A DNA stretch of 64,000 nucleotides, from contig NZ_CP139781.1 in assembly GCF_019679435.2 (NCBI RefSeq), forward strand, positions 992,001-1,056,000, written 5' to 3'. The notes under the pieces are model-generated. The model saw nothing but the letters and a program-made list of their open reading frames with translations, did no database searches and was not told the DNA's origin. Shown here piece after piece: positions 1-64,000 of the stretch (position 1 is the first letter of the stretch; each line of letters opens with the position of its first letter). This DNA is from Actomonas aquatica (GTDB taxonomy: Bacteria > Verrucomicrobiota > Verrucomicrobiia > Opitutales > Opitutaceae). The position numbers and the translations under genes are program-made.

Positions 1-2
1 CC

Positions 3-1016
3 CGCGATCCCGCCGTGCTTTCGCTCGAACGCGGCGGCGCCCTGCTCTTCACCTACCCGCCTTCCGTGCAGGCGCTGTTGGACAAGGCCGGCGTCCGTGC
101 CTACCTGCCGCCCGAAACCGGCGCGCCCGAAGCCCGCGACGATCACGGCCGGCTGGGCGGCATCACCCACCTCATCCTCGACGGCCGATTGCTCATCGCC
201 TTGCTCGGTTTCGCCGGACTCGGTGCGAGCCTCTTGGTGCGTCGTCCCTCCACGTCCACGGCCGATGCCGACGTCGGTCCCTCCACCTGGACCGCACCAC
301 GCCTCTGGTGGTCCTCGACTTCGGTCGTGCTCACCTTCGCCGCCCTTTGGTCCACGTGGGAACTGCCGCTGGAATTCGACGCCACCGAACGCATTCGCCA
401 ACTCATGGCCCCCGCCGACCCGGGACTGTCGTTCGCCGACCTGAGTTTCCACTACGAGGGCCATGGTGAGGTCGACACCTCGCAAACGCCGGGCGCGGTC
501 TTGTCTGAACCGGAAACCTGGCGGCCCTTCACCCACGGCACGGCCTTCGGCGGCAAAACCAACGGCTTCCAAGGCACCCTCGCCAGCGCGCCCATTCCGA
601 TCACCGCCGACACCTTGTCGGTCCTTTTCACGGGTTTCCCCTGCGCGCACGGCAACGGCATGCGCTGGAAACTCCTGCCGCCCGATGGCGGGGAACCGCA
701 ATGGTCCGGCTACGACGGCCCGAACCCCGAGAGCGGTTGGTATACCTGGACCATCGACACCTCCGCCCACCGCGGCTGGAACGCCGTGCTCTATCTCTTC
801 GACGGCCGGCCCGATCGCGAGGGTTGGCTCGGCGTCACCCGCCCCGTCTTCACCGACGATCCCACCTGGGCCGCCGGCTGGCAGGCACGTCTCCGCGCCG
901 AACGCGCCGCGCCCGCCCATCGCACCCTCGCCGGGGCCACGCTCGTCTCGGGCAGCCTGTGGTTGCTCGGTGGCGTCGTCCTGCTCTTCAGTCGCCGTTT
1001 GCGTTCCCCGTCATGA
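3..1016 (+). CDS. C-terminal part of a membrane protein, probably GT-C-like (5' end outside window)
   Basis: The reading frame is open to the left window edge, so the start is upstream; the GTG at 15 is only the first internal candidate. The visible part has a short soluble stretch, then hydrophobic segments at about residues 58-76 and 98-115 (counted from the GTG). A roughly 190-residue non-membrane domain rich in Trp, Gly and Pro follows, and a final membrane segment sits near residues 305-328, just before the basic tail FSRRLRSPS. No family motif was recognised. Its stop overlaps the ATG of the next gene (ATGA at 1013-1016), so it belongs to the same operon as the GT2 and two polytopic genes that follow. 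A sugar-transferring or glycan-modifying role is inferred from context only. Confidence 0.55.
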   Translation, partial: RDPAVLSLERGGALLFTYPPSVQALLDKAGVRAYLPPETGAPEARDDHGRLGGITHLILDGRLLIALLGFAGLGASLLVRRPSTSTADADVGPSTWTAPRLWWSSTSVVLTFAALWSTWELPLEFDATERIRQLMAPADPGLSFADLSFHYEGHGEVDTSQTPGAVLSEPETWRPFTHGTAFGGKTNGFQGTLASAPIPITADTLSVLFTGFPCAHGNGMRWKLLPPDGGEPQWSGYDGPNPESGWYTWTIDTSAHRGWNAVLYLFDGRPDREGWLGVTRPVFTDDPTWAAGWQARLRAERAAPAHRTLAGATLVSGSLWLLGGVVLLFSRRLRSPS

Positions 1017-2182
1017 CCGATTCCACCGACATCGAGCTCACCTTGCTCATGCCCTGCCTCAACGAGGCCCTCACGCTGCCGTCCTGCCTGGCGGAGTGTC
1101 AGGAGATCATCGATCGCCTCGGCGTGTCGGCTGAAATTCTCATCGCCGACAACGGCAGCACCGACGGTTCCCAAGCCATCGCCGCAGCCGCCGGCGCCCG
1201 CGTTGTGCCCGTCACTCAGCGCGGCTACGGCCACGCGCTCAACACCGGCATTCAGTCCGCGCGCGGTCGCTACGTCATCATGGCCGACGCCGACGGTAGT
1301 TACGACTTTCGCGAATGTGGTCCCATGCTCGACGCCCTGCGCGCCGGCGCCGATATCGCCATGGGTAACCGCTTCGCCGGCGGTATCCAGCCCGGCGCCA
1401 TGCCCTGGAAAAACCGCTACATCGGCAACCCTGTATTGAGTTTTCTGGGACGCCTCTTCTTCAAGATTCCCACCCGCGATTTTCACTGCGGACTGCGTGG
1501 CGGTTCCAAAGCCGCGCTCACCGGTCTCGACCTGCGCACCGGCGGCATGGAGTTCGCCTCCGAGATGGTGATCAAAGCCTCCCTCTCCGGCCTCAAGATG
1601 GTGGAGACCCCCGTCTCGCTGCGACCCGATGGCCGCGACCGTCCGCCGCACCTGCGCCCGTGGCGCGACGGCTGGCGACACCTGCGCTTCATGCTGCTCT
1701 TCAGCCCGCGCTGGCTGTTCCTGCTGCCCGGCCTCGCTTTGCTCGCCGCCGGTCTCACCGGTTTCGCCACCTTGCTGCGCGGTCCGCTCGATCTCGGTGG
1801 CGTGGTGCTCGACGTGCACACCTTGCTCTACGCGGCCGCGGCCATCCTGTGTGGTTTCCAAGCGGTCGCTTTTGCGGTCATTTCCAAAGTCTTCGTTCAT
1901 GAGGCCGGCCTCGCGCCCGGCAGCCGCGACGAGAACAGCCCTCCGCCTTTTGCCGGCTTCACCCTCGAACGCGGCATCGTCGCCGCCGTCGCCCTCGGCG
2001 CGCTCGGACTTGGGCTCTCCATCGAAGCCGTGCTGCAATGGTCGCAAACCTCCTTCGGCGAACTGTCCCCCACGCGCATCCTGCGTTGGGTCGTGCCCGG
2101 CGTCACCTGCATGGTGCTGTCGCTCCAAGTCGCGCTCGCCGGTTTCTTCGTCGACATGATGCGACTGCGCTTGCGTCGCTAG
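1013..2182 (+). CDS. GT2 polyprenyl-phosphate sugar synthase-like glycosyltransferase with C-terminal membrane domain
   Basis: The 389-residue protein starts with a GT-A fold of the DPM1/GtrB type: LLMPCLNEA near residue 11, the ADNGSTDGS loop near 45-53 and the metal-binding D92-A-D94 (MADADGSYD). This family transfers a hexose from a nucleotide sugar to polyprenyl phosphate on the cytoplasmic membrane face. Four hydrophobic segments follow (about 228-250, 265-290, 318-338, 358-383), as in GtrB-like enzymes. The ATG overlaps the previous stop by 4 bp (ATGA), which fixes this start and implies translational coupling. The lipid-linked sugar it would make is the donor type used by the GT-C-like proteins directly downstream. 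The sugar identity cannot be read from sequence. Confidence 0.85.
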   Translation: MTDSTDIELTLLMPCLNEALTLPSCLAECQEIIDRLGVSAEILIADNGSTDGSQAIAAAAGARVVPVTQRGYGHALNTGIQSARGRYVIMADADGSYDFRECGPMLDALRAGADIAMGNRFAGGIQPGAMPWKNRYIGNPVLSFLGRLFFKIPTRDFHCGLRGGSKAALTGLDLRTGGMEFASEMVIKASLSGLKMVETPVSLRPDGRDRPPHLRPWRDGWRHLRFMLLFSPRWLFLLPGLALLAAGLTGFATLLRGPLDLGGVVLDVHTLLYAAAAILCGFQAVAFAVISKVFVHEAGLAPGSRDENSPPPFAGFTLERGIVAAVALGALGLGLSIEAVLQWSQTSFGELSPTRILRWVVPGVTCMVLSLQVALAGFFVDMMRLRLRR

Positions 2183-2189
2183 TCTCCGC

Positions 2190-4421
2190 ATGGCCGACCG
2201 CAAGCACAGCAAACCCGCCCCGCGTTGGCCGCTCTGGCTGGCCCTGTTGTGCGCCGTCTTGGCTGCGTTTCTCGCCTGGCAACGCGGTAGCCAAACCGAT
2301 GTCGAACTCGCTCCCTCCGACATCCGTTGGGAGCGCCTGAACAACCTCACCTGGGATGCCGAAACCGCCACACTCACCGTGACAGGGCCCGATCCCTTCG
2401 GCCATCTCGCGATCCCGGCGGCCTCCATGCCGCTCACCGAGCTGCGCATCAACGCACTCGGTCCCTACCATCCCGGCGGCTGGTATGTGTATCCATCGCC
2501 CGCCCACCTCGGTGCGCCCGTGATCAACCAGGACTGGGTCGTCACCGCCACCGTCGAAGACACGCCCGTCGGCCACGCTCTCGTGTGGGAACTGGAGGAC
2601 AGCCGCCTCGCCCGCATCGATCTGCCCGACGAACTCGACGTGCCCCTGCAGGTGAGCTCCATCCAGCTGCGCTCCCCGTGGGGCAGCTTGGCCAACCCTT
2701 ATGTGGTCGCGATGATCTGCGCGGTCGGCCTCTCGGCCTTGCTGCTGATCGGCGCCCTGCTGGCACGTTCGCTCGAACACAAACCGGTTGAGCTCGCCGT
2801 CATGCTGGCGCTCACCGCCGCCAAGGTCTGGCTCGTCGTCGGCATTGGCCAGACGATCTTCGCTGGCGCCATCCACGACGACCGCCTGTTCATGGACCAA
2901 GCCCGCGCCTTCGCCGCCGGCGAGTGGCTCGGGCCCTACCACGAACTCACCCTCGCCAAGGGTCCGGCCTACGCGATGCTGGTCGCCCTGTCGGCGCTCA
3001 CCGGCCTGCCGCTGCAGCTCAACACCGCCCTGTTTCACGCGCTGGCCTGCGGTCTCTTCGTCTGGGCGCTGAGCCCGTGGCTGCGCTCCGCCGGACCGCG
3101 ACTGCTCGTATTCACCATCCTGTTACTCGACCCGCAGAACCTGTCCGCCGAGGTCGTGGGCCGGGTCCTGCGCAGCGCCGTGCAAACTCCGCTCGTGCTG
3201 CTCACGCTGGCCGGCTTCGTCGGTTTGCTGGCCCGGTCGCGGGTGCGTGACCTTACCACCGCGCGCCTCGTGCCGTGGGCGCTCCTGGCCGGACTAAGCG
3301 CCAGCGTCTTCTGGGCTTCCCGCGAGGAAGCCATCTGGTTGGCCCCCTCGATCGCCCTTACCCTCGGCGCCGCCGTGATCGGCCTGTGGACCGCACCACA
3401 CGGCTCCCGCCTCGCTCGGCTCGCGGTGTGCCTGTTGCCGCTGTTGGTCTTCCAGGGCCTGCGCATGACCCACCGCGCCTGGAATGCATCCCACTACGGC
3501 CAGGTCGTAACGGTCGATGTCGCCGAAGGCAGTTTCCCCGCCGCCTATGGGGCCATGTTGCGCGTCGATCCCATAGACCCGATCCCGGGCGTGCCGCTCA
3601 CGCTCGCCACCCGCGAAACCATCTATCCGCACAGCCCGGCTTTCGCCGAAATCGCGCCCTTGCTCGACGGCGAACTGACCGAAAAATGGGCCAAACCCGG
3701 CTGGGGGCGCGACGGCAACCACGCGCGGGCCGGGCTCGAAATTCGCGGCGGTTGGTATCAATGGGCCCTGCGCGAGGCCGCCGCTCGACTCGGTTATTAC
3801 GAGTCCGCCACCGCCGCCGAAACCTATTGGGCCAGAGTCGCCACGGAGATTAATACCGCCGTCGATTCCGGTGCGCTCGCCGGCGGCAAATCGCGCCACG
3901 GTTTCTTCCCGCGCTGGCAGGAGGCGTATTCCGACCAAGTGACCCCGGCCCTCGGCCAGGCCCTCGATCTGGTCGTGCGCTGCACTGACTTTAAGGCCGT
4001 CGCCGTGCCCTCCTCCGGTAATCCGGAGCAGATCGAGGAACTCGCCGCCTTTCTGCACGCCCGCCCGGTGTGGGAACGTTCGCCGCCCTCCACCGACGGA
4101 CGCATCCGTCTCGCCATTCATCGCATCTACCAACTTACCGGCTGGTGGCTGACGGGGTTCGCCCTACTCGCCACCGCCATCGTGGCGTGGCGCGCACGAC
4201 GTGAGGTGTCGGCTCGCCTGCAGTTGGCCTTCCTCTGCGCCTGTTGGGGCGGCGCGCTCGCGTTGAGCGTGGTCGTCACGCTGGTGCACGTCACCTCCTT
4301 CTACGCCCTCATCGGCGCTTACCTCGCCCCCGCTTCGGCGTTGGTCATCGCCTGCTGGGTGCTGGCTCCCATGTGGGCCTTTGCCCGCCGCGAGCCATCG
4401 TCTCCCAATTCTGCCTCATGA
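2190..4421 (+). CDS. Large polytopic membrane protein, GT-C/PMT-like
   Basis: This 743-residue protein has an N-terminal membrane anchor (about 13-33) and then an extracytoplasmic beta-rich domain to about residue 165. Many membrane segments follow, beginning near 172. An acidic loop, IHDDRLFMDQARAF near 228-241, follows a membrane segment, and a LAKGPAYAMLVAL stretch comes after it. This resembles the acidic first loop and Lys/Gly-rich stretch of lipid-linked-sugar glycosyltransferases of the PMT/ArnT superfamily. A roughly 250-residue soluble insert lies between the last membrane blocks. It starts 7 bp after the GT2 gene, consistent with use of that enzyme's lipid-linked sugar. Assignment to GT-C rests on architecture and the acidic loop; no exact family is claimed. 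Confidence 0.6.
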   Translation: MADRKHSKPAPRWPLWLALLCAVLAAFLAWQRGSQTDVELAPSDIRWERLNNLTWDAETATLTVTGPDPFGHLAIPAASMPLTELRINALGPYHPGGWYVYPSPAHLGAPVINQDWVVTATVEDTPVGHALVWELEDSRLARIDLPDELDVPLQVSSIQLRSPWGSLANPYVVAMICAVGLSALLLIGALLARSLEHKPVELAVMLALTAAKVWLVVGIGQTIFAGAIHDDRLFMDQARAFAAGEWLGPYHELTLAKGPAYAMLVALSALTGLPLQLNTALFHALACGLFVWALSPWLRSAGPRLLVFTILLLDPQNLSAEVVGRVLRSAVQTPLVLLTLAGFVGLLARSRVRDLTTARLVPWALLAGLSASVFWASREEAIWLAPSIALTLGAAVIGLWTAPHGSRLARLAVCLLPLLVFQGLRMTHRAWNASHYGQVVTVDVAEGSFPAAYGAMLRVDPIDPIPGVPLTLATRETIYPHSPAFAEIAPLLDGELTEKWAKPGWGRDGNHARAGLEIRGGWYQWALREAAARLGYYESATAAETYWARVATEINTAVDSGALAGGKSRHGFFPRWQEAYSDQVTPALGQALDLVVRCTDFKAVAVPSSGNPEQIEELAAFLHARPVWERSPPSTDGRIRLAIHRIYQLTGWWLTGFALLATAIVAWRARREVSARLQLAFLCACWGGALALSVVVTLVHVTSFYALIGAYLAPASALVIACWVLAPMWAFARREPSSPNSAS

Positions 4422-6499
4422 ACGCGCTCTGGGTCCAACTCCGCCGTATCCATCCCGTCGTGACGCTCGCCGCGTTGCTCGTGCTGGGCTTCTTCGGCTG
4501 GGGCGTGGTCCGCGGCTGGAGTCTGCCGGTGACCGACTCACACAGCTCACGACAGGCGCAGACGGCCATCACCGCGCAACTGCTGCAGGAACAGGGTCCG
4601 TCGCCGCTCACGCCCTTCAACGGCCTCGGACCTCCCTGGTCGGTGCCGATGGAGTTCCCCACTTATCAGCTCCTCACCGCCGGGTTCACCGTCGTCACCG
4701 GTGGTGACGTTGTAGCCGCCGGCCGACTGGTTTCAGTGCTCGGATCCCTCGCGCTGTTGCCAGCGCTCTGGCTCCTGCTGGGCCGCCTCAACCTGACCGC
4801 CAATCAACGCGTCCTCATTCTCTGCGGTCTGCTCACCTCGTCGTTGTGGGTGCACTATTCCCGGGCGGTTTTGATCGAGACCTGGGCCACGGCCCTTGCC
4901 GTCTGGTGGCTGGCCGCGTGGGTGGAAGCGTTGCACCGCGGCACCTTTGAACGCCGCTGGCTTTTTGCCGCCACCGCTCTCGGCCTCGTCGCCGCGCTGA
5001 CCAAGGTCACCAGCTTCGCCGTCGTGTTGCCCGTGGCCTTCGTGCTCACGTTCGTTCGAGCCCGCGCGATCGGCCGCATCGCGTGGTATCGCTCCGGCTT
5101 TTGCACCGCGCCGGGCATCCTCGCTGTGGTCTGGTGGACGCATTGGAGCGACGCGGTGAAAGCCGCCCATCCCTACGCCGACTTCCTCACCTCGGCCGCC
5201 CTCACGGAGTGGAACTGGGGCACGCTCGCGCAGCGACTTGATCCGGTCTGGTGGCAACAGTGGTGGGCTCACGCCGACCTAATTTTGCCGCACTGGACGC
5301 TCGTGCTCATTCCGGTCGGCTTGGCGCTCGGCAACCGGGCGATCCGCATCGCCATCGGCCTGTGCCTGTTGGCTTTCGTCACCGGCCCTTTGGTCTTCGC
5401 CAACCTCTATTACGTCCACGACTACTACCACCTCGCCGTCGCGCCGTTCCTCGTCGTCGCAGTGGGACTCGGTCTGGTCGCGATCCAACAACGTGCGCCG
5501 CAACGCAAACTCCTCCTCCCGGTGGTCGCGTTGCTGGCGGTCGCCGTCTGGACCACGTCCGCGCTCGCCTACCGCGATGGACTGGGCCGCGGTCAGATGC
5601 GCAATCGCCCCATCCCCGAACTCGCGAACCGGCTGCAGGAGCTCACTCGCCCCGACGATGTCGTGTTGCTCTATGGCCGCGAATGGGAGCCCTTGGTCAC
5701 CTTCTATGCGGGACGACGCATGACCGCGATTCGCGGCACGCACGAGACCGATGAAACCGCCTGGCAAGCCTCCGTCGCTGCGCTCGCACCCGACCACTAC
5801 ACGGTGCTCGTCGCCCTCGACTCCGTGGCCGGCGACCTCGCGTTCGTGCATCACCGTTGCCGCGAACTCGGTCTCTCAACCACCCCGCTGGCCTCCACCG
5901 GCCGCGCCGATTTTTACGTGAGCGAAACCCGCCGCGCCGAACTCGCGCCGACTGTCACCGTTCTCCGCGAAGCCGGCCGCCTCCTGCCGCAACGCCCCGA
6001 CCGCATGGGGCCGGGCGAATCCCGCATCGAGTTCATCACCGCCGACTGGAAACCGGTGACCAACGCGGACATCGAGCGCCTCTACGGTCCGACCACGCCG
6101 GTGCCTGACGCGGTGTTCGCCAAATACGATCCCGCGCCCATGCAAGTCGGTGAGCAAACCGTGCTCCACATCCATCCGCCCGGCGGCCTGCACTACGCGC
6201 CGCTATCGGTCGAGCGCACCGTCACCCTCGACTACGGCATGATGCCGGAGATCTGGGAAAAGGAGCGCGACACCGACGGTGTGCGTTTCCGCGCTTACGT
6301 GCGTGATCCCGACGGCCGCGACCACCTCATCTGGACGGATTTTCTGCAGCCCCGCCGTGATCCAACCGACCAAGGTCAGCAGTCCGCCACCTTCACCATT
6401 CCCGCCCACCACGCTTTCGAGCTACGCCTCGACGCCGGCCCCGACCACAACCCCGGCTACGACTGGTCTTATATCGCCCGCCTGGAGTTGATACCCTAG
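4418..6499 (+). CDS. GT39/PMT_2-family membrane glycosyltransferase
   Basis: The 693-residue product has one N-terminal membrane segment (about 13-31) followed by the loop TDSHSSRQAQTA at 39-50. This matches the Asp-containing 'D-H-x-x-R' first periplasmic loop of the PMT_2/ArnT family, which transfers sugars from polyprenyl phosphate. EFPTYQLL near 79-86 is another common element. About ten further hydrophobic segments precede a C-terminal soluble domain (from about 450). The ATG at 4418 overlaps the preceding stop (ATGA), which rules out upstream in-frame codons as starts. Just after the TAG stop lies a short motif at 6501 shared with the large inverted repeat at 34169. Acceptor and sugar are unknown. 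Confidence 0.75.
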   Translation: MNALWVQLRRIHPVVTLAALLVLGFFGWGVVRGWSLPVTDSHSSRQAQTAITAQLLQEQGPSPLTPFNGLGPPWSVPMEFPTYQLLTAGFTVVTGGDVVAAGRLVSVLGSLALLPALWLLLGRLNLTANQRVLILCGLLTSSLWVHYSRAVLIETWATALAVWWLAAWVEALHRGTFERRWLFAATALGLVAALTKVTSFAVVLPVAFVLTFVRARAIGRIAWYRSGFCTAPGILAVVWWTHWSDAVKAAHPYADFLTSAALTEWNWGTLAQRLDPVWWQQWWAHADLILPHWTLVLIPVGLALGNRAIRIAIGLCLLAFVTGPLVFANLYYVHDYYHLAVAPFLVVAVGLGLVAIQQRAPQRKLLLPVVALLAVAVWTTSALAYRDGLGRGQMRNRPIPELANRLQELTRPDDVVLLYGREWEPLVTFYAGRRMTAIRGTHETDETAWQASVAALAPDHYTVLVALDSVAGDLAFVHHRCRELGLSTTPLASTGRADFYVSETRRAELAPTVTVLREAGRLLPQRPDRMGPGESRIEFITADWKPVTNADIERLYGPTTPVPDAVFAKYDPAPMQVGEQTVLHIHPPGGLHYAPLSVERTVTLDYGMMPEIWEKERDTDGVRFRAYVRDPDGRDHLIWTDFLQPRRDPTDQGQQSATFTIPAHHAFELRLDAGPDHNPGYDWSYIARLELIP

Positions 6500-6500
6500 T

Positions 6501-6520
6501 TAGGGTGTGTCTGGGCAAAA
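6501..6520 (+). repeat. Single end-like copy of the TAGGG(C/T)GTGTCTGGG motif
   Basis: The 20 bases closely match the terminus of the inverted repeat at 34169-34354 (TAGGGCGTGTCTGGGAAA there; TAGGGTGTGTCTGGGCAAA here). The motif begins one base after the TAG stop of the upstream gene. No matching second arm was found in the following 60 bases, so this looks like a lone or decayed end. Confidence 0.45.
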
Positions 6521-6560
6521 TGTTGGCGGTTTTGGCGGGTTCGAGTGTCGTAACCCCGTG

Positions 6561-9500
6561 ATGCGATACTTAAGCCCCCGGCTACTCGCCGTCTTCGCCA
6601 CCTTACTTCTCCCCGCGGTGCTCTCCGCCCAGACCGCCTGGCAACGCGTAGTGGACGCCTCCCCCGCCCTGTCGGTTCGCGATGTCGCCGCCAATGATGA
6701 ACGCTTTGTCGCCGTCGGTGAACTGGGTTTGGTCATCACCTCCCCCGACGGTTTCAATTGGACCGACCGCGATCCCGGCACTCACGAAACTCTGCTGGAA
6801 GTCACCCGTTTTAAGGACGGCTTTCTCGCCCTCGGTGCCGCCGGAACCCTCCTGCAATCGTCCGACGGAATTACATGGACGCCGCGCCTAGCCGGCGACA
6901 ACGCGGTGCAAAACCTCGCCTCCAACGATACTCTGGCCATCGCCACCAACGCCGACACCGCGTTTCTCTCCACTGATGGAGTCCGATGGGAACCTGTCTC
7001 GCTGGCCCTCGCTCCCTCCGCGATCGACGCGGCCCTCGGGTTCTTTTTTCTCCGCGTCGACGGGATTCCCTACGTTTCGCAAAACGGCCGTGAGTGGCAG
7101 CCCGTATCGTTTCCCGACGGCGTTGCCGCAGAACTCACCGGCGCCAACCTGGTCCCCGGCGCGACCGCCGCGCTCTACCACACCTACAACGCGGAGGGTT
7201 TCGCCGGCCTATTCCGCAGCACCGATGGCCAGGTTTGGTCGCCCGTGGAGTTCTCCTTTGAACCGTTCTTCTTTGGCTACGATGGCACCCAGTTTGTCGC
7301 CCGCACCGCCGATTCTAAAACCTTTGTTTCTCCAGACGGCACTTCGTGGGTCGCATCCGGTGCAACCGATTGGGCTTCGCTCGACCCTGGAGTCAGCCTG
7401 AACGGCGTTTCTATCCGCGACGCTCGAAACTTCGAACGTCGCACCGCCGATTCCGACTGGGAGCCGATCAACGCGACGCGCGTGGAACGGCGTTCCACGT
7501 TCGACGGCATCGCCTATGGCAATGAGCGTTGGGTGGTCGGGAGCGGCTTCGTTTCCTCAGATCTTTCCCAGTGGGATGCCGTCCCCCCCTTGCCGATACC
7601 GGAGGGCGTGACTATGGCGCTGAATCATCCGGAACCTCGGCCCAATCACCTCAGTTTCGCCCACGATCGCTTTTTTGTGACTGGGTCCACCTACATCCCC
7701 AGTGGCAGCATCCTTTGGTCATCGCCGGACGGTTCGGACTTCACCGTCGCAGCCCAAACCAGCGCCCGCCTGTCGTCGTCCGTGATCTACGCCAACGGGG
7801 TGTATCTCATTCCCGCCGTTAACGGTCGTGCTGCCCTGCGCTCCACCGATGGTTCGGCCTGGAACCTGGTGGAGGACTGCCTGCCCACATCCGACATGCC
7901 CGATGCCCGCAGCTTCGTGGTCAGCTTCGGATCCAGCTTTCTTGCCGCCATTGATGGCGCCGGTTGGTTCTCCTCCGCCGACGGGGTGACATGGTCGGCG
8001 CTGGTGGACAACGACACCACGCCAGCGATATCTCAACTGAGCGGTCTGAACGCCAATGCCGGCCAAATCGTTGCGTGGGGCGCCGGCTCCCTGTGGACCA
8101 GTCCGGACGGTCAAAATTGGAGTGCGGTCTCCGTGCCGGAATTCTGGATACGGAGCGCTTCCTTCTCCGGCGAGCGATTGGTCGCCGCCGGGGAGCAATC
8201 GGTTGCCACTTTGGGCCCGGAAGGTGTTTGGAACTACGCCGCTCTTTCGGTTTATTCCGCGTATTTTTCTGACGCCATAAGCATCGCGTCCAGCGACTCC
8301 CACACCTTGGTTTTGATGCGTAGCATCGTGCTCATGTCGCCCCACGGGATCGGTCCGGTAATCACCGCCATCTCCCCCGCTGACGCCGTCACCATTGCCG
8401 ACAACGAGCTCACCCAATTTAGCGTAACGGCCACCTCTTCGGCCACCCTTTCGTATCAGTGGGCCCACAACGGTCTCAACCTCACGAATGCCAACGGCGC
8501 CGCACTGCACACGCTGTTGCCGGTCGACCGCTTCGACAACTGGAGCAGAGTCGCCGTCAAGGTCAGTGACGGGACCCACACCGTGGCCGGAGTGGTGCCG
8601 ACCCAGGTCATCTCTTCGACGCCGCCCTTTCTCGACGAAGACGGAATATCCTCGTTCCTACGTTTCCGCGCCGACGGTATCGGATTCTGGAACCTGAGGG
8701 CCGACATAACCGGCTCCATTCTCGACTACCAATGGTATCGCGATGGTGAACCCATTCCGGGGGGCACTTGGGCCGAGCTTAACGTCATCGCCAATGTGAC
8801 CAACATCGGACACACCTACCACGTCGTCGGCAGCAACGCTTTTGGCACAGTCGCCAGTAGTGAGTTTACCATTACGCGGCCGCAAATCGCCGCCGGGGAG
8901 ATCGCCATCACGATGGAGTCACACCTCTCTCTGCCGACGGACGTCCGGTTGAGCCTGGACGTGGAGCACGCGGCTCAGATCCAATGGCGCCGCAACGGCG
9001 TTCCAATTCCTTGGGCCACCTACTCCAACTACTACCTCCGCACCGACCGACAGCCCCCTGACGGCGGCGGTTGGAGCGGTTTCTACGACGTGGTGCTTAG
9101 CAACGCCTACGAAACCGTCGTGGTCCAGGCCGTGCGCCTCCATTTGGCCGGCGACCCGGACCTGCCGACCACGATCCCAACCTATCCGGCACCGTCAGCA
9201 GATTTTATGCGATTGGCCAACCTGTCCGTCCGCGCGCCGGCTAGCACCGGATCCCACGCCTTGGTCGCCGGTTTCGTGCTCGACGATTCCACGCAGGTCA
9301 CGACCGAGCGCGCCTCCTCCGTGCTCCTGCGTGCCATCGGTCCGGGGTTGAACGCCTTCGATGTCCCCGACGCCATGGCCGATCCGGCGCTGAGCCTCAG
9401 TGAGCCCAACGAGACCGCGATTGCCTCCAACCAAGCCTGGTCGTCCAACCTCGCCACCACCTTCGCCACCGCCGGAGCGTTCGCGCTGGAGGAGGCGTCC

Positions 9501-10025
9501 CTGGACGCGGCGCTGCTTCACACGATCCCGGCAGCCAACCACCAGCCCGTGCTGGTCGCCACGGTGACGCCCACCGACGACACCGCCCCTGGCGAAACGC
9601 TGTTTGAACTCTACGCCATGCCCGAAGGCAACGGCACCAGTCTGAGCAACCTTTCCGCCCGCGCTTACGTCACCCCGGACCAGCCGCTCACCGCCGGCTT
9701 GGTGATCACCGGCCAGCGCGATCTATCCGTGTTGGTGCGGGCCGTGGGCGACGGGCTCCAGGCCTTCGGACTCACCGAGACCGCCAGCAAACCGACCGTG
9801 CGTTGGACCGCCCTCGACGGCGCTCTCGGCGGCTTCGCTTCCGGTCACTTTGAGCAAGCCGATGCCGCCAGTGCCCGCCTCGGCGCCTTCCCACTCGACT
9901 CTGCCGACGACACCGCCGCCCAACTCAACTACCTCCGCCCCGGCCGCTACACCTTCACCGTCGAGGTCGAGTCCGCCGGCGTCGTCCTCTTCGAACTCTA
10001 CGTCGACTGGCAAAACGCCTACTGA
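6561..10025 (+). CDS. Secreted propeller/Ig-like protein with tandem C-terminal modules
   Basis: The chosen ATG gives a clear signal peptide (MRYLSPRLLAVFATLLLPAV, cleavage after A23); an upstream in-frame GTG at 6507 would bury it. The 1154-residue protein has about nine S-x-D-G-x-x-W motifs in its first 560 residues (for example SPDGFNW, SSDGITW, SPDGQNW), typical of BNR/sialidase-like propeller blades. Immunoglobulin-like stretches with YQW and IQW motifs follow. Two copies of a roughly 130-residue module end the protein (starting near 882 and 1025: RLANLSVRA...GFV...LLRAIGPGL and SLSNLSARAYV...GLV...VLVRAVGDGL). The same module ends the protease at 21451. No catalytic residues were recognised; a cell-surface or extracellular binding protein is likely. 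Confidence 0.75.
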   Translation: MRYLSPRLLAVFATLLLPAVLSAQTAWQRVVDASPALSVRDVAANDERFVAVGELGLVITSPDGFNWTDRDPGTHETLLEVTRFKDGFLALGAAGTLLQSSDGITWTPRLAGDNAVQNLASNDTLAIATNADTAFLSTDGVRWEPVSLALAPSAIDAALGFFFLRVDGIPYVSQNGREWQPVSFPDGVAAELTGANLVPGATAALYHTYNAEGFAGLFRSTDGQVWSPVEFSFEPFFFGYDGTQFVARTADSKTFVSPDGTSWVASGATDWASLDPGVSLNGVSIRDARNFERRTADSDWEPINATRVERRSTFDGIAYGNERWVVGSGFVSSDLSQWDAVPPLPIPEGVTMALNHPEPRPNHLSFAHDRFFVTGSTYIPSGSILWSSPDGSDFTVAAQTSARLSSSVIYANGVYLIPAVNGRAALRSTDGSAWNLVEDCLPTSDMPDARSFVVSFGSSFLAAIDGAGWFSSADGVTWSALVDNDTTPAISQLSGLNANAGQIVAWGAGSLWTSPDGQNWSAVSVPEFWIRSASFSGERLVAAGEQSVATLGPEGVWNYAALSVYSAYFSDAISIASSDSHTLVLMRSIVLMSPHGIGPVITAISPADAVTIADNELTQFSVTATSSATLSYQWAHNGLNLTNANGAALHTLLPVDRFDNWSRVAVKVSDGTHTVAGVVPTQVISSTPPFLDEDGISSFLRFRADGIGFWNLRADITGSILDYQWYRDGEPIPGGTWAELNVIANVTNIGHTYHVVGSNAFGTVASSEFTITRPQIAAGEIAITMESHLSLPTDVRLSLDVEHAAQIQWRRNGVPIPWATYSNYYLRTDRQPPDGGGWSGFYDVVLSNAYETVVVQAVRLHLAGDPDLPTTIPTYPAPSADFMRLANLSVRAPASTGSHALVAGFVLDDSTQVTTERASSVLLRAIGPGLNAFDVPDAMADPALSLSEPNETAIASNQAWSSNLATTFATAGAFALEEASLDAALLHTIPAANHQPVLVATVTPTDDTAPGETLFELYAMPEGNGTSLSNLSARAYVTPDQPLTAGLVITGQRDLSVLVRAVGDGLQAFGLTETASKPTVRWTALDGALGGFASGHFEQADAASARLGAFPLDSADDTAAQLNYLRPGRYTFTVEVESAGVVLFELYVDWQNAY

Positions 10026-10080
10026 CGCCCCCACCAGTTGACGGGAAAAGGCGTTGCCCGCACGCGCTCGGCGGGCTTCG

Positions 10081-10105
10081 CTGCACGGCTCGTCTTGCCG
10101 TGCAG
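10081..10105 (+). promoter_or_regulatory. Hairpin covering a GTG start codon
   Basis: CTGCACGGC and GCCGTGCAG form a perfect 9-bp stem around a 7-nt loop. The GTG start at 10100 lies in the 3' arm. A second hairpin (GCCCGC/GCGGGC, 10056-10076) sits just before it. The pair could attenuate or terminate transcription from the upstream gene, or hide the start codon in the mRNA. Confidence 0.5.
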
Positions 10106-12124
10106 GTTTCCTTCGTCATCCCGGTCTATAACCAACTCGCCCACACCCAGGCCTGCCTGGCGTCGTTGCGCGAACACCTGCCAGCCGACCTCACCCACGA
10201 AATCATCCTCGTCGACGACGGCAGCGACGCCGAGACCCAGACCTTTCTTGCCGGCCTCAGCGCCCCGCACCGCGTCATCACGCTGCCCGGCAATCACGGT
10301 TTTGCCCGCGCCACCAACGCCGGCGCGACCGTCGCCTCCGGCCAATGGCTTTGTCTGCTCAACAACGACGTGGAGCTCACCGCCGGCACGATCGAGGCCA
10401 TGCTCGCGGTGCGCGACGCCCACCCGGACGCCGGCATCATCGGCAACATTCAACTCACCACCGCGACCGGCGAGGTCGACCATGCCGGCATCGAGTTTCG
10501 CGACGGTGGATATCCGCGCCACATTCGCGGCGAACTGACCGCCCTCCAGGCCGAGGGCGAGATCGTGCCGGCCCTCGCCGTGACCGCCGCCTGCTGCCTC
10601 GTCGATCGTGCCTGGTTTGTTGCCATGGACGGACTCGATCCGTGCTACCGCAACGGCTTCGAAGACGTCGATCTCTGCCTGCGCGCCCGCGAAAACGGCT
10701 GGGGCATCTACGTCGCCACCCGCAGCGTCGTGAAACACGCCGTATCCACCAGCCAAGGACGCGGGGATCACGAGTTTCGCAACGCCCAGACTTTCCTCGA
10801 CCGTTGGGGACCACGCACCGCCGCCCTCGAGGTCGCCCAGCGTCGCGACGCCGCCCGCCGCTACCGCACCCGCCGCGCCCGCGAAACCGCCGGCCAACCC
10901 GCCCCCCAGTCGGTCCAGGCCGCCCGTCTCGCCGCCCTCGCCGCCGCCGAGCAGCAGGAGCGCCTCACCCGCACTCCCGTGACCGTCTGGGTCGACCTCC
11001 TGCGCATGGAACCCGGTGGTGCCAACGGCGGCATCAAGCCACTCGTCTACGCCATGCTGCGTGAGCTCGCCACCCTGCAGTGGAACCCGCAGCGTTACGT
11101 GCTGCTCGCCCGCGCCCCGCTGCACGACGAGCTGCGCCGCCTCGAACTCACCGCTCCGCTCGCGCTCCAAGGCCCCGACGGTTGGACCCTCCACGAAGAC
11201 GGTCGCACCACGCCGACCTCGCCGACCGCCCTCGCTCGCAGCCACCTGCCGGAAGTCCTCTATTGCCCCTTCGGCACCTCTGCCTTGGCCCGCCCCGACC
11301 TGCCCAGCGTTGCCCTGTTGGTCGATGCGCTGCACCGCGATTTGCCCGCCGCCTTGCCGATCGAGGAGGTCAACTTCCGCGAGGAGAACTTTAAACGTGT
11401 CATCGGTTCGGCCACCTGGCTGCAAACCCTCGCGCTGCACGGCATCGAACGCCTCCACCACCACTGGGGCGTGCCTCCCTCACGCTGCTTCCACACCTAC
11501 GCCCCCGTGCAACGCCGCCTGCGTGTGCCCGATCCGCTGCCGCCGCCGCCGGATGGGTTGCCCGAGCGCGATTACTTTTTTTATCCGGCCAATTTCTGGG
11601 CGCACAAAAACCACGAGGTGCTGCTCACCGCCTACCGGCTCTATCGTCAGCGCGTAGGCGCCGACACCGCCTGGCAACTTGTGCTCACCGGCTTCCCCGA
11701 TGCCCGCCAACAAACCTTGCGCGAGATGAGCACCGCCCTCGGTCTGACCGACTGCGTGCACTTTGCCGGCCATCTACCCGACGACGCCTTCGCCGGCCTG
11801 TGGCGCCGCGCCGGGGCGCTCGTGTTTCCGTCGCTGCACGAGGGGTTCGGCATTCCGCTGCTCGAAGCCTTCGAAAACGGTCTGCCCGTGCTCGCATCCG
11901 ACGCCTCCGTCCTGCCCGAGGTCGGCGGCGACGCCTGCCACTGGTTCGACGCCTCCCACCCGTCGGCCGTCGCCGAGGCCCTTACCACCGTCGCGGCCGA
12001 CCCGGCGCTGCGTGTCCGCCTGATTGCCGCCGGCACCGCCCGCCTGTCACGCTTCTCGCTCCATTACGAGGCGAGCCGCCTCAACCACTTTCTCCACGCC
12101 GCCGCCCGCGGCCTCGTGCCATGA
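10100..12124 (+). CDS. Two-domain glycosyltransferase, GT2 + GT4
   Basis: The 674-residue protein begins with a GT2 domain: VSFVIPVYN at 3-11, ILVDDGSDA near 37-44, and the NND motif at 88-90 that takes the DxD role, to about residue 235. After an Arg/Ala-rich linker a GT4 domain occupies about 290-674. It has NFWAHKNHEVLL and the characteristic EGFGIPLLEAFENGLP E-x7-E region. Such fusions add two successive sugars to a growing surface glycan. GTG is the only in-frame start directly before the conserved first strand, and it sits inside a strong hairpin. The stop overlaps the next ATG (ATGA). Confidence 0.85.
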   Translation: MQVSFVIPVYNQLAHTQACLASLREHLPADLTHEIILVDDGSDAETQTFLAGLSAPHRVITLPGNHGFARATNAGATVASGQWLCLLNNDVELTAGTIEAMLAVRDAHPDAGIIGNIQLTTATGEVDHAGIEFRDGGYPRHIRGELTALQAEGEIVPALAVTAACCLVDRAWFVAMDGLDPCYRNGFEDVDLCLRARENGWGIYVATRSVVKHAVSTSQGRGDHEFRNAQTFLDRWGPRTAALEVAQRRDAARRYRTRRARETAGQPAPQSVQAARLAALAAAEQQERLTRTPVTVWVDLLRMEPGGANGGIKPLVYAMLRELATLQWNPQRYVLLARAPLHDELRRLELTAPLALQGPDGWTLHEDGRTTPTSPTALARSHLPEVLYCPFGTSALARPDLPSVALLVDALHRDLPAALPIEEVNFREENFKRVIGSATWLQTLALHGIERLHHHWGVPPSRCFHTYAPVQRRLRVPDPLPPPPDGLPERDYFFYPANFWAHKNHEVLLTAYRLYRQRVGADTAWQLVLTGFPDARQQTLREMSTALGLTDCVHFAGHLPDDAFAGLWRRAGALVFPSLHEGFGIPLLEAFENGLPVLASDASVLPEVGGDACHWFDASHPSAVAEALTTVAADPALRVRLIAAGTARLSRFSLHYEASRLNHFLHAAARGLVP

Positions 12125-13248
12125 AAATCGGTCTCGATGTCGCCCAAACCTCCGCCGAGCGCGCCGGTTGCGCCTGGTATGCCGACGCCTTGGCCCGCGC
12201 CTTGGTCGAGCTCGGCCGCCCGCAGGGCCACGCGTTTGTCCTGTATCACCAATTTGGAGACTGGATTAACGGCGAGCCCGGTCACGGCACCCGGCTCACC
12301 GGCAAAGGCATCACCATGCCGCTGCTGCACACCCTACCCGTGCCGGCTCGCGCGCTCTGGCGCGCCATCGAAGCCGGCACCGCCGACCTGCCGGACGCCC
12401 CCGACGTCGTCATCGCCTCCAGTTTCCACGCCCCGCGCACGCCGGGTGCCAAGCTCGTCTACGTCGTCCACGACCTCGTGTTCTGGACCCACCCGCAATA
12501 CGCCACCGACGCCACCCGCTTGGTCTGCCAACGCGAACTCGGTCAGGCCCTCGGTCGCGCCGCCGCATTTCTTTTTGTCAGCGAATCCACCCGCCGCGAC
12601 TTCGAGTCGCTTTTCCCGGGTTGGCTGGCCGAAAGCGGCACTCCGCACGCCATCGCCTCCGGTGCCAGTCGCTGGCCTGCCGTGGAGTCGCCCACACCGC
12701 GCGCACCGGATGCCCCGTGGTTGATGGTCGGCTCATTGGAGCCCCGTAAAAACCACCTCACCGCCCTCGCCGCCTACGAGATGTATTACGCGTCCAGCGA
12801 GCATCCCCGCCCACTGCACATCATCGGCGGACGCGGCTGGATGTCCGACGAGGTGCACGCCCGCATCGATCTGATCGCCGCCCGCGGTTGGCCCGTGGTG
12901 TATCGCGGTTACCTCGACGACCGCGAGCTGCGCACCGCCTACCGCGATAGTTTTGCCCTGCTCCAACCGAGCTGGCACGAGGGTTTTGGGCTGCCCGTGC
13001 TGGAGGCCTTCAGCCAAGGCCTGCCGGTCATCGCCGCCGACGCCGCCAGCCTGCCCGAGGTCGCCGGCGACGCCGCCATCCTGTGCCCGCCGGAAAACCC
13101 GCCCGCCTGGTCCATCGCCATGCTCGAACTCGATCGCGATCCGACCGCCCACGCCCGCCTCGGCGCCGCCGGTCTGACCCGCGCAAATGACTACAGCTGG
13201 CAAAAAACCGCCCGCACCGTCCTCGATCTCATCACCAAGCTTAGCTGA
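12121..13248 (+). CDS. GT4 family glycosyltransferase
   Basis: The 375-residue protein has a GT-B fold. The N-terminal half contains the VVHDLVFWTHPQYA stretch seen in mannosyltransferase-like GT4 enzymes. The C-terminal half has VGSLEPRKNH and the EGFGLPVLEAFSQGLPVIAAD nucleotide-sugar-binding region with its E-x7-E motif. The ATG overlaps the stop of the GT2+GT4 gene by 4 bp, so the two are translationally coupled and probably act in sequence on the same lipid-linked oligosaccharide. The donor sugar is not predictable. A short 9-bp-period repeat lies immediately after the stop. Confidence 0.85.
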   Translation: MKIGLDVAQTSAERAGCAWYADALARALVELGRPQGHAFVLYHQFGDWINGEPGHGTRLTGKGITMPLLHTLPVPARALWRAIEAGTADLPDAPDVVIASSFHAPRTPGAKLVYVVHDLVFWTHPQYATDATRLVCQRELGQALGRAAAFLFVSESTRRDFESLFPGWLAESGTPHAIASGASRWPAVESPTPRAPDAPWLMVGSLEPRKNHLTALAAYEMYYASSEHPRPLHIIGGRGWMSDEVHARIDLIAARGWPVVYRGYLDDRELRTAYRDSFALLQPSWHEGFGLPVLEAFSQGLPVIAADAASLPEVAGDAAILCPPENPPAWSIAMLELDRDPTAHARLGAAGLTRANDYSWQKTARTVLDLITKLS

Positions 13249-13251
13249 TAC

Positions 13252-13278
13252 TTTTTCGTGTCTTTCGTGCCTTTCGTG
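13252..13278 (+). repeat. 9-bp-period tandem repeat, (T/C)CTTTCGTG type
   Basis: Three consecutive 9-mers (TTTTTCGTG, TCTTTCGTG, CCTTTCGTG) are followed by GTTTCAAAC. Related arrays with the same period occur at 30721 and 59552. It starts 3 bp after a stop codon. Confidence 0.6.
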
Positions 13279-13310
13279 GTTTCAAACTCCTCCTCCCCCG
13301 TCCGCGTCTC

Positions 13311-16300
13311 GTGAACATCCTCTTCGTCAACTACGGCGACTGCACGTCGAACAGCCTCAACCACATCGGAGCCTTCGCCAATGAGCTCTGTCGGGGCGGT
13401 CATGCCTGCGTGGTGGCCGTGCCGGAGAAACCCGAAACCGTCGCCGTCCTCGACGCACCGCTGTTTCCCGTCCGCCTCTTCGACCAACTGCTCAGCGACT
13501 TGCCGCATTTCCCCGACCGCCGCCCGGCCGATGTGATCCACGCTTGGACGCCACGCGAAAACGTCCGCGACTTTGTCCTCCATTACTTGGCCCGTCATCC
13601 GCAGGCGCGCCTCTTCATTCACCTCGAGGACAACGAAGACCACCTCAGTGCCGCGTTCGCCCGCACCCCGATCGCCGAACTGCGCCGCCTCTCCGACGCC
13701 GACCTCGCCAACAAGCTCGCGCCCAGCCTGTCCCACCCGGTGCGCTCCCGGCACTTTCTGCGGCTCGCCCACGGCGTGACCTGCATCACCGAGCGGCTCA
13801 ACGAGTTTGTGCCCTCCGGCACAGCGCATCACCTGCTGCTGCCCGGCCTCACCGAAACCACAGCGCCCTCTGCCGACGATATCGCCACCGAGCGTGCCAC
13901 GCTCCAACAGCGCCCCGACGAAAAGCTCATCGTCTACACCGGCAGCGTCACCTTCGCCAACCTGGCCGACATTCGCTGCCTCACGCTCGCCGTCCGCCAG
14001 CTCAACGAAGCCGGCCAACCCACTCGTCTCGTGCGCACCGGCATCACCCCGGCCGAATACGACGAAGCCCTGCGCGATATCGGTGGCGACTTTGTCACCG
14101 CCCTCGGTTGGTGCCCTAAGTCCCGCCTGCCGCGCCTACTCGCCGCCGCCGATGTTCTCGTCCAGCCCGGAGCCGCCGACGACTTCAACGCCTACCGCCT
14201 GCCGTCCAAGATTCCGGAATACCTCTGGGCGGGTCGTCCACTGGTCATTCCGGCCACCAACATCGCCGCCAAGTTGAAGGACGGTCACGACGCCCTGCTC
14301 CTCGCCGACGCCACGCCCGACGCCATCGTCACCGCTTGTCAGCGCCTCTTCGCTGACGCCGAACTCGCCGCGAATCTCGGCCAAAACGCTGCCGCTTTCG
14401 CCCGCCAACATTTCACGCTCGCCGACAACACCCGCGGGCTCCTGTCGTTCTACGCTCAGGCCGAAGGCCATCCCGGCGTGTTTGGCGAGCAACCGCCCAC
14501 CAGCCACGAAACCGCCGCCCTCGTTGACCGCACCGATCCCGAACTGGGCGCCCGCGTGCGTGCCCTCGCCACGGAAGTCGACGACCTCAAAGCCGCTCTC
14601 GCCACGGCACGCGCCGAAGCCCACCGCCACGCCGCCAACGCGCGTTACACGGCGTCCAAACTCGAGGCCCAAAAACACGTCACCGAAAACGTTCGCGCCG
14701 ACCTGCGTGCGCAGCGCGAGGAACTCCCACCGCTGCTCAAACGTCTCGAAGAAGACGCCGCCACGATTCGCGAATTGCGCGGCCTGTTGGAGCACAACGA
14801 GCGCGTGCAACGCGACACCATCCGCTCACTCGAGGCTCGCGTGCAAAAGGTCACCCAGTCCGGCTCCTGGGTCTTCACCGCCCCCTTCCGCGCCCTGCGC
14901 CGCAGCCTCCTCGACCCTCTCCTCAAAAAGGAAGAACAAACCTCTGTAGCCAGGGTCGCCGCCCCCGGTCCCTCCGGCGACTCCGCGCCAGCCCCCGCTT
15001 CCAACGATCACCTCCCCATCGACCCCAGCCTTCCACACAGCCTCGACGAACCGGCCGACTGGGCGGCCATTCCCGCCCGCGGCCTCATGCGCGGCTGGGT
15101 GGTGACGAGTGACCAGCAGGAGATCGTCGCCCTGCGTATCAAGGCGGCCGATACGACCTTCAACGTCGATCTCGGCGTGCCGCGGCCCGATGTCGCCGGC
15201 CTGCATCCGGGCCATCCTTTCGCCGATCACGCCGGCTTCACCGCCGACTACGAGCTGCCGCCCGGCTGGGAAGGCGAAACCGTGTTTGAGGCGCTCACCG
15301 CCGACGGCCAATGGCGACGCTTCGCCGCCCGCCAAACCCGCGTGATGAGTGACGATCCGGCCAACCTGCGCCGCGATTACCGCTCGTGGGTGCAGCGTTA
15401 CGACACGCTCAAACTCGCCGATGCCATCAACCACCGCGCTCGCATCGAGGGCATGGCCGCCGAGGCACGGCCGCTCATCTCCGTGCTCATGCCGGTTTAC
15501 AACGCGCCGAAGCCGTGGCTCATCCGCGCCATCGAATCGGTGCGCGAGCAGTTTTACCCCAACTGGGAACTGTGCATCGCCGACGACGCCAGCACCGAGC
15601 CGCATGTGGCCGAAGTGCTGCGCGACTACGCCCAGCGCGACGCCCGCATCAAGTTCGTCATCCGCGAGCAAAACGGCCACATCTCCGCCGCGTCCAACTC
15701 CGCGCTGGAGCTCGCCACCGGCGCCTTCTGCGCCCTGCTCGACCACGACGACGAACTCACCCGCCACGCGCTGGCCGAGGTGGTTTACGCGCTCGAAGCC
15801 CAGCCCAACCTCACCTTCATCTACTCCGACGAGGACAAGATCGATGAGTCCGGTCACCGCAGTGATCCGTATTTTAAACCGGACTGGAATCCCGAGCTCC
15901 TGCTCGGCCAGAACTACACCTGCCACCTCTCCACCTTCCGCACGACGCGTCTGCGCGAGATCGGTGGTTTCCGCGAAGGCCTGGAGGGCAGTCAGGACTG
16001 GGACCTCACCCTGCGTGCCACCGCCGGACTCGATCCGGCGCGCATCCACCACATTCCCAAGGTGCTCTACCACTGGCGCGCCATTCCGGGCTCGACCGCC
16101 TTCGTCATCGACGAAAAGGCCGACTATCCGTTCCAGGCCGCCAAACGCGCCCTCACCGATCACCTCGCCGCGACCGGTGTATCCGCCGAGTTGTTACCGG
16201 TGGAGGGCCGACATTGGCGCGTGAAGTATCCCCTGCCGGATACGCCGCCGCAGGTCAGTCTCATCATCCCCACGCACAACGGTTACGAGCTGCTCAAAAC

Positions 16301-17099
16301 CTGTCTCGACTCGTTGCGCGGCCGCACGCGCTACCCGGATCTGGAGATCATCGTCGTCAACCACCAGTCCGACGACCCGACCCTCCTCAAGTATTTCACC
16401 GCGCTCAAAACCGAGGGCGTGCGCGTGATCGACTACGAGGGCGTCTTCAACTTTTCCGCCATCAACAATCACGCCGCACGCCATGCGCGCGGCAGCGTGT
16501 TGGGCTTCCTCAACAACGATCTCGAGATCATCGATGAGACGTGGCTCGAGGAAATGGTCGCCCAAGCCTGCCGCCCCGAAATCGGCGCAGTCGGTGCCAT
16601 GTTGTATTACCCCAACGACACCGTGCAGCACGCCGGCGTCATCCTCGGCATCGGCGGACTCAATGGCTCGCCTTCCGTCGCGGGTCACGCCTTCAAGGAC
16701 TACCGCCGCGGCGACGAGGGACAACGCAACCGCCTGCGCCTCGTGCAGAACTACTCGGCCGTGACGGCCGCCTGCCTCGTTATTCGCCGCGAGGTGTTTG
16801 AACAGGTCGGCGGCTTCGACGAACGCAAACTCGCCGTGGCCTTCAACGACATCGACTTCTGTCTGCGTGTGCGCGCCGCCGGTTATCGCAACCTCTGGAC
16901 GCCCTTCGCCGAACTTTACCATCACGAGTCCGCCAGTCGCGGTATCGAGGACAATCCCGACAAGCTCGACCGCTTTGCCGGTGAGATCGCCACCATGCGG
17001 CAACGCTGGGGGCGGGAACTCGATCACGACCCGGCCTACAATCCGAACCTCACCGGGCTCTACGAAGACTTCTCCCTGGCCACGCCGCCGCGCGGCTGA
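13311..17099 (+). CDS. Giant three-domain glycosyltransferase, GT4 + coiled coil + two GT2
   Basis: The 1262-residue protein appears to have five parts. A GT-B/GT4-like domain covers about 1-385 (LIVYTGSVTF, then RLPSKIPEYLWAGRPLVIP). A charged coiled coil follows at about 409-513, and a small beta-type domain (MRGWVVTSDQQE) at about 584-677. The first GT2 domain spans about 715-930 (LISVLMPVYNAP, DHDDELT, LSTFRTTRLREIGGF). The second runs from about 980 to the end (VSLIIPTHNGYELL, FLNNDLEI, and HHESASRG near the end). Both GT2 domains keep their acidic metal-binding motifs, so all catalytic modules look intact. The coiled coil may mediate oligomerisation or chain-length gating, as in some capsule polymerases. 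The GTG start lies directly before the first strand (NILFVNYG). The donor sugars are unknown. Confidence 0.85.
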   Translation: MNILFVNYGDCTSNSLNHIGAFANELCRGGHACVVAVPEKPETVAVLDAPLFPVRLFDQLLSDLPHFPDRRPADVIHAWTPRENVRDFVLHYLARHPQARLFIHLEDNEDHLSAAFARTPIAELRRLSDADLANKLAPSLSHPVRSRHFLRLAHGVTCITERLNEFVPSGTAHHLLLPGLTETTAPSADDIATERATLQQRPDEKLIVYTGSVTFANLADIRCLTLAVRQLNEAGQPTRLVRTGITPAEYDEALRDIGGDFVTALGWCPKSRLPRLLAAADVLVQPGAADDFNAYRLPSKIPEYLWAGRPLVIPATNIAAKLKDGHDALLLADATPDAIVTACQRLFADAELAANLGQNAAAFARQHFTLADNTRGLLSFYAQAEGHPGVFGEQPPTSHETAALVDRTDPELGARVRALATEVDDLKAALATARAEAHRHAANARYTASKLEAQKHVTENVRADLRAQREELPPLLKRLEEDAATIRELRGLLEHNERVQRDTIRSLEARVQKVTQSGSWVFTAPFRALRRSLLDPLLKKEEQTSVARVAAPGPSGDSAPAPASNDHLPIDPSLPHSLDEPADWAAIPARGLMRGWVVTSDQQEIVALRIKAADTTFNVDLGVPRPDVAGLHPGHPFADHAGFTADYELPPGWEGETVFEALTADGQWRRFAARQTRVMSDDPANLRRDYRSWVQRYDTLKLADAINHRARIEGMAAEARPLISVLMPVYNAPKPWLIRAIESVREQFYPNWELCIADDASTEPHVAEVLRDYAQRDARIKFVIREQNGHISAASNSALELATGAFCALLDHDDELTRHALAEVVYALEAQPNLTFIYSDEDKIDESGHRSDPYFKPDWNPELLLGQNYTCHLSTFRTTRLREIGGFREGLEGSQDWDLTLRATAGLDPARIHHIPKVLYHWRAIPGSTAFVIDEKADYPFQAAKRALTDHLAATGVSAELLPVEGRHWRVKYPLPDTPPQVSLIIPTHNGYELLKTCLDSLRGRTRYPDLEIIVVNHQSDDPTLLKYFTALKTEGVRVIDYEGVFNFSAINNHAARHARGSVLGFLNNDLEIIDETWLEEMVAQACRPEIGAVGAMLYYPNDTVQHAGVILGIGGLNGSPSVAGHAFKDYRRGDEGQRNRLRLVQNYSAVTAACLVIRREVFEQVGGFDERKLAVAFNDIDFCLRVRAAGYRNLWTPFAELYHHESASRGIEDNPDKLDRFAGEIATMRQRWGRELDHDPAYNPNLTGLYEDFSLATPPRG

Positions 17100-17112
17100 C
17101 GCTTGATCGTCC

Positions 17113-18921
17113 ATGGATCGACTCGCACATGTTCGCCGTTGGGTGATTTGGACGGGCGTGGTGCTGCTCGTCATCGGCGCAAAGCTCTGGCTGGTCGACT
17201 ACGCCGGCAGCAGCGTGCCGCGTTGGGACCAGATCGACGCCGAGGGCGAAGTCATCCTGCGTCCGTGGCTCAACGGCGAATTGCACGCCGCCAACTTCTG
17301 GCAGTCGCACAACGAGCATCGCATCGTCTTCACCAAACTGGAGGCCCTCGGGCTGGTCATGCTCAACGGCCAGTGGGACGCCTACGTGCAGGTCTTCGTC
17401 AACGCCGTGCTGCACGCCCTGCTCCTGCCTGTCCTGCTCGCGTGGATACACCGCCGCGTGCGTGGTTGGCCGTTCGCTATCGTGGCCGTCGTCACGACCG
17501 CCTTGTGGTTGTTGCCCCTGGCCTGGGAAAACACCGTGCAAGGCTTTCAGTCCCAGTTCTACATCCTGATTTGGCTGAGCTTTTTCCATCTGCGCGGCGT
17601 GCTCAGTGCGGAACGCTTTAATACCGCGTGGTGGGTCGGGCAGCTCTGCGGTCTGCTGGCCTTGGGGGCGATGGCTTCCGGACTGCTCTCGTCGCTCGCC
17701 GTCCTCATCATCACCGCCGCCGAGATCGCCCGCTCCCGCACGGTCAACCGCCTGCGCATTGCCACCATCGGCCTGTCACTTGTCTGGGTCGTGCTCGGTT
17801 GGCTGACGCGCACGCCGTATCCGGGGCACGAGCCACTGCACGTTAAAACCCTCGGTGAAGCCTTCGACGGCATCGCGCAGGTGCTCACCTGGCCGCTACA
17901 GGGCGCCTTGCCCTACTCCCTCCTCGCGGCGCTGCCCCTCGCCGCACTGGCGGTGGTCTGGTTTCGCCAGCCGGAGCGCGACGGTTTCCAGCGTAGCCTG
18001 CTGGGGCTCGGCGTATGGTTCGGCCTGATCGCCGCCGCCCTCGTTTACGCCCGTTATCATGGCGCCCTGCTCGCTCCGCGTTATGTGGATCAATTCGCCA
18101 TCGGCCTCCTGCTGCAGGGCGCGGCGCTGGCGCTCCTGCCGATGCCCAAGTCCCTGCGTATCGCCTGCTTCGCCGGCTGGGTCGCGAGCTTGGGATTCGC
18201 CCTTCAGGCCGACGTGCAACACATCACCAGCCATACGTTGCCGCGCCAACGGCAACTGATCGCCAAGCAGGAAGCCAACACCCGTGCCTTCCTCGCCGAC
18301 CCGCGACCGGAATTGCTGCGCGACAAAGGTAAATTTGACCTGGTTTACCCACACGGCGAAGCCCTCTGGTTGCGCTGGCAGGACCCGGCCATCCGCGACC
18401 TGTTGCCCGGCGCAGTGCGTCCCCCCGTCGCGATTCCCACCGTCCCGGACGCACAGACGGCGCATCTGCCCACTCCGCCCTATCCGGTCATCGCGACTTC
18501 ACCCACCGGCATCCAGCGCGAGCCGTGGATCTGGCAAAGCGAGCGTCAACCCGCGGACACCCTGCCCATTCTGCGTTTCCGCTTCAGCGGACAACTCGGC
18601 GACCCGCGCGCCGCCCTCACCATGCGCGTCGTCAGCGACGCCTGGGCGGTGGACGTGCGTCCGGATGGCTCTGCGCCCAATCGCTGGAAAACCATCAATG
18701 TCATTCGACCACCCGGCGAGTGGTGGATTGAGCTAAGCGATCGCGACAGCGCCGCCAGCGTCGCCCTGACCGCGCCCGTCGAAATGGGCTGGTTCTCGTG
18801 GGCGACCGAAAAGGCGATCAAGTATCACGCGTGGTGGATCGGCATTGGTGGCGCACTGCTGTTGGCCGGGCTGCTCGGTGGGCAACCGGCGCGCCCCCGC
18901 GTCACTCCGCCAGCGGCTTGA
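17113..18921 (+). CDS. Polytopic membrane protein of the glycan locus
   Basis: The 602-residue protein has an N-terminal membrane segment (about 10-27). A loop with VPRWDQIDAEGEVILRPWL and SHNEHRIVF follows, a Trp/Asp- and His/Glu-rich signature seen in a broad family of uncharacterised bacterial membrane proteins. About nine more membrane helices come next, then a beta-rich soluble domain of roughly 160 residues and a final anchor (about 575-592). The HNEHR motif in the first loop recalls the acidic loops of GT-C enzymes, but the family is not certain. It follows the giant glycosyltransferase by 13 bp and its 3' end overlaps the convergent methyltransferase by 20 bp. Confidence 0.6.
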   Translation: MDRLAHVRRWVIWTGVVLLVIGAKLWLVDYAGSSVPRWDQIDAEGEVILRPWLNGELHAANFWQSHNEHRIVFTKLEALGLVMLNGQWDAYVQVFVNAVLHALLLPVLLAWIHRRVRGWPFAIVAVVTTALWLLPLAWENTVQGFQSQFYILIWLSFFHLRGVLSAERFNTAWWVGQLCGLLALGAMASGLLSSLAVLIITAAEIARSRTVNRLRIATIGLSLVWVVLGWLTRTPYPGHEPLHVKTLGEAFDGIAQVLTWPLQGALPYSLLAALPLAALAVVWFRQPERDGFQRSLLGLGVWFGLIAAALVYARYHGALLAPRYVDQFAIGLLLQGAALALLPMPKSLRIACFAGWVASLGFALQADVQHITSHTLPRQRQLIAKQEANTRAFLADPRPELLRDKGKFDLVYPHGEALWLRWQDPAIRDLLPGAVRPPVAIPTVPDAQTAHLPTPPYPVIATSPTGIQREPWIWQSERQPADTLPILRFRFSGQLGDPRAALTMRVVSDAWAVDVRPDGSAPNRWKTINVIRPPGEWWIELSDRDSAASVALTAPVEMGWFSWATEKAIKYHAWWIGIGGALLLAGLLGGQPARPRVTPPAA

Positions 18922-19579
18922 CGCCCCAAGCATCGACCCAGAGGTCACGCTCGCGGGTCTGCACGTCGGTGAACCCGGCGCGCTGCAGGTAGGTCGTCAG
19001 CTCCTGCGGCGTGGAACACTTCGCGATGTGCGTCGGACGCTCCAGCGGGGAGAAGGCCTTGCAGTGCTCCTCAAAATATTTCCAGCCGTTCTCGGTCATG
19101 ATGCTGATGTTGTCGCACCAGAAACGGCCGCCCGGACGCAGGATGCGAAACGCTTCCTGCACGTAGCGGTAGCGATCCCAGTCGTCCAAGTGCATGAACA
19201 CGACCGTCGAATAGACGACGTCGTAGGACGCGTCAGCCAACGGTTGCAGATCGTGGCCCGAGACCTCGATGGCATTGGCGTTGTCCATTGCCGCGAGTCG
19301 CTTGTTGGCGAGATCCACCATGGCGCCGGACGCGTCGCAACCGGTCCAGGACTTCACGATCGGCCCGAGGGACTTGCCCACCCGACCCACACCGCAGCCG
19401 ATCTCCACAAAATCGTCCTCGTCGCGGATGCCGACCGTGGCCCGCAGGACATTGAGGGTGTGGATCGCGGTGGCGTCCAATTCGGCCTCATCGCGAGTGC
19501 CTCCCACGTAGAGGAAGGCCTCCTCGGGCGTTTGGGCGAGTTCGTTCCAGGTGTTTTTGTAGTCGGCGCGCGACGGCAT
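18902..19579 (-). CDS. Class I SAM-dependent methyltransferase
   Basis: The 225-residue protein has motif I DFVEIGCGVGRVGKSL (about 56-71), an acidic residue after the second strand (TGCDASGAMVD), and the post-motif FRILRPGGRFW near 145-154. All are typical of the Methyltransf_11/25 group that methylates small molecules or sugars. The ATG giving MPSRADYKN was chosen over a near-cognate codon five residues upstream. It is the only - strand gene in this part of the locus. Its 3' end overlaps the convergent membrane gene by 20 bp, and its 5' end is divergent from the epimerase gene with a 131-bp gap that must hold both promoters. The substrate may be a glycan residue, inferred from context. Confidence 0.8.
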   Translation of the reverse strand: MPSRADYKNTWNELAQTPEEAFLYVGGTRDEAELDATAIHTLNVLRATVGIRDEDDFVEIGCGVGRVGKSLGPIVKSWTGCDASGAMVDLANKRLAAMDNANAIEVSGHDLQPLADASYDVVYSTVVFMHLDDWDRYRYVQEAFRILRPGGRFWCDNISIMTENGWKYFEEHCKAFSPLERPTHIAKCSTPQELTTYLQRAGFTDVQTRERDLWVDAWGVKPLAE

Positions 19580-19710
19580 AACCGCGGAGCCCAATCGGCA
19601 GGCCCCGCGGCGTCAATCCCCGTCACCGTCGCGCCGCTCGTCCCCGGGCCATCCCGAGCCTTGCCCTCACGCCGGGGGCATGCTTCGGTCCCCATTTTAC
19701 ACCCTCGTCC

Positions 19711-20772
19711 ATGGCAAAAACGCTCCTCGTCACCGGCTCTTCGGGCCTCATCGGTTCTGAAGTCTGCACCTATTTCTCCCGTGAACTGGGCTACACCATC
19801 CACGGTGTGGACAACAACCAGCGCGCCGTCTTCTTCGGCCCGCAGGGCGACACCCGCTGGAATCAGCAACGCCTCGCCGAGGGACTGCCGGGCTTCGTGC
19901 ACCACGAGGTCGACATCCGCGACCGCGCCGGCGTGCTCGCCCTGCTCAAGGAGGTGAAGCCCGACGTGATCGTGCACACCGCCGCCCAACCCTCGCACGA
20001 CCGCGCCGCCGCCATCCCGTTCGACGACTTCGACACCAACGCCGTCGGCACCCTCAACATGCTCGAGGCCACCCGCCAGGCCTGCCCGGAGTCGCCCTTC
20101 GTGCACATGAGCACCAACAAGGTTTACGGCGACGCGCCCAACCGCATTGAGCTCGCTGAACTTGAGACCCGTTGGGACTACGCCGATCCCGCCTACGAGC
20201 ACGGCATCGCCGAGACTTTCTCGATCGACCAGTCCAAGCACTCCCTCTTCGGCGCGTCCAAGGTCGCCGCCGACGTCATGGTGCAGGAATACGGCCGCTA
20301 CTTCCAGATGCCGACCTGCTGCCTGCGCGGCGGCTGCCTCACCGGCCCGAACCACTCCGGCGTCGAGCTCCACGGCTTCCTCTCCTACCTCGTGAAGTGT
20401 AACCTCGAAGGCCGCGAGTATCGGGTTTTTGGCTACAAGGGCAAACAGGTCCGCGACAACATCCACTCGCTCGACGTCGCTCGCTTCATGGCGGCATTCG
20501 TCGGCGCCCCGCGCACCGGTGAGGTCTACAACCTCGGTGGCGGCAAGGCCAACTCCTGCTCCATCCTCGAAGCCTTCAAGATCGCGGAGAGCTTCTCCGG
20601 TCAGGAGCAGAAATACACCTACGTCGACGAGAACCGCATCGGCGACCACATCTGCTACTACTCCGACCTGCGGAAGATGCGGGAACACTACCCGAATTGG
20701 GATATCTCAGTTTCACTAGAGGAAACCATCCGCCAGATTGTCGAGGCATGGCGGACCCGGTCCAGTCACTGA
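19711..20772 (+). CDS. NAD-dependent sugar epimerase, CDP-paratose/tyvelose 2-epimerase-like
   Basis: This 353-residue extended SDR has the TGSSGLIG dinucleotide-binding loop at 8-15. Its N-terminal region, [20 protein letters not shown], is typical of the CDP-tyvelose 2-epimerase-like branch, and STNKVYG at 134-140 supplies the Ser/Thr. The residue four before the catalytic-position Lys184 is Phe180 (SLFGASK) rather than the usual Tyr, so the acid/base chemistry may differ from textbook SDRs. [14 protein letters not shown] near 235 is a conserved substrate-domain segment. It stands at the head of a + strand group, divergent from the methyltransferase. It probably interconverts nucleotide sugars for the surrounding glycosyltransferases, but the exact substrate is uncertain. 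Confidence 0.75.
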
Positions 20773-20812
20773 AAACGCCCGCCCTACACCTCCGATCTGA
20801 ATGTTGGTAGCC

Positions 20813-21454
20813 ATGAAACTTAAACCTCAGCGGCTACCAGCCGCTTCTGCCGTCCTGGCGCTCACGCTTGGACTGTTCGTCGCCTTGGTCGCGGTCCCGC
20901 GGGCCGCCGCCATTTCGGTGGAGCCCCCCTCCTTCACCGATCTCGTCGCGAAATCCGATGACATCCTCGCCGGCATGGTGACCGATGTGCACAGCCGCTG
21001 GGTGGTCAATTCCGCCGGGCACCGGGTGATCAAAACCTTCGTGACCGTGCGCGTGGACGACCAAATGAAGGGCGCCACCGAGTCCACCAAAGTGCTCGAG
21101 TTTCTCGGCGGCACGGTCGGCCACCAGACCATGGAAGTCGGCGGTATGCCGCGCTTCACCAAAGGCCAGCGCGCGTGGTTCTTCATTCGCGACAATGGCG
21201 CCACCCTCTGTCCGCTGATCTACGCCCATCACGGCGCCTACCTGCTCAAGCGCGACCCCATCAGCCCCTCCGACCGGCTCTACCGCTTGAACGGCGCCCC
21301 GCTCACCTCGATCGACGCTATCGGCCAATCCGACGACCACGCGTCCACCGCCGCGGTCGTCTCCGGCCCAGCCATGAGTTCGGCCGACTTCGGTCAGGCC
21401 ATCTCCCGTGAGCTGCGCGAACTGGAACTCAATCAGAAGGTGCAAGTGCCATGA
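20813..21454 (+). CDS. Secreted protein of unknown function, partner of the matrixin-like protease
   Basis: The 213-residue product begins with a signal peptide (MKLKPQRLP, then a hydrophobic stretch ending in VPRAAA). An ATG at 20801 would add only four residues. The mature part contains a VTDVHSRWV...FVTVRVDDQMKG segment, a Gly-rich GGTVG turn and GMPRFTKGQRAWFFI. This pattern recurs in small secreted proteins encoded next to metalloproteases, but no biochemical role is known to me. Its stop overlaps the ATG of the protease gene (ATGA), so the two are co-translated. It could be a chaperone, inhibitor or cofactor of the protease; this is inference. Confidence 0.7.
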   Translation: MKLKPQRLPAASAVLALTLGLFVALVAVPRAAAISVEPPSFTDLVAKSDDILAGMVTDVHSRWVVNSAGHRVIKTFVTVRVDDQMKGATESTKVLEFLGGTVGHQTMEVGGMPRFTKGQRAWFFIRDNGATLCPLIYAHHGAYLLKRDPISPSDRLYRLNGAPLTSIDAIGQSDDHASTAAVVSGPAMSSADFGQAISRELRELELNQKVQVP

Positions 21455-23277
21455 GTATCCTTACCCGCATCCCTCTCCTTCGCCCCCTGCGCAGCCTCGT
21501 CGCTGCCGCCCTTTGCCTCACCGCCCTCGCCCCGACCGCCCGGGCGTGGGTTTTCGCGGGTCACTCGTGGCCGGATGGAGACCTGCTGTTCCATGTCAAC
21601 ATGGACAACAACGACGCGCCGGTCATCAGCGCGTCGCAACTCCTCGACCGTAGAACCACCTGGTCCGCCGTGCTCCAGGACGCCTTCGATGTTTGGAACG
21701 ACGAACTCGGGCGTATCCAAATGGTCTCGACCGCGATGACCGAAACGCCCGCGGAGGACAACGGCCGCAATGAGATCTTTTTCTCCAACACCGTCTACGG
21801 CGAAGCCTTCGGTGAAGGGGTGCTGGGCATCACCATCCGCTACGGCGACACCGATAACTTCTACGCCATCGGTGAAGCTGACGTGATCTTCAACAACACC
21901 GTGGAGCGCTGGAACTCCTACCGCGGTAACCTGCGTAGCACCAGTCGCGACCTGCGCCGCGTCGCGATCCACGAGCTGGGTCACGCCATCGGCTTTTCCC
22001 ACCCAGACGAAGCCGGCCAAGATGTCGATGCGATCATGAACTCGATCGTTTCGGACGTCGACACCCTCGCGAGTGACGAACTGGAAGGCACGCTCATCTT
22101 CTACGGCGAGGCCCTGCCCACCCCCGCGGTCACGCGGGCACCGCTGAGCCAGGCGGTTAACGTCGGCGACCTCGTCTCCCTCGACTTTGAGATCGATGGT
22201 GCTCCTCCCGGTGATGAAGCTGGCGACACCTACGGCTTCGCGTGGTATTTCCCGGAATACATCTACGATAACCTCCTGTTCACTTTCAGCGACCCGACCC
22301 TGTTCATCGGTGCGGCCCAGCCCTATGACGCCGGCACCTACACGCTCGAGGTGGGCAACGCCAACGTGCTCTCCTCCGTCGAAACCGAGCTGACCGTCAA
22401 TCCGGTCACGGTCTCCCCGGACACCCGGCTCAGCAACCTCTCCACCCGCGCCTTTGCCGGCACCGGTTCGCAGACCCTCACGGTCGGCTTTGTTGTCGGC
22501 GGCACCGGCTCCAAACGCGTGCTCGTGCGCGCGGTCGGCCCCACCCTCGGCGCCGCCCCCTACAACGTCGCCGGCACCCACGCCAATCCTCGCCTCACCC
22601 TGGTGCGCAGCCTCGACGGCACCTTGGTCGCTTCGAATGACGACTGGCAGACCAACAGCACTGCCACTGCCACCGAGATCGCCGAAGTCACCGCGAATGC
22701 CGGTGGCTTCGAACTGCCCGAAGGCTCCAAAGATGCCGTGCTTCTCGTCGACCTCGAACCCGGCGTCTATACCGCGCAGGTCGAAGGTGACGCCGGCGAC
22801 GAGGGATTAGTCATCGTCGAGGCCTACGATGTGGACGCCCCCGGTGGCTCCAGCCGCCTCACCAACCTCTCCACCCGCGGATACGTGGGCAGCGGCAGCG
22901 ACATCATGATCGCCGGTTTGGTGGTCGACGGTCCCGGCCCCCGCACCTACCTGATCCGCGCGATCGGCGACACGTTGCGCGACTTCAATGTCGCCGGCGT
23001 GCTCGATGACACGCTGCTCACCGTCTATCGCGGTCAGGACGTCATTCGCGTCAAAGACGACTGGGACGATCCCATCGCCCACCAGCCGCTCTTCGTCGAA
23101 GCCATGCAGAAAGTGGGCGCGTTCCCCGTTCCCCACGACCCGGAGGGCATTAACTACCGCCAGGAGTCGATCACACTCCTGACCTTGCATCCCGGCGCCT
23201 ACTCCCTTCAGGTCTCGGGCTTCGGCGGTCTCGAAGGTGTCGCCCTCATCGAGGTTTACGACTATCCGGAAGATTAA
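21451..23277 (+). CDS. Secreted matrixin-like zinc metalloprotease with Ig-like and tandem C-terminal modules
   Basis: The 608-residue protein starts with a signal peptide ending near TARAWV. The zinc site H174-E175-L-G-H178-A-I-G181-F-S-H184 fits HExxHxxGxxH of metzincins, and AIMNS a few residues later supplies the Met-turn, as in matrixins (M10). An Ig-like segment (about 220-320) follows. Two copies of the module RLSNLSTRAFAGTGSQTL...GFVV...VLVRAVGPTL then start near 325 and 467, the same module as at the end of the 1154-aa secreted protein at 6561. The ATG overlaps the preceding stop. The catalytic residues look intact; the substrate is unknown. Confidence 0.85.
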   Translation: MSILTRIPLLRPLRSLVAAALCLTALAPTARAWVFAGHSWPDGDLLFHVNMDNNDAPVISASQLLDRRTTWSAVLQDAFDVWNDELGRIQMVSTAMTETPAEDNGRNEIFFSNTVYGEAFGEGVLGITIRYGDTDNFYAIGEADVIFNNTVERWNSYRGNLRSTSRDLRRVAIHELGHAIGFSHPDEAGQDVDAIMNSIVSDVDTLASDELEGTLIFYGEALPTPAVTRAPLSQAVNVGDLVSLDFEIDGAPPGDEAGDTYGFAWYFPEYIYDNLLFTFSDPTLFIGAAQPYDAGTYTLEVGNANVLSSVETELTVNPVTVSPDTRLSNLSTRAFAGTGSQTLTVGFVVGGTGSKRVLVRAVGPTLGAAPYNVAGTHANPRLTLVRSLDGTLVASNDDWQTNSTATATEIAEVTANAGGFELPEGSKDAVLLVDLEPGVYTAQVEGDAGDEGLVIVEAYDVDAPGGSSRLTNLSTRGYVGSGSDIMIAGLVVDGPGPRTYLIRAIGDTLRDFNVAGVLDDTLLTVYRGQDVIRVKDDWDDPIAHQPLFVEAMQKVGAFPVPHDPEGINYRQESITLLTLHPGAYSLQVSGFGGLEGVALIEVYDYPED

Positions 23278-23316
23278 CCGTCACCGCCGCCTCTGACTGA
23301 CGTCTTCTCTGCCATC

Positions 23317-23982
23317 ATGCTTCCCCATTCCACCACCCGCCTCTCTTTCGGCTGCCTCAGTCAACGGCTCCGCTGTGCTGCGTTGGTGGGCTTGGGGATC
23401 GCGGGAGGCGTCGCCGCCGCGCTGGCCCAGAACCCGCCCAAGCAGTCGCCCTTCGCCACTCGCGGTCAACCCGCCGGCGGCAATCCGGCCGCCGCCACTG
23501 CCCCGGCCGACGCGATGTTGGAGTTTTCCGGCATCATGAAGATCGGGCAGTCGACCATGGTGTGCATCACCACCCTGCAGGACAAACGCACGCACTGGAT
23601 CAAAGTCGGCGAAACCAACGCCGGCATCCACGTCCCCGCCCAGGAGGCGCCGACCAATGCCGTCCTCGTGCGCCATCAGGGCCGCGAGGTCACCTTGCCG
23701 TTCAAGCAGCCCGTGTTCGATGCGGCCGCCGCCGCCAATTACCAACTCTCGTCCCTGCCCACCGGTCCCGCCCCTCAAGCCGGCATCGCCACTCCGGTCG
23801 CCGTCACCAACGAGGAAAAGGAAGCCGAAGCCCGCATGTTGGTGAGTGATCTCCTCGAGATTGGCCTCATCCAACGCAAGGCCTACCAGGACGCCAAGAA
23901 GCAGGAACTCGACGAAAAACGGGCCGAGACCCAGGCCGCCGCCGAAGCCGCCGCGGCCACTCGCACCGTTCCCCAACGGTGA
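23317..23982 (+). CDS. Exported protein of unknown function
   Basis: The 221-residue product has a basic N-terminus (MLPHSTTRLSFGCLSQRLR), a hydrophobic stretch and an AALAQNPP cleavage-like site. A beta-type segment lies at about 66-140 (MLEFSGIMKIGQSTMVCITT). The C-terminal third is a charged helix (EEKEAEARMLVSDLLEIGL, then EKRAETQAAAEAAAA) with coiled-coil character. I recognise no family. It lies 39 bp after the protease gene on the same strand and may be co-transcribed with it. Confidence 0.65.
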   Translation: MLPHSTTRLSFGCLSQRLRCAALVGLGIAGGVAAALAQNPPKQSPFATRGQPAGGNPAAATAPADAMLEFSGIMKIGQSTMVCITTLQDKRTHWIKVGETNAGIHVPAQEAPTNAVLVRHQGREVTLPFKQPVFDAAAAANYQLSSLPTGPAPQAGIATPVAVTNEEKEAEARMLVSDLLEIGLIQRKAYQDAKKQELDEKRAETQAAAEAAAATRTVPQR

Positions 23983-24044
23983 CGGTCAGCCCGACTTTGC
24001 GTTGGACCCCGGCCGCGCCCCTTGCTCAGTTTGCCGGTCCGCTC

Positions 24045-24059
24045 CACGGCTCGTCCGTG
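24045..24059 (+). repeat. Small palindrome, CACGG-CTCGT-CCGTG
   Basis: A 5-bp perfect stem around the loop CTCGT, about 43 bp before the next start codon. The core ACGGCTCGT also occurs in the hairpin at 10081-10105, so both may belong to one small repeat family. Confidence 0.35.
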
Positions 24060-24102
24060 CCGGCGGCTCGCTCCCCCCTCCTTTGATCCTTTTCCCCGTC
24101 GT

Positions 24103-25179
24103 ATGAAGATTCTCATTACCGGCATCTGTGGTTTTGTTGGCAGCACCCTGGCCGAGGCCTTTCACGCCAGTGGCTCCGGTCACGAACTCATCGGTTTGGA
24201 CAACTTTATCCGCCCCGGCAGCGAATCGAACCGCGCCCGCCTCAAGGCCCTCGGAATCAAACTCCACCACGGCGATATTCGCGCCGCCTCCGACCTCGAG
24301 GGTTTGCCTGCCGTCGATTGGGTCATCGATGCCGCCGCCAACCCCTCCGTCCTCGCCGGGGTCGACGGCAAAACCAGCTCCCGTCAGCTCATCGAGCACA
24401 ACCTCACCGGCACCATCAACATGCTGGAGTTCTGCAAGGCGCACGGAGCCGGTTTCACCCTGCTCTCCACCAGCCGCGTGTATTCCATTCCGCCGCTGGC
24501 CGATCTTCCGGTGGAGATTCACCGCGGTGCCTTCCGCCCCGACCCCACCGGCGAGCTGCCGACCGGAGTGAGCGCCGCCGGCGTCTCCGAAACCTTCACC
24601 ACCCAGGCCCCGGTTTCCCTCTACGGTGCCACCAAAGTCGCCAGCGAGGCCCTCGCCCTCGAATACGGCTGCACCTTCAATTTCCCGGTCTTCGTCAACC
24701 GCTGCGGCGTCATGGCCGGCGCCGGTCAATTCGGACGCCCCGACCAGGGCATCTTTGCCTTTTGGCTCAACAGCCACCTCCGGCGCCGTCCGCTCAAATA
24801 CATCGGCTTCGACGGCCAGGGCCATCAGGTGCGCGACTGCCTGCATCCGCGCGACCTCGTGCCGCTGCTCGCCAAACAGTTTGCCGCCGGCACATCCACG
24901 GCCGCCGGCGATCGCATCATCAACGTCGCTGGCGGTGCGCCCTCGGCTATGTCGCTGCGCCAGCTCACCGCCTGGTGTGACGACCGTTTTGGGGCCCATC
25001 CGGTGGCGACGCAGGCGGAACCGCGACCCTTTGACATCCCGTGGATGGTGCTCGATGCGGCCAAAGCCGAGCAGGTCTGGGGCTGGCGCCCGGAAACCAG
25101 CACGCTCGCGATTCTCGAAGAAATCGCTGCCCACGCCGACCAACATCCCGACTGGCTCGACGTCTCGGCGCCGTTCTGA
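24103..25179 (+). CDS. NAD-dependent nucleotide-sugar epimerase/dehydratase (extended SDR)
   Basis: The 358-residue enzyme has the TGICGFVG cofactor loop at 6-13, a LSTSRVYS segment carrying the catalytic Ser/Thr, and an intact Y174-G-A-T-K178 dyad (SLYGATK). The C-terminal HQVRDCLHPRDL segment is typical of epimerases that act on UDP-, CDP- or dTDP-hexoses. The ATG was chosen because it directly precedes the first beta strand (MKILITG); upstream in-frame codons fall in low-complexity leader DNA. It follows the secreted-protein trio and precedes a membrane glycosyltransferase-like gene by 33 bp. The exact substrate is not predictable; it is distinct from the epimerase at 19711. Confidence 0.75.
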   Translation: MKILITGICGFVGSTLAEAFHASGSGHELIGLDNFIRPGSESNRARLKALGIKLHHGDIRAASDLEGLPAVDWVIDAAANPSVLAGVDGKTSSRQLIEHNLTGTINMLEFCKAHGAGFTLLSTSRVYSIPPLADLPVEIHRGAFRPDPTGELPTGVSAAGVSETFTTQAPVSLYGATKVASEALALEYGCTFNFPVFVNRCGVMAGAGQFGRPDQGIFAFWLNSHLRRRPLKYIGFDGQGHQVRDCLHPRDLVPLLAKQFAAGTSTAAGDRIINVAGGAPSAMSLRQLTAWCDDRFGAHPVATQAEPRPFDIPWMVLDAAKAEQVWGWRPETSTLAILEEIAAHADQHPDWLDVSAPF

Positions 25180-25212
25180 TCGACGACCGACGCCCACGCT
25201 CTTCGGGTCGCC

Positions 25213-26886
25213 ATGTTGACGTGGTTCGCAGCTGCACCGATCCGCTACGAAGCGCTGGTTTGGCTCACGTTCGGACTACTGACTCTGAGCAGCGTGCTGC
25301 CCGCGATGGCTCGCACCGGGGCCCCGCCGCGCTGGCAACGCCGCATCCCGGTCTGGGGCTTCGTCTTGCTCGTCTCGCTCTGTTTTCAGGTGGCGCGATG
25401 GCCATGGTGGTTCGCCGAGCGCGAAATCAACGTCGACGAGAGCCAAATGATCGCCGAAGCGATCACCTTACAGCAAGACCCGGTGTTTTGGCGCTCCGTC
25501 GATGGCACCACCCACGGGCCGCTTGACGCCTACCCCTTGTTGCTCGCCAAGGTGCTCGGTTTACCGCTCGACCACGGCTCCGCCCGCCTGATCGGAACTC
25601 TCCTGCGGCTGATTGCGGTGCTCGCCGCCTACGGAACGTTTCGCCGTTTCTGGGACGAGGATGTGGCCCGACTCATGGTGCTGCCGCCCCTGCTTTTTCT
25701 CGGCCTGGGCACCAATCTCGATTTTGGCTACTACACCAGCGAGGTGGTGCCGATCGCCCTGTTAAGTGTGGGGCTGTGGGGCACCGTTCACCCAGTCGCG
25801 CGCCCCGGGTCGAACCTTGCCTGGTGCGCCGGCGCTCTCGCCTTGGGCGCCGCCCCGTGGGCCAAACTGCAGGCCGCGCCGATCGCCGCGGCGTTGTTGG
25901 CGTGGCTCGCGCTGGCCGAACTGCGCCGACACAGATGGTGGGGAATCGCCGGCTGGAAACGGGTCGCGCTGCTGACTACCGCCGCCGCCGCCCCCACCGT
26001 GGGATTTGTCCTCATGACCTTGGCCACCGGTCAGTTTGCCTACGCCTGGGAAAGCTACATTCAGCAAAACCTGTCCTATACGTCGGCGCACCAGCACGAT
26101 TTCGCCGCCATGATTGGCTCGTTCTGGTCCTTTACCAGCATGGGACCGGGAGTGACCCCGCTTTTTGGAGGCGCACTCATCTGCGTGGCGGCCTTGGGCT
26201 TCGGGTTATGCAAAACCTCCGACCGACACCTCGGCACCGCCATCGCCGGGGTGTTTGCCGCGAGCAGTTTCTACGCGACGCTCGCGCCCGGACGTCTCTT
26301 CCCGCACTACCTGATGCTGCTGGTTCTGCCGGCAACCGTGCTCGCCGCCGCCGCTCTCCAGAGCCATTGGACCACCTCCTCGACCGCGGGGTCTCGACCC
26401 CGCCGCGTTGCGCTGGTGCTCGGCTGGTTGGGCCTGCTGGTCCTGCCCCTCGCGCTGTCGCGCGCCCAACACCCGCATTCTGAAGTGGCGCGTCTGCCTG
26501 ATCTTCAAGCCCACAAACGCGGCGCCGTGGCGCGGCACATCCTGCAACTGGCCTCGCCCGGCGACGCCATGGGACATTGGGGCTGGATGCCCCGCTACTA
26601 CGTGCAAACCCGCCTGCGCATGGCCACCCGAGTGGCCCACAGCGAACGTTGCATCATGCCATCACCACTGAGCGAGCACTGGCGGGCAATCTACCTCGCC
26701 GACCTCACCGCGACGCGGCCACCGGTTTTCATCGATACCGTGGGCCCCGGCAGCTTCGCCTTCACCGACCGCAGCCAGTTTGGCCATGAATCTTTTCCGG
26801 CTCTCGCTGCTTTTATTGCCGCAAACTATACGCTGATCGCCGACCGGGACGGCACCCGGATTTATCAACTGCGGCCAAATCCATAG
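25213..26886 (+). CDS. GT39/PMT_2-like polytopic membrane glycosyltransferase
   Basis: The 557-residue protein has two N-terminal membrane segments and then the loop INVDESQMIAEAITL (about 75-89). Its acidic DES motif fits the first extracytoplasmic loop of PMT_2/ArnT-type GT-C enzymes. A THGPLDAYPLLLAKVLGLP segment follows, as expected in this family. Around ten further helices and a C-terminal soluble part with YVQTRLRMATR complete it. A GT2 gene of the polyprenyl-phosphate sugar synthase type follows within 40 bp, again pairing a donor-maker with a GT-C candidate. Sugar and acceptor are unknown. Confidence 0.7.
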   Translation: MLTWFAAAPIRYEALVWLTFGLLTLSSVLPAMARTGAPPRWQRRIPVWGFVLLVSLCFQVARWPWWFAEREINVDESQMIAEAITLQQDPVFWRSVDGTTHGPLDAYPLLLAKVLGLPLDHGSARLIGTLLRLIAVLAAYGTFRRFWDEDVARLMVLPPLLFLGLGTNLDFGYYTSEVVPIALLSVGLWGTVHPVARPGSNLAWCAGALALGAAPWAKLQAAPIAAALLAWLALAELRRHRWWGIAGWKRVALLTTAAAAPTVGFVLMTLATGQFAYAWESYIQQNLSYTSAHQHDFAAMIGSFWSFTSMGPGVTPLFGGALICVAALGFGLCKTSDRHLGTAIAGVFAASSFYATLAPGRLFPHYLMLLVLPATVLAAAALQSHWTTSSTAGSRPRRVALVLGWLGLLVLPLALSRAQHPHSEVARLPDLQAHKRGAVARHILQLASPGDAMGHWGWMPRYYVQTRLRMATRVAHSERCIMPSPLSEHWRAIYLADLTATRPPVFIDTVGPGSFAFTDRSQFGHESFPALAAFIAANYTLIADRDGTRIYQLRPNP

Positions 26887-26925
26887 TGGATTCAGCCTCC
26901 AAACCCGTTTTTCTTTTTCCCTTTC

Positions 26926-27702
26926 ATGTCCGCCAACGTTCGCCCGCAACCCCCGCTCAAGCTGTTTTCCGTCGTCATCCCGGCGCGCGACGAGGAAGAG
27001 TCCCTGCCCTCCACGGTCAGTGATATCCACCAGACGTTTACGCGTAAAAACATCCCGCACGAAATCGTGGTGGTCGACGATGGCAGCAGCGACGACACGT
27101 GGGCGGTGCTGCAGGAACTCAAAGCCACCGTGCCCACCCTCGCGCCGGTGCAGAACCCGGGCCCCCACGGCTTCGGCCGGGCCATCATCTACGGCCTCAA
27201 CCACAGCAAGGGTGACGGCGTGGTCATCATGATGGCCGACGCTTCCGACTCGCCTGAGGACGCCGCCACCTACTGGGACATTCTCAATGAAGGCTACGAC
27301 TGCGCCTTCGGCAGCCGCTTCGTCAAAGGCGGCAAGGTCATCGATTACCCGCGGGTGAAGCTGCTGGTGAACCGCATCGCCAACTTCTTTGTGCGGATCG
27401 GCATGCGGCACGGCCTCAACGACACCACCAACGCGTTCAAAGCCTACCGTCGCACCGTGATCGACGGCTGCCGCCCGCTCATCGCGCCGCACTTTAATCT
27501 CACCGTCGAAATTCCCCTCAAAGCCATCGTCCGGGGCTTTTCCTACAAAGTGACCCCCATCTCCTGGCAGAACCGCAAATACGGCGTGGCGAAGCTCAAA
27601 ATCAAAGAAATGGGATCCCGCTACTTCTTCATCTGCGCCTACGTGTGGCTCGAAAAATACTTCAGTCGCGGGGACTACCGCCGTCCCGACGATCGCGTCT
27701 GA
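26926..27702 (+). CDS. GT2 glycosyltransferase, polyprenyl-phosphate sugar synthase-like
   Basis: This 258-residue, single-domain GT-A enzyme carries FSVVIPARDEEESLP (14-28), VVVDDGSSDDTW (48-59) and an acidic MADASDSPEDA motif (103-113) in place of the usual DADLQ. HGLNDTTNAFKAYRR follows near 137. It lacks the C-terminal membrane helices of the enzyme at 1013 and so is more like soluble DPM1. A pyrimidine-only leader (CTTTTTCCCTTTC) directly precedes the ATG and no Shine-Dalgarno sequence is present. It lies between a GT-C-like gene and the deoxysugar genes and probably charges the lipid carrier. Confidence 0.8.
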   Translation: MSANVRPQPPLKLFSVVIPARDEEESLPSTVSDIHQTFTRKNIPHEIVVVDDGSSDDTWAVLQELKATVPTLAPVQNPGPHGFGRAIIYGLNHSKGDGVVIMMADASDSPEDAATYWDILNEGYDCAFGSRFVKGGKVIDYPRVKLLVNRIANFFVRIGMRHGLNDTTNAFKAYRRTVIDGCRPLIAPHFNLTVEIPLKAIVRGFSYKVTPISWQNRKYGVAKLKIKEMGSRYFFICAYVWLEKYFSRGDYRRPDDRV

Positions 27703-27772
27703 TGTCGCGCCGCCGCCGTTGAAATCGGGGTTGCGCTGACCGCTTCGCCACCAACCCTAGACCGTTTCCCAT

Positions 27773-28651
27773 ATGATCTACCTACTCGGAGGCTCCGGCT
27801 ACGTGGGTCAGGCCTATCAAGACCTGCTCACCCGCAAAAATATCCCGTTCAAGAACCTGCGTCGGGCCGACGTCGACTACACCGATGTCGCCACGCTGAC
27901 CGCCGCCCTGCAGGCCGATCGCCCGGAGTTTTTGATCAACGCCGCCGGTTACACCGGCAAACCCAACGTCGACGCCTGCGAGCAGGACAAGGCCGAGTGC
28001 CTCTTCGGCAACGCCGTCCTGCCCGGTCGCATCGCCGCCGCCTGCGCCGCCGCCGGTGTGCCCTGGGGACACGTCTCCTCCGGCTGCATCTACACCGGCA
28101 AAAACGCCGATGGCTCGGGTTTCACCGAAGACGACGCCCCCAACTTCAGTTTCCGCACCAACAACTGCTCCTACTACAGCGGCACCAAGGCCCTCGGCGA
28201 AGAGAACCTCGCCGGCATCGACAACGTTTACATCTGGCGCCTGCGCATCCCCTTCGACCACCGCGACAACCCGCGCAACTACCTCACCAAACTCATGCGC
28301 TACCAGCGTCTGCTCGAGGCCGAGAACTCCATCTCGCACCTCCACGAGTTTGTCGCCGCCACCTTCGCCTGCTGGGAGAAACGCATTCCGTTTGGCACTT
28401 ACAACGTGACCAACCCCGGCTACATCACCACCCGCCAGGTCGTCGACCTCATCAAGGAATCCGGCGTCTGCACCAAGGACTTTGAGTTCTTCAGCGACGA
28501 GTCCGAGTTCATGGCCAAAGCCGCCAAAACCCCGCGCTCCAACTGCGTGATGGACTCCACTAAGCTCGCCCAAGCCGGCATCACCATGACCCCGGTCATC
28601 GAGTCCCTCCGCCAAGCCTTGGCTGATTGGGTGCTGGCAGCCCAAGGCTAA
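27773..28651 (+). CDS. RmlD-like nucleotide-sugar reductase (SDR)
   Basis: The 292-residue protein has the cofactor loop GGSGYVG (6-12), INAAGYTGKPNVDACE near 61-76, SSGCIYTG, and the catalytic Y135-S-G-T-K139 dyad. The general plan is that of RmlD (dTDP-4-dehydrorhamnose reductase). The CIYTG and SYYSGTKALGEE segments resemble the epimerase/reductase half of plant-type rhamnose synthases, which catalyse both 3,5-epimerisation and 4-reduction. It stands 18 bp before rmlB. No rmlC was found in the window, so a combined activity would make sense, but this is inference. Confidence 0.7.
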   Translation: MIYLLGGSGYVGQAYQDLLTRKNIPFKNLRRADVDYTDVATLTAALQADRPEFLINAAGYTGKPNVDACEQDKAECLFGNAVLPGRIAAACAAAGVPWGHVSSGCIYTGKNADGSGFTEDDAPNFSFRTNNCSYYSGTKALGEENLAGIDNVYIWRLRIPFDHRDNPRNYLTKLMRYQRLLEAENSISHLHEFVAATFACWEKRIPFGTYNVTNPGYITTRQVVDLIKESGVCTKDFEFFSDESEFMAKAAKTPRSNCVMDSTKLAQAGITMTPVIESLRQALADWVLAAQG

Positions 28652-29665
<1,014 letters not shown>

Positions 29666-29668
<3 letters not shown>

Positions 29669-29679
29669 AATTTTCCATG
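29666..29679 (+). promoter_or_regulatory. AAAATTTTCC leader element before rmlA
   Basis: The sequence TAAAATTTTCCATG ends in the rmlA start codon and repeats the left half of the palindrome at rmlB (AAAATTTTCATG). It also overlaps the rmlB stop codon (TAA). The shared element may mark coordinated translation or regulation of the two genes. Confidence 0.35.
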
Positions 29680-30585
29680 TCCGCGTCCACCCCACCTCCT
29701 GCCCGCAAGGGCATCATTCTCGCCGGCGGCTCCGGCACGCGCCTTTACCCGCTCACCATCGCGGTCTCCAAGCAGCTCATGCCGGTCTATGACAAGCCGA
29801 TGATCTACTACCCGCTGTCGGTGCTGATGCTCTCCGATATCCGCGAGGTGCTCATCATCTCCACTCCGCAGGATCTGCCGCTTTTCCAGAAGCTCCTCGG
29901 TGACGGCTCCAACTTCGGGCTAAAACTCTCCTACGCCGAACAGCCCAGCCCCGACGGTCTCGCCCAAGCCTTCCTCATCGCCGCCGACTGCGGCTTCCTC
30001 ACCGGCGACGAGCCCTGCGCCCTCGTGCTCGGCGACAATCTTTTTTACGGCAACGACTTCAAACGCTGCCTCACGTCCGCCGACGCGCGCACCGACGCCT
30101 CCACCATCTTCGGCTACCACGTCGCCAACCCGAAGGCCTACGGCGTGGTGGAGTTTTCCGCCGACGGCCACGTGCTGTCTCTTGAGGAAAAGCCAACGTT
30201 ACCAAAATCCAACTACGCGGTCCCCGGCCTCTACTTCTACGACAACCAGGTCGTCGAACTCGCCCGTTCGCTCAAACCTTCCCCCCGCGGCGAACTGGAG
30301 ATCACCGATCTCAATCGCCTCTACCTCGAGCGCGGTGAACTCCACGTCGAACTCCTCGGTCGCGGCACCGCTTGGCTCGACACCGGCACCCACGACTCCC
30401 TGCTCGAAGCCGCCGAATTTGTGAAAGTCATCGAGTCTCGCCAGGGCCTCAAAATCGCCTGTCTCGAAGAGATCGCCTACGAGCAGGGCTGGATCGACGA
30501 CGCCGAACTCGACGCCCAGATCGAACGCCTCGGCAAATCCTCCTACGGCAGCTACCTGCGCGCCTGGTCCCGCCGCCGCGACTGA
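29677..30585 (+). CDS. rmlA: Glucose-1-phosphate thymidylyltransferase
   Basis: The 302-residue product has the nucleotidyltransferase signature [16 protein letters not shown] (12-27). [35 protein letters not shown] and [19 protein letters not shown] follow, then [13 protein letters not shown]. All are standard for RmlA, which makes dTDP-glucose from glucose-1-phosphate and dTTP. The ATG at 29677 was chosen because upstream in-frame codons lie inside rmlB. It is the last gene of the deoxysugar unit; a roughly 190-bp repeat-filled gap follows. Together with rmlB it supplies dTDP-4-keto-6-deoxyglucose. Confidence 0.93.
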
Positions 30586-30645
30586 GTTCGCCGCGCCGCT
30601 ATCTCGATCTCCGTCACGACCTGTGAATCGATTCTCGCCAGACCC

Positions 30646-30714
30646 GTCGGGCATAAAGCCCGACCCACAAAGCAGTCTTAGTTCCTCCCTGTGGGTCGGG
30701 CTTTACGCCCGACA
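30646..30714. repeat. Inverted pair of TGTGGGTCGGGC palindromes (REPIN-like)
   Basis: Two copies of a palindromic unit (TGTGGGTCGGGC, short loop TTTA(C/T), GCCCGAC) lie head to head, the first on the - strand and the second on the +. They are separated by about 18 bp. Each has a 7-bp stem GTCGGGC/GCCCGAC, and the pair also folds as one long stem. A single copy of the unit is at 36869. Confidence 0.7.
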
Positions 30715-30720
30715 TCCTGA

Positions 30721-30749
30721 CCCCTTCGCGCCCCTTCGTGCCCTTCGCG
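30721..30749 (+). repeat. 9/10-bp-period tandem repeat, CCCTTCG(C/T)G type
   Basis: Three units (CCCCTTCGCG, CCCCTTCGTG, CCCTTCGCG) are followed by GTTAA. The layout parallels the arrays at 13252 and 59552: near-identical short units ending in an A-rich tail, placed just upstream of a start codon. Confidence 0.55.
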
Positions 30750-30777
30750 GTTAACCCTCTCCGCTCGTTCTCAACTC

Positions 30778-33390
30778 GTGCCCAAGGTCTCATTCATCAT
30801 CCCGCTCTACAACAGCCTGCCGCTCACGCAGGCCTGTCTGCGCACCTTGCGGGAGACCCTGCCGACCGACCTCGATCACGAGATCATCTTCGTCGACGAT
30901 GGCAGCACCGACGGCACCCGCGACTGGCTCAAAACCTTGCGCGATGATCCGGCGATCCAGGTCATCCTCAATGAGGTCAACTGCGGTTACGCCGACTCCA
31001 ATAACAAGGGCGCCCACCGCGCGACCGGCGAATTCCTCGCCCTCGTCAACAGCGATCTGGAATTCCTGCCCTGCTGGCTGGAGCCCATGCTCCACGCCCT
31101 CGAGACCGATCCATCCCTCGCCATCGTCGGCAACGTGCAGCGCCGCGTGTCCGACCACGCCATCGATCACGCCGGCATCCGTTTCCGCGCCAACGCCAAG
31201 CTCGAGCACATCCAGCAACTCCCGTCCGCCGCGAGCATTCGCAAAAAGCCGGTGCGTTTCGTGCCGGCGGTGACCGCCGCCTGCTGCCTCGTGCGTCGCG
31301 ACTTGTTCATGGCGCCGCGCCGCGACGGCATCATTCCCGCCCAACCCGGTTTTCGCGTCTCCTACCGCAACGGCGGCGAAGACGTCGACCTCTGCCTCGA
31401 ACAGCTCCAGCGCGGTTACCGCATCGGCGTCTGCCTCAATAGCGTGGTGCTCCACCACGTCAGCGCCTCCCGCGGTAAAGGCCGCCCCAACGACGAGGCC
31501 AACAGTCGCAATCTCTTCGGGTATTGGCGCGGACAGATCATCAACCTCTGCGCCGCCGACTGGGCCCGCGAAAAACTCGCCGCCTGGCGTGCCGATCGTG
31601 CCAGCGTGCCGACCCGCGTCGCGCTCACCGCCCTCGCCTACCGCCTCGGGCTCACCAACCGCACGCCGCGCGTTGCCTGGCTCGAAATCGGCAGTGCCAT
31701 TTTCTACGAGGAGTTGCACTGGCGCAAAGCCCTCGGCCTGCCCCGCCCGCCCGCCTCCGAAGACGCCGGCGACTACGTCCTGCAAAAACTGCAGGAGGAC
31801 AACCTCCAGCACGAGACCCGCGCGTTCCGTGAGGCCTTCCAGCTCCGCCTGCCGCCCGGCACCGTGGAGAAGAACATTTTCTTCAACGGCTTCGTGCTAC
31901 CGCCGACCAAGGACCGCCCCGAAACCCACGGTGACCTCGGCCTGCGCCTCCTCATCAACGGACTGCCCGCCGGCACCCACTTCCCGCTTCCCGAAGGTCA
32001 CTTCAACGTCGGCGTAAACCGCCCGCTCGTCGTCACCGATGAACCCGTCGATGTGCGGGTCGAGCTGATCGGAGCCGAGCGCCAAAACCTCCTCGCCTGG
32101 CTCGGCCGCGTGACGCGCGGACTGCCCCTGCCCGGCGCTTGGCGCCAGTTCCTCGAAGCGCACCGCGCCCAACTCAAAAACCGCCGCGTCCGCGTTTCGC
32201 AGATCTTGGCCGACGACGCCGTCGTTTACGATTTTAAGAAACGCCGCCCCCTGCGCATCAATCGCCGCGAGACCAAGGACTACCCGCTCGGTCTCAACGT
32301 CGTGGGCTGGTTCCGCGCCGAACTTGGCATCGGTGAGAGCGCCCGTTGCATGGCCCGCGCCACCGCCGCCGCCGGCCTCGATCACGCCTTCGTCGACATG
32401 AAACTGCCCTGCCTTAACCGCATGGGCGACGACACCTTCACCGCGCAGTTGCAGAAGACGAATCCCTATCGCGTAAACGTCTTCCACATCGACCCGCCAG
32501 TCTCGCGCGACATCGATCATCACCACGGCGACAACTTCCGCCACGAGCGCTACAACATCGCTTACTGGGCGTGGGAACTGCCCGAGTTCCCCGACGACTG
32601 GGTCGCCGCCTGCGAGTTCTACGACGAGATCTGGACGCCGTCCGCATTCTGCCGCGAAGCCATCGCCGCCAAGACCCCCTTGCCCGTGCACGTCATGCCG
32701 CACGCCATCGAGTTCGCCGAGCCCGTCGGTGACCAGCGCGGTCGCTTCAACCTGCCGACCGATCGCACCACCTTCCTGTTTCTCTACGACCTCAATTCGT
32801 ATCAGGAGCGCAAGAATCCCCACGCCGTCATCGAGGCCTATCGCCAGGCATTCCCCGACGAAGCTGGCGTGCATCTGGTCATCAAAACCCAGAATCCCGA
32901 GCGTAACCCCGAGACCTACGCGCGCCTGCAAAAAGCCCTCGCCGGCCTCAGCCACACCACGCTCATCACCGAAACCCTTTCGCGCGAAGATGTGCACGCG
33001 CTCGAAGCCGCCTGCGACGTGTTTGTTTCCCTGCATCGCTCGGAAGGCTTCGGCCTCGCCGTCGCCGAGTGCATGTATCTCGGCAAACCCGTGATCAGCA
33101 CCGACTGGTCCGCCACCGCCGAGTTTGTCGACGCCGACAACGGCTGCCCGGTCCCGGTCGATCTCATCGAACTCACCGAAACCCACGGCCCCTACCAACA
33201 GGGTCAGATCTGGGCCAACCCACGCGTGCCCGCCGCAGCCGAAGCCATGCGTCGCCTCGCCGCCGATCCCGCGCTGCGGACCCGCCTCGGTGCCAACGCC
33301 GCCCGCACCATCCGCGAACGTTTCGCCCCGTCCGTCGTCGGCGGCCTCTACGCCAAACGCCTCGACGCCATGCGCCTGTGGCCGGACTGA
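30778..33390 (+). CDS. Large glycosyltransferase, GT2 + GT4
   Basis: The 870-residue protein starts with a GT2 domain: VSFIIPLYN at 4-12, IIFVDDGSTDGT, LVNSDLEFLPCWLEPML with an acidic NSD motif, and GGEDVDLCL near 200. A middle region of roughly 280 residues without recognised motifs includes a GLRLLINGLPAGTHFPL segment. From about 500 a GT4 domain begins (LGLNVVGWFRAELGIGESARC, then HVMPHAIEF). It ends with SEGFGLAVAECMYLGKPVIST, the E-x7-E region. The GTG start immediately precedes the first strand. As with the genes at 10100 and 13311, fusion suggests ordered addition of several sugars by one polypeptide. Confidence 0.83.
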   Translation: MPKVSFIIPLYNSLPLTQACLRTLRETLPTDLDHEIIFVDDGSTDGTRDWLKTLRDDPAIQVILNEVNCGYADSNNKGAHRATGEFLALVNSDLEFLPCWLEPMLHALETDPSLAIVGNVQRRVSDHAIDHAGIRFRANAKLEHIQQLPSAASIRKKPVRFVPAVTAACCLVRRDLFMAPRRDGIIPAQPGFRVSYRNGGEDVDLCLEQLQRGYRIGVCLNSVVLHHVSASRGKGRPNDEANSRNLFGYWRGQIINLCAADWAREKLAAWRADRASVPTRVALTALAYRLGLTNRTPRVAWLEIGSAIFYEELHWRKALGLPRPPASEDAGDYVLQKLQEDNLQHETRAFREAFQLRLPPGTVEKNIFFNGFVLPPTKDRPETHGDLGLRLLINGLPAGTHFPLPEGHFNVGVNRPLVVTDEPVDVRVELIGAERQNLLAWLGRVTRGLPLPGAWRQFLEAHRAQLKNRRVRVSQILADDAVVYDFKKRRPLRINRRETKDYPLGLNVVGWFRAELGIGESARCMARATAAAGLDHAFVDMKLPCLNRMGDDTFTAQLQKTNPYRVNVFHIDPPVSRDIDHHHGDNFRHERYNIAYWAWELPEFPDDWVAACEFYDEIWTPSAFCREAIAAKTPLPVHVMPHAIEFAEPVGDQRGRFNLPTDRTTFLFLYDLNSYQERKNPHAVIEAYRQAFPDEAGVHLVIKTQNPERNPETYARLQKALAGLSHTTLITETLSREDVHALEAACDVFVSLHRSEGFGLAVAECMYLGKPVISTDWSATAEFVDADNGCPVPVDLIELTETHGPYQQGQIWANPRVPAAAEAMRRLAADPALRTRLGANAARTIRERFAPSVVGGLYAKRLDAMRLWPD

Positions 33391-33406
33391 TTTTCCCGCG
33401 TCGCCG

Positions 33407-34171
33407 ATGAACATCCTTCGCCTGCGCATGGTTTGGGAACGCCTCGCCAAAGAGGACCCGTATTGGGCGGTGCTCACGTCCCCCGACAAGGCCGGCAACC
33501 GTTGGCAACTGGAGGAGTTTTTCCAAACCGGCCGCGACGAGGTCGACGCCTGCCTCAACGAGATGAAGCGCCATCGCCCCGACGTCGCGCGCGGTGCCGC
33601 GCTCGACTTTGGCTGTGGTGTCGGCCGTCTTTCGCAGGCGCTCGCCCGGCACTACGATCGCGTCACCGGCATCGACGTCGCCGAGCGCATGATCGAACTG
33701 GCCAATCGCCACAAACCGAGCGACGCCGCCGACCGCATTCGCTACGTGCACAACGCCCGCAGCGACCTGCGCGTGTTTGATGACGGCGCTTTCGATTTGG
33801 TGTTCAGCCTCATCACGCTGCAGCACATCCCGCCGCCGCTCATCGAGGGCTATTTGGGCGAGTTCGCCCGCATCACCAAACTGGGCGGACTGATCTATTT
33901 CCAACTCCCGTCGTTCGCGCCCAACGCGACGCCCGAAGTGAAAAAATGGTCGTGGTATCCACCGACCCTCTACACGCGCCTCAAGCGCTGGACGGGCCGC
34001 TGGTTCCGCCGCTTCACCGGCATCGGTGACACCATGCACATGAACACGCTGCCGGAAGCACGCGTGCGGGAACTCCTGCGCGCCGCCGGAGCCGAAGTCA
34101 TCAGCGCCCGCCAGCAAACCGAGCAGGACGGCTGCATCAGCGTCATCTACCTAGCCGAACGCGAGGTTTAG
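33407..34171 (+). CDS. Class I SAM-dependent methyltransferase
   Basis: The 254-residue protein has motif I ALDFGCGVGRLSQAL (about 65-79), the acidic ribose contact TGIDVAERMIELA, and FDLVFSLITLQHIPP before the post-motif ITKLGGLIYFQLPS. These place it in the Methyltransf_11/25 group. A Trp/Arg-rich C-terminal stretch (LYTRLKRWTGRWFRRF) may bind membrane or a polyanionic glycan. It follows the GT2+GT4 gene by 16 bp, so it probably methylates a sugar of the same glycan, perhaps as a chain cap. Its TAG stop codon is the first three bases of the 186-bp inverted repeat. Confidence 0.82.
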   Translation: MNILRLRMVWERLAKEDPYWAVLTSPDKAGNRWQLEEFFQTGRDEVDACLNEMKRHRPDVARGAALDFGCGVGRLSQALARHYDRVTGIDVAERMIELANRHKPSDAADRIRYVHNARSDLRVFDDGAFDLVFSLITLQHIPPPLIEGYLGEFARITKLGGLIYFQLPSFAPNATPEVKKWSWYPPTLYTRLKRWTGRWFRRFTGIGDTMHMNTLPEARVRELLRAAGAEVISARQQTEQDGCISVIYLAEREV

Positions 34172-34354
34172 GGCGTGTCTGGGAAAGGCGAGGAGCCAGC
34201 GTGAGTGGGAAAAGGGGCTGGCGCGGCGTTGACCACGACGGCATGGCCCTCTGGGCCACCTCCGTCGCGGCCGCCTGGCGCGAGCCCCTTTTCCCGCTCA
34301 CCCTTCGGGCTGCGCTCCCAGCGATGGCTCCTCGCCTTTCCCAGATACGCCCTA
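34169..34354. repeat. 186-bp near-palindromic element between convergent genes
   Basis: The two ends are inverted copies: the first 30 bases (TAGGGCGTGTCTGGGAAA onwards) match the reverse complement of the last 30 with a single mismatch. A second matching block, GGGAAAAGGGGCT, lies further in on both arms. The centre is TGGCCC-TCT-GGGCCA flanked by GACGG/CCGTC. One arm has about 15 extra bases. The terminal TAG on each strand is the stop codon of the flanking gene. It carries no convincing coding sequence and would form a very strong hairpin, so it may serve as a bidirectional terminator. Confidence 0.75.
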
Positions 34355-35992
34355 GTCCAGCACCCGCCCCTTCACCGCAAACTTCAACAACCGCACCGAC
34401 AACTTGCGCGGATCGGCCGGATTGGACTGCGCCGGCGCTTGGTCCGAGGTCACCCAAAGTTCGCTGCGGCCAGGCGGCAGCACCACCCCACTCACTCGCC
34501 AGTCCGTCGGAGCTCGGGTGAGGTGCTCCTGCCACAGCACCGTATCGCCCTGCTTGAGCTGACCGAGTCGATCGGTGTGCACCGACCACTGTCCGCGGAT
34601 CTCCACTTCGACCGGCCGATCGTAGGGATTAAACACTTCGATCGCGGCGTCGCCTTCCGACCAACGCCACTGGCGATCGCCGTCACTTTCCGCCCGGTGC
34701 CATGGCCGCGGAAAATCGACGCGCAATTCGCCCTGCGGCAGCGCAGCCTCGGCGACCTCTGCCCGGTTGGTGATCAGCACGGTGTGAATCTCGCGCGTGC
34801 GCGGCTCCAACGAGACCGGGCCAAAAAACATCGTCAGGTTCCCCAGCAGCAGCAGCGCCCACCAGCGGCGACCTTTCGGCAGCAGCAGATTGAAGCCCAA
34901 CAGCAGCGGCAACAGCACCCGACTCGACGCGCCCGGATGGCCCTCCCACACCGCCGTGCCCAGCACGAGCGCGAGCACCGCAAACGGCACCGTCAGCCGC
35001 CACGCCGCGCTGCTCCACCGCCACCAGCACAACAAAAACGCCGCCTGCACCGTCACGCTGATGTGCGTCGCCAGACCGCCGCCGAGGTATTTCCACGCCA
35101 CGTTGCCTTCCACCACGGCCGAGGCCAGCTCCGCCCACCGCTCCGCGAAAGCGACAAACGGCAGCGAGAAATTCCGCACTCCCGCCAACGAGCCGCCCGT
35201 GTCGCCAAACCGCCAACGCAGGATGGCAAACCACACCACAAAGGGCAGCGCCACCAGGATGCCTTGCAGGATGGCCATACCCCAGCCGCGCGCCGATTTC
35301 CAATTCGCGGGCGCCAGTCCAGCCGCCCCTAGCAAATTCGTTTCCTTGGCCAACCCACCCATCGCCAATACCGCCGTAGCGCGCCAAGGGTGACCGGTTT
35401 CGATCCATTTCAACCCCAGCGCGAGGAGCAACAAGCTCGGCGCGTCCACCAGCGCCGCAAACACGCTGAACAATACGCCGATCGAGAGCATGATGCCGAG
35501 CCAGCGCATCGCGCGGTCCAGATCGGTGGGTGGAAACCAGCGCAGCAGCAGCCAGCCGAGCAGGAACCAGCACACCAGATTCTGCAGCGCAAAGACGTTG
35601 AGCACCCAGTTCGGCTGCCCGACGCCAAATAGATACGCCGTCCACGGCAGCAATATCCGCCGCGCCCGGTAAGGCAGGTTATCGATCGATTTGGCCAACA
35701 CCGGATCCTGCAGGCCCGGATCGATCGCGATCTGAGCGTAATATTGCGCGTCGTAGCCGGGCGACCGGAAATGCCGGTAAACCACCACGTCGCGATCGCT
35801 CGCCCAGTCGATCCCCTGCGGCGGCTCCTCGCCCACGCCGATCAGGTAGGTGTAACCAAAATGCGGCACATGGTAGTCACTGATCTTCGCCACGATCCAT
35901 CCCGCCGCCAACACGTAGAGCAACACCAGCCCGGGGCGCACGCCCGCCTTGCCGACGGGGTTTTGGATCCAGGACCAGACGCGTTGCAACAT
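34352..35992 (-). CDS. Polytopic membrane protein of the glycan locus
   Basis: The 546-residue protein has an N-terminal helix (LVLLYVLAAGWIVAKI) and then the loop FRSPGYDAQYYAQIAIDPG...YRARRILLPW. That is the 'YDxQxYYxxAxDP ... YRxRRIL' signature of a widespread family of bacterial membrane proteins that I regard as GT-C-like. About nine further helices follow, then a C-terminal beta-rich domain of roughly 150 residues. ATG at 35992 is preferred to a TTG eight codons upstream. It is divergent from the GT2 gene at 36144 and convergent with the methyltransferase. Its TAG stop is supplied by the end of the inverted repeat. Confidence 0.6.
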   Translation of the reverse strand: MLQRVWSWIQNPVGKAGVRPGLVLLYVLAAGWIVAKISDYHVPHFGYTYLIGVGEEPPQGIDWASDRDVVVYRHFRSPGYDAQYYAQIAIDPGLQDPVLAKSIDNLPYRARRILLPWTAYLFGVGQPNWVLNVFALQNLVCWFLLGWLLLRWFPPTDLDRAMRWLGIMLSIGVLFSVFAALVDAPSLLLLALGLKWIETGHPWRATAVLAMGGLAKETNLLGAAGLAPANWKSARGWGMAILQGILVALPFVVWFAILRWRFGDTGGSLAGVRNFSLPFVAFAERWAELASAVVEGNVAWKYLGGGLATHISVTVQAAFLLCWWRWSSAAWRLTVPFAVLALVLGTAVWEGHPGASSRVLLPLLLGFNLLLPKGRRWWALLLLGNLTMFFGPVSLEPRTREIHTVLITNRAEVAEAALPQGELRVDFPRPWHRAESDGDRQWRWSEGDAAIEVFNPYDRPVEVEIRGQWSVHTDRLGQLKQGDTVLWQEHLTRAPTDWRVSGVVLPPGRSELWVTSDQAPAQSNPADPRKLSVRLLKFAVKGRVLD

Positions 35993-36143
35993 AGAGGGAA
36001 AACGGGAAACCCCCAACGCAGGAGAAGTCCGGGCCCAGCGTCAATCGCCGCGGTCCAACTCCGGCACTTCCCCCGCCCCGCCATTTCGCCACCTCCGACG
36101 TTGCACGGTTCCGCCGTATTCCCCTCAATGACCGCCCTTTCCG

Positions 36144-36842
36144 ATGCCCACTCTCTCGATCGTCATTCCCTGCTACAACGAACGCGACACCGTCGCATCG
36201 CTCATCGCCGCGGTCAAAGCCGCCACCGTCGACATCGATTCCGAGATCATCATCGTCAACGATTGCTCGACCGACGGCACCGACAAGGTGCTCGACGAAC
36301 AAATCGCTCCCCTCGTGGCCAAGGTCATTCACCAGCCCGTCAATCAGGGCAAAGGCGCCGCCCTGCGCACCGGTTTTGAGGCCGCCACGGGGGACTTCGT
36401 CATCATCCAGGACGCCGATCTCGAATACGATCCGCAGGAATACCCGCGCCTGCTCAAGCCGCTGCTCGACGGCAAAGCCGACGTCGTATTCGGCTCCCGC
36501 TTCATGGGGGGTGAACCCCATCGCGTGCTCTATTACTGGCACTCCCTCGGCAACCAGTTCCTCACGCTGATCTCCAACATGTTCACCAACCTCAACCTCA
36601 CCGACATGGAGTGCTGCTATAAGCTCTTCCGACGCGATATTTTGGACAAAGTGAAGATCGAGGAAAACCGCTTCGGCGTGGAGCCCGAACTCACCGCCAA
36701 GGTCTCGCGGCTCAACTGTCGCATCTACGAGGTCGGCGTCAGCTACGCCGGTCGCACTTACGCCGAGGGCAAAAAGATCGGCTGGCGCGACGGCGTGCGC
36801 GCCATCTACGCCATCCTCAAATACAACGTCTGGCATCGCTGA
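36144..36842 (+). CDS. GT2 glycosyltransferase, dolichyl-phosphate mannose synthase-like
   Basis: The 232-residue, single-domain GT-A enzyme carries [14 protein letters not shown] (4-17), [29 protein letters not shown], and the metal-binding [12 protein letters not shown] motif. [12 protein letters not shown] and a C-terminal [16 protein letters not shown] segment complete it. These are the standard marks of DPM1-type enzymes, which charge a polyprenyl phosphate carrier. It is divergent from the GT-C-like membrane gene on the - strand, an arrangement in which donor-maker and user may share a 150-bp control region. The CCCTTTCCG leader before the ATG lacks a Shine-Dalgarno motif. Confidence 0.87.
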
Positions 36843-36868
36843 AGCGCCTTTCGGCGAGCACGCCACCA

Positions 36869-36892
36869 TGTGGGTCGGGCTTCATGCCCGAC
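36869..36892 (+). repeat. Single TGTGGGTCGGGC palindrome
   Basis: One unit of the family seen as an inverted pair at 30646: TGTGGGTCGGGC, loop TTCAT, GCCCGACA, with a 7-bp stem. It lies in the short gap between two + strand glycosyltransferase genes. Confidence 0.65.
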
Positions 36893-36926
36893 AGCCACCT
36901 GCCCCACAGCCCCGCCCGTCCCCCGC

Positions 36927-38147
36927 ATGCTCCTGCTCGACCTCTCCCACACGAGCCACACCCGCGCCCGCACCGGCGTGCAACGGGTCGCTCTGGAGCT
37001 GCGTCGCGCCCTGACCGCCCCCGCCGCGACCGCGACCGGCTCAGTCACCACAATCACCCACGACCCCCATGCTCGCGAATGGCGTCCGCTACAGCCGTGG
37101 GAAGCGTCCTCCCTCGACGCCCCGCCGGTCGCCGCCCGCAAACGCGGCACCACCTGGCCTCTCCGCGCCAAGCTAATGGGGGCTTGGCATAGCCGGGGGC
37201 GCTCCGCCCACCTCGTGCGCGACCTGCCGACCACGGCCCGCGCCGTCCTGTTTCCGGAGATCTTCACCGAGCGCACCGCTACCGCCCTGCCGGTGCTCTT
37301 CGCCACCATCGAGGCCCCTAAGATCGCCGTCTTCCACGATGCCATCCCTCTGCGGCTGCCCGAATTTTCGCCGCCTTCCACCGTTGGCCGGTTCCCACGC
37401 TATCTCGACCAGTTGCGCCTCTTCGATGGCGTCGCCGCCGTGTCCGAGGACTCCCGCCAGTCCCTGCTCGACTACTGGGCTTGGGCTGGCTTCGAGGACC
37501 ACCCGCCCGTCGTAGCCATTCCGCTCGGCACGGATCACCTGCGTCGCGGTCAGCCCCCGTCCAACGCGTCCGCGGCTCCGACCTCGCCCCCGCGCGTCCT
37601 GTGCGTCGGATCCCTCGAGGGCCGCAAAAACCATCTCACCCTGCTCCGCGCGGCCCAGCAGCTTTGGGACGACGGCGAATCCTTCGAACTGGAACTGATC
37701 GGCGGCCTGCAACGCGAAACCGGCGCCGCCGCTCAGCAGCTCCTGCAACAGCTCCAAGCCGACGGTCGCCCCTTGCATTACCGCGGCTGGGTCAACGACG
37801 ACACCCTGCAGGCGGCATTCGCCCGTTGCGCGTTCACCGTCTACCCGTCCCTGCTGGAAGGCTTCGGCTTGCCGGTCTGGGAAAGCCTGCTCCACGGCAA
37901 ACCCTGCGTCTGCTCCGACCGCGGCGCCATCGCCGAAGCCGCCCGCGAGGGCGGTTGCCTCACCACCGATACGACCGATCCCAGCGCCCTCGCCGTCGCC
38001 CTGCGTCGCCTCATCGAATCTCCCACCGAGCTGGCCGAGCTCACCACCGCCGCCCGTCGCCGCTCGGCGCGTCCCTGGACCACCTACGCCGACGACCTCC
38101 TGGCCTGGGCCGACGGCCTGCCGCGACGATCCTTACAAACCCTTTAA
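36927..38147 (+). CDS. GT4 family glycosyltransferase
   Basis: The 406-residue GT-B enzyme begins LLLDLSHTSHTRARTGVQRVALEL, the N-terminal signature of the group that includes mannosyl- and rhamnosyltransferases of O-antigen loci. The C-terminal half has VLCVGSLEGRKNHLTLL and the LLEGFGLPVWESLLHGKP E-x7-E region. The ATG at 36927 was chosen because upstream in-frame codons fall inside the palindromic repeat at 36869. It is followed after 49 bp by the serine-palmitoyltransferase-like gene. Confidence 0.83.
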   Translation: MLLLDLSHTSHTRARTGVQRVALELRRALTAPAATATGSVTTITHDPHAREWRPLQPWEASSLDAPPVAARKRGTTWPLRAKLMGAWHSRGRSAHLVRDLPTTARAVLFPEIFTERTATALPVLFATIEAPKIAVFHDAIPLRLPEFSPPSTVGRFPRYLDQLRLFDGVAAVSEDSRQSLLDYWAWAGFEDHPPVVAIPLGTDHLRRGQPPSNASAAPTSPPRVLCVGSLEGRKNHLTLLRAAQQLWDDGESFELELIGGLQRETGAAAQQLLQQLQADGRPLHYRGWVNDDTLQAAFARCAFTVYPSLLEGFGLPVWESLLHGKPCVCSDRGAIAEAAREGGCLTTDTTDPSALAVALRRLIESPTELAELTTAARRRSARPWTTYADDLLAWADGLPRRSLQTL

Positions 38148-38196
38148 TTTGGCCTTCCCCCACGCTCTTCCCGCTGCCTAAGGTCTTCCCCTTCGC

Positions 38197-39393
38197 ATGG
38201 CTCTTACGTTCTTCAAGCGCAGCCCCAAGGCTATTCTCCAACGCGCGCGTGACGATTACGCGACTAAGATGCGCCTCAAATACGCGCCTTACTACCTCGC
38301 GATGGAAGCCCAACAGGGCACCAAAATCCGTCTCGATGGGCGCGATATGATCATGCTCTCGAGCAACGATTACCTCGGGCTGTCCTTTCATCCCAAGGTC
38401 ATCGAAGCCGGCCAGAATGCCATGAACAAATGGGGCACCAGCCCCACCGGCGCCCGCTCCTCCAACGGCTCCCGCGCCTACCACATCGATCTCGAGGAAA
38501 AACTCGCCGCCTTTCTCGGTCGCGAAGCCTGCCACGTGCACGCCGCCGGCTACCTCTCCTGCCTCACCAGCGTCGCTGCCTTTGCCCAAAAGGGTGACGT
38601 GGTCCTGGCTGACAAAAACATCCACTCCTGCCTCTGGGACGGCCTGCGCCTCTCCATGGCCACGGTGGAACGCTTTTCCCACAATAACCCGGAAGACCTC
38701 CGGGAGGTCGTTTCCTACGTGGATTCCCGCTCCGCCAAAATGCTGGTGATCGAGGGCGTCTACTCCATGGAGGGCCACATCGCCAAGATGCCGGAACTCA
38801 TCGGTATCGGCGAAGAGTTCGGCTGCTTCTCCGTCGTCGACGACGCCCACGGCTTCGGCGTGCTGGGTCGTCAGGGCCGCGGCACCGTCGATCACTTCGG
38901 CCTCAACGACCAAGTCGACATCATCTGCGGCAGCATGTCCAAGTCGCTCGCCAGCACCGGCGGTTTCATCGCGGCCTCCAAGGACGTGATCGAATACCTC
39001 CGCACCAACTCCAAGCAGACCATCTTCAGTGCCGCGGTTTCGCCCTCCCAGGCCGCCGTCGCCAGCACCGCGCTCGACATCATGCAAAACGAGCCGGAGC
39101 ACCACGAACGCCTCTGGCGCAACACCAAGCGCTACACCGACATCCTCAAGTCGCTCGGCCTCGACATCTGGGGCAGCGAAACCCCCGCCGTGCCCATCGT
39201 GCTCGGCTCGCGCGAGTCGGTTTATCGTTTCTGGAAAGCGCTCCTCGAAAAGGGAGTCTTCACGGTCATGTCGATCGCCCCGGCCGTGCCCCCCGGCAAG
39301 GACCTCATCCGCACCGCCATCTCCGCGCTGCACACCGACGAGGAAATCGACCGCATCGGCGAGGCCATGGCCTATGCCGTCAAAAAGCTCTGA
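38197..39393 (+). CDS. Alpha-oxoamine synthase, serine palmitoyltransferase-like
   Basis: The 398-residue fold-type I PLP enzyme has LSSNDYLGLSFHPKV, GARSSNGSRAYHIDLE, the pyridine-nitrogen D215 in VVDDAHG with H218, and the Schiff-base K249 in GSMSKSLASTGGF. Family members condense an amino acid with an acyl thioester and release CO2. Three features favour serine palmitoyltransferase over BioF or KBL: EGVYSMEGHIA, EHHERLWRN, and the GVFTVMSIAPAVPPGKDLIR segment aligned with the SPT 'MARPPATPAG' loop. The convergent lipid genes downstream (ACP, ketosynthase, SDR, GT28) support a sphingoid-type lipid. A BioF-like role remains possible. The pyrimidine-rich leader shows no Shine-Dalgarno motif. 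Confidence 0.72.
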   Translation: MALTFFKRSPKAILQRARDDYATKMRLKYAPYYLAMEAQQGTKIRLDGRDMIMLSSNDYLGLSFHPKVIEAGQNAMNKWGTSPTGARSSNGSRAYHIDLEEKLAAFLGREACHVHAAGYLSCLTSVAAFAQKGDVVLADKNIHSCLWDGLRLSMATVERFSHNNPEDLREVVSYVDSRSAKMLVIEGVYSMEGHIAKMPELIGIGEEFGCFSVVDDAHGFGVLGRQGRGTVDHFGLNDQVDIICGSMSKSLASTGGFIAASKDVIEYLRTNSKQTIFSAAVSPSQAAVASTALDIMQNEPEHHERLWRNTKRYTDILKSLGLDIWGSETPAVPIVLGSRESVYRFWKALLEKGVFTVMSIAPAVPPGKDLIRTAISALHTDEEIDRIGEAMAYAVKKL

Positions 39394-39408
39394 GCCCACG
39401 CGCTTGCG

Positions 39409-39435
39409 TGTAGCAGCGGCCGTGTCGGCCGCTCC
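39409..39435 (+). repeat. TGTAGCAGCGGCCG palindrome
   Basis: The unit is a TGTAGCA head followed by GCGGCCG, loop TGT, CGGCCGC, then TCC. An almost identical copy (loop TCT) is at 59510. Confidence 0.6.
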
Positions 39436-39450
39436 TCGTTGCCTCTCCGC

Positions 39451-39475
39451 TGTAGCCGGTCTCGCTGAGGCCGGC
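39451..39475 (+). repeat. TGTAGCCGG palindrome
   Basis: A TGTA head leads into GCCGG...CCGGC with an inner CTC/GAG pairing and one mismatch. It is linked to the preceding unit by the connector CGTTGCCTCTCCG, which recurs at 59358 and 59595. Confidence 0.5.
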
Positions 39476-39496
39476 CCGTCAGGACCGCCGCCTAAC

Positions 39497-39520
39497 GTAG
39501 GGTCGGTCTTCAGCCGACCC
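39497..39520 (+). repeat. GTAGGGTCGG palindrome
   Basis: A GTA head leads into a 7-bp stem GGGTCGG/CCGACCC around a 7-nt loop. It is the third differently-stemmed unit in a row between two convergent genes, where it may help end transcription. Confidence 0.55.
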
Positions 39521-39526
39521 TCCCCC

Positions 39527-40540
39527 TCACCCCAGCACCCGCCGGATCTCGACTGCACTATCGGCCCAAGTCGGCAACCGACGCTCCGCCGCCCGATCGG
39601 CCAAAGCCCGCCAATAGGCGTCGTCGCTCAACACCCGCGCGAGCCCCTCGCCCCAGGCCGCGGCGTCATTCTTTGGCAGCACCAGACAGCCACCTTCATC
39701 GGTCAGTTCACGCAGCACCGGCAGATCCGTGCACACACAGGGCAATCCACGCCACAACGACTCGATCACCGGCAGACCACAGCCTTCCGCGATCGTGGGA
39801 AACACCACCGCTCGCGTGCGCCCCAGCAGTTCCGCCAGCACTTCGTCCGACGCGGCTTCGTGAAACTGCACGCCGAGCTTTGTCGTCACCGCCCCACGGA
39901 TACGCTCGGCAATCGCGCCGCCGAAATGCGGATTCACCCGCCCCACCACGTGCAGCTCAAAGTCCTGCCCCCGCGCCTTCAGTGCCTGAGCCACGTCGAT
40001 GAGAAATCCCTGATTTTTCCGCGGCTCCACGATGCCCACGCACAGGAGCACCGGCGGAGGCACCACGTCGCGCCGCGGGTGCCGCGCCGAGCCGTCAAAG
40101 TCGGCCCCCAGCGGCAACACGCTCACCGCTGTGGTCGTTTGGCGTCCCTGCCATTGCCAGAACCCGGTCAGGTCACGCTGCACCGCCGCCGAAATCGCAA
40201 AAACGTGATCAAACTTCGCCAACGCGGTCATGTAGCCGGGATGACGCGCCACCGAATGCGGCCAGGTCACCTGTGGCAGATGTAGCGGAATCGCATCCGG
40301 AAACAGCGCCGCCAACCGACACGGCGGCCGATCCAGGAATTCAGCAAAACCTGGGCGCTGCGCGACGTCGAAGGTCTCGGTGGTGAAATACCAATCGTCC
40401 GGCCGAAAGTCCGGTCGATCCTTTCCCCACACCACCGGTTGCACCGCCTCGCCAAGCTCGTCCCGCAACCGACGATTCACCCGCATGAGCCCGGACGCGT
40501 GGCGGGCCTTGGCGGATTTGGTGACGTCGAAATAAATCAT
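39527..40540 (-). CDS. GT4 family glycosyltransferase
   Basis: The 337-residue GT-B enzyme starts IYFDVTKSAKARHASGLMRV and has the SAAVQRDL and VLLCVGIVEPRKNQGFL segments. The EGCGLPVIESLWRGLP sugar-nucleotide site carries its E-x7-E motif. The overall pattern matches the TDP-rhamnose or mannose-transferring GT4 enzymes of lipopolysaccharide loci. The ATG overlaps the stop of the upstream GT4 gene by 4 bp (ATGA on the - strand). It is therefore the last gene of the lipid operon, converging on the serine-palmitoyltransferase-like gene. Confidence 0.8.
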   Translation of the reverse strand: MIYFDVTKSAKARHASGLMRVNRRLRDELGEAVQPVVWGKDRPDFRPDDWYFTTETFDVAQRPGFAEFLDRPPCRLAALFPDAIPLHLPQVTWPHSVARHPGYMTALAKFDHVFAISAAVQRDLTGFWQWQGRQTTTAVSVLPLGADFDGSARHPRRDVVPPPVLLCVGIVEPRKNQGFLIDVAQALKARGQDFELHVVGRVNPHFGGAIAERIRGAVTTKLGVQFHEAASDEVLAELLGRTRAVVFPTIAEGCGLPVIESLWRGLPCVCTDLPVLRELTDEGGCLVLPKNDAAAWGEGLARVLSDDAYWRALADRAAERRLPTWADSAVEIRRVLG

Positions 40541-41811
40541 GGCTGCGAGACGGCTTCCCGAAAGCAGCCATGCAACACCGCCGCGTTGGTGTGCGCATCA
40601 AAATTCGCCTCCGTCCACGCGCGGGCATTTTCCCGCAGTCGCTCGGTCAACACGTCGTCCTCGCGCACGCGCTGAAACGCAGTCACCCAGGCCTCGGGTT
40701 CCGTCTCGCGACAAACAAATCCGGTCTCTTCGTGGGTGATCGCTTCGGTCGTGGCCGCGTGCGGTGAAGTGAGCACCACCACCCCGGCGGCCATCGCTTC
40801 TGGGATCACGTTGGGCAAACCATCGCGGTCACCACTCGGCGCCACCACGCCCGTGTGCAACAGGCAGTCGGCCCACGCCAATTGCGCCCAAACCTCCGGC
40901 TGACCCAGGTGCCCGGTCAGCGTGACCTGATCGTCCAAACCGAGCTCGGCGCGCAACCGCTCCACCCGCGCCCGCTCCGGTCCTTCACCGATGATGCGCG
41001 CCGCGAATGGCACGCCCGCATCCCGCAGCGCCGCGTAAATGCGCAACTGATGATCGAGCCCCTTCTTCGCCACCAGTCTCGCAATGCAGACCAGCCTCAG
41101 CGCCGAACGATCAGCCCGCAGGCGTTTGAACTCCGGGAAGGTCTCCAGCCCGCGTCGAATCAATCGCACCTTGGCGGCATCGTGCCCGCGCGCGATCAGC
41201 GAGTCGCGGCCCATGCCGGTTGAGGTGTGGATGAAGCGCGCCTCGGTCAACTTCTCGTCCAGCCACCAATCGCCACCGTGTTCGTAGATGTCGTAGGCAT
41301 GCGCGGCCGCACTGAAGCGGTGGCCGTCGAGCCGGTGCAGAATCCACGCCGCCGTCGCCGGCGCTCCGCCCCAGGCCGCGTGAATCAGGTCGGGCGGATC
41401 GTTGCGCAGCTCGTGTTGAAACACTCCGGCGAAGCCCGCCCCCAACATGTTCTCCCAAAAGTTCAACCAGCTCGGCGCCCGCCGGGTCCACAGGCCGTGC
41501 CACAGGATGCCGAATACATCCCAGCGGGTGATCGCCACGTGCGGGATGATCCAAAAGAGCTCCAGCAAGCGCCACATGGAGAACTTGCGCACAGGGATGC
41601 CGTGGAAATCGCCGCCGCCTCCAAAAAGTGAATACACGCGCAGCTCCAGCCCCCGCGCCTGCATCGCCAGCACTTCGCGCTGCAGGAAGGTCTCAGTCGA
41701 CTTTGGGAAGGTCGTAAACAGGTAGGTCAGCTTGATCGGCGGATCCTGCGGGTCCGCCTCGGCTACCGGCACGAGCTCCGCCTCACTGGCGCTGTCAGAT
41801 GGAGGCGCCAT
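40537..41811 (-). CDS. GT4 family glycosyltransferase, colanic-acid/exopolysaccharide type
   Basis: The 424-residue enzyme has LTYLFTTFPKSTETFLQREVLAM near its start, the hallmark of the WcaL/AmsK-like GT4 subgroup. HAAWGGAPATAAWI, HAYDIYEHGGDWWL, LVCIARLVAKKGLDHQLRI and GLPNVIPEAMAAGVVVL follow. ATG at 41811 is preferred to a TTG three codons upstream. It overlaps the end of the GT28 gene by 17 bp and is coupled to the next GT4 gene by ATGA. The position after the GT28 suggests it extends a glycolipid headgroup; this is inferred from gene order. Confidence 0.82.
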   Translation of the reverse strand: MAPPSDSASEAELVPVAEADPQDPPIKLTYLFTTFPKSTETFLQREVLAMQARGLELRVYSLFGGGGDFHGIPVRKFSMWRLLELFWIIPHVAITRWDVFGILWHGLWTRRAPSWLNFWENMLGAGFAGVFQHELRNDPPDLIHAAWGGAPATAAWILHRLDGHRFSAAAHAYDIYEHGGDWWLDEKLTEARFIHTSTGMGRDSLIARGHDAAKVRLIRRGLETFPEFKRLRADRSALRLVCIARLVAKKGLDHQLRIYAALRDAGVPFAARIIGEGPERARVERLRAELGLDDQVTLTGHLGQPEVWAQLAWADCLLHTGVVAPSGDRDGLPNVIPEAMAAGVVVLTSPHAATTEAITHEETGFVCRETEPEAWVTAFQRVREDDVLTERLRENARAWTEANFDAHTNAAVLHGCFREAVSQP

Positions 41812-43057
41812 CGTCCACAATCGGGTCGTCCGTCGGAGCGGGTTTTGATTTGTCCTTCGCGGGCGGAAAACTCTGACGTTCGGCCTGCCACCCAGCCGCG
41901 GCTTCGGCCAGTCCCACGAGGTCGCCGATCAACTCCGTCTGGTCATCAGGATACTGCAGCGAAAGGAAGTCGTCGCGGTAACGGGTGTAGGTCTTGGGGT
42001 TGGCCATCCACTGGTCGATGATCTTGGCGAAGTCGTCGCCCGATTCGATTTTCTGCGAGCCGGCGCCGTTGCGGAAGAATTTCCAGGTCAGCTTTTCCTG
42101 GGGCATGATGCCGCCAAAGGCGTTGAAGATGATTGGGCAGCCCACGTGGAGCGACTTGGCACAGGTGGTGGTGCCGCCGCGGGTCACGATCACATCGGAG
42201 GCGATCACCAGCTCATGCATGATGTCGGTGTAGCCCTCGAGGTAGAGCGGCAGATCGGCGTGCTGCGTGCGCCAGTGCGCCAGCATGTTGTAGCACTCCT
42301 GGTTGCGGCCGCAGATCACGATCACCTGCAGCTTGTCGGCGTGCTGCCGTAGTGCTTCGAGCAATACGAGATGGTTGTTGGCGCCATTCGACCCGGTGGC
42401 GAGAAACACGGTGAAGCGGTCGGCGTGCAGACCCAGTTTCTTGACCCGGTAGCGCGCGCGCTGGGCGGCGTTCATGTGCACCTTGGTCGCGCTCGGTCGC
42501 ATGAGATGGCCGCGCACCAACGCCCGCTCGGTCGGAATGCCACACTTGACCGCAAAGTCGCGGGCGGTGGGCGTGCGAGAGATGTAGAGGTCGACCGTCG
42601 GTTCGATCCAGTTGCGACTGTAACCCCAGCCGCCGGAAAACTCGCCGCAATAGGTCGCACAACGCACCTTGTCGGCGCCGAGCACCTGGCGGGCGAACTG
42701 GAAATAACCGCGGTTGAGGCAGTCGTGCACGCTGAGCACGAGGTGCGGTTTATACTCCGTCAGGACATCGCGATAGTAGCCCCGACCGAGCGACACGCTG
42801 CGGCGATTGAGGAAGCTGAGCAGCTCCACGAAGGCGTAGAAACCGTTGTGCAGAAACGGCAGCTTCACCTGAATCCAGTTGTAGATGTTCACTCCGGTGC
42901 GGTTCACCACGGAGGACTTTTCCAGCATCTGCTCGATGCGCACGTCGACCTGGTGGCGATAGAGCGCAAAACACCACTCGGCGAAAGCCTTGGCCCGGGC
43001 GTCGTGTCCGCCTCCGGTGCTTGAAGTGAGAACCAGAATCCGAAGTTGGCGCGGCAC
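41795..43057 (-). CDS. GT28 glycosyltransferase, MGDG-synthase/UgtP-like
   Basis: The 420-residue protein opens with LRILVLTSSTGGGHDARAKAF, the 'GGGHxxxAxA' N-terminal motif of the MGDG-synthase domain. The C-terminal half carries VTRGGTTTCAKSLHVGCPIIF, the diphosphate- and sugar-binding region of GT28 enzymes (MurG, UgtP, MGD1). Such enzymes glycosylate membrane lipids such as diacylglycerol or ceramide at the cytoplasmic face. The GTG start lies 4 bp after the SDR stop; longer in-frame extensions would run through the SDR gene. The C-terminal tail is Lys/Pro/Asp-rich. Its neighbours (SDR, ketosynthase, ACP) point to a dedicated glycolipid. Confidence 0.83.
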   Translation of the reverse strand: MPRQLRILVLTSSTGGGHDARAKAFAEWCFALYRHQVDVRIEQMLEKSSVVNRTGVNIYNWIQVKLPFLHNGFYAFVELLSFLNRRSVSLGRGYYRDVLTEYKPHLVLSVHDCLNRGYFQFARQVLGADKVRCATYCGEFSGGWGYSRNWIEPTVDLYISRTPTARDFAVKCGIPTERALVRGHLMRPSATKVHMNAAQRARYRVKKLGLHADRFTVFLATGSNGANNHLVLLEALRQHADKLQVIVICGRNQECYNMLAHWRTQHADLPLYLEGYTDIMHELVIASDVIVTRGGTTTCAKSLHVGCPIIFNAFGGIMPQEKLTWKFFRNGAGSQKIESGDDFAKIIDQWMANPKTYTRYRDDFLSLQYPDDQTELIGDLVGLAEAAAGWQAERQSFPPAKDKSKPAPTDDPIVDDGASI

Positions 43058-43061
43058 GAGG

Positions 43062-43895
43062 TTAGCGGAGTCCGAAGTAGCGCCAGCGCACGGCGCGGGC
43101 CAGCGCCGTCGGCACCAACCGTTGGAAAAGCGGCGCAAGCACCGTCTGGAACCAATCCCCCGATCGCAGCATGCCACGATGGCGTCGCTCGATCGCGCGC
43201 CACAGATCGCGGGCCGCTCGTTCCGGGGGCGGGGCCGCATTCAGGTTGGCCTCCAGCGCGTTCCACGCGGCCTCCTGGTCGGCGGTCGCAGCGGGGTCGG
43301 CGGAGTGGGTGGGGCGTTGCATGGATTGGTTAAAACCCGTGCGAAAATCGCCGGGTCGGAAATCGATTACGCTGACTCCCGTGTGCCGCGTTTCAATCAG
43401 CAAACTCTCGCTCAATGCACTCAGTCCGGCTTTGGCGATGTTGTAGCCGGTCATGTAGGGCAACGGGAACTCGGTCGCCAGCGAGGCGACATTCACCAGC
43501 ACCCCACCCTGAGCTCGACGGCGCAGATCGGCCAACTGGGCCTGCGCGAGCGCGGCAGTGTTCACCAGCATGGCGTTGAGCTGCTGTCGCCAGACCGCGA
43601 ACTCGACCTCCGCAAAGGAGCCCAAGGTGCCGTAACCCGCGTTGTTGATCACCACCGCAAATCCGCCCGCGGCCACCGCTGCCTCGCGATAGGCGCTCAA
43701 CGCGCCGACGGCGTCATCAAGATCGAGCACCACGGGGTGGAAGCGCTCATGCTCCGCCAACTCGGCGAGACGCGCCTCCGATCGGGCTGTGCCCCACACT
43801 TCTGCGCCCTGAGCGAGTGCCAGCCGGGCAATCGCCGCCCCGATGCCTGCAGACGCCCCGGTGATAAATACGGGGCTGGAGGTCGAGGACGGCAT
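43062..43895 (-). CDS. Classical short-chain dehydrogenase/reductase
   Basis: The 277-residue SDR has TGASAGIG (12-19), VVINNAGYG (81-89), and the catalytic S138-Y151-K155 set (VASLATEF, Y151-N-I-A-K155). These preserve the NAD(P)-dependent ketone reductase machinery. The long helical C-terminus (LFQRLVPTALARAVRWRYFGLR) could contact membrane. In this operon it is a candidate 3-keto reductase: of the ketosynthase product in the manner of FabG, or of a 3-ketosphinganine-like product of the convergent serine-palmitoyltransferase-like enzyme. It lies between ketosynthase and GT28 with gaps of 63 and 4 bp. The substrate is inferred only. Confidence 0.78.
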   Translation of the reverse strand: MPSSTSSPVFITGASAGIGAAIARLALAQGAEVWGTARSEARLAELAEHERFHPVVLDLDDAVGALSAYREAAVAAGGFAVVINNAGYGTLGSFAEVEFAVWRQQLNAMLVNTAALAQAQLADLRRRAQGGVLVNVASLATEFPLPYMTGYNIAKAGLSALSESLLIETRHTGVSVIDFRPGDFRTGFNQSMQRPTHSADPAATADQEAAWNALEANLNAAPPPERAARDLWRAIERRHRGMLRSGDWFQTVLAPLFQRLVPTALARAVRWRYFGLR

Positions 43896-43958
43896 GGAGC
43901 GAGATACGGAGGACGGGGCAGGCAGCGCCAGAGTCGATTACGGGCGAAGGAACGGACC

Positions 43959-45230
43959 TCAGCTCGCTGAAGGCACAGCGCGCAGCACGATGGCGACATT
44001 GGCCCCACCAAAACCACTGCTGTTGTTGATCACCACCTGGGGCCGCTCGGCCACGGTTTCGCGCACGATGTTGAGATCGGCCACGGCCGGATCGATTTCG
44101 GTGATGTGAGCCGATCCCGGGATAAATCCCTCGCGCAATGCGAGCGCGCAGAACCCGGTCTCCATCGCGCCGGCCAGCGACAGACCGTGACCGGTAAGCG
44201 CCTTGGTTGAACTGATCGCCGGACGCGCGCCCGACGGGCCAAAGACGGTGCGGATCGCCTTGCCTTCGGAGATGTCGCCGATGGGCGTCGAAGTGGCGTG
44301 GGCGTTGATGTAGTCCACATCCTCCGGCGCGACGCCGGAGTGCTTGAGCGCGCGAGTCAGGGCGTTGGCCAAGCCGGTGCCCTCGGGATGGGAAATGGCA
44401 ACGTTGTGACCGTCGGAGGCCTGGCCCCACCCGGCCACCTCGCAATACGGCACCACGCCGCGGCGCATGACCTCGTCTTCGCTTTCGAGGACCAGCACCG
44501 TCGCGCCGCCAGTGCCCACAAACCCGTCGCGGCCTTTGTCAAACGGACGTGAGGCGCTGTTCGGATCGTTGCTCATGGAGAGCGCCCGCATGCCGGCAAA
44601 CGGCAGGATCGTCTCCACGTTGCCGTCCTCGGCGCCGACCACAAACATGCGCTTTTGGCGGCCGAGCATGATCTCGTCGTAGGCGTAACCCAGCGCGTGG
44701 GAAGACGAAGCGCAGGCCGACGCGAAACCGGTCGAAGCGCCTTTGATCTTAAAGTGCGCCACCAGGTTGAACTGCACCGTGCCCGCAATGGAGGCAACGA
44801 TGCCCAGCGGCGAGCAGCGCATGACGCCCATTTCGTGCATGCGACGCACGTAGTAGGTCAGAAAATTGGGTGAACCCGCCGAGGCTCCGAACAGACCCGT
44901 ATCGTCGTTGGACACATCCTCCGGCGACAGACCTGCATCCTCGATCGCCTGGGTCATCGCGCAGTAGCTGTAGAGGCCATGCGGTCCCATGCTGCGCAGG
45001 TATTCGCGCCGCACCCGGTAGCGTTCGGGATAGATCCAGTCCTCGGGATCCAGCGAATCCGTATCAAAGCCCTTCACGGGGGCGGCGACTTTCACCGGGA
45101 TACTGGCGGCAGCAAAAGGCGGGTAGAGCTCCACCCCATGCTTCATTTCACGCAGATTCTGCGAGACCGTTTTTGCGTCGTTGCCGATGCTGGTGATGGC
45201 ACCCAGGCCGGTGAGATATACTTTCGCCAT
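43959..45230 (-). CDS. Beta-ketoacyl-ACP synthase II-type enzyme
   Basis: The 423-residue thiolase-fold enzyme has the Cys-His-His triad of KAS II: C173 (TGFASACASSSHAL), H311 (YINAHATSTPIGD) and H348 (STKALTGHGLSLAGA). K343 and a C-terminal SSGFGGANVAIV support the assignment. It elongates acyl-ACP with malonyl-ACP. The ATG at 45230 (MAKVYLTGLG) matches the usual KAS start; an ATG at 45269 would add 13 poorly conserved residues. It lies 201 bp downstream of the ACP-dehydratase gene and 63 bp before the SDR, so it is probably specialised for a lipid made here rather than the main fatty-acid KAS. Confidence 0.88.
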   Translation of the reverse strand: MAKVYLTGLGAITSIGNDAKTVSQNLREMKHGVELYPPFAAASIPVKVAAPVKGFDTDSLDPEDWIYPERYRVRREYLRSMGPHGLYSYCAMTQAIEDAGLSPEDVSNDDTGLFGASAGSPNFLTYYVRRMHEMGVMRCSPLGIVASIAGTVQFNLVAHFKIKGASTGFASACASSSHALGYAYDEIMLGRQKRMFVVGAEDGNVETILPFAGMRALSMSNDPNSASRPFDKGRDGFVGTGGATVLVLESEDEVMRRGVVPYCEVAGWGQASDGHNVAISHPEGTGLANALTRALKHSGVAPEDVDYINAHATSTPIGDISEGKAIRTVFGPSGARPAISSTKALTGHGLSLAGAMETGFCALALREGFIPGSAHITEIDPAVADLNIVRETVAERPQVVINNSSGFGGANVAIVLRAVPSAS

Positions 45231-45403
45231 GATACTTTGCTGATGCAGCACCTTGGTCGAAGCAGGCATCGGGAGTCGGTCGAACCGATGCTCCGAACTT
45301 CGCCAAAGCGCGTAGGGGGATGAGCTAAGGCAGCGACGCCGCCCGGGTCAACGCGGCGGAATACCCGATTTCAGGCATTTTAAACCGGTCGCCGGCCCCG
45401 GAC

Positions 45404-45423
45404 TGCGGGCGACTCTGCCCGCA
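45404..45423 (-). terminator. Hairpin after the ACP-dehydratase gene
   Basis: TGCGGGC and GCCCGCA form a 7-bp perfect stem around GACTCT, 8 bp after the stop codon on the - strand. There is no clear T-run, so Rho-independent termination is not certain. It may partly separate the gene from the ketosynthase gene downstream. Confidence 0.35.
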
Positions 45424-45431
45424 CGGAGGGG

Positions 45432-46421
45432 TTAGGCGTTCACCGCGGCCGCGATGGGCGGACGGGTGTCGTCGTCGTTGCTCTTGCCGGTCATCGGCGC
45501 CTTGGAGTCAACCGCGATGGGGGTGCCGTCAGCCGCCAGTTTCGATTCAACGTAAGCAAAGGTGAGCGTGATCTCCTCGGCCATCGCGGCCTTTTCCTGG
45601 CCCACGCGAATGGAACCTTCGAAGGTCGCCAACGGCATCTTGGTGCGCTTCGGCTTCACCGACATCGACAGCAGATCGCCCGGGCGGCAGATCCGGTGGC
45701 AACGCACGCCTTCACACGAAGTGAAGAAGATCTTGGACGGATCCATCGTCTTGCCTTCCTCGGGCGTGGTGCCCTCGAGCAAGTAGAGGACCGCGAGCTG
45801 GCCGAGGGCCTCAAGCATCAGCGAGGCCGGCATGACCGGGTTGTCCTTAAAGTGGCCTTGGAGGAAAAACTCCTGCCCCGTGATCTTATACTTACCCTGC
45901 GCGCCGTTGCCCACAATCGAGGCTTCGTTGAGGAACAGGAACGGGGCCTGAATCGGCATAACCGACACGATCTGCTCGATCGGCAGGAACTTCGTCGGCT
46001 TCGGCGGGGGCAAACCGCGCACTTTGCAATCAATGAAAGTTTTGATGTCACCGACGGTGCGCAGGTTACGCAGATCCTCATTGTTGATCTGCATCTGGAG
46101 CACGTCTTCCACCAGAATGACGATTTCCATCATCGTCAGGGAATCGATCCCGAGGTCTTCCACGAGACGCAGCTCGTCGTCGGCCTCCTTCAACTTGGCG
46201 CGCAGATCAGGCTCCACAAAGCGCTCGATCACACCGATAATCACTGCCGGTAAGTGACTGGCCTCCTGAGTCTTACGATAGGCAATCGCGGCCTCAATGG
46301 TCGCGGGCGAACACCGCTTGAGCGATTCGCGCAGCGCCGACTCATCTTCTATTGAGAACGGTTTGGGGGCCGTCTCCGGGGCCGCGTGGCCCTCCTGACC
46401 ATCGAGGTCTCCTTTAGGCAT
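45432..46421 (-). CDS. Acyl carrier protein fused to a FabZ/FabA-like hotdog dehydratase
   Basis: The 329-residue protein has an ACP domain at about 60-137 with the phosphopantetheine serine S94 in VEDLGIDSLTMMEI. A hotdog domain at about 145-305 carries the catalytic pair H190 and E204 in QGHFKDNPVMPASLMLEAL. The 14-residue spacing is as in FabZ. Before the ACP are about 60 mostly polar residues, and the C-terminal 25 are low complexity. Carrying both the acyl-chain tether and the 3-hydroxyacyl dehydratase on one chain suggests dedicated synthesis of a lipid acyl group. It heads the - strand gene run, with a 230-bp divergent AT-richer gap upstream. The leader shows no Shine-Dalgarno motif. 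Confidence 0.82.
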   Translation of the reverse strand: MPKGDLDGQEGHAAPETAPKPFSIEDESALRESLKRCSPATIEAAIAYRKTQEASHLPAVIIGVIERFVEPDLRAKLKEADDELRLVEDLGIDSLTMMEIVILVEDVLQMQINNEDLRNLRTVGDIKTFIDCKVRGLPPPKPTKFLPIEQIVSVMPIQAPFLFLNEASIVGNGAQGKYKITGQEFFLQGHFKDNPVMPASLMLEALGQLAVLYLLEGTTPEEGKTMDPSKIFFTSCEGVRCHRICRPGDLLSMSVKPKRTKMPLATFEGSIRVGQEKAAMAEEITLTFAYVESKLAADGTPIAVDSKAPMTGKSNDDDTRPPIAAAVNA

Positions 46422-46621
46422 GATTTTCGGTAGTTAGGTTTCGGTATTTTGAATGTAAACGTAATTCTTGGACCCACGCTGTGACGTTCCATCAGACCGA
46501 CCGAGATCAAAAAGTTACTCAAACGTTGGTATTCCGACGCGGCTTTCCGCTGCTGACAGAATTTCAGAACCCGCGTTTGCATTCACTACGCCATTTTCAG
46601 TAAACGGTCGCTGTTTCATTC
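46422..46621. other. Divergent AT-richer intergenic region
   Basis: This gap separates the lipid gene run (-) from a GT4 gene (+). It is visibly more AT-rich than its surroundings, with runs such as ATCAAAAAGTTACTCAAACG and GTATTTTGAATGTAAACG. It must hold promoters for both directions. On the - strand TTTACA and TAACTA stand 17 bp apart, but the second would lie only 10 bp before the ATG, so no promoter call is made. Confidence 0.3.
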
Positions 46622-46645
46622 CGCGCGTCGCTTCGAGCGACCGCG
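46622..46645 (+). promoter_or_regulatory. Leader hairpin just before a start codon
   Basis: CGCG-C-GTCGCT and AGCGAC-CGCG pair with one bulged base around a TCG loop. The structure ends 6 bases before the ATG at 46652 and could limit ribosome access to it. Confidence 0.35.
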
Positions 46646-46651
46646 TTTCCG

Positions 46652-47812
46652 ATGTCCGATCCCGCCTTTAACCCTCTGTCGTCTCAGACGCTCTATCTCA
46701 TCACGCACGAGTTTTACCCGAAGCGTGGCGGGATCGCGACCTTCACCGAGGAAATGGCCAAGGCATCGGTGGGACTCGGGCTCGATGTCGAGGTCTGGGC
46801 CCAGGAAGCCCCGACCGTGCGCGACGCCAGCCTGTGGCCGTTTCGGGTTTGGCGCATGCCGCTCAAGGGCACCCACGACCTGACATGTCAGCTTCGCTTG
46901 GCCTGGCAATTGATCCGCCGCCGCCGTGAGTTACGCCGAGCCACCGTCTACCTGCCGGAGCCCGGGCCGATGCTCACGCTGATGTTGCTCCAGCGCTTTC
47001 ATGCCTTCCGGCCCAAACACCTCGTGCTCACGTTCCATGGCTCCGAGGTGCTGAAGTTTTACCGCAACCCGCTCATCCGTCCCCTCGCCCGCCGCCTCAT
47101 CGGCTACGCCAACCGCATCAGCGTGCTCTCCGGCTACACCCGCGATCTGTTGCACACCCATTTCCCCGAGGCCCGCTCCAAGATTCTGCTCACGCCCGGC
47201 GCCCTGCGTTCCGACTTCGCTGTCGTGGAACACCCGGCCACCGCGCCCAATCCCAAGGTCGTCATCCTCACCGTGGGTCGGCTCCACCCGCGCAAGGGTC
47301 AGCTCATCACCCTGCAGGCCCTCCAAGCCCTCGCGCCCCGCTTCCGCGACCAGATCGAATATTGGCTGGTGGGCTCCACCGCCAAGGAGTCCTACGAGCA
47401 GAGCCTTCGCAGCACCGCCGCCCAGTGCGACTTCCCGGTGCGCTTCTTCGGCGATGTGCCCGACAACGAACTGAGCCGCATCTACGACCGCGCCGACGTC
47501 TTCGGCATGACCAGTATCGACTTTGGCAACAGCGTGGAGGGCTTTGGATTGGTCTACCTCGAGGCCGCCGCCCACGGCCTGCCCGTCGTCGCCCACGCCG
47601 TCGGCGGCGTGGCCGAAGCCGTCGCCGATGGTGAGACCGGCCTGCTGGTGCCGCCCCACCACCCGGCGCAGCTCACCGCCGCCTTCGAAAAACTCATCAG
47701 CGATCGCGCCCTGCGCGAACGCCTCGGCCAGGCCGGTTGGAACTGGGCCCGCCGCAACAACTGGTCGCATTCGGCCCGCGTGCTGTTCGGTGAGGCTCTC
47801 GCCGACTCCTGA
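46652..47812 (+). CDS. GT4 family glycosyltransferase
   Basis: The 386-residue GT-B enzyme starts with LYLITHEFYPKRGGIATFTEEMA, the Gly-rich acceptor-side loop of GT4 enzymes. LVLTFHGSEVLKFYRNPL, ILTVGRLHPRKGQLITL and SVEGFGLVYLEAAAHGLPVVA with the E-x7-E motif follow. The pattern resembles PimB/PimC-like and other lipid-acceptor mannosyltransferases, though the acceptor cannot be fixed from sequence. It is divergent from the lipid gene run and followed after 26 bp by a thioesterase gene. A strong hairpin precedes the ATG. Confidence 0.83.
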   Translation: MSDPAFNPLSSQTLYLITHEFYPKRGGIATFTEEMAKASVGLGLDVEVWAQEAPTVRDASLWPFRVWRMPLKGTHDLTCQLRLAWQLIRRRRELRRATVYLPEPGPMLTLMLLQRFHAFRPKHLVLTFHGSEVLKFYRNPLIRPLARRLIGYANRISVLSGYTRDLLHTHFPEARSKILLTPGALRSDFAVVEHPATAPNPKVVILTVGRLHPRKGQLITLQALQALAPRFRDQIEYWLVGSTAKESYEQSLRSTAAQCDFPVRFFGDVPDNELSRIYDRADVFGMTSIDFGNSVEGFGLVYLEAAAHGLPVVAHAVGGVAEAVADGETGLLVPPHHPAQLTAAFEKLISDRALRERLGQAGWNWARRNNWSHSARVLFGEALADS

Positions 47813-47838
47813 CACGTCCTGCGCCGTCGCCACCTTTC

Positions 47839-48243
47839 ATGCTCGAATCCCGCACTACGATCCGCGTCCGCTATGCCGAGACCGACGCGATGGCTATTGT
47901 TTACCATGGCAGCTACCTGCCGTGGTTGGAGGTCGCTCGCACCCAATTGCTCCGCGATTACGGTTACCCTTACCGTGACCTGGAACAGGCCGGCTACCGC
48001 CTGCCCGTGCTCGATCTATCGGTGAGCTACCGCCGCCCCGCGGTCTATGACGACGACGTGGAAATCCACGCCGTGATCCGCGACCGCCCCGGCATTCGCA
48101 TCAAAATCGATTACGAGATCCGCCGCGGCGAGGACCTGCTAGCGACCGCCCAGACGACGCACGCCTTCGTCGACGCCAAGGGCCAACCCACCCGCCCGCC
48201 GGCCGATTTTATGGCGGCCATGCGCGCCTATTTCACGGCGTAG
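47839..48243 (+). CDS. Acyl-CoA/ACP thioesterase, YbgC/4-hydroxybenzoyl-CoA type
   Basis: The 134-residue single hotdog domain has RVRYAETDAMAIVYHGSYLPWLEVAR, where D16 is the catalytic aspartate of the YbgC/4HBT family. VSYRRPAVYDDDVEIHA is the family's central strand. Such enzymes hydrolyse short acyl-CoA or acyl-ACP thioesters. It follows the GT4 gene closely and its 3' end overlaps queG by 11 bp in convergent orientation. A link to the nearby acyl-lipid genes is plausible, but YbgC homologues are also common next to envelope genes in general. Confidence 0.85.
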   Translation: MLESRTTIRVRYAETDAMAIVYHGSYLPWLEVARTQLLRDYGYPYRDLEQAGYRLPVLDLSVSYRRPAVYDDDVEIHAVIRDRPGIRIKIDYEIRRGEDLLATAQTTHAFVDAKGQPTRPPADFMAAMRAYFTA

Positions 48244-49399
48244 GTTCACCGAATTCCGCCAGCACCGCGGCATCGGTCTCCCGCCCGCGCAACGCGGCCA
48301 GCTCGTCGAGCGTCGCGCCGAGTTCCCGCAAAGCCGCGACGGCATGGGCGCGCACCATCGCCCACTCACTCTCGGCCGCCAAGCGCCAGAGCGCCGGTCG
48401 GCACGCCAACGCTCCCGTATTCGCCGCGACGATACAGGCGTTGCGCAACAGGCCGCGCAGCTTGAGCCGCTTCACGGCCGTGCCTTTGAAGACGGCGGCG
48501 AAACGCTCCGGCGTCAGCGTCAGGATTTCTTCCAACGATAGCGCCGCGAGCTCCGGCCGCCGGTTCAGCAGCAGCGATTTCGAGGCCTGCGCAAACCGAT
48601 TCCACGGGCACACCTCCGCACAGATGTCGCAACCATAGAGCCGATCGCCGATCCCGCGCCGCATTGCCCGCGGAATGATGCCGCGGTTTTCGATCGTGTG
48701 ATAAGAGATGCAGCGCCGCGCATCCAATTCCCCCGGCGCGACCAGCGCCTGCGTCGGACACGCCTCAAGACACGCCGTGCACGAGCCGCAAAGCGTCCCC
48801 ACCGGTCGATCCGCCGCCGCCCGACTCACGGGCGCATCGGGTTCGATCAAGATGCCGCCGCCTACCACGATGGCCGCCAGGAACAGCCAATTGCCAAACT
48901 CCCGCGAAATCAGCATGGCGTTTTTCCCCGTAAACCCCACCCCGGCGCGCGCCGCCCAACTGCGCTCCAGCACCGGCCCGGTATCGACGTAATACCGGTA
49001 GTCGGCTCCGCTGATGCCGCCCCATTGCTCCAGCACTTGCCCGGCCGCAACCAAACCCGGTTTGATCGAGTCATGGTAATCGTCGTGCAGCGCGTAACGC
49101 GCCCAGACGCCCGTGCCGCCCCCGTCCTCAGCCGGCACCGCCGCGGCCCCCACCGCCGGCGCCGGCGCGTAATTCACGCCCAACATCACCAGCGTGGTCG
49201 CCCCGGCCTGCACCTGCGTGACGTCGCGACGTTTCGCCCGCGAGCGTTCCATCCACGCCATGTCGGCCTGATGCCCCGAATCCAACCATCGCTCAAACGC
49301 ATCCGCCCCTGGACTATCTCCGTCCACGCGGGCGAATCGCACCACGTCAAAACCGAGTGCGTGCAGTCGCTCCCGCAGAACCTCTCGATCAGCCGCCAT
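48233..49399 (-). CDS. queG: Epoxyqueuosine reductase
   Basis: The 388-residue cobalamin-dependent iron-sulfur protein has the family's catalytic aspartate D139 (YVDTGPVLER). Two [4Fe-4S] motifs are present: C204-x2-C207-x2-C210-x3-C214, and C257-x2-C260-x3-C264 with the lone C230. RRCISYHTIENRG lies between them and a HEAT-like helical C-terminus ends the protein. QueG catalyses the last step of queuosine synthesis, reducing epoxyqueuosine in the tRNA wobble position. All cluster cysteines are present and the length is normal. Its ATG overlaps the end of aroK by 11 bp, so both are probably on one message. Confidence 0.93.
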   Translation of the reverse strand: MAADREVLRERLHALGFDVVRFARVDGDSPGADAFERWLDSGHQADMAWMERSRAKRRDVTQVQAGATTLVMLGVNYAPAPAVGAAAVPAEDGGGTGVWARYALHDDYHDSIKPGLVAAGQVLEQWGGISGADYRYYVDTGPVLERSWAARAGVGFTGKNAMLISREFGNWLFLAAIVVGGGILIEPDAPVSRAAADRPVGTLCGSCTACLEACPTQALVAPGELDARRCISYHTIENRGIIPRAMRRGIGDRLYGCDICAEVCPWNRFAQASKSLLLNRRPELAALSLEEILTLTPERFAAVFKGTAVKRLKLRGLLRNACIVAANTGALACRPALWRLAAESEWAMVRAHAVAALRELGATLDELAALRGRETDAAVLAEFGEPTP

Positions 49400-49988
49400 G
49401 GGGCCCGGCCGCCTTGGCCTGTTTCTTCAACCAATCCGGCACTTCGCGGCGATACACCCGCATGACATGCGAGATGATGTCACTCGTCGGCCGGTGATCG
49501 GTCAGGATGACCGCGCCAGCCCGTTTGTAGACCGGCTCCCGCTCCTTGTAGAGCGCGCGGATGCGATCCATCGGATCCTCCACATCGAGCAACGGCCGAT
49601 TCCGATTGGCCGAGGTGCGCTTTAAAATCGTTTCGAGCGACGCGTGCAGGCACACGACCACGCCCTTGCGCTTCAGCAGATCGAGCATGCCGGGCTGCAC
49701 CACCAGACCGCCGCCGCAGGCCACCACGCAGTTTTCCGGCGGATGGCCCTCATCGATGAAATTTCGCTCCAACTGCCGAAAGAACGGCTCCCCTTCGTCG
49801 GGGTTCGCGAAGATTTCGGGGATCGTTTTCCCCATCGCCTTTTCGATTTCGTAGTCACTGTCCAACAGCCGGTATTTCAAGCGCTGAGCCACCGCGCGAC
49901 CGATGGTCGTTTTGCCGGTGCCCATAAATCCCACCAGATACAAATTGGGCGCACTGAAACTGGAGCTGGCATCGGACGGTGGCATCAT
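49389..49988 (-). CDS. aroK: Shikimate kinase
   Basis: The 199-residue P-loop kinase has Walker A GFMGTGKTT (20-28), the shikimate-binding LLDSDYEIEKAMGKTIPEIF and ACGGGLVV motifs, and the NRPLLD lid segment. It phosphorylates shikimate in aromatic amino-acid synthesis. Two adjacent ATG codons (49988 and 49985) are possible starts; both are pyrimidine-preceded. An in-frame extension to 50096 would overlap the divergent gene and lacks conservation signs. It precedes queG with an 11-bp overlap. Confidence 0.9.
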   Translation of the reverse strand: MMPPSDASSSFSAPNLYLVGFMGTGKTTIGRAVAQRLKYRLLDSDYEIEKAMGKTIPEIFANPDEGEPFFRQLERNFIDEGHPPENCVVACGGGLVVQPGMLDLLKRKGVVVCLHASLETILKRTSANRNRPLLDVEDPMDRIRALYKEREPVYKRAGAVILTDHRPTSDIISHVMRVYRREVPDWLKKQAKAAGPHGG

Positions 49989-50094
49989 GCGCAGCGAAGG
50001 CACCACACCGGTGCTTGCCAAACCACAAAATTCTTCGCCTTTCGCTCGCAAGCCTTTGCCCGCAAGGTCTCCGCTTCCGTATAGCATTACTGTC

Positions 50095-51153
50095 ATGTCC
50101 GACTCCGAGTTCCATCATTTCGCCAGCGACAATACCTCCGGCATTTGCCCAGAAGCCTGGGCTGCCCTCCAAGCCGCCAACACCGGCTTCGAACCGTCCT
50201 ACGGCGACGACGAATGGACGACTCGCGCGTGCGACCTCATCCGCACTGTCTTCGACAAACCTGACGCCGAGATCTTCTTCGTCTTCAACGGCACCGCCGC
50301 CAACTCCCTGGTGCTCGCCTCGCTCTGCCAGAGCTACCACAGCGTCGTTTGTCACGAGGTGGCCCACGTCGAGACCGACGAATGCGGCGCGCCCGAGTTC
50401 TTTTCCAACGGCACCAAAATCCTCACCGCCACCGGCCCGCACGGCAAACTCACCCCGGCCGCCGTTGAGCGCATCATCCGCAAGCGCACCGACATTCACT
50501 ACCCGAAGCCCCGCGTGCTTTCGCTCACCCAATCCACCGAGTTTGGCACCGTTTACACCACGGCCGAGATCAACGCCCTCTGCACCCTCGCCCACGCCCA
50601 TCAACTGAATGTGCACATGGACGGCGCTCGTTTCGCCAACGCCGCCGCCGCCCTCCGCGAGCGCGAGGGCGCCACCCCGGCCGACTTCACCTGGCGCGCC
50701 GGCGTCGACGTGCTCAGCTTTGGCGGCACCAAAAACGGCATGAACACCTCCGAGGCCGTCGTGTTCTTCCGCCCCGAACTCGCCCGCGAGTTTGACTACC
50801 GCTGCAAGCAGGCCGGCCAACTCGCCTCCAAGATGCGTTTCCTCAGCAGCCAATGGGTCGGCATGCTCGAGAACGACAACTGGCTGCGTCACGCCGGCCA
50901 CGCCAACACCATGACCCGCCGCCTCGCCGACGCCGTGCGCGACATTCCTGGCGTGGAGCTCTTCATCGAACCCGAGGTCAACGCCGTCTTCGTCGACATG
51001 CCGCCCGCCGTCGCCGCCGCCATGCACCACCGCGGTTGGCATTTCCACAACTTCCTCGGCCCCGAGCGCTACCGCCTCATGTGCAGCTGGGCCACGCAGG
51101 AGACCGAGATCGAGAACTTCGCCCGCGATTTGCGCGAGGTCGTCGCCGTCTAG
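50095..51153 (+). CDS. Low-specificity L-threonine aldolase family protein
   Basis: The 352-residue fold-type I PLP enzyme has FVFNGTAANSLVLASL, HMDGARF with D176, and the Schiff-base lysine K213 in SFGGTKNGMN. These are the signature of the beta-eliminating lyase/threonine aldolase family, which cleaves L-threonine or related beta-hydroxy amino acids to glycine and an aldehyde. The ATG at 50095 lies directly before the conserved FASDNTSG segment. It is divergent from aroK with a 106-bp gap. Glycine from this reaction or from GlyA (62308) could feed the same pools; a functional link is not shown. Confidence 0.87.
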   Translation: MSDSEFHHFASDNTSGICPEAWAALQAANTGFEPSYGDDEWTTRACDLIRTVFDKPDAEIFFVFNGTAANSLVLASLCQSYHSVVCHEVAHVETDECGAPEFFSNGTKILTATGPHGKLTPAAVERIIRKRTDIHYPKPRVLSLTQSTEFGTVYTTAEINALCTLAHAHQLNVHMDGARFANAAAALREREGATPADFTWRAGVDVLSFGGTKNGMNTSEAVVFFRPELAREFDYRCKQAGQLASKMRFLSSQWVGMLENDNWLRHAGHANTMTRRLADAVRDIPGVELFIEPEVNAVFVDMPPAVAAAMHHRGWHFHNFLGPERYRLMCSWATQETEIENFARDLREVVAV

Positions 51154-51231
51154 GCTCGATCCCTGCTGCCCGCCGCTCCATCAACTCCTCACCGTTGGCG
51201 TGCCCTCTGACGCGCCAACGGGACGTCCTCC

Positions 51232-52125
51232 ATGATTCTCCGCATCACCCACGAGACCCGCTACCGTTACGCCGAACCGGTGTCTCTTTCCGGCCATCTG
51301 CTCTACCTGCGACCGCGTGAAAACTCCCGCCAGCGCCTGCATCACTTCGACCTGTCGATCTCGCCCGACCCGATCCTCTCGCGCGTCGAAGACCCCCTCG
51401 ACAACGAGCGCTGGACCATCCGTTTTCCGGAGAACACCGACCACCTCGACCTCGTCTCCACCGCCGTCGTCGAGACCCTTGAGAGCAACCCGTTCAACTT
51501 CGTCCTCGATCCCTCCGCCATCGAGTCGCCTTTCGAATACGCGCCGGAGCTGAAGTTCGCTCTCGGACCCTACCTCGCGCCGCCCTTCGACGACACCCAA
51601 CGCGCGCTGCAGGCCTGGCTCGACCAAAACTTCGCCGAACGTCCCCGCAACACCGTGGAGATGCTCACCGCCTTCAGCCAACTCATCTACGAGCGCCTCA
51701 CCTACGTGCGCCGCGAGGAGCGCGGTATCCAACCTTCCCTTACGACGCTCGAGCTCGGCGGCGGCGCCTGCCGGGACTTCGCCGTGCTCTTCACCGAGCT
51801 CTGCCGCACCCTCGGTCTCGCCGCCCGTTTTGTCAGCGGCTACATGCACGCTCCCGACGGTGACGACCATCGCACCATCGGTGCCATGCACGCTTGGGCC
51901 GAGGTTTACCTGCCCGGCGCCGGCTGGAAGGCCATCGATCCCACCCACGGTATCTGGTGCGACGATCGTTTTGTGCCCGTCGCCCACGGCGCTCAGGCCG
52001 AGGTCGTCAACCCCGTGCAAGGCGATTACTTCGCGCCGCATCCCGTCGCCTCGTCGCTCGAGGTCAGTGTGATTGTCGAACCCACCGAACTCCCCGCCTC
52101 CTCCCAGCAGCAGCAACAGTCATAA
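51232..52125 (+). CDS. Transglutaminase-family protein
   Basis: The 297-residue protein has an N-terminal beta domain starting ILRITHETRYRYAEPVSLS, typical of the bacterial transglutaminase N-terminal region. The cysteine-protease-like core has the triad C180 (LGGGACRDFAVLF), H220 (AMHAWAEVYLPG) and D236 (AIDPTHG). It ends in a PASSQQQQQS tail. Such proteins are typically encoded beside DUF2126 (putative amidoligase) proteins, as here 31 bp upstream. The role is thought to be amide-bond chemistry on a peptide; the substrate is unknown. The usual alpha-E domain and ATP-grasp-like partners are not next to it. Confidence 0.82.
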   Translation: MILRITHETRYRYAEPVSLSGHLLYLRPRENSRQRLHHFDLSISPDPILSRVEDPLDNERWTIRFPENTDHLDLVSTAVVETLESNPFNFVLDPSAIESPFEYAPELKFALGPYLAPPFDDTQRALQAWLDQNFAERPRNTVEMLTAFSQLIYERLTYVRREERGIQPSLTTLELGGGACRDFAVLFTELCRTLGLAARFVSGYMHAPDGDDHRTIGAMHAWAEVYLPGAGWKAIDPTHGIWCDDRFVPVAHGAQAEVVNPVQGDYFAPHPVASSLEVSVIVEPTELPASSQQQQQS

Positions 52126-52156
52126 AGCGCCTCCGACGCCCTCTCCCTTTCCCATC

Positions 52157-54295
52157 GTGAGCTCTCCTTACTCCGCCTGCGCCTCCGCCATCGAAGCCTC
52201 CCTGCGCCGCACCGACGTCGCCATCACCATGGGTGGTGAACCGACCTTTGTGCCGCTCCACCCGGAGGGCGCCGAGTGGGCCACCGCCGCGCTCGGCCCC
52301 ACCAAACTCGACTACGCCCGCCGCTTCGCCCTGCGCCTCATCCGCGACACCTTTCCCGGCGCCGTCCTGCTCGAGACCACCGGCAAACACTACCCCGGTG
52401 AACCGCTCCCGCGCTGGACCCTGCTCCTGCAACGTCGCGCCGACGGCAAACCCGTCTGGAAAAACGCCAAACGTCTCCGCGGCGACATCAAGCCCGGCAA
52501 ACACCGCCTCGCCGACGCCCGCGCCGTCCTGCAAAAACTCGCCCGCACCCTCGGCGTCGGCACCCGCACCATTCGACCGCTCGCCAACGGCGGCAAATCC
52601 GCCGGCTACGTCCTGCCGCTCGACCACGTTGACGAAACCTGGATCACCGACAATTGGCGCGCCGATTTCGACGGCGCCGTCGAACTTTTCCCCGGCGACG
52701 GTTACGCCGGCCTGCGCCTCCCCCTCGGTCAACTCGCCGAGGGCCGCCTCCGCCGCGCCCTCACCGTCGAGTTGCGCGACGGCGCCGTGAGCGTGTTTGT
52801 GCCGCCGCTGCTCACCGCGCCCTACCTCGAACTGCTCAGCCACATCGAGGATGCCTTCGCCGCCGTCAAACTCACCGGCTGCACCCTCACCGGCTATGCC
52901 CCGCCATCCGATCCGGAGCTACCCACCATCGGCTTCGCCTCCGATCCCGGCGTCTTGGAAATCAACCTTGCGCCCTGCCCCGACTGGACCGCCTACGACA
53001 CCCAACTCGAGGCGCTCTACACCGCCGCCACCAAAGTCGGCCTCACCGCGCGTAAGTTCCAGTTCAACGGCCGCGAGACCGGAACCGGCGGCGGCGCCCA
53101 TGTAGTCTTCGGCGGCCCCGACGGCCTCTATTCGCCGTTCTTCGCCTTCCCCCATTTCCTGCCGTCGGTCATCCGCTACTTCCAGCATCACCCGTCGCTG
53201 AGTTTTGCCTTCACGGGCCTCTACATGGGCCCGAGCTCGCAGGCCCCGCGCATCGACGAATCGACCTACGAGGCGCTCTACGAACTCGAAATCGCCTGCG
53301 CCGGCGCCGAGTCGCTCGGCCATCCGCCCAACCTGCCGCAGTTCGACCTGCTCTTTCGCGACCTGCTCATGGATCGCTCGGGCAACACCCACCGCGCCGA
53401 GATCAGTGTCGACAAACTCTACAATCCTTTCGCACCCAACGGCCGCCTCGGCCTGGTCGAATTTCGCGCCTTCGAGTCCCATCCCGACGCCTCCACGCTC
53501 AGCCTCCACGGTCTTCTGCTGCGCGCCGTGCTCGCGCGCCTCGTCGGCGATCCGTTCAAGGCCAGCTTTGTCCGCTGGAACGGCGAGTTGCACGACCGCT
53601 TCCTGCTGCCGTCCTTCATCTGGCAGGACCTGCAGGCCATCTGCGCCGATCTCGCCGCCCACGACATTCCCTTCGATGTGGAATGGTTGCGACCCTACTG
53701 GGAGTGGCGTTTCCCCGCACTCGGCGCCTTCAAACTCACCTACGAGGACGACAAAAAGAAGTCGCACGACGCCGACGTCGTTTTCCGCCAAGCCCTCGAA
53801 GCCTGGCCGCTCCTCGGCGAGTCGCCCAACGCCGGCACCGTGTCGCGCACCGTCGATTCCAGTATGGATCGCATCGAGGTCGCCGTCTCCGATCCCGAGT
53901 TGCTGGAGCGCGGCATCCTGCTCGCCAACGGCTATCCCTGCACTTTCCGCACCGCTGGCGAGACCACCGCCTGCGGCATCCGTTTCCGCGCGTTCCACCT
54001 CTACCCGTCGTTGCATCCCCACGTGCCCGTGCACGCGCCGGTGCTGCTCGAGTGGGTCGATCGCGCCACGCTCACCGTCGTGTCCGCCGCGCGCTGGCAC
54101 GTCTGGAATCCGACTGGCACGCCCTACCACACCCGCCCCGCGACGCCGAAAGAGGCGCAGGTTCGCCACGCCTCGCGCTGGGAGGATTGGCCGCACACCG
54201 TCGGCCAGAGCCGCTGGATCCCGGAAATCAGTTTCCCGCCGGAAGGCCAACACACCCTCGACCTGCGCCGCTACCCGGCCCAGGCCCGCGGGTGA
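52157..54295 (+). CDS. DUF2126-family protein (putative amidoligase), lacking the N-terminal transglutaminase domain
   Basis: The 712-residue product has the DUF2126 landmarks ITMGGEPTFVP near the start, DYARRFALRL, AGYVLPLDHV, KFQFNGRETGTGGGAHVVFGG, and NRAE-like DRSGNTHRAEISVDKLYNPF. EFRAFESHPD and RWHVWNPTGTPY follow. Members I know are usually about 1100 residues with a transglutaminase-like domain in front; here that part is absent and only the separate 297-aa transglutaminase precedes it. GTG at 52157 (VSSPYSACA) follows a pyrimidine-only leader. Longer in-frame starts overlap the upstream gene, and an ATG at 52230 would cut into the conserved GGEPTF segment. Confidence 0.8.
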   Translation: MSSPYSACASAIEASLRRTDVAITMGGEPTFVPLHPEGAEWATAALGPTKLDYARRFALRLIRDTFPGAVLLETTGKHYPGEPLPRWTLLLQRRADGKPVWKNAKRLRGDIKPGKHRLADARAVLQKLARTLGVGTRTIRPLANGGKSAGYVLPLDHVDETWITDNWRADFDGAVELFPGDGYAGLRLPLGQLAEGRLRRALTVELRDGAVSVFVPPLLTAPYLELLSHIEDAFAAVKLTGCTLTGYAPPSDPELPTIGFASDPGVLEINLAPCPDWTAYDTQLEALYTAATKVGLTARKFQFNGRETGTGGGAHVVFGGPDGLYSPFFAFPHFLPSVIRYFQHHPSLSFAFTGLYMGPSSQAPRIDESTYEALYELEIACAGAESLGHPPNLPQFDLLFRDLLMDRSGNTHRAEISVDKLYNPFAPNGRLGLVEFRAFESHPDASTLSLHGLLLRAVLARLVGDPFKASFVRWNGELHDRFLLPSFIWQDLQAICADLAAHDIPFDVEWLRPYWEWRFPALGAFKLTYEDDKKKSHDADVVFRQALEAWPLLGESPNAGTVSRTVDSSMDRIEVAVSDPELLERGILLANGYPCTFRTAGETTACGIRFRAFHLYPSLHPHVPVHAPVLLEWVDRATLTVVSAARWHVWNPTGTPYHTRPATPKEAQVRHASRWEDWPHTVGQSRWIPEISFPPEGQHTLDLRRYPAQARG

Positions 54296-54400
54296 GGGCT
54301 TCCAACGCTCCTGCCGGGATCGGTTGGTTTACGGGTCTCCGCTAAGTATATTCAGCAAGGATTCCGCCAAAAGTGGATCCCCCTTCGTGCCGTTGTGAAG

Positions 54401-54419
54401 GCAGGCAGATTTCGCCTGC
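54401..54419 (+). promoter_or_regulatory. Leader hairpin just before the PAS-protein start
   Basis: GCAGGC and GCCTGC form a 6-bp stem ending 3 bases before the ATG at 54423. Its position parallels other start-adjacent hairpins at 10081 and 46622. Confidence 0.3.
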
Positions 54420-54422
54420 TCT

Positions 54423-55127
54423 ATGCGACCACAACCCACCGCCGAAACCAAACTACGCCAACGGATCGTAGCCCTGGAACAGCTCGTTTCTCGCCTGACC
54501 GAAGCCGCCGCCGCTTCCGACCACCGGGACTCCAGCTGGATCTTCGCCGTGCAAGGCAGTCGCGACGGCGTCTGGGACTGGAACGCCGTGACCAATGAGG
54601 TGTATTTTTCGCACCGCTGGAAAGAGATGCTGGGCTACGAGGAGGCAGATATTGGTTCCCACGTCGAAGAGTGGTCGAGTCGCCTGCATCCCGATGACGT
54701 CGCCAGCGTTTTTGCCGATCTCAACGCCCATCTCAATGGCGAGACGCCCTACTACGAAAACGAGCATCGCCTGCGCTGCAAAGACGGCACCTATCGCTGG
54801 ATCCTCGATCGCGGCAAAGTCGTGAGCTGGACCGAAGACGGCAAAGCACTGCGCGTCGTTGGCACCCACACCGAGATCCATCACCGCAAGGAGGCGGAGT
54901 TGGAAAATCTCCATCTCATGGCCGAGCTCAAGGACGCCCTCGCTCACGTCAAAACCCTCAAGGGTATGATCCCGATTTGCTGCTGCTGCAAAAAAGTCCG
55001 CGACGACAAGGGCTACTGGGGCCGCGTCGAAACCTACATTCGCAATCACTCCGACGCCGACATCACTCACACCTATTGTCCGCAGTGCGCGCGCCGGGCG
55101 ATCGCCGACATGCCTGAACGCGTTTAG
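54423..55127 (+). CDS. PAS-domain protein with C-terminal cysteine motif, no output domain
   Basis: The 234-residue protein begins with a short helix. One PAS domain of the PAS_3 type covers about 40-155 (SRDGVWDWNAVTNEVYFSHRW, RLHPDD, CKDGTYRWILDRG). A linking coiled-coil helix follows. The C-terminal part has C186-C-C-C189-KKVRDDKGYW and YCPQC (C219, C222), a zinc-ribbon-like pattern often found at the end of PAS/response-regulator proteins. No kinase, cyclase or DNA-binding domain is present, so it must signal through a partner. Its stop overlaps the convergent GT4 gene by 4 bp. Confidence 0.82.
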   Translation: MRPQPTAETKLRQRIVALEQLVSRLTEAAAASDHRDSSWIFAVQGSRDGVWDWNAVTNEVYFSHRWKEMLGYEEADIGSHVEEWSSRLHPDDVASVFADLNAHLNGETPYYENEHRLRCKDGTYRWILDRGKVVSWTEDGKALRVVGTHTEIHHRKEAELENLHLMAELKDALAHVKTLKGMIPICCCCKKVRDDKGYWGRVETYIRNHSDADITHTYCPQCARRAIADMPERV

Positions 55128-56263
55128 GCACCAGCGTTCTCGTTTGCGGCATCCCCCAGCACCCCGGCAAACCCATCGATGATCGCCGCCCACGTGCAAC
55201 CTCGCATGGTGCGCGCAGCAGCGGCTCGCACCTCCGGCCAGTCCGCGCGACGCGTCACCACCTCAACGGCGCGAGCCTTGAATCGCTCCGCGTCGTCGAA
55301 GGGCACCAGGTAACCGTTCTCCGCCTCCCGCACGTGTTCCCGTGGCGCCGCATAATCGTAGCCGAGCACCACCAAACCACTCGCCATCGCTTCCGTGACC
55401 ACGTTGCCAAAGGTTTCGGTCACACTCGCGAACAGGAACAGATCGGCAGACGCGTAGTGCGCCGCCAATTCCTCGCCCCGCCGCATACCCGCGTAGTGAA
55501 AATCTGGATGCGCCGCCTCGATGGTCGCCCGCGCTGGACCATCGCCGACCAGCACAAGTTTCGCCGACGGAACCCGGGCGCGAATCCCTTCAAACGCCGC
55601 CACCACGAGGCCGATGTTTTTCTCCGCCGCCATCCGGCCGACGTAGAGCACCACCACATCCTCGGGCGCCGCCCCCCACTGCGCCCGCAGCGCGTCATCC
55701 CGCCGGTCCGGCGAAAACAAGGTCGTATCCACGCCCCGCGACAGCACGCCCAGCCGCTCAAAGCCTTCCGCCGCCAGCTCGTCCACCATCTGCCGGGTCG
55801 GCACCAGTGTGCGTCGGGTCGCGTTGTGAAACCTCCGCATCCACCACAGCGCCAACGACCGCCCCAATCCGATCCCGTAGTGCGCGCCGTATTGATGGAA
55901 ATTGGTGTGATAACTCGATGTCACCGGCAGACCGAGCGACCGCGCCGCCCGCAGCGCCGCCACGCCCAACGGCCCTTCCGTCGCCACGTGCACCACGTCC
56001 GGTCGCGCGCTCTGCCACCGTCGGCGCAAGCGGCGCGTCACCGGCAAGCCCATCCGCAGGCTGCGATAAAACGGGATCGGCATGCCAGGCACCACCCACT
56101 CGCACTCCGGCACCGCGGCGTCCGCCGCTTCGTGGGCTTGGCGCGGCCGCACCACCTCCACCACGTGACCACGCTCGCGCAGGCCATCGACCAGCCGCCC
56201 CAAGGTCATGGCCACGCCATTTACCTCAGGACGAAACGTTTCGGTCACCAACGTGATGCGCAC
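55124..56263 (-). CDS. GT4 family glycosyltransferase, mannosyltransferase-like (MgtA/PimB type)
   Basis: The 379-residue GT-B enzyme has ITLVTETFRPEVNGVAMTLGRLV at the start, SSYHTNFHQYGAHYGIG, LSRGVDTTLFSPDRR, VVLYVGRMAAEKNIGLVV and ETFGNVVTEAMASGLVVL. This series is typical of lipid-acceptor glycosyltransferases such as GtfB-, SqdX- and MgtA-like enzymes, whose acceptor is often diacylglycerol or an isoprenoid-linked sugar. GTG at 56263 (VRITLVTE) is preferred to a GTG ten codons upstream. It ends in overlap with the PAS gene and is 104 bp from the FKBP gene, both on the - strand. Confidence 0.82.
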   Translation of the reverse strand: MRITLVTETFRPEVNGVAMTLGRLVDGLRERGHVVEVVRPRQAHEAADAAVPECEWVVPGMPIPFYRSLRMGLPVTRRLRRRWQSARPDVVHVATEGPLGVAALRAARSLGLPVTSSYHTNFHQYGAHYGIGLGRSLALWWMRRFHNATRRTLVPTRQMVDELAAEGFERLGVLSRGVDTTLFSPDRRDDALRAQWGAAPEDVVVLYVGRMAAEKNIGLVVAAFEGIRARVPSAKLVLVGDGPARATIEAAHPDFHYAGMRRGEELAAHYASADLFLFASVTETFGNVVTEAMASGLVVLGYDYAAPREHVREAENGYLVPFDDAERFKARAVEVVTRRADWPEVRAAAARTMRGCTWAAIIDGFAGVLGDAANENAGA

Positions 56264-56367
56264 GGTCCCTTTCTCGACCCCGCGCGACGCCACGCAATCG
56301 AATTACCGCGACCCGCTGTTACATCCGGGTAACGAACCGGCCTGGTGAGGAACCCTGCCAAGATCGC

Positions 56368-57153
56368 TCAGGACTGCTCTTCGACCGCGGTGGCGGCCGG
56401 CGCGTCCGCCACCGGCGTCAGAATCTGCAACAACTCCACGTCAAAAATCAGCGTCGCGCCCGGCGGAATGTCGCCGCTGCCAAAATCACCGTAGGCGAGC
56501 TCCGGCGGCACGAAGAGGCGGATGCTGCCGCCTTCACCGATCAACTGCACCCCTTCGGTCCAGCCCGGGATGACCTCGGTCAGACGCGTTTCGTAGGCTT
56601 CGCCGCCTTCCGACGAATCAAAAATAGCTCCACTCAGCAAACGGCCGGTGTAGTGCACCCGCACCCGGTCGCTGGCCAACGGTTTACGCTCCCCGCCAGG
56701 AACCTTCACTTCGTAGCCCAAGCCGCTCGGCGTGATCACCACGCCGGGCTGCGTGGCCAGATCCTCCCAGAACGCGACCGCCGCCGCTTCCTGCTCGGCT
56801 TTCTGCACGGCCTGCGCCGCCTCAAATTTCTCCTGCATGAATTGGGCGATGAACGTGCCCACCTGCTGCAGGTCGACCGCCGGCTCTTCACCGCGCGACG
56901 CCATGCGCATCCCGCGCAACACCGCTTCCACCTCGGAATCATCGAGCGCCAGCATGCTCATCCCGGACCGCATCCCGGTCATCCAACCAAAGATCTCCAG
57001 CATCTGTTCTTCGCTCAACTGCGCTTCCGGCAGCGGCGCGGCTGCCACCGCCTCCGGAGCCGCCGGCGCAGGGGGCGCGCTTTGAGCGAACCCGACCGAA
57101 GCCGCGATCAAAAGAATGCCGGAATACGAAACACGAAGAAACGAGGAGCGCAT
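56368..57153 (-). CDS. Exported FKBP-type peptidyl-prolyl isomerase
   Basis: The 261-residue protein has a signal peptide (ending GFAQS), then a helical N-terminal region (about 45-140) like the dimerisation helices of FkpA/Mip. A C-terminal FKBP domain at about 150-245 has DRVRVHYTGRLLSGAIFDSS, VIPGWTEGVQLIGEGG, LAYGDFGSGDIPPGATLIFDVELL. The core residues for peptidyl-prolyl binding are kept. It would help fold exported proteins in the periplasm. A run of 11 C residues on its coding strand lies 13 bases upstream of the ATG, a site prone to slippage. The divergent LOG-domain gene starts 126 bp away. Confidence 0.88.
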   Translation of the reverse strand: MRSSFLRVSYSGILLIAASVGFAQSAPPAPAAPEAVAAAPLPEAQLSEEQMLEIFGWMTGMRSGMSMLALDDSEVEAVLRGMRMASRGEEPAVDLQQVGTFIAQFMQEKFEAAQAVQKAEQEAAAVAFWEDLATQPGVVITPSGLGYEVKVPGGERKPLASDRVRVHYTGRLLSGAIFDSSEGGEAYETRLTEVIPGWTEGVQLIGEGGSIRLFVPPELAYGDFGSGDIPPGATLIFDVELLQILTPVADAPAATAVEEQS

Positions 57154-57165
57154 AAACGAACGAGA

Positions 57166-57176
57166 GGGGGGGGGGG
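57166..57176. repeat. 11-bp G/C homopolymer in a divergent promoter region
   Basis: Eleven consecutive G on the + strand lie between the divergent FKBP and LOG-domain genes, 13 bases upstream of the FKBP ATG. Long mononucleotide runs change length by slippage and can switch promoter spacing. Confidence 0.6.
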
Positions 57177-57279
57177 AACAGGTTTGAAACGGTCAAACTG
57201 TTCCCTGGCGACCCTCGGCGCAATCTCCGACTCCTCCCTTGTCAGGACGCGCTTTCTTGCCATGGTTCTTGCCCCCCCT

Positions 57280-59208
57280 ATGAACGCCGATTCCTTCTGG
57301 ACGAGCCAAGACGGCCAAATCCTCAATGTGCGCCCCCAGGGAGACGACCAGCCGGTCGCCCTCACCCTGGCCTTCTGGCCGCGCAATCCCTCCGAATTCG
57401 AATATCTCAAGGCGCACCTCGCCGAGCTTAAGTTCTCCCTCCGCTCCACCCTCGCGCGCATCGGGATCGAGATGCTCATCCAGGAAACCGCCCGCATCGA
57501 CGGCAACCGCGTCGTCCTCGAGGCCGAGGCCTTCCTTTACGACCTCTCCTTCCCGCACGCCGCCTACTGGCGCAAACTCCTGCGCCTCGGCACGCCGGTC
57601 GGTCGCCTCTTCGTCGCTCCGGCCGCCGCCAAGCTCACCACCGCCGAGATCTGGGAAGCCATCCGCGCCAACGTGCTCAAGCTGCCCAACACGATCTCCA
57701 TCGATCGTGATGGACACGTGTTCCTCACCCCCCACCACGTCCGCTACACCCTCAAACCCGACCTCGACCGCGAGTCCTTCCAGCGCCTCGTCTCGGGCAA
57801 CGCCGGCCGCAGCTTCCTCGACAAGGTCCAGATCCGCCACGCCGCGTCCCCCCTCGCCATCCCGCCGCACTCCGGCGTCCTCACCAGCTGCTCCCTGTAT
57901 CTCAAAGAGCACTACGTCGTCCTCAACCAGGGCGCCGGCAACTTCGGCATCCACACCAGTGCCGTCCTGCTCGACCCGGTGAAGACCTTCGGCACCAACA
58001 TCATGTTGGAAATCTACAACCAGGGCGAGGAGCCGGTCGTGAATCCCATGGTGTCGGTCGAGATCTTCCGCGCCCCCGAGCGCGACGGTTCCCAAGTCAA
58101 GACGCTCACCGCCAAACGCGAACGTCTCATCTCTGTCGCCCAGGACACCTTCGCCTGCCTCGACGACCGTCCGCCCGAGCCGGGGGCGGCCAAGGACGCG
58201 CCGAAGCCCCGCCTGCGGGTCGCGTTGCGCGGCCAACACGCGCAGATGGAAAACGCCTGCCACTTCCTCCACGTCGGCAACAACGGCCACAACCTCAAGG
58301 AAGTCCTCGCCGACACCGAGGGCGCCTGCGGCTACCCGACCTTGTTGCACGCCCTAGAGCACGCGCCCGCCAACGCCGACACGTTGGTGACCCACTGCTT
58401 CCCCAACCTGCCCGAGCAGGTCGAGCTGCTCACCCGCCTCCCCGACCTCAAGCTCAAGCGCATCATCTTCCGCAGCGCCTCGCGCACCCACGGGTTCTTC
58501 CTCTCGCACAACGCCCACGGACGCCTCGACACCCTCAACGCCCTCGGCATCGACGTCTACTGGTATAACCCCCAGCTCGGCGACCTCTTCCTCCACACCT
58601 ACAAGAAGAACCACGGCTTCTTCATCCGCGAAGAGATGCAGCGCCGCTTCCAGGAGTCGACCATCCTCGCGTTCTACGGCAGCGCTGTCGGCCTCACCGA
58701 CGAGCAGACCGAAAACATCTCGATCCTCATCGAGAAACTCACCCGCTACATGGCCCCCAACGTCGGCGTGCTCACCGGCGGCGGCGGCGGCGTGATGGGC
58801 CTCGCCTGCGAAAAAGCCCGCTCCGAAGGTGGCCTCACCGGCGCCTGCTTCCTCGAACTCGAAGCCCAGCCGCCCAAGCTCGGCGTCGACTTCTTCAACA
58901 CCTTCCAGGAGTCGTCCCGCCACTTCCGCCAAAAGTGGTTCGAAGTCGCCGATTTTTGCATCTTCAACGTCGGCGGTGTCGGCACCCTCGAGGAAATCGG
59001 CATCGAGCTCTGCAACCTCAAGCTCGGCATCCGCCCCCGCGTGCCCTTCGTCTTCTTCGGCGCCGACTACTTCAACCACCTGCGCAAGCAGATCACCCAC
59101 ATGGTCAACGAAGGCCGCGCCCCGGCCTGGATGCTCGATTACATGCTCTTCACCGACGACCCCGACGCCGTCGTCGCCTTCTACCGCGAGAAACTCCAGG
59201 TCCTCTGA
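57280..59208 (+). CDS. LOG/TIGR00730-type Rossmann protein with a long unassigned N-terminal region
   Basis: The C-terminal part (about 455-642) has VLTGGGGGVMGLACEKA and NVGGVGTLEEI, the two nucleotide-binding motifs of the LOG (cytokinin riboside monophosphate phosphoribohydrolase-like) family. GIRPRVPFVFFG follows. The first ~450 residues are unlike a LOG protein, which is normally about 190 residues. They include WPRNPSEFEYLKAHLAELK, SIDRDGHVFLTPHHVRYTL and a repeated-looking beta segment NIMLEIYNQGEEPVVNP. I recognise no family there. ATG at 57280 follows GCCCCCCCT; an ATG at 57262 is also possible. Nucleotide hydrolysis on an unknown substrate is the best guess. Confidence 0.7.
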   Translation: MNADSFWTSQDGQILNVRPQGDDQPVALTLAFWPRNPSEFEYLKAHLAELKFSLRSTLARIGIEMLIQETARIDGNRVVLEAEAFLYDLSFPHAAYWRKLLRLGTPVGRLFVAPAAAKLTTAEIWEAIRANVLKLPNTISIDRDGHVFLTPHHVRYTLKPDLDRESFQRLVSGNAGRSFLDKVQIRHAASPLAIPPHSGVLTSCSLYLKEHYVVLNQGAGNFGIHTSAVLLDPVKTFGTNIMLEIYNQGEEPVVNPMVSVEIFRAPERDGSQVKTLTAKRERLISVAQDTFACLDDRPPEPGAAKDAPKPRLRVALRGQHAQMENACHFLHVGNNGHNLKEVLADTEGACGYPTLLHALEHAPANADTLVTHCFPNLPEQVELLTRLPDLKLKRIIFRSASRTHGFFLSHNAHGRLDTLNALGIDVYWYNPQLGDLFLHTYKKNHGFFIREEMQRRFQESTILAFYGSAVGLTDEQTENISILIEKLTRYMAPNVGVLTGGGGGVMGLACEKARSEGGLTGACFLELEAQPPKLGVDFFNTFQESSRHFRQKWFEVADFCIFNVGGVGTLEEIGIELCNLKLGIRPRVPFVFFGADYFNHLRKQITHMVNEGRAPAWMLDYMLFTDDPDAVVAFYREKLQVL

Positions 59209-59284
59209 TCGTCCCGGCCGGCTCGCCGACCGCGACGGAGTTGAAGGGTTAAGTTTAAGTTGAAGCCCCCGGGACCACCGACGT

Positions 59285-59357
59285 GAGCGCGAGCAAGCTC
59301 GCGGCCTACAGTGCGGTATCCGACCGCGAAATGTAGGCTGCGAGCTTGCTCGCGCTC
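59285..59357. repeat. Inverted pair of TGTAGGCTGCGAGC palindromes (REPIN-like)
   Basis: The unit TGTAGGCTGCGAGC-TTGCTCGCGCTC lies on the + strand at 59332-59357 and its near-complement on the - strand at 59285-59310, head to head. The spacer holds another small hairpin, GCGGT-ATCCG-ACCGC. Each unit has a self-complementary GCGAGC/GCTCGC core. Confidence 0.7.
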
Positions 59358-59374
59358 CGTTGCCTCTCCGTTCC

Positions 59375-59416
59375 AGCGGTAAGCGATCAGCGGTCAGCGG
59401 TCAGCTTTCAGCGCTC
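59375..59416 (+). repeat. 7-bp-period tandem array, AGCGGTC type
   Basis: Six consecutive 7-mers: AGCGGTA, AGCGATC, AGCGGTC, AGCGGTC, AGCTTTC, AGCGCTC, followed by AATTTTTCAGC. Two units are identical; the others differ at one to three positions. Confidence 0.6.
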
Positions 59417-59472
59417 AATTTTTCAGCATTTCGACGGCGCAACGCGCCGCTTCCCGCCACTCCGCCGCAACA

Positions 59473-59497
59473 CGCGGGCGACACGCCCACGGCTACA
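59473..59497 (-). repeat. TGTAGCCGTGGGCG palindrome, reverse strand
   Basis: Read on the - strand it is TGTAGCC, then GTGGGCG, loop TGT, CGCCCGC. It lies head to head with the differently-stemmed unit at 59510, 12 bp away. Confidence 0.5.
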
Positions 59498-59509
59498 TCC
59501 CCATCCAAA

Positions 59510-59536
59510 TGTAGCAGCGGCCGTCTCGGCCGCTCC
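59510..59536 (+). repeat. TGTAGCAGCGGCCG palindrome
   Basis: TGTAGCA, then GCGGCCG, loop TCT, CGGCCGC, TCC. It differs from the unit at 39409 only in the loop, 20 kb away. Confidence 0.6.
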
Positions 59537-59551
59537 GTTTGCCCTCTCGGA

Positions 59552-59587
59552 CCTTTGCGTTCTTTGCGTCCTTTGCCGTCTTTGCGT
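59552..59587 (+). repeat. 9-bp-period tandem repeat, CCTTTGCGT type
   Basis: Four 9-mers (CCTTTGCGT, TCTTTGCGT, CCTTTGCCG, TCTTTGCGT) are followed by TAAAC. This is the longest of three arrays with the same period in the window. Confidence 0.6.
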
Positions 59588-59612
59588 TAAACTTCGTTGC
59601 CTCTCGGTCCCA

Positions 59613-59633
59613 GCGGTAGGCGGTAGGCGGTAG
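59613..59633 (+). repeat. Three perfect copies of GCGGTAG
   Basis: Three identical 7-mers are followed by a partial fourth (GCGA). The array is preceded by CCCA and the recurring connector CGTTGCCTCTC. Confidence 0.55.
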
Positions 59634-59766
59634 GCGACCAGCCCCCAGCCACCCAGCAAATCAAAACCTCGACGACCCGGTGCCGCCTTCGGCAGTTTCA
59701 CGGCTTGCCTGCGACACCGGATCTCGGCCGGTCGTGCGGGCGTCCTGATTTCTACGACCCAGACCC

Positions 59767-61062
59767 ATGACCCAGCTCCCCTCGTCCGTTCTCGTCGTTG
59801 GCTCCGGTGGCCGCGAACACGCTCTCATTCGCGCCATCGCGGCTTCCCCCGCCTCGCCGCGCCTGCTCGCCGCTCCGGGCAACCCCGGCATGGCCGCCGA
59901 CGGCGCCGCCTGCCACGCCGTCAAAGCCGATGATATTCCCGGTCTGGTTGCCCTCGCCCAAGCGGAGAAGGTCGACTTCGTCGTCGTCGGCCCCGAGGTC
60001 CCCCTCGCACTCGGCCTCGTCGACGCTCTGGCCGACGCCGGCATCCCCGCCTACGGCCCGAAAAAAGACGGCGGCGAACTCGAAGCCTCCAAAATCCTCA
60101 CCAAGCAGATCCTGCTCAAATACGGCATCCCCACCGCCCCGGCCGGAATCTTCGATGAGGTGGAGCCCGCCCTCACCTACCTGCGCGAACGTGGCGCGCC
60201 CATCGTCGTCAAGGCCGACGGTCTCGCCGCCGGCAAGGGCGTCATCGTCGCCGCGACCCTCGACGAAGCCGAAGCCGGCGTGCGCGACATGCTTTCGGGC
60301 AACAAATTTGGCGAAGCCGGCTCCCGCGTCCTCATCGAGGACTGCCTCGAGGGCGAAGAGACTTCGATCCTCGTGGTCGTTTCCGGCACCGACTACCTCA
60401 TCCTGCCGACTTCGCAGGACCACAAACGCATCCGCGAGGGCGACACCGGCCCCAACACCGGTGGCATGGGCACCTACTCCCCGGCCGAGGTCGTCACCCC
60501 CGAACTCCTCGCCCAAATCGACCGCGAGATCGTGCTGCCCTCCGTCGAAGCCATTGCCAACGAGGGCATCGATTTCCGCGGCACCCTCTTCATCGGCATC
60601 ATGCTCACCGCCGAAGGCCCGTCCGTGCTCGAATACAACACCCGCTTCGGCGACCCCGAGACCCAGGTCGTCCTCCCGCGCCTCGGTTGTGACGTGCTCG
60701 AGCTGCTCTGGCGCGCCGCCCAAGGCAAACTCGCCGGCTTCGACCTGCAGGTTCACGAGGACTCCGCCGCCATGTGCGTCGTGATCGCCGCCGACGGTTA
60801 CCCCGGCGACTACCCGAAGGGCGACCCGATTTCCGTTCCCGAGCCCCTGCCCTCCGGCGTTGCCGTCATCCACGCCGGCACCAGCACCGACGAGGCCGGG
60901 CAACTGGTCTCCGCCGGCGGCCGCGTCCTCGGCGTCACGGCTCTCGCGCCCACCCTGCGCGCCGCCGCCGACGCCGCCTACGAGACCTGCGAAGCTATCG
61001 GCATGGCCACCAAAGTATTCCGCCGCGACATCGGCGCCCGCCAATTTGGCCGTCACCAATGA
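59767..61062 (+). CDS. purD: Phosphoribosylamine-glycine ligase
   Basis: The 431-residue ATP-grasp enzyme has VVGSGGREHAL (10-20), the nucleotide segment VVKADGLAAGKGVIVA, LPTSQDHKRIREGDTGPNTGGMGTYSP and EYNTRFGDPETQ. It joins glycine to phosphoribosylamine in purine synthesis. Length and motif order match PurD. It starts after the repeat nest and its stop overlaps the ATG of an exported-protein gene (ATGA). GlyA, which makes glycine, lies 1.2 kb downstream. Confidence 0.94.
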   Translation: MTQLPSSVLVVGSGGREHALIRAIAASPASPRLLAAPGNPGMAADGAACHAVKADDIPGLVALAQAEKVDFVVVGPEVPLALGLVDALADAGIPAYGPKKDGGELEASKILTKQILLKYGIPTAPAGIFDEVEPALTYLRERGAPIVVKADGLAAGKGVIVAATLDEAEAGVRDMLSGNKFGEAGSRVLIEDCLEGEETSILVVVSGTDYLILPTSQDHKRIREGDTGPNTGGMGTYSPAEVVTPELLAQIDREIVLPSVEAIANEGIDFRGTLFIGIMLTAEGPSVLEYNTRFGDPETQVVLPRLGCDVLELLWRAAQGKLAGFDLQVHEDSAAMCVVIAADGYPGDYPKGDPISVPEPLPSGVAVIHAGTSTDEAGQLVSAGGRVLGVTALAPTLRAAADAAYETCEAIGMATKVFRRDIGARQFGRHQ

Positions 61063-61691
61063 GCCACTTCCTCCGCTCCGCCCGTCTCACCGCGCTGGCA
61101 GTCACCGTCGCCGCCACGTTCGCAACCGCCGCTCCCACCGAGCTGGCGACGGGGCTGTTCTACGCCCGCGGCGCTGACATCACCCAAGTCGATCCCGACA
61201 CCGCCGCCGTGCTCGATCTGCGGCTCACGCCCGCGCCGGCCTCCGCGCCCGCCTGGGCGACCACCACCGACCAAGCGCCCAAAGTCGTGCTGCTCGCCGG
61301 CCCTGCCTCCACCGCGTGGGCCAACCTCCTCACCGACCGTGCGCCCCGCGTGCTGTTGCTGGGTCCCACGACCGAACCCACCAGCGCCTTCGACCTTCAT
61401 GTCGCCGTGCTCCCGGACGAAATCTCCGCCAGCATCGCCGCAATCGAGACCGACGGCGCCGACCTCACCGCGCTCGCCCTGCCCACCGTCGCCAAACGTC
61501 GTTTCGACGAAGCCGCGCTTCTCCGCCATCACAACGGCGATGACGAGGACGAGGCAGAAGACTCCCCCGCCGAAACCGCGGAGGAGGCCGAAACCGAGAC
61601 CACGACCGACGGGTCCGCGACGCCTACCGACCCCATGCTGGAACGCGCCGCGCAGGTGCTGCTCGGGCTCCAGGCCCTCGGCCACGGCTGA
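61059..61691 (+). CDS. Exported protein of unknown function with acidic tail
   Basis: The 210-residue protein has a signal peptide (MSHFLRSARLTALAVTVAATF...TAAP). An Ala/Thr-rich domain with VLLAGPASTAWANLLTDRAPRVLLLGP follows, a possible Rossmann-like beta-alpha pattern. The C-terminal part is very acidic (DDEDEAEDSPAETAEEAE) and ends in a short helix. I recognise no family. The ATG overlaps the purD stop by 4 bp, so it is translated with purD although an exported protein has no obvious role in purine synthesis. Confidence 0.68.
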   Translation: MSHFLRSARLTALAVTVAATFATAAPTELATGLFYARGADITQVDPDTAAVLDLRLTPAPASAPAWATTTDQAPKVVLLAGPASTAWANLLTDRAPRVLLLGPTTEPTSAFDLHVAVLPDEISASIAAIETDGADLTALALPTVAKRRFDEAALLRHHNGDDEDEAEDSPAETAEEAETETTTDGSATPTDPMLERAAQVLLGLQALGHG

Positions 61692-61758
61692 GCTTTTCCG
61701 CGTTCGGCCACATTTCGTGTTTTCTCCCGGCCCGATAGCCCGTTAAGCCCAACCGTTC

Positions 61759-62250
61759 ATGGCTGACCCGCAATCCGGACTCCTCCTCGCCGTCTGCACC
61801 GCCAACATCTGCCGTTCGCCGATGGTGGAGGCGCTGCTCGCCCACGCCCTCAAGGCCGAAGAAGGCCCGCTCAAGAGCTTCCGGGTCGCCTCGGCCGGGG
61901 TCGCCGCCCGCTCGGGCGATCCCGCCTCGGCCAACTCCGTCACCGCGCTCAAAAAGGTGGGCCTCGATATTTCGAAACACCGCAGCCAGCCGCTCACGCC
62001 CGAGCTGCTCAGCGAAGCCACCGCGGTCTTCGTCATGACCGAGTCCCACCGCGACATCATTTACGCCATGTTTGAGCCGCAGCCGGAAAACATCTTCCTC
62101 CTGCGCGAGTTCATGCCGCCCGAGGCCGATCAGCAGATCGCCGATCCCTACGGCGGCCCGCTGCCGCTCTACGAAATGTGCCGCGACGAGATCGTCGAAG
62201 CCATCCCCTCGCTGCTCGAATTCCTCCGCCGCGAAATCCCCGGCAACTGA
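61759..62250 (+). CDS. Low-molecular-weight protein-tyrosine phosphatase family
   Basis: The 163-residue enzyme has the P-loop C13-T-A-N-I-C-R19-S-P and the general acid D129 in DPYGG, with VTESHRD-like VMTESHRDII in between. This is the LMW-PTP fold. The residue after Asn in the loop is Ile, as in tyrosine phosphatases, rather than the Thr that marks arginine phosphatases such as YwlE. Such enzymes often dephosphorylate the tyrosine kinases that control polysaccharide export, but no such kinase is seen in the window. It lies 57 bp before glyA. Confidence 0.85.
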   Translation: MADPQSGLLLAVCTANICRSPMVEALLAHALKAEEGPLKSFRVASAGVAARSGDPASANSVTALKKVGLDISKHRSQPLTPELLSEATAVFVMTESHRDIIYAMFEPQPENIFLLREFMPPEADQQIADPYGGPLPLYEMCRDEIVEAIPSLLEFLRREIPGN

Positions 62251-62307
62251 GCCCCCGCCCCTACGACTTTCCGACTTTTAGACCTTTAGACTCTCCGACC
62301 CGTATCC

Positions 62308-63570
62308 ATGAACACCGCCCCCCTCGCCACCGCCGATCCCGCCATCGCCGCTGCCATCGCGGCCGAACGCTCCCGCCAGGAGAGCCACATCGAGCTGATC
62401 GCTTCCGAGAATTTCACCTACCCGGCCGTCATTGAGGCCCAGGGCAGCGTGCTCACCAACAAGTATGCCGAGGGTTACCCGGCCAAGCGCTGGTATGGCG
62501 GTTGCGAGCACGTCGACGTCGTCGAAAACCTCGCCATCGAGCGCGCCATGGAGCTCTTCGGCGCCGAGCACGCCAACGTTCAGCCGCACTCCGGCTCCCA
62601 GGCCAACTTCGCCGTCTACACCGCCGTGCTCCAGCCCGGCGACAAGGTCCTCGGCATGAACCTCGCCCACGGCGGCCACCTCACCCACGGCAACCCGGTC
62701 AACTTCTCCGGCAAGCTGTATGAGTTTGTTCAATACGGCGTGCGCGAGGACACCGGCCTCATCGACTACGAGGAGCTCGCCGCCGTCGCCGAACGCGAAA
62801 AGCCGAAGATGATCACCGTGGGTGCCTCCGCCTACTCGCGCATCATCGACTTCGAGCGCATGGGCCAGATCGCCAAGTCCGTCGGCGCCTACCTGTTCGC
62901 CGACATCGCCCACATCGCCGGTCTCGTCGCCGCCGGCGTGCACCCGTCGCCCGTGCCGCACGCCGACTTCGTCACCACCACCACCCACAAGACCCTGCGC
63001 GGTCCCCGCGGCGGCCTCATCCTCTGCAAGGCCGAGCATGCCAAGGCCATCAACTCCGCCATGTTCCCCGGTGGTCAGGGCGGCCCGCTCATGCACGTCA
63101 TCGCCGCCAAGGCCGTTTGCTTCGCCGAGGCCCTCAAGCCCGAGTTCAAGACCTACGCCCAGCAGATCGTCAAAAACTCGCAGGCCCTCGCCGCCGCCAT
63201 GATCGATCGCGGCTACAAGCTCATTTCCGGTGGCTCCGACAACCACCTCTTCCTCGTCGACCTGCGCGCGAACCTGCCCGAGCTCACCGCCAAGAAGGCC
63301 CAGGAGACGCTCGATCTCGCCCACATCACCTGCAACAAGAACACCGTGCCCTTCGAGACCCGTTCGCCCTTCCAGGCCTCCGGTATACGCCTCGGCACGC
63401 CCGCCGTCACCAGCCGCGGTTTTGACGAAACCGACATGGTCGAGATCGCCGACTGCATCGACACCGTGCTCAAGGCCATCGACACCGACGGCCTCGATGC
63501 CGCCCTCGATGCCGTGAAGGCCCGCGTGGCTGCGCTCACCGCCAAATACCCGCTGCCCTACCCGGTTTGA
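62308..63570 (+). CDS. glyA: Serine hydroxymethyltransferase
   Basis: The 420-residue PLP enzyme has [57 protein letters not shown], and the Schiff-base K228 in [14 protein letters not shown]. It interconverts serine and glycine with tetrahydrofolate, making one-carbon units. All active-site blocks are intact and length is standard. It follows the phosphatase gene by 57 bp. Together with purD upstream it groups glycine and one-carbon supply for purine synthesis. Confidence 0.95.
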
Positions 63571-63675
63571 GCAGCTCCGAGGAATCCACCGGGGAGCGCG
63601 CCTGCCGCCCCCGGTTCCCCTCGGCTGCTGCGGTCGCAAGCCAGCCCCGGTTTCCTCATCTGATTTCCCTCTCGC

Positions 63676-64000
63676 ATGCCCGCGGCCGCCCCTGAATCCA
63701 CTCCCTCCTCCACCTCGCGTCACCGGGTGGGGCTCACCCGTGGGCAGGCCAAGGCCTTGGTTTGGGGCGTCACACTCGTCGGTCTCGCCCTCAGCGTGTT
63801 CCTCGCTCGCCGCGCCCAACTCAGCGAGGAGGCCCGCATCCGCGACAACTTCCGCACGCTCGCCACGTTTCAAATCGCCGCCAATCGCGAACGCGTCTCC
63901 CTCATTGAGGAACTCCTCGGCAGTCTGCGTCGCGGCATCATGTTCCAGGGCACCGTCACCCGCGAAGAGTTCGACGGCATGTGCGCGGACATCATCAACG
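63676..64000 (+). CDS. N-terminus of a CHASE-domain membrane sensor (3' end outside window)
   Basis: The frame is open to the right window edge (108 codons visible). After a polar Ser/Thr-rich start (MPAAAPESTPSSTS) there is one membrane segment (LVWGVTLVGLALSVFLA). FRTLATFQIAANRERVSLIEELLGSL and GTVTREEFDGMC follow, the usual opening of an extracytoplasmic CHASE domain in bacterial sensor kinases and diguanylate cyclases. The output domain lies outside the window. The gap before it (105 bp) holds no recognised feature. Confidence 0.6.
   Translation, partial: MPAAAPESTPSSTSRHRVGLTRGQAKALVWGVTLVGLALSVFLARRAQLSEEARIRDNFRTLATFQIAANRERVSLIEELLGSLRRGIMFQGTVTREEFDGMCADIIN

Follow-up and report, generated by a model that had tools for sequence, protein, structure and literature searches.

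A probable miniature transposon at the shared stop codons of two convergent genes in Actomonas aquatica, and the folded cassette that it carries

Within the window analysed here, a 64,000-nt stretch of the Actomonas aquatica genome (contig NZ_CP139781.1, positions 992,001 to 1,056,000), two convergent genes run into the opposite ends of a single hairpin, and the outermost bases of that hairpin supply the stop codon of each (Table 1). The question that this locus raises is how an inverted repeat came to fit two stop codons so exactly. We consider it highly probable, taking the explanation as a whole, that a non-autonomous transposon (MITE) inserted into a TTAG in which the stops of the two genes overlapped, that it was moved, most likely, by an IS5-type DDE transposase targeting YTAR and duplicating the TA, and that its 186-bp form fits the loss of 89 bp from a longer element.

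Table 1. Features at the hairpin locus and its flanks (window coordinates)
Feature	Position	Strand	Remarks
Class I methyltransferase gene	33413..34171	+	Methyltransf_11, E 1.2e-19; last codon is the left TAG
Left TA of target duplication	34169..34170	.	TA plus the element's first G makes the TAG stop of the + gene
Element proper, MITE-like	34171..34352	.	182 bp between the TAs, 186 bp including both TAs
Left terminal inverted repeat, GGGCGTGTCTGGGAAAGGC...	34171..34201	+	
Conserved 69-nt bulged hairpin	34217..34285	-	R2 match 85.3 bits, E 2.4e-18
What is left of the 39-nt linker, with mini-hairpin ACCC-TTC-GGG, plus GGGCTG	34300..34312	+	
Right terminal inverted repeat	34322..34352	-	
Right TA of target duplication	34353..34354	.	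Reads TAG on -, stop of the - gene
554-aa protein gene	34352..36016	-	Membrane-like by appearance; last codon is the right TAG

The outer 30 bases on each side are inverted copies with one mismatch, as the first-pass annotation of this DNA had claimed, the 33-nt arms of the 186-bp element are 94% complementary, and the centre it gave, TGGCCC-TCT-GGGCCA, is found in the element. Its description of a near-perfect palindrome suits the ends but not the interior, where 27 right-half bases find no counterpart on the left (23 of these make up the stretch 34302–34324); what lies at 34169–34354 is an imperfect 186-bp hairpin. Of the 186 bases, 156 are paired in the DNA fold, which has an MFE of −85.4 kcal/mol against a mean of −41.2 for shuffled sequences (z −13.4; none of 200 shuffles equals it), and the RNA fold gives a z of −12.7. 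As is expected of a MITE, the element is short, bounded by inverted repeats and non-coding, the ORFs listed across the 186 bp being mechanical ones. When 23 loci were compared with Rfam, no element reached gathering score and the sole match was a tRNA in one flank; for 33500–35000 of the window the best match, a miRNA model, scored 41.6 bits where gathering requires 168.

That the terminal TAGs stop both convergent genes proved correct: the plus-strand ORF ends at 34169–34171 and the minus-strand ORF at 34352–34354 (CTA on the plus strand). The label ‘membrane protein’ given earlier to the minus-strand gene rests on appearance, since the 554-aa protein has no Pfam match at E 0.1; relatives of it (E 1e-10) occur in 133 of 200 genomes of the family. 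Joining the flanks with one TA gives GAGGTTTAGTCC, and at the site, TTTAGTCC, TAG and TAA overlap, so that the flanks, once joined, leave the plus-strand gene with V-stop (TAG) and the minus-strand gene with D-stop (TAA) as their ends. Since both stops are already present there, the proposal that the element creates stop codons is not supported for the window copy, and we suggest that overlapping stops would predate the insertion, with neither protein altered. Given a G at both element ends, TA plus G would have rebuilt TAG on each side, and the minus-strand stop would have passed from TAA to TAG without the change of any amino acid. No empty allele at the same site was seen among the relatives examined. 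In three same-genus relatives with enough flank (L263–L265, of which L263 is 64% identical), the minus-strand gene is convergent with a glycosyltransferase, not a methyltransferase, and in two genomes of another genus (L270 and L272) it is convergent with a methyltransferase that is 45–47% identical, and the element is absent.

The earlier view of a mobile, non-coding hairpin element agrees with the distribution of copies, and the element looks mobile: BLAST of the 6.1-Mb A. aquatica genome returned full and partial copies, and there are more in related genomes. When up to three mismatches are allowed, the end motif TAGGGCGTRTCTGGGAAA is present at 29 sites in the A. aquatica genome, compared with none for the reversed pattern; 12 of these pair into six two-ended elements and the remaining 17 are single ends. 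Besides the window copy (186 bp), the two-ended elements lie at 730280 (186 bp), 3891369 (168 bp), and 564157, 3151194 and 5907330 (275 bp each). Dispersed copies and a target duplication (TA at both ends of the window copy) are likewise as in MITEs. The core of the window copy is reversed relative to that of the 730280 copy, and recombination between the arms could have flipped it. Elsewhere in the window, at 6501–6518, there is a lone end motif, TAGGGTGTGTCTGGGCAA, with two mismatches and no partner found nearby, which is possibly the end of a decayed element.

Target choice was read from elements bounded among the scanned copies of A. aquatica and other genomes. Bounds were obtained for 95 of 107 copies, including one duplicate, and the duplicate and the 12 without bounds were dropped; in six more (L117, L193, L195, L216, L061 and L173) the inner bounds had been mis-called, and their removal left 88. 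TA is present at both ends in 40 of these, at one end in 32 and at neither in 16, five of which duplicate another dinucleotide (AA, TG or GA). In 33 of the 36 both-TA elements with enough flank (36 of the 40) the target is YTAR, as CTAG (11), CTAA (9), TTAA (8) or TTAG (5). YTAR accounts for 75 of 863 TA sites in the window, giving a binomial p of 5e-32 for 33/36, with a background drawn from the window only and elements drawn from several genomes. A YTAR site presents TAR, a stop codon, on either strand; with G as the first base of the element, insertion restores TAG on each side.

A target of this kind points to IS5-type insertion sequences. IS711 is described as duplicating the TA of YTAR (PMC2266754) and YTAR is reported as an IS5 duplication motif (PMC10359306); IS5 itself is described as duplicating four bases (PMC11677980). 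One of the single ends, at 3350469, is identical to the element end, and a truncated DUF4096 (IS4/5) gene (E 2.3e-20) comes directly after it. Moreover, two insertion sequences bounded at both ends, with TA-G ends in CTAG, have ends related to those of the element (TAGGGGCTGTTTGCAAA and TAGAGCCTGTTAACAC): one of 904 bp in A. aquatica and one of 829 bp in genome G155, the transposase gene of the latter being split into two frames. An intact partner with exactly the element's ends was not found, and no insertion sequence with the elements' ends was present among 30 DDE_Tnp_1 loci taken from a longer list (13 genomes) and eight DUF4096 loci. PF13340 is matched in six of the 17 carrier genomes searched, and therefore most carriers have no recognisable partner of the DUF4096 kind. 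The element thus resembles IS5-type insertion sequences such as IS711 in its YTAR target, duplicated TA, short inverted ends and the DUF4096-type gene beside an identical end, and departs from them in being 186 bp long, non-coding and furnished with a hairpin, for which the model R2 (see below) finds no match in the IS loci L032, L230 and L260. The A. aquatica genome also holds six 534-aa DDE_Tnp_1 frames of equal score (G000:C1:1425820, 1430723, 1435626, 3084609, 3088154 and 6108175), three of them spaced exactly 4903 bp.

It had also been suggested that the element inserts at stop codons. Much of this is explained by the YTAR target, and an excess over one of two controls leaves room for some preference. 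An ORF of at least 100 codons has its stop touched by 20 of 36 elements. For YTAR sites the figures are 36 of 72 across the window (p 0.68) and 71 of 266 in the sequence that flanks the copies themselves (p 0.0008). The elements' excess over these flanking sites remains when sites inside ORFs are left out (p 0.005–0.011), the ratios of stop to elsewhere then being 20 to 7–11 for elements, 71 to 84–124 for flanks and 36 to 3–5 for the window. Stops on both sides are seen for 3 of 36 elements, 4 of 72 window sites (p 0.68) and 1 of 266 flank sites (p 0.006). At 112 TA boundaries, with the longest frame of at least 100 codons considered, 35 are in phase with TAG, 18 are in another phase and 59 have no such frame. 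The flank control is the better matched, because the flanks share genomes with most elements, and its two-fold difference implies that some stop preference may remain beyond YTAR; a true excess of elements at stops, through selection or targeting, is possible. Selection for stop codons as the main cause was rejected, considering that the choice of YTAR comes first, but the window and flank controls disagree.

The interior of the element contains a 69-nt hairpin composed of a P1 stem, a 2-nt bulge, a GGCG/CGCC helix, a 4-nt bulge ending in CAA, and variable P3 and P4 helices. Covariation is seen throughout this bulged hairpin, GCAAGGCG ... AACGCC, even as its helices and the element ends vary. 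A covariance model of the 100-nt core (R1), in a scan that scored few candidates per genome and in which some sites match on both strands, gave matches in 21 of 200 genomes and 8 of 49 genera of the family, with up to 20 per genome; of eight same-genus genomes, A. aquatica included, three were matched. Once identical core rows had been removed, which reduced 107 copies to 102, standard pairs fill 90.5% of pair cells, compared with 79.8% in shuffled alignments and 39–47% with slid partners. Both sides vary in 25 of 39 pairs, a count that by itself says little because slid versions nearly match it (19–22), and information per position is 1.54 bits in the core and 0.80 in the arms, a comparison biased toward the core because the copies were found and placed by it. 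Unpaired positions are also conserved, C19 in 99 of the 102 copies and CAA at 70–72 in 99–100 of them.

A second model, R2, covers the 69 nt and was built from ten diverse copies with hand-chosen rows and a hand-written structure. Here 97.6% of cells are paired, 14 of 25 pairs show change on both sides as opposed to 3–6 in slid versions, and the covariation score is 0.514 against 0.162 for shuffled and at most 0.103 for slid alignments. R2 is matched in 22 of 372 genomes and 12 of 100 genera in the order, and in 15 of 387 genomes and 10 of 197 genera in the phylum, which contig titles give as Verrucomicrobiota; four of these 15 are outside the order and are candidates, with E 1e-5 to 1e-4 per genome. 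In those four (G450, G374, G385 and G464; L414–L420) the GCAAGGCG/CAACGC hairpin lies, by eye, within larger fold-back stretches. Across 20 representatives of less than 70% identity fitted to the model, the invariant part comes down to GCAAGGCG and AACGCCGC, while P3 and P4 vary and 91.5% of cells are paired. We set coding in the core aside because the hairpin tip shows compensatory changes that, judged by codon reading, are not synonymous. Repair between the palindrome arms could keep the pairing without selection, though not the conserved bulges.

Some loci carry two such hairpins. All 23 loci with two opposite-strand R2 matches have them facing each other, plus then minus (three weaker partners have E above 0.0005), across a spacer of 38 (one locus), 39 (17), 40 (four) or 41 nt (one) that, by eye, contains a small middle hairpin. 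These loci come from nine genomes in four families: three in A. aquatica, six in G416, four each in G040 and G597, two in G039, and one each in G097, G728, G079 and G357. Same-strand matches, which lie further apart, occur in L162, L176 and L417 and are taken as separate elements; L162 (G211:C44:1-4300) has three hairpin matches in 4.3 kb, two of them in the same orientation with starts 173 bp apart. Of 30 loci passed through a bounding script, 23 span 269–283 bp despite different ends and seven span 140–261 bp, some of the seven being truncated or mis-bounded. The ends among bounded loci are of the types TAGGGCGTGT..., ATACCRAATT..., TAAAACCTATCTC... and AGGGCATTTCG...; for the ATACC type a TNA duplication, read by eye, fits 12 of the 14 loci of G416 and G597. 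Duplication of TNA marks another IS5 subgroup. Additionally, the A. aquatica copy at 3891369–3891536 has the element's ends and no R2 match, and therefore the cassette is found without these ends and these ends without the cassette.

The window copy can be related to the two-hairpin form by size. In the 275-bp form the two GGCTG copies are separated by 89 bp, which is 275 minus 186, and the 186-bp form thus fits a deletion between the GGCTG repeats of an element with two facing hairpins. The window element is probably such a deletion derivative, if, as we infer, the change ran from the longer form to the shorter, and the GGGCTG within 34300..34312 is where the 275-bp form would have lost its 89 bp.

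Since the fold persists while the ends and the target rule change, we favour recognition of the cassette by a conserved host factor over recognition by a transposase; it would be read, as a folded strand of DNA or of RNA, by something common to the hosts and not by an end-specific enzyme. We tentatively propose that the cassette (two bulged hairpins that face each other over about 39 nt of spacer, with the invariant junctions GCAAGGCG and AACGCCGC) may be an evolutionary unit in its own right, which rides miniature transposons with several end types and target rules and has lasted here and there across the phylum because its fold is bound by a conserved host protein. Acting as DNA, the cassette could conceivably form a folded strand or a cruciform close to each end, to which a host protein would bind and so help transposition or copying linked to replication, whichever the transposase. 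The facing layout and fixed spacing of all 23 opposite-strand pairs are consistent with such a role, as are the constant span of 23 of the 30 bounded loci in the face of differing ends and the lack of a clear bias with respect to transcription; however, most elements bounded among the scanned copies have one hairpin only, and 3891369–3891536 has these ends without a cassette. An action as RNA, in which a protein would bind the bulges in read-through transcripts of the adjoining gene and affect mRNA ends or stability, is in our view slightly less likely. It would account for conserved unpaired bases between covarying helices, for a G.T pair, present in 95 of 102 copies, which as RNA could be G.U, and for facing hairpins, which supply one correct copy on either strand. 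Yet orientation shows no clear bias, genes that read into elements meeting the core forward in 20 cases and in reverse in 15, and with that pair excluded G.T and A.C cells number 12 and 10 in the 20 representatives. For G.T against A.C, compared for a sign of which strand folds, the counts are 222 to 119 over all copies, 63 to 45 in 28 representatives (p 0.10) and 34 to 29 at near-invariant pairs.

Two further readings concern the hairpin as a whole. The idea of a terminator-like element, raised in the first-pass annotation, which would be retained or selected where genes end, draws on a very stable hairpin between convergent genes and on the excess at stops over flank YTAR sites, with or without sites inside ORFs; we judge it improbable, given that no intrinsic-terminator-like site (a hairpin then a T run) is present at the locus, where shuffles have a mean of 0.7, and that in the window YTAR sites are found at stops just as frequently as the elements are. 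That the element is a repeat of the REP/REPIN type, mobilised by a RAYT (IS200-like) transposase, we think very improbable. REP dimers and REPINs do share the inverted pairing of two facing hairpins around a spacer, and Opitutus terrae is described as rich in GTAG repeats (PMC3733652), but the definition of REP/REPIN given in the same source includes a terminal GTAG tag, and no more than 11 of 99 copies have exact GTAG/CTAC at any one fixed offset (CGTC in at most 26). The degenerate form GYRG is found in 76 of 99 copies, but inside the hairpin. The element differs, moreover, in its transposon ends, that is, terminal inverted repeats, in its TA or TNA duplication and in its long stems, of tens of pairs as compared with mostly 6–9 bp in REP/REPIN.

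Among known systems, the bacterial MITEs named ERIC, NEMIS, RUP and Nezha (PMC3733652) are alike in being of 70–300 bp, non-coding and hairpin-forming, with inverted ends and several copies. The present element differs in that its interior fold is common to genera and families though the ends differ. For MITEs, a shared interior fold with differing ends is unusual. A search of the open literature, to which most subscription papers are external, yielded, among the papers listed, none describing the element family by title or abstract start, and the listed papers matching two motif strings look unrelated by title; a term search of a review of prokaryotic MITEs (PMC10969869) gives no hit for Verrucomicrob or stop codon. 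The combination of a YTAR target with a terminal G that rebuilds TAG on both strands would offer a simple rule by which tiny transposons can lie harmlessly in stop codons, and miniature transposons whose interior fold outlasts changes of their ends hint at an unrecognised folded motif with a binding partner.

Finally, the ends and the core were sought in wider collections. The end pattern has no matches in viral or genome contigs, and the element sequence has none in plasmids or phages; the core pattern has no matches in viral contigs and is found in 79 stretches of genome contigs. A core match is present in a cultured relative, Verrucomicrobia bacterium IMCC26134 (CP011265). Several of the 79 (L287, L290, L295 and others) are MAG contigs titled Akkermansia muciniphila; the core pattern is otherwise listed for Opitutaceae and other Verrucomicrobia, and the Akkermansia titles may be wrong.
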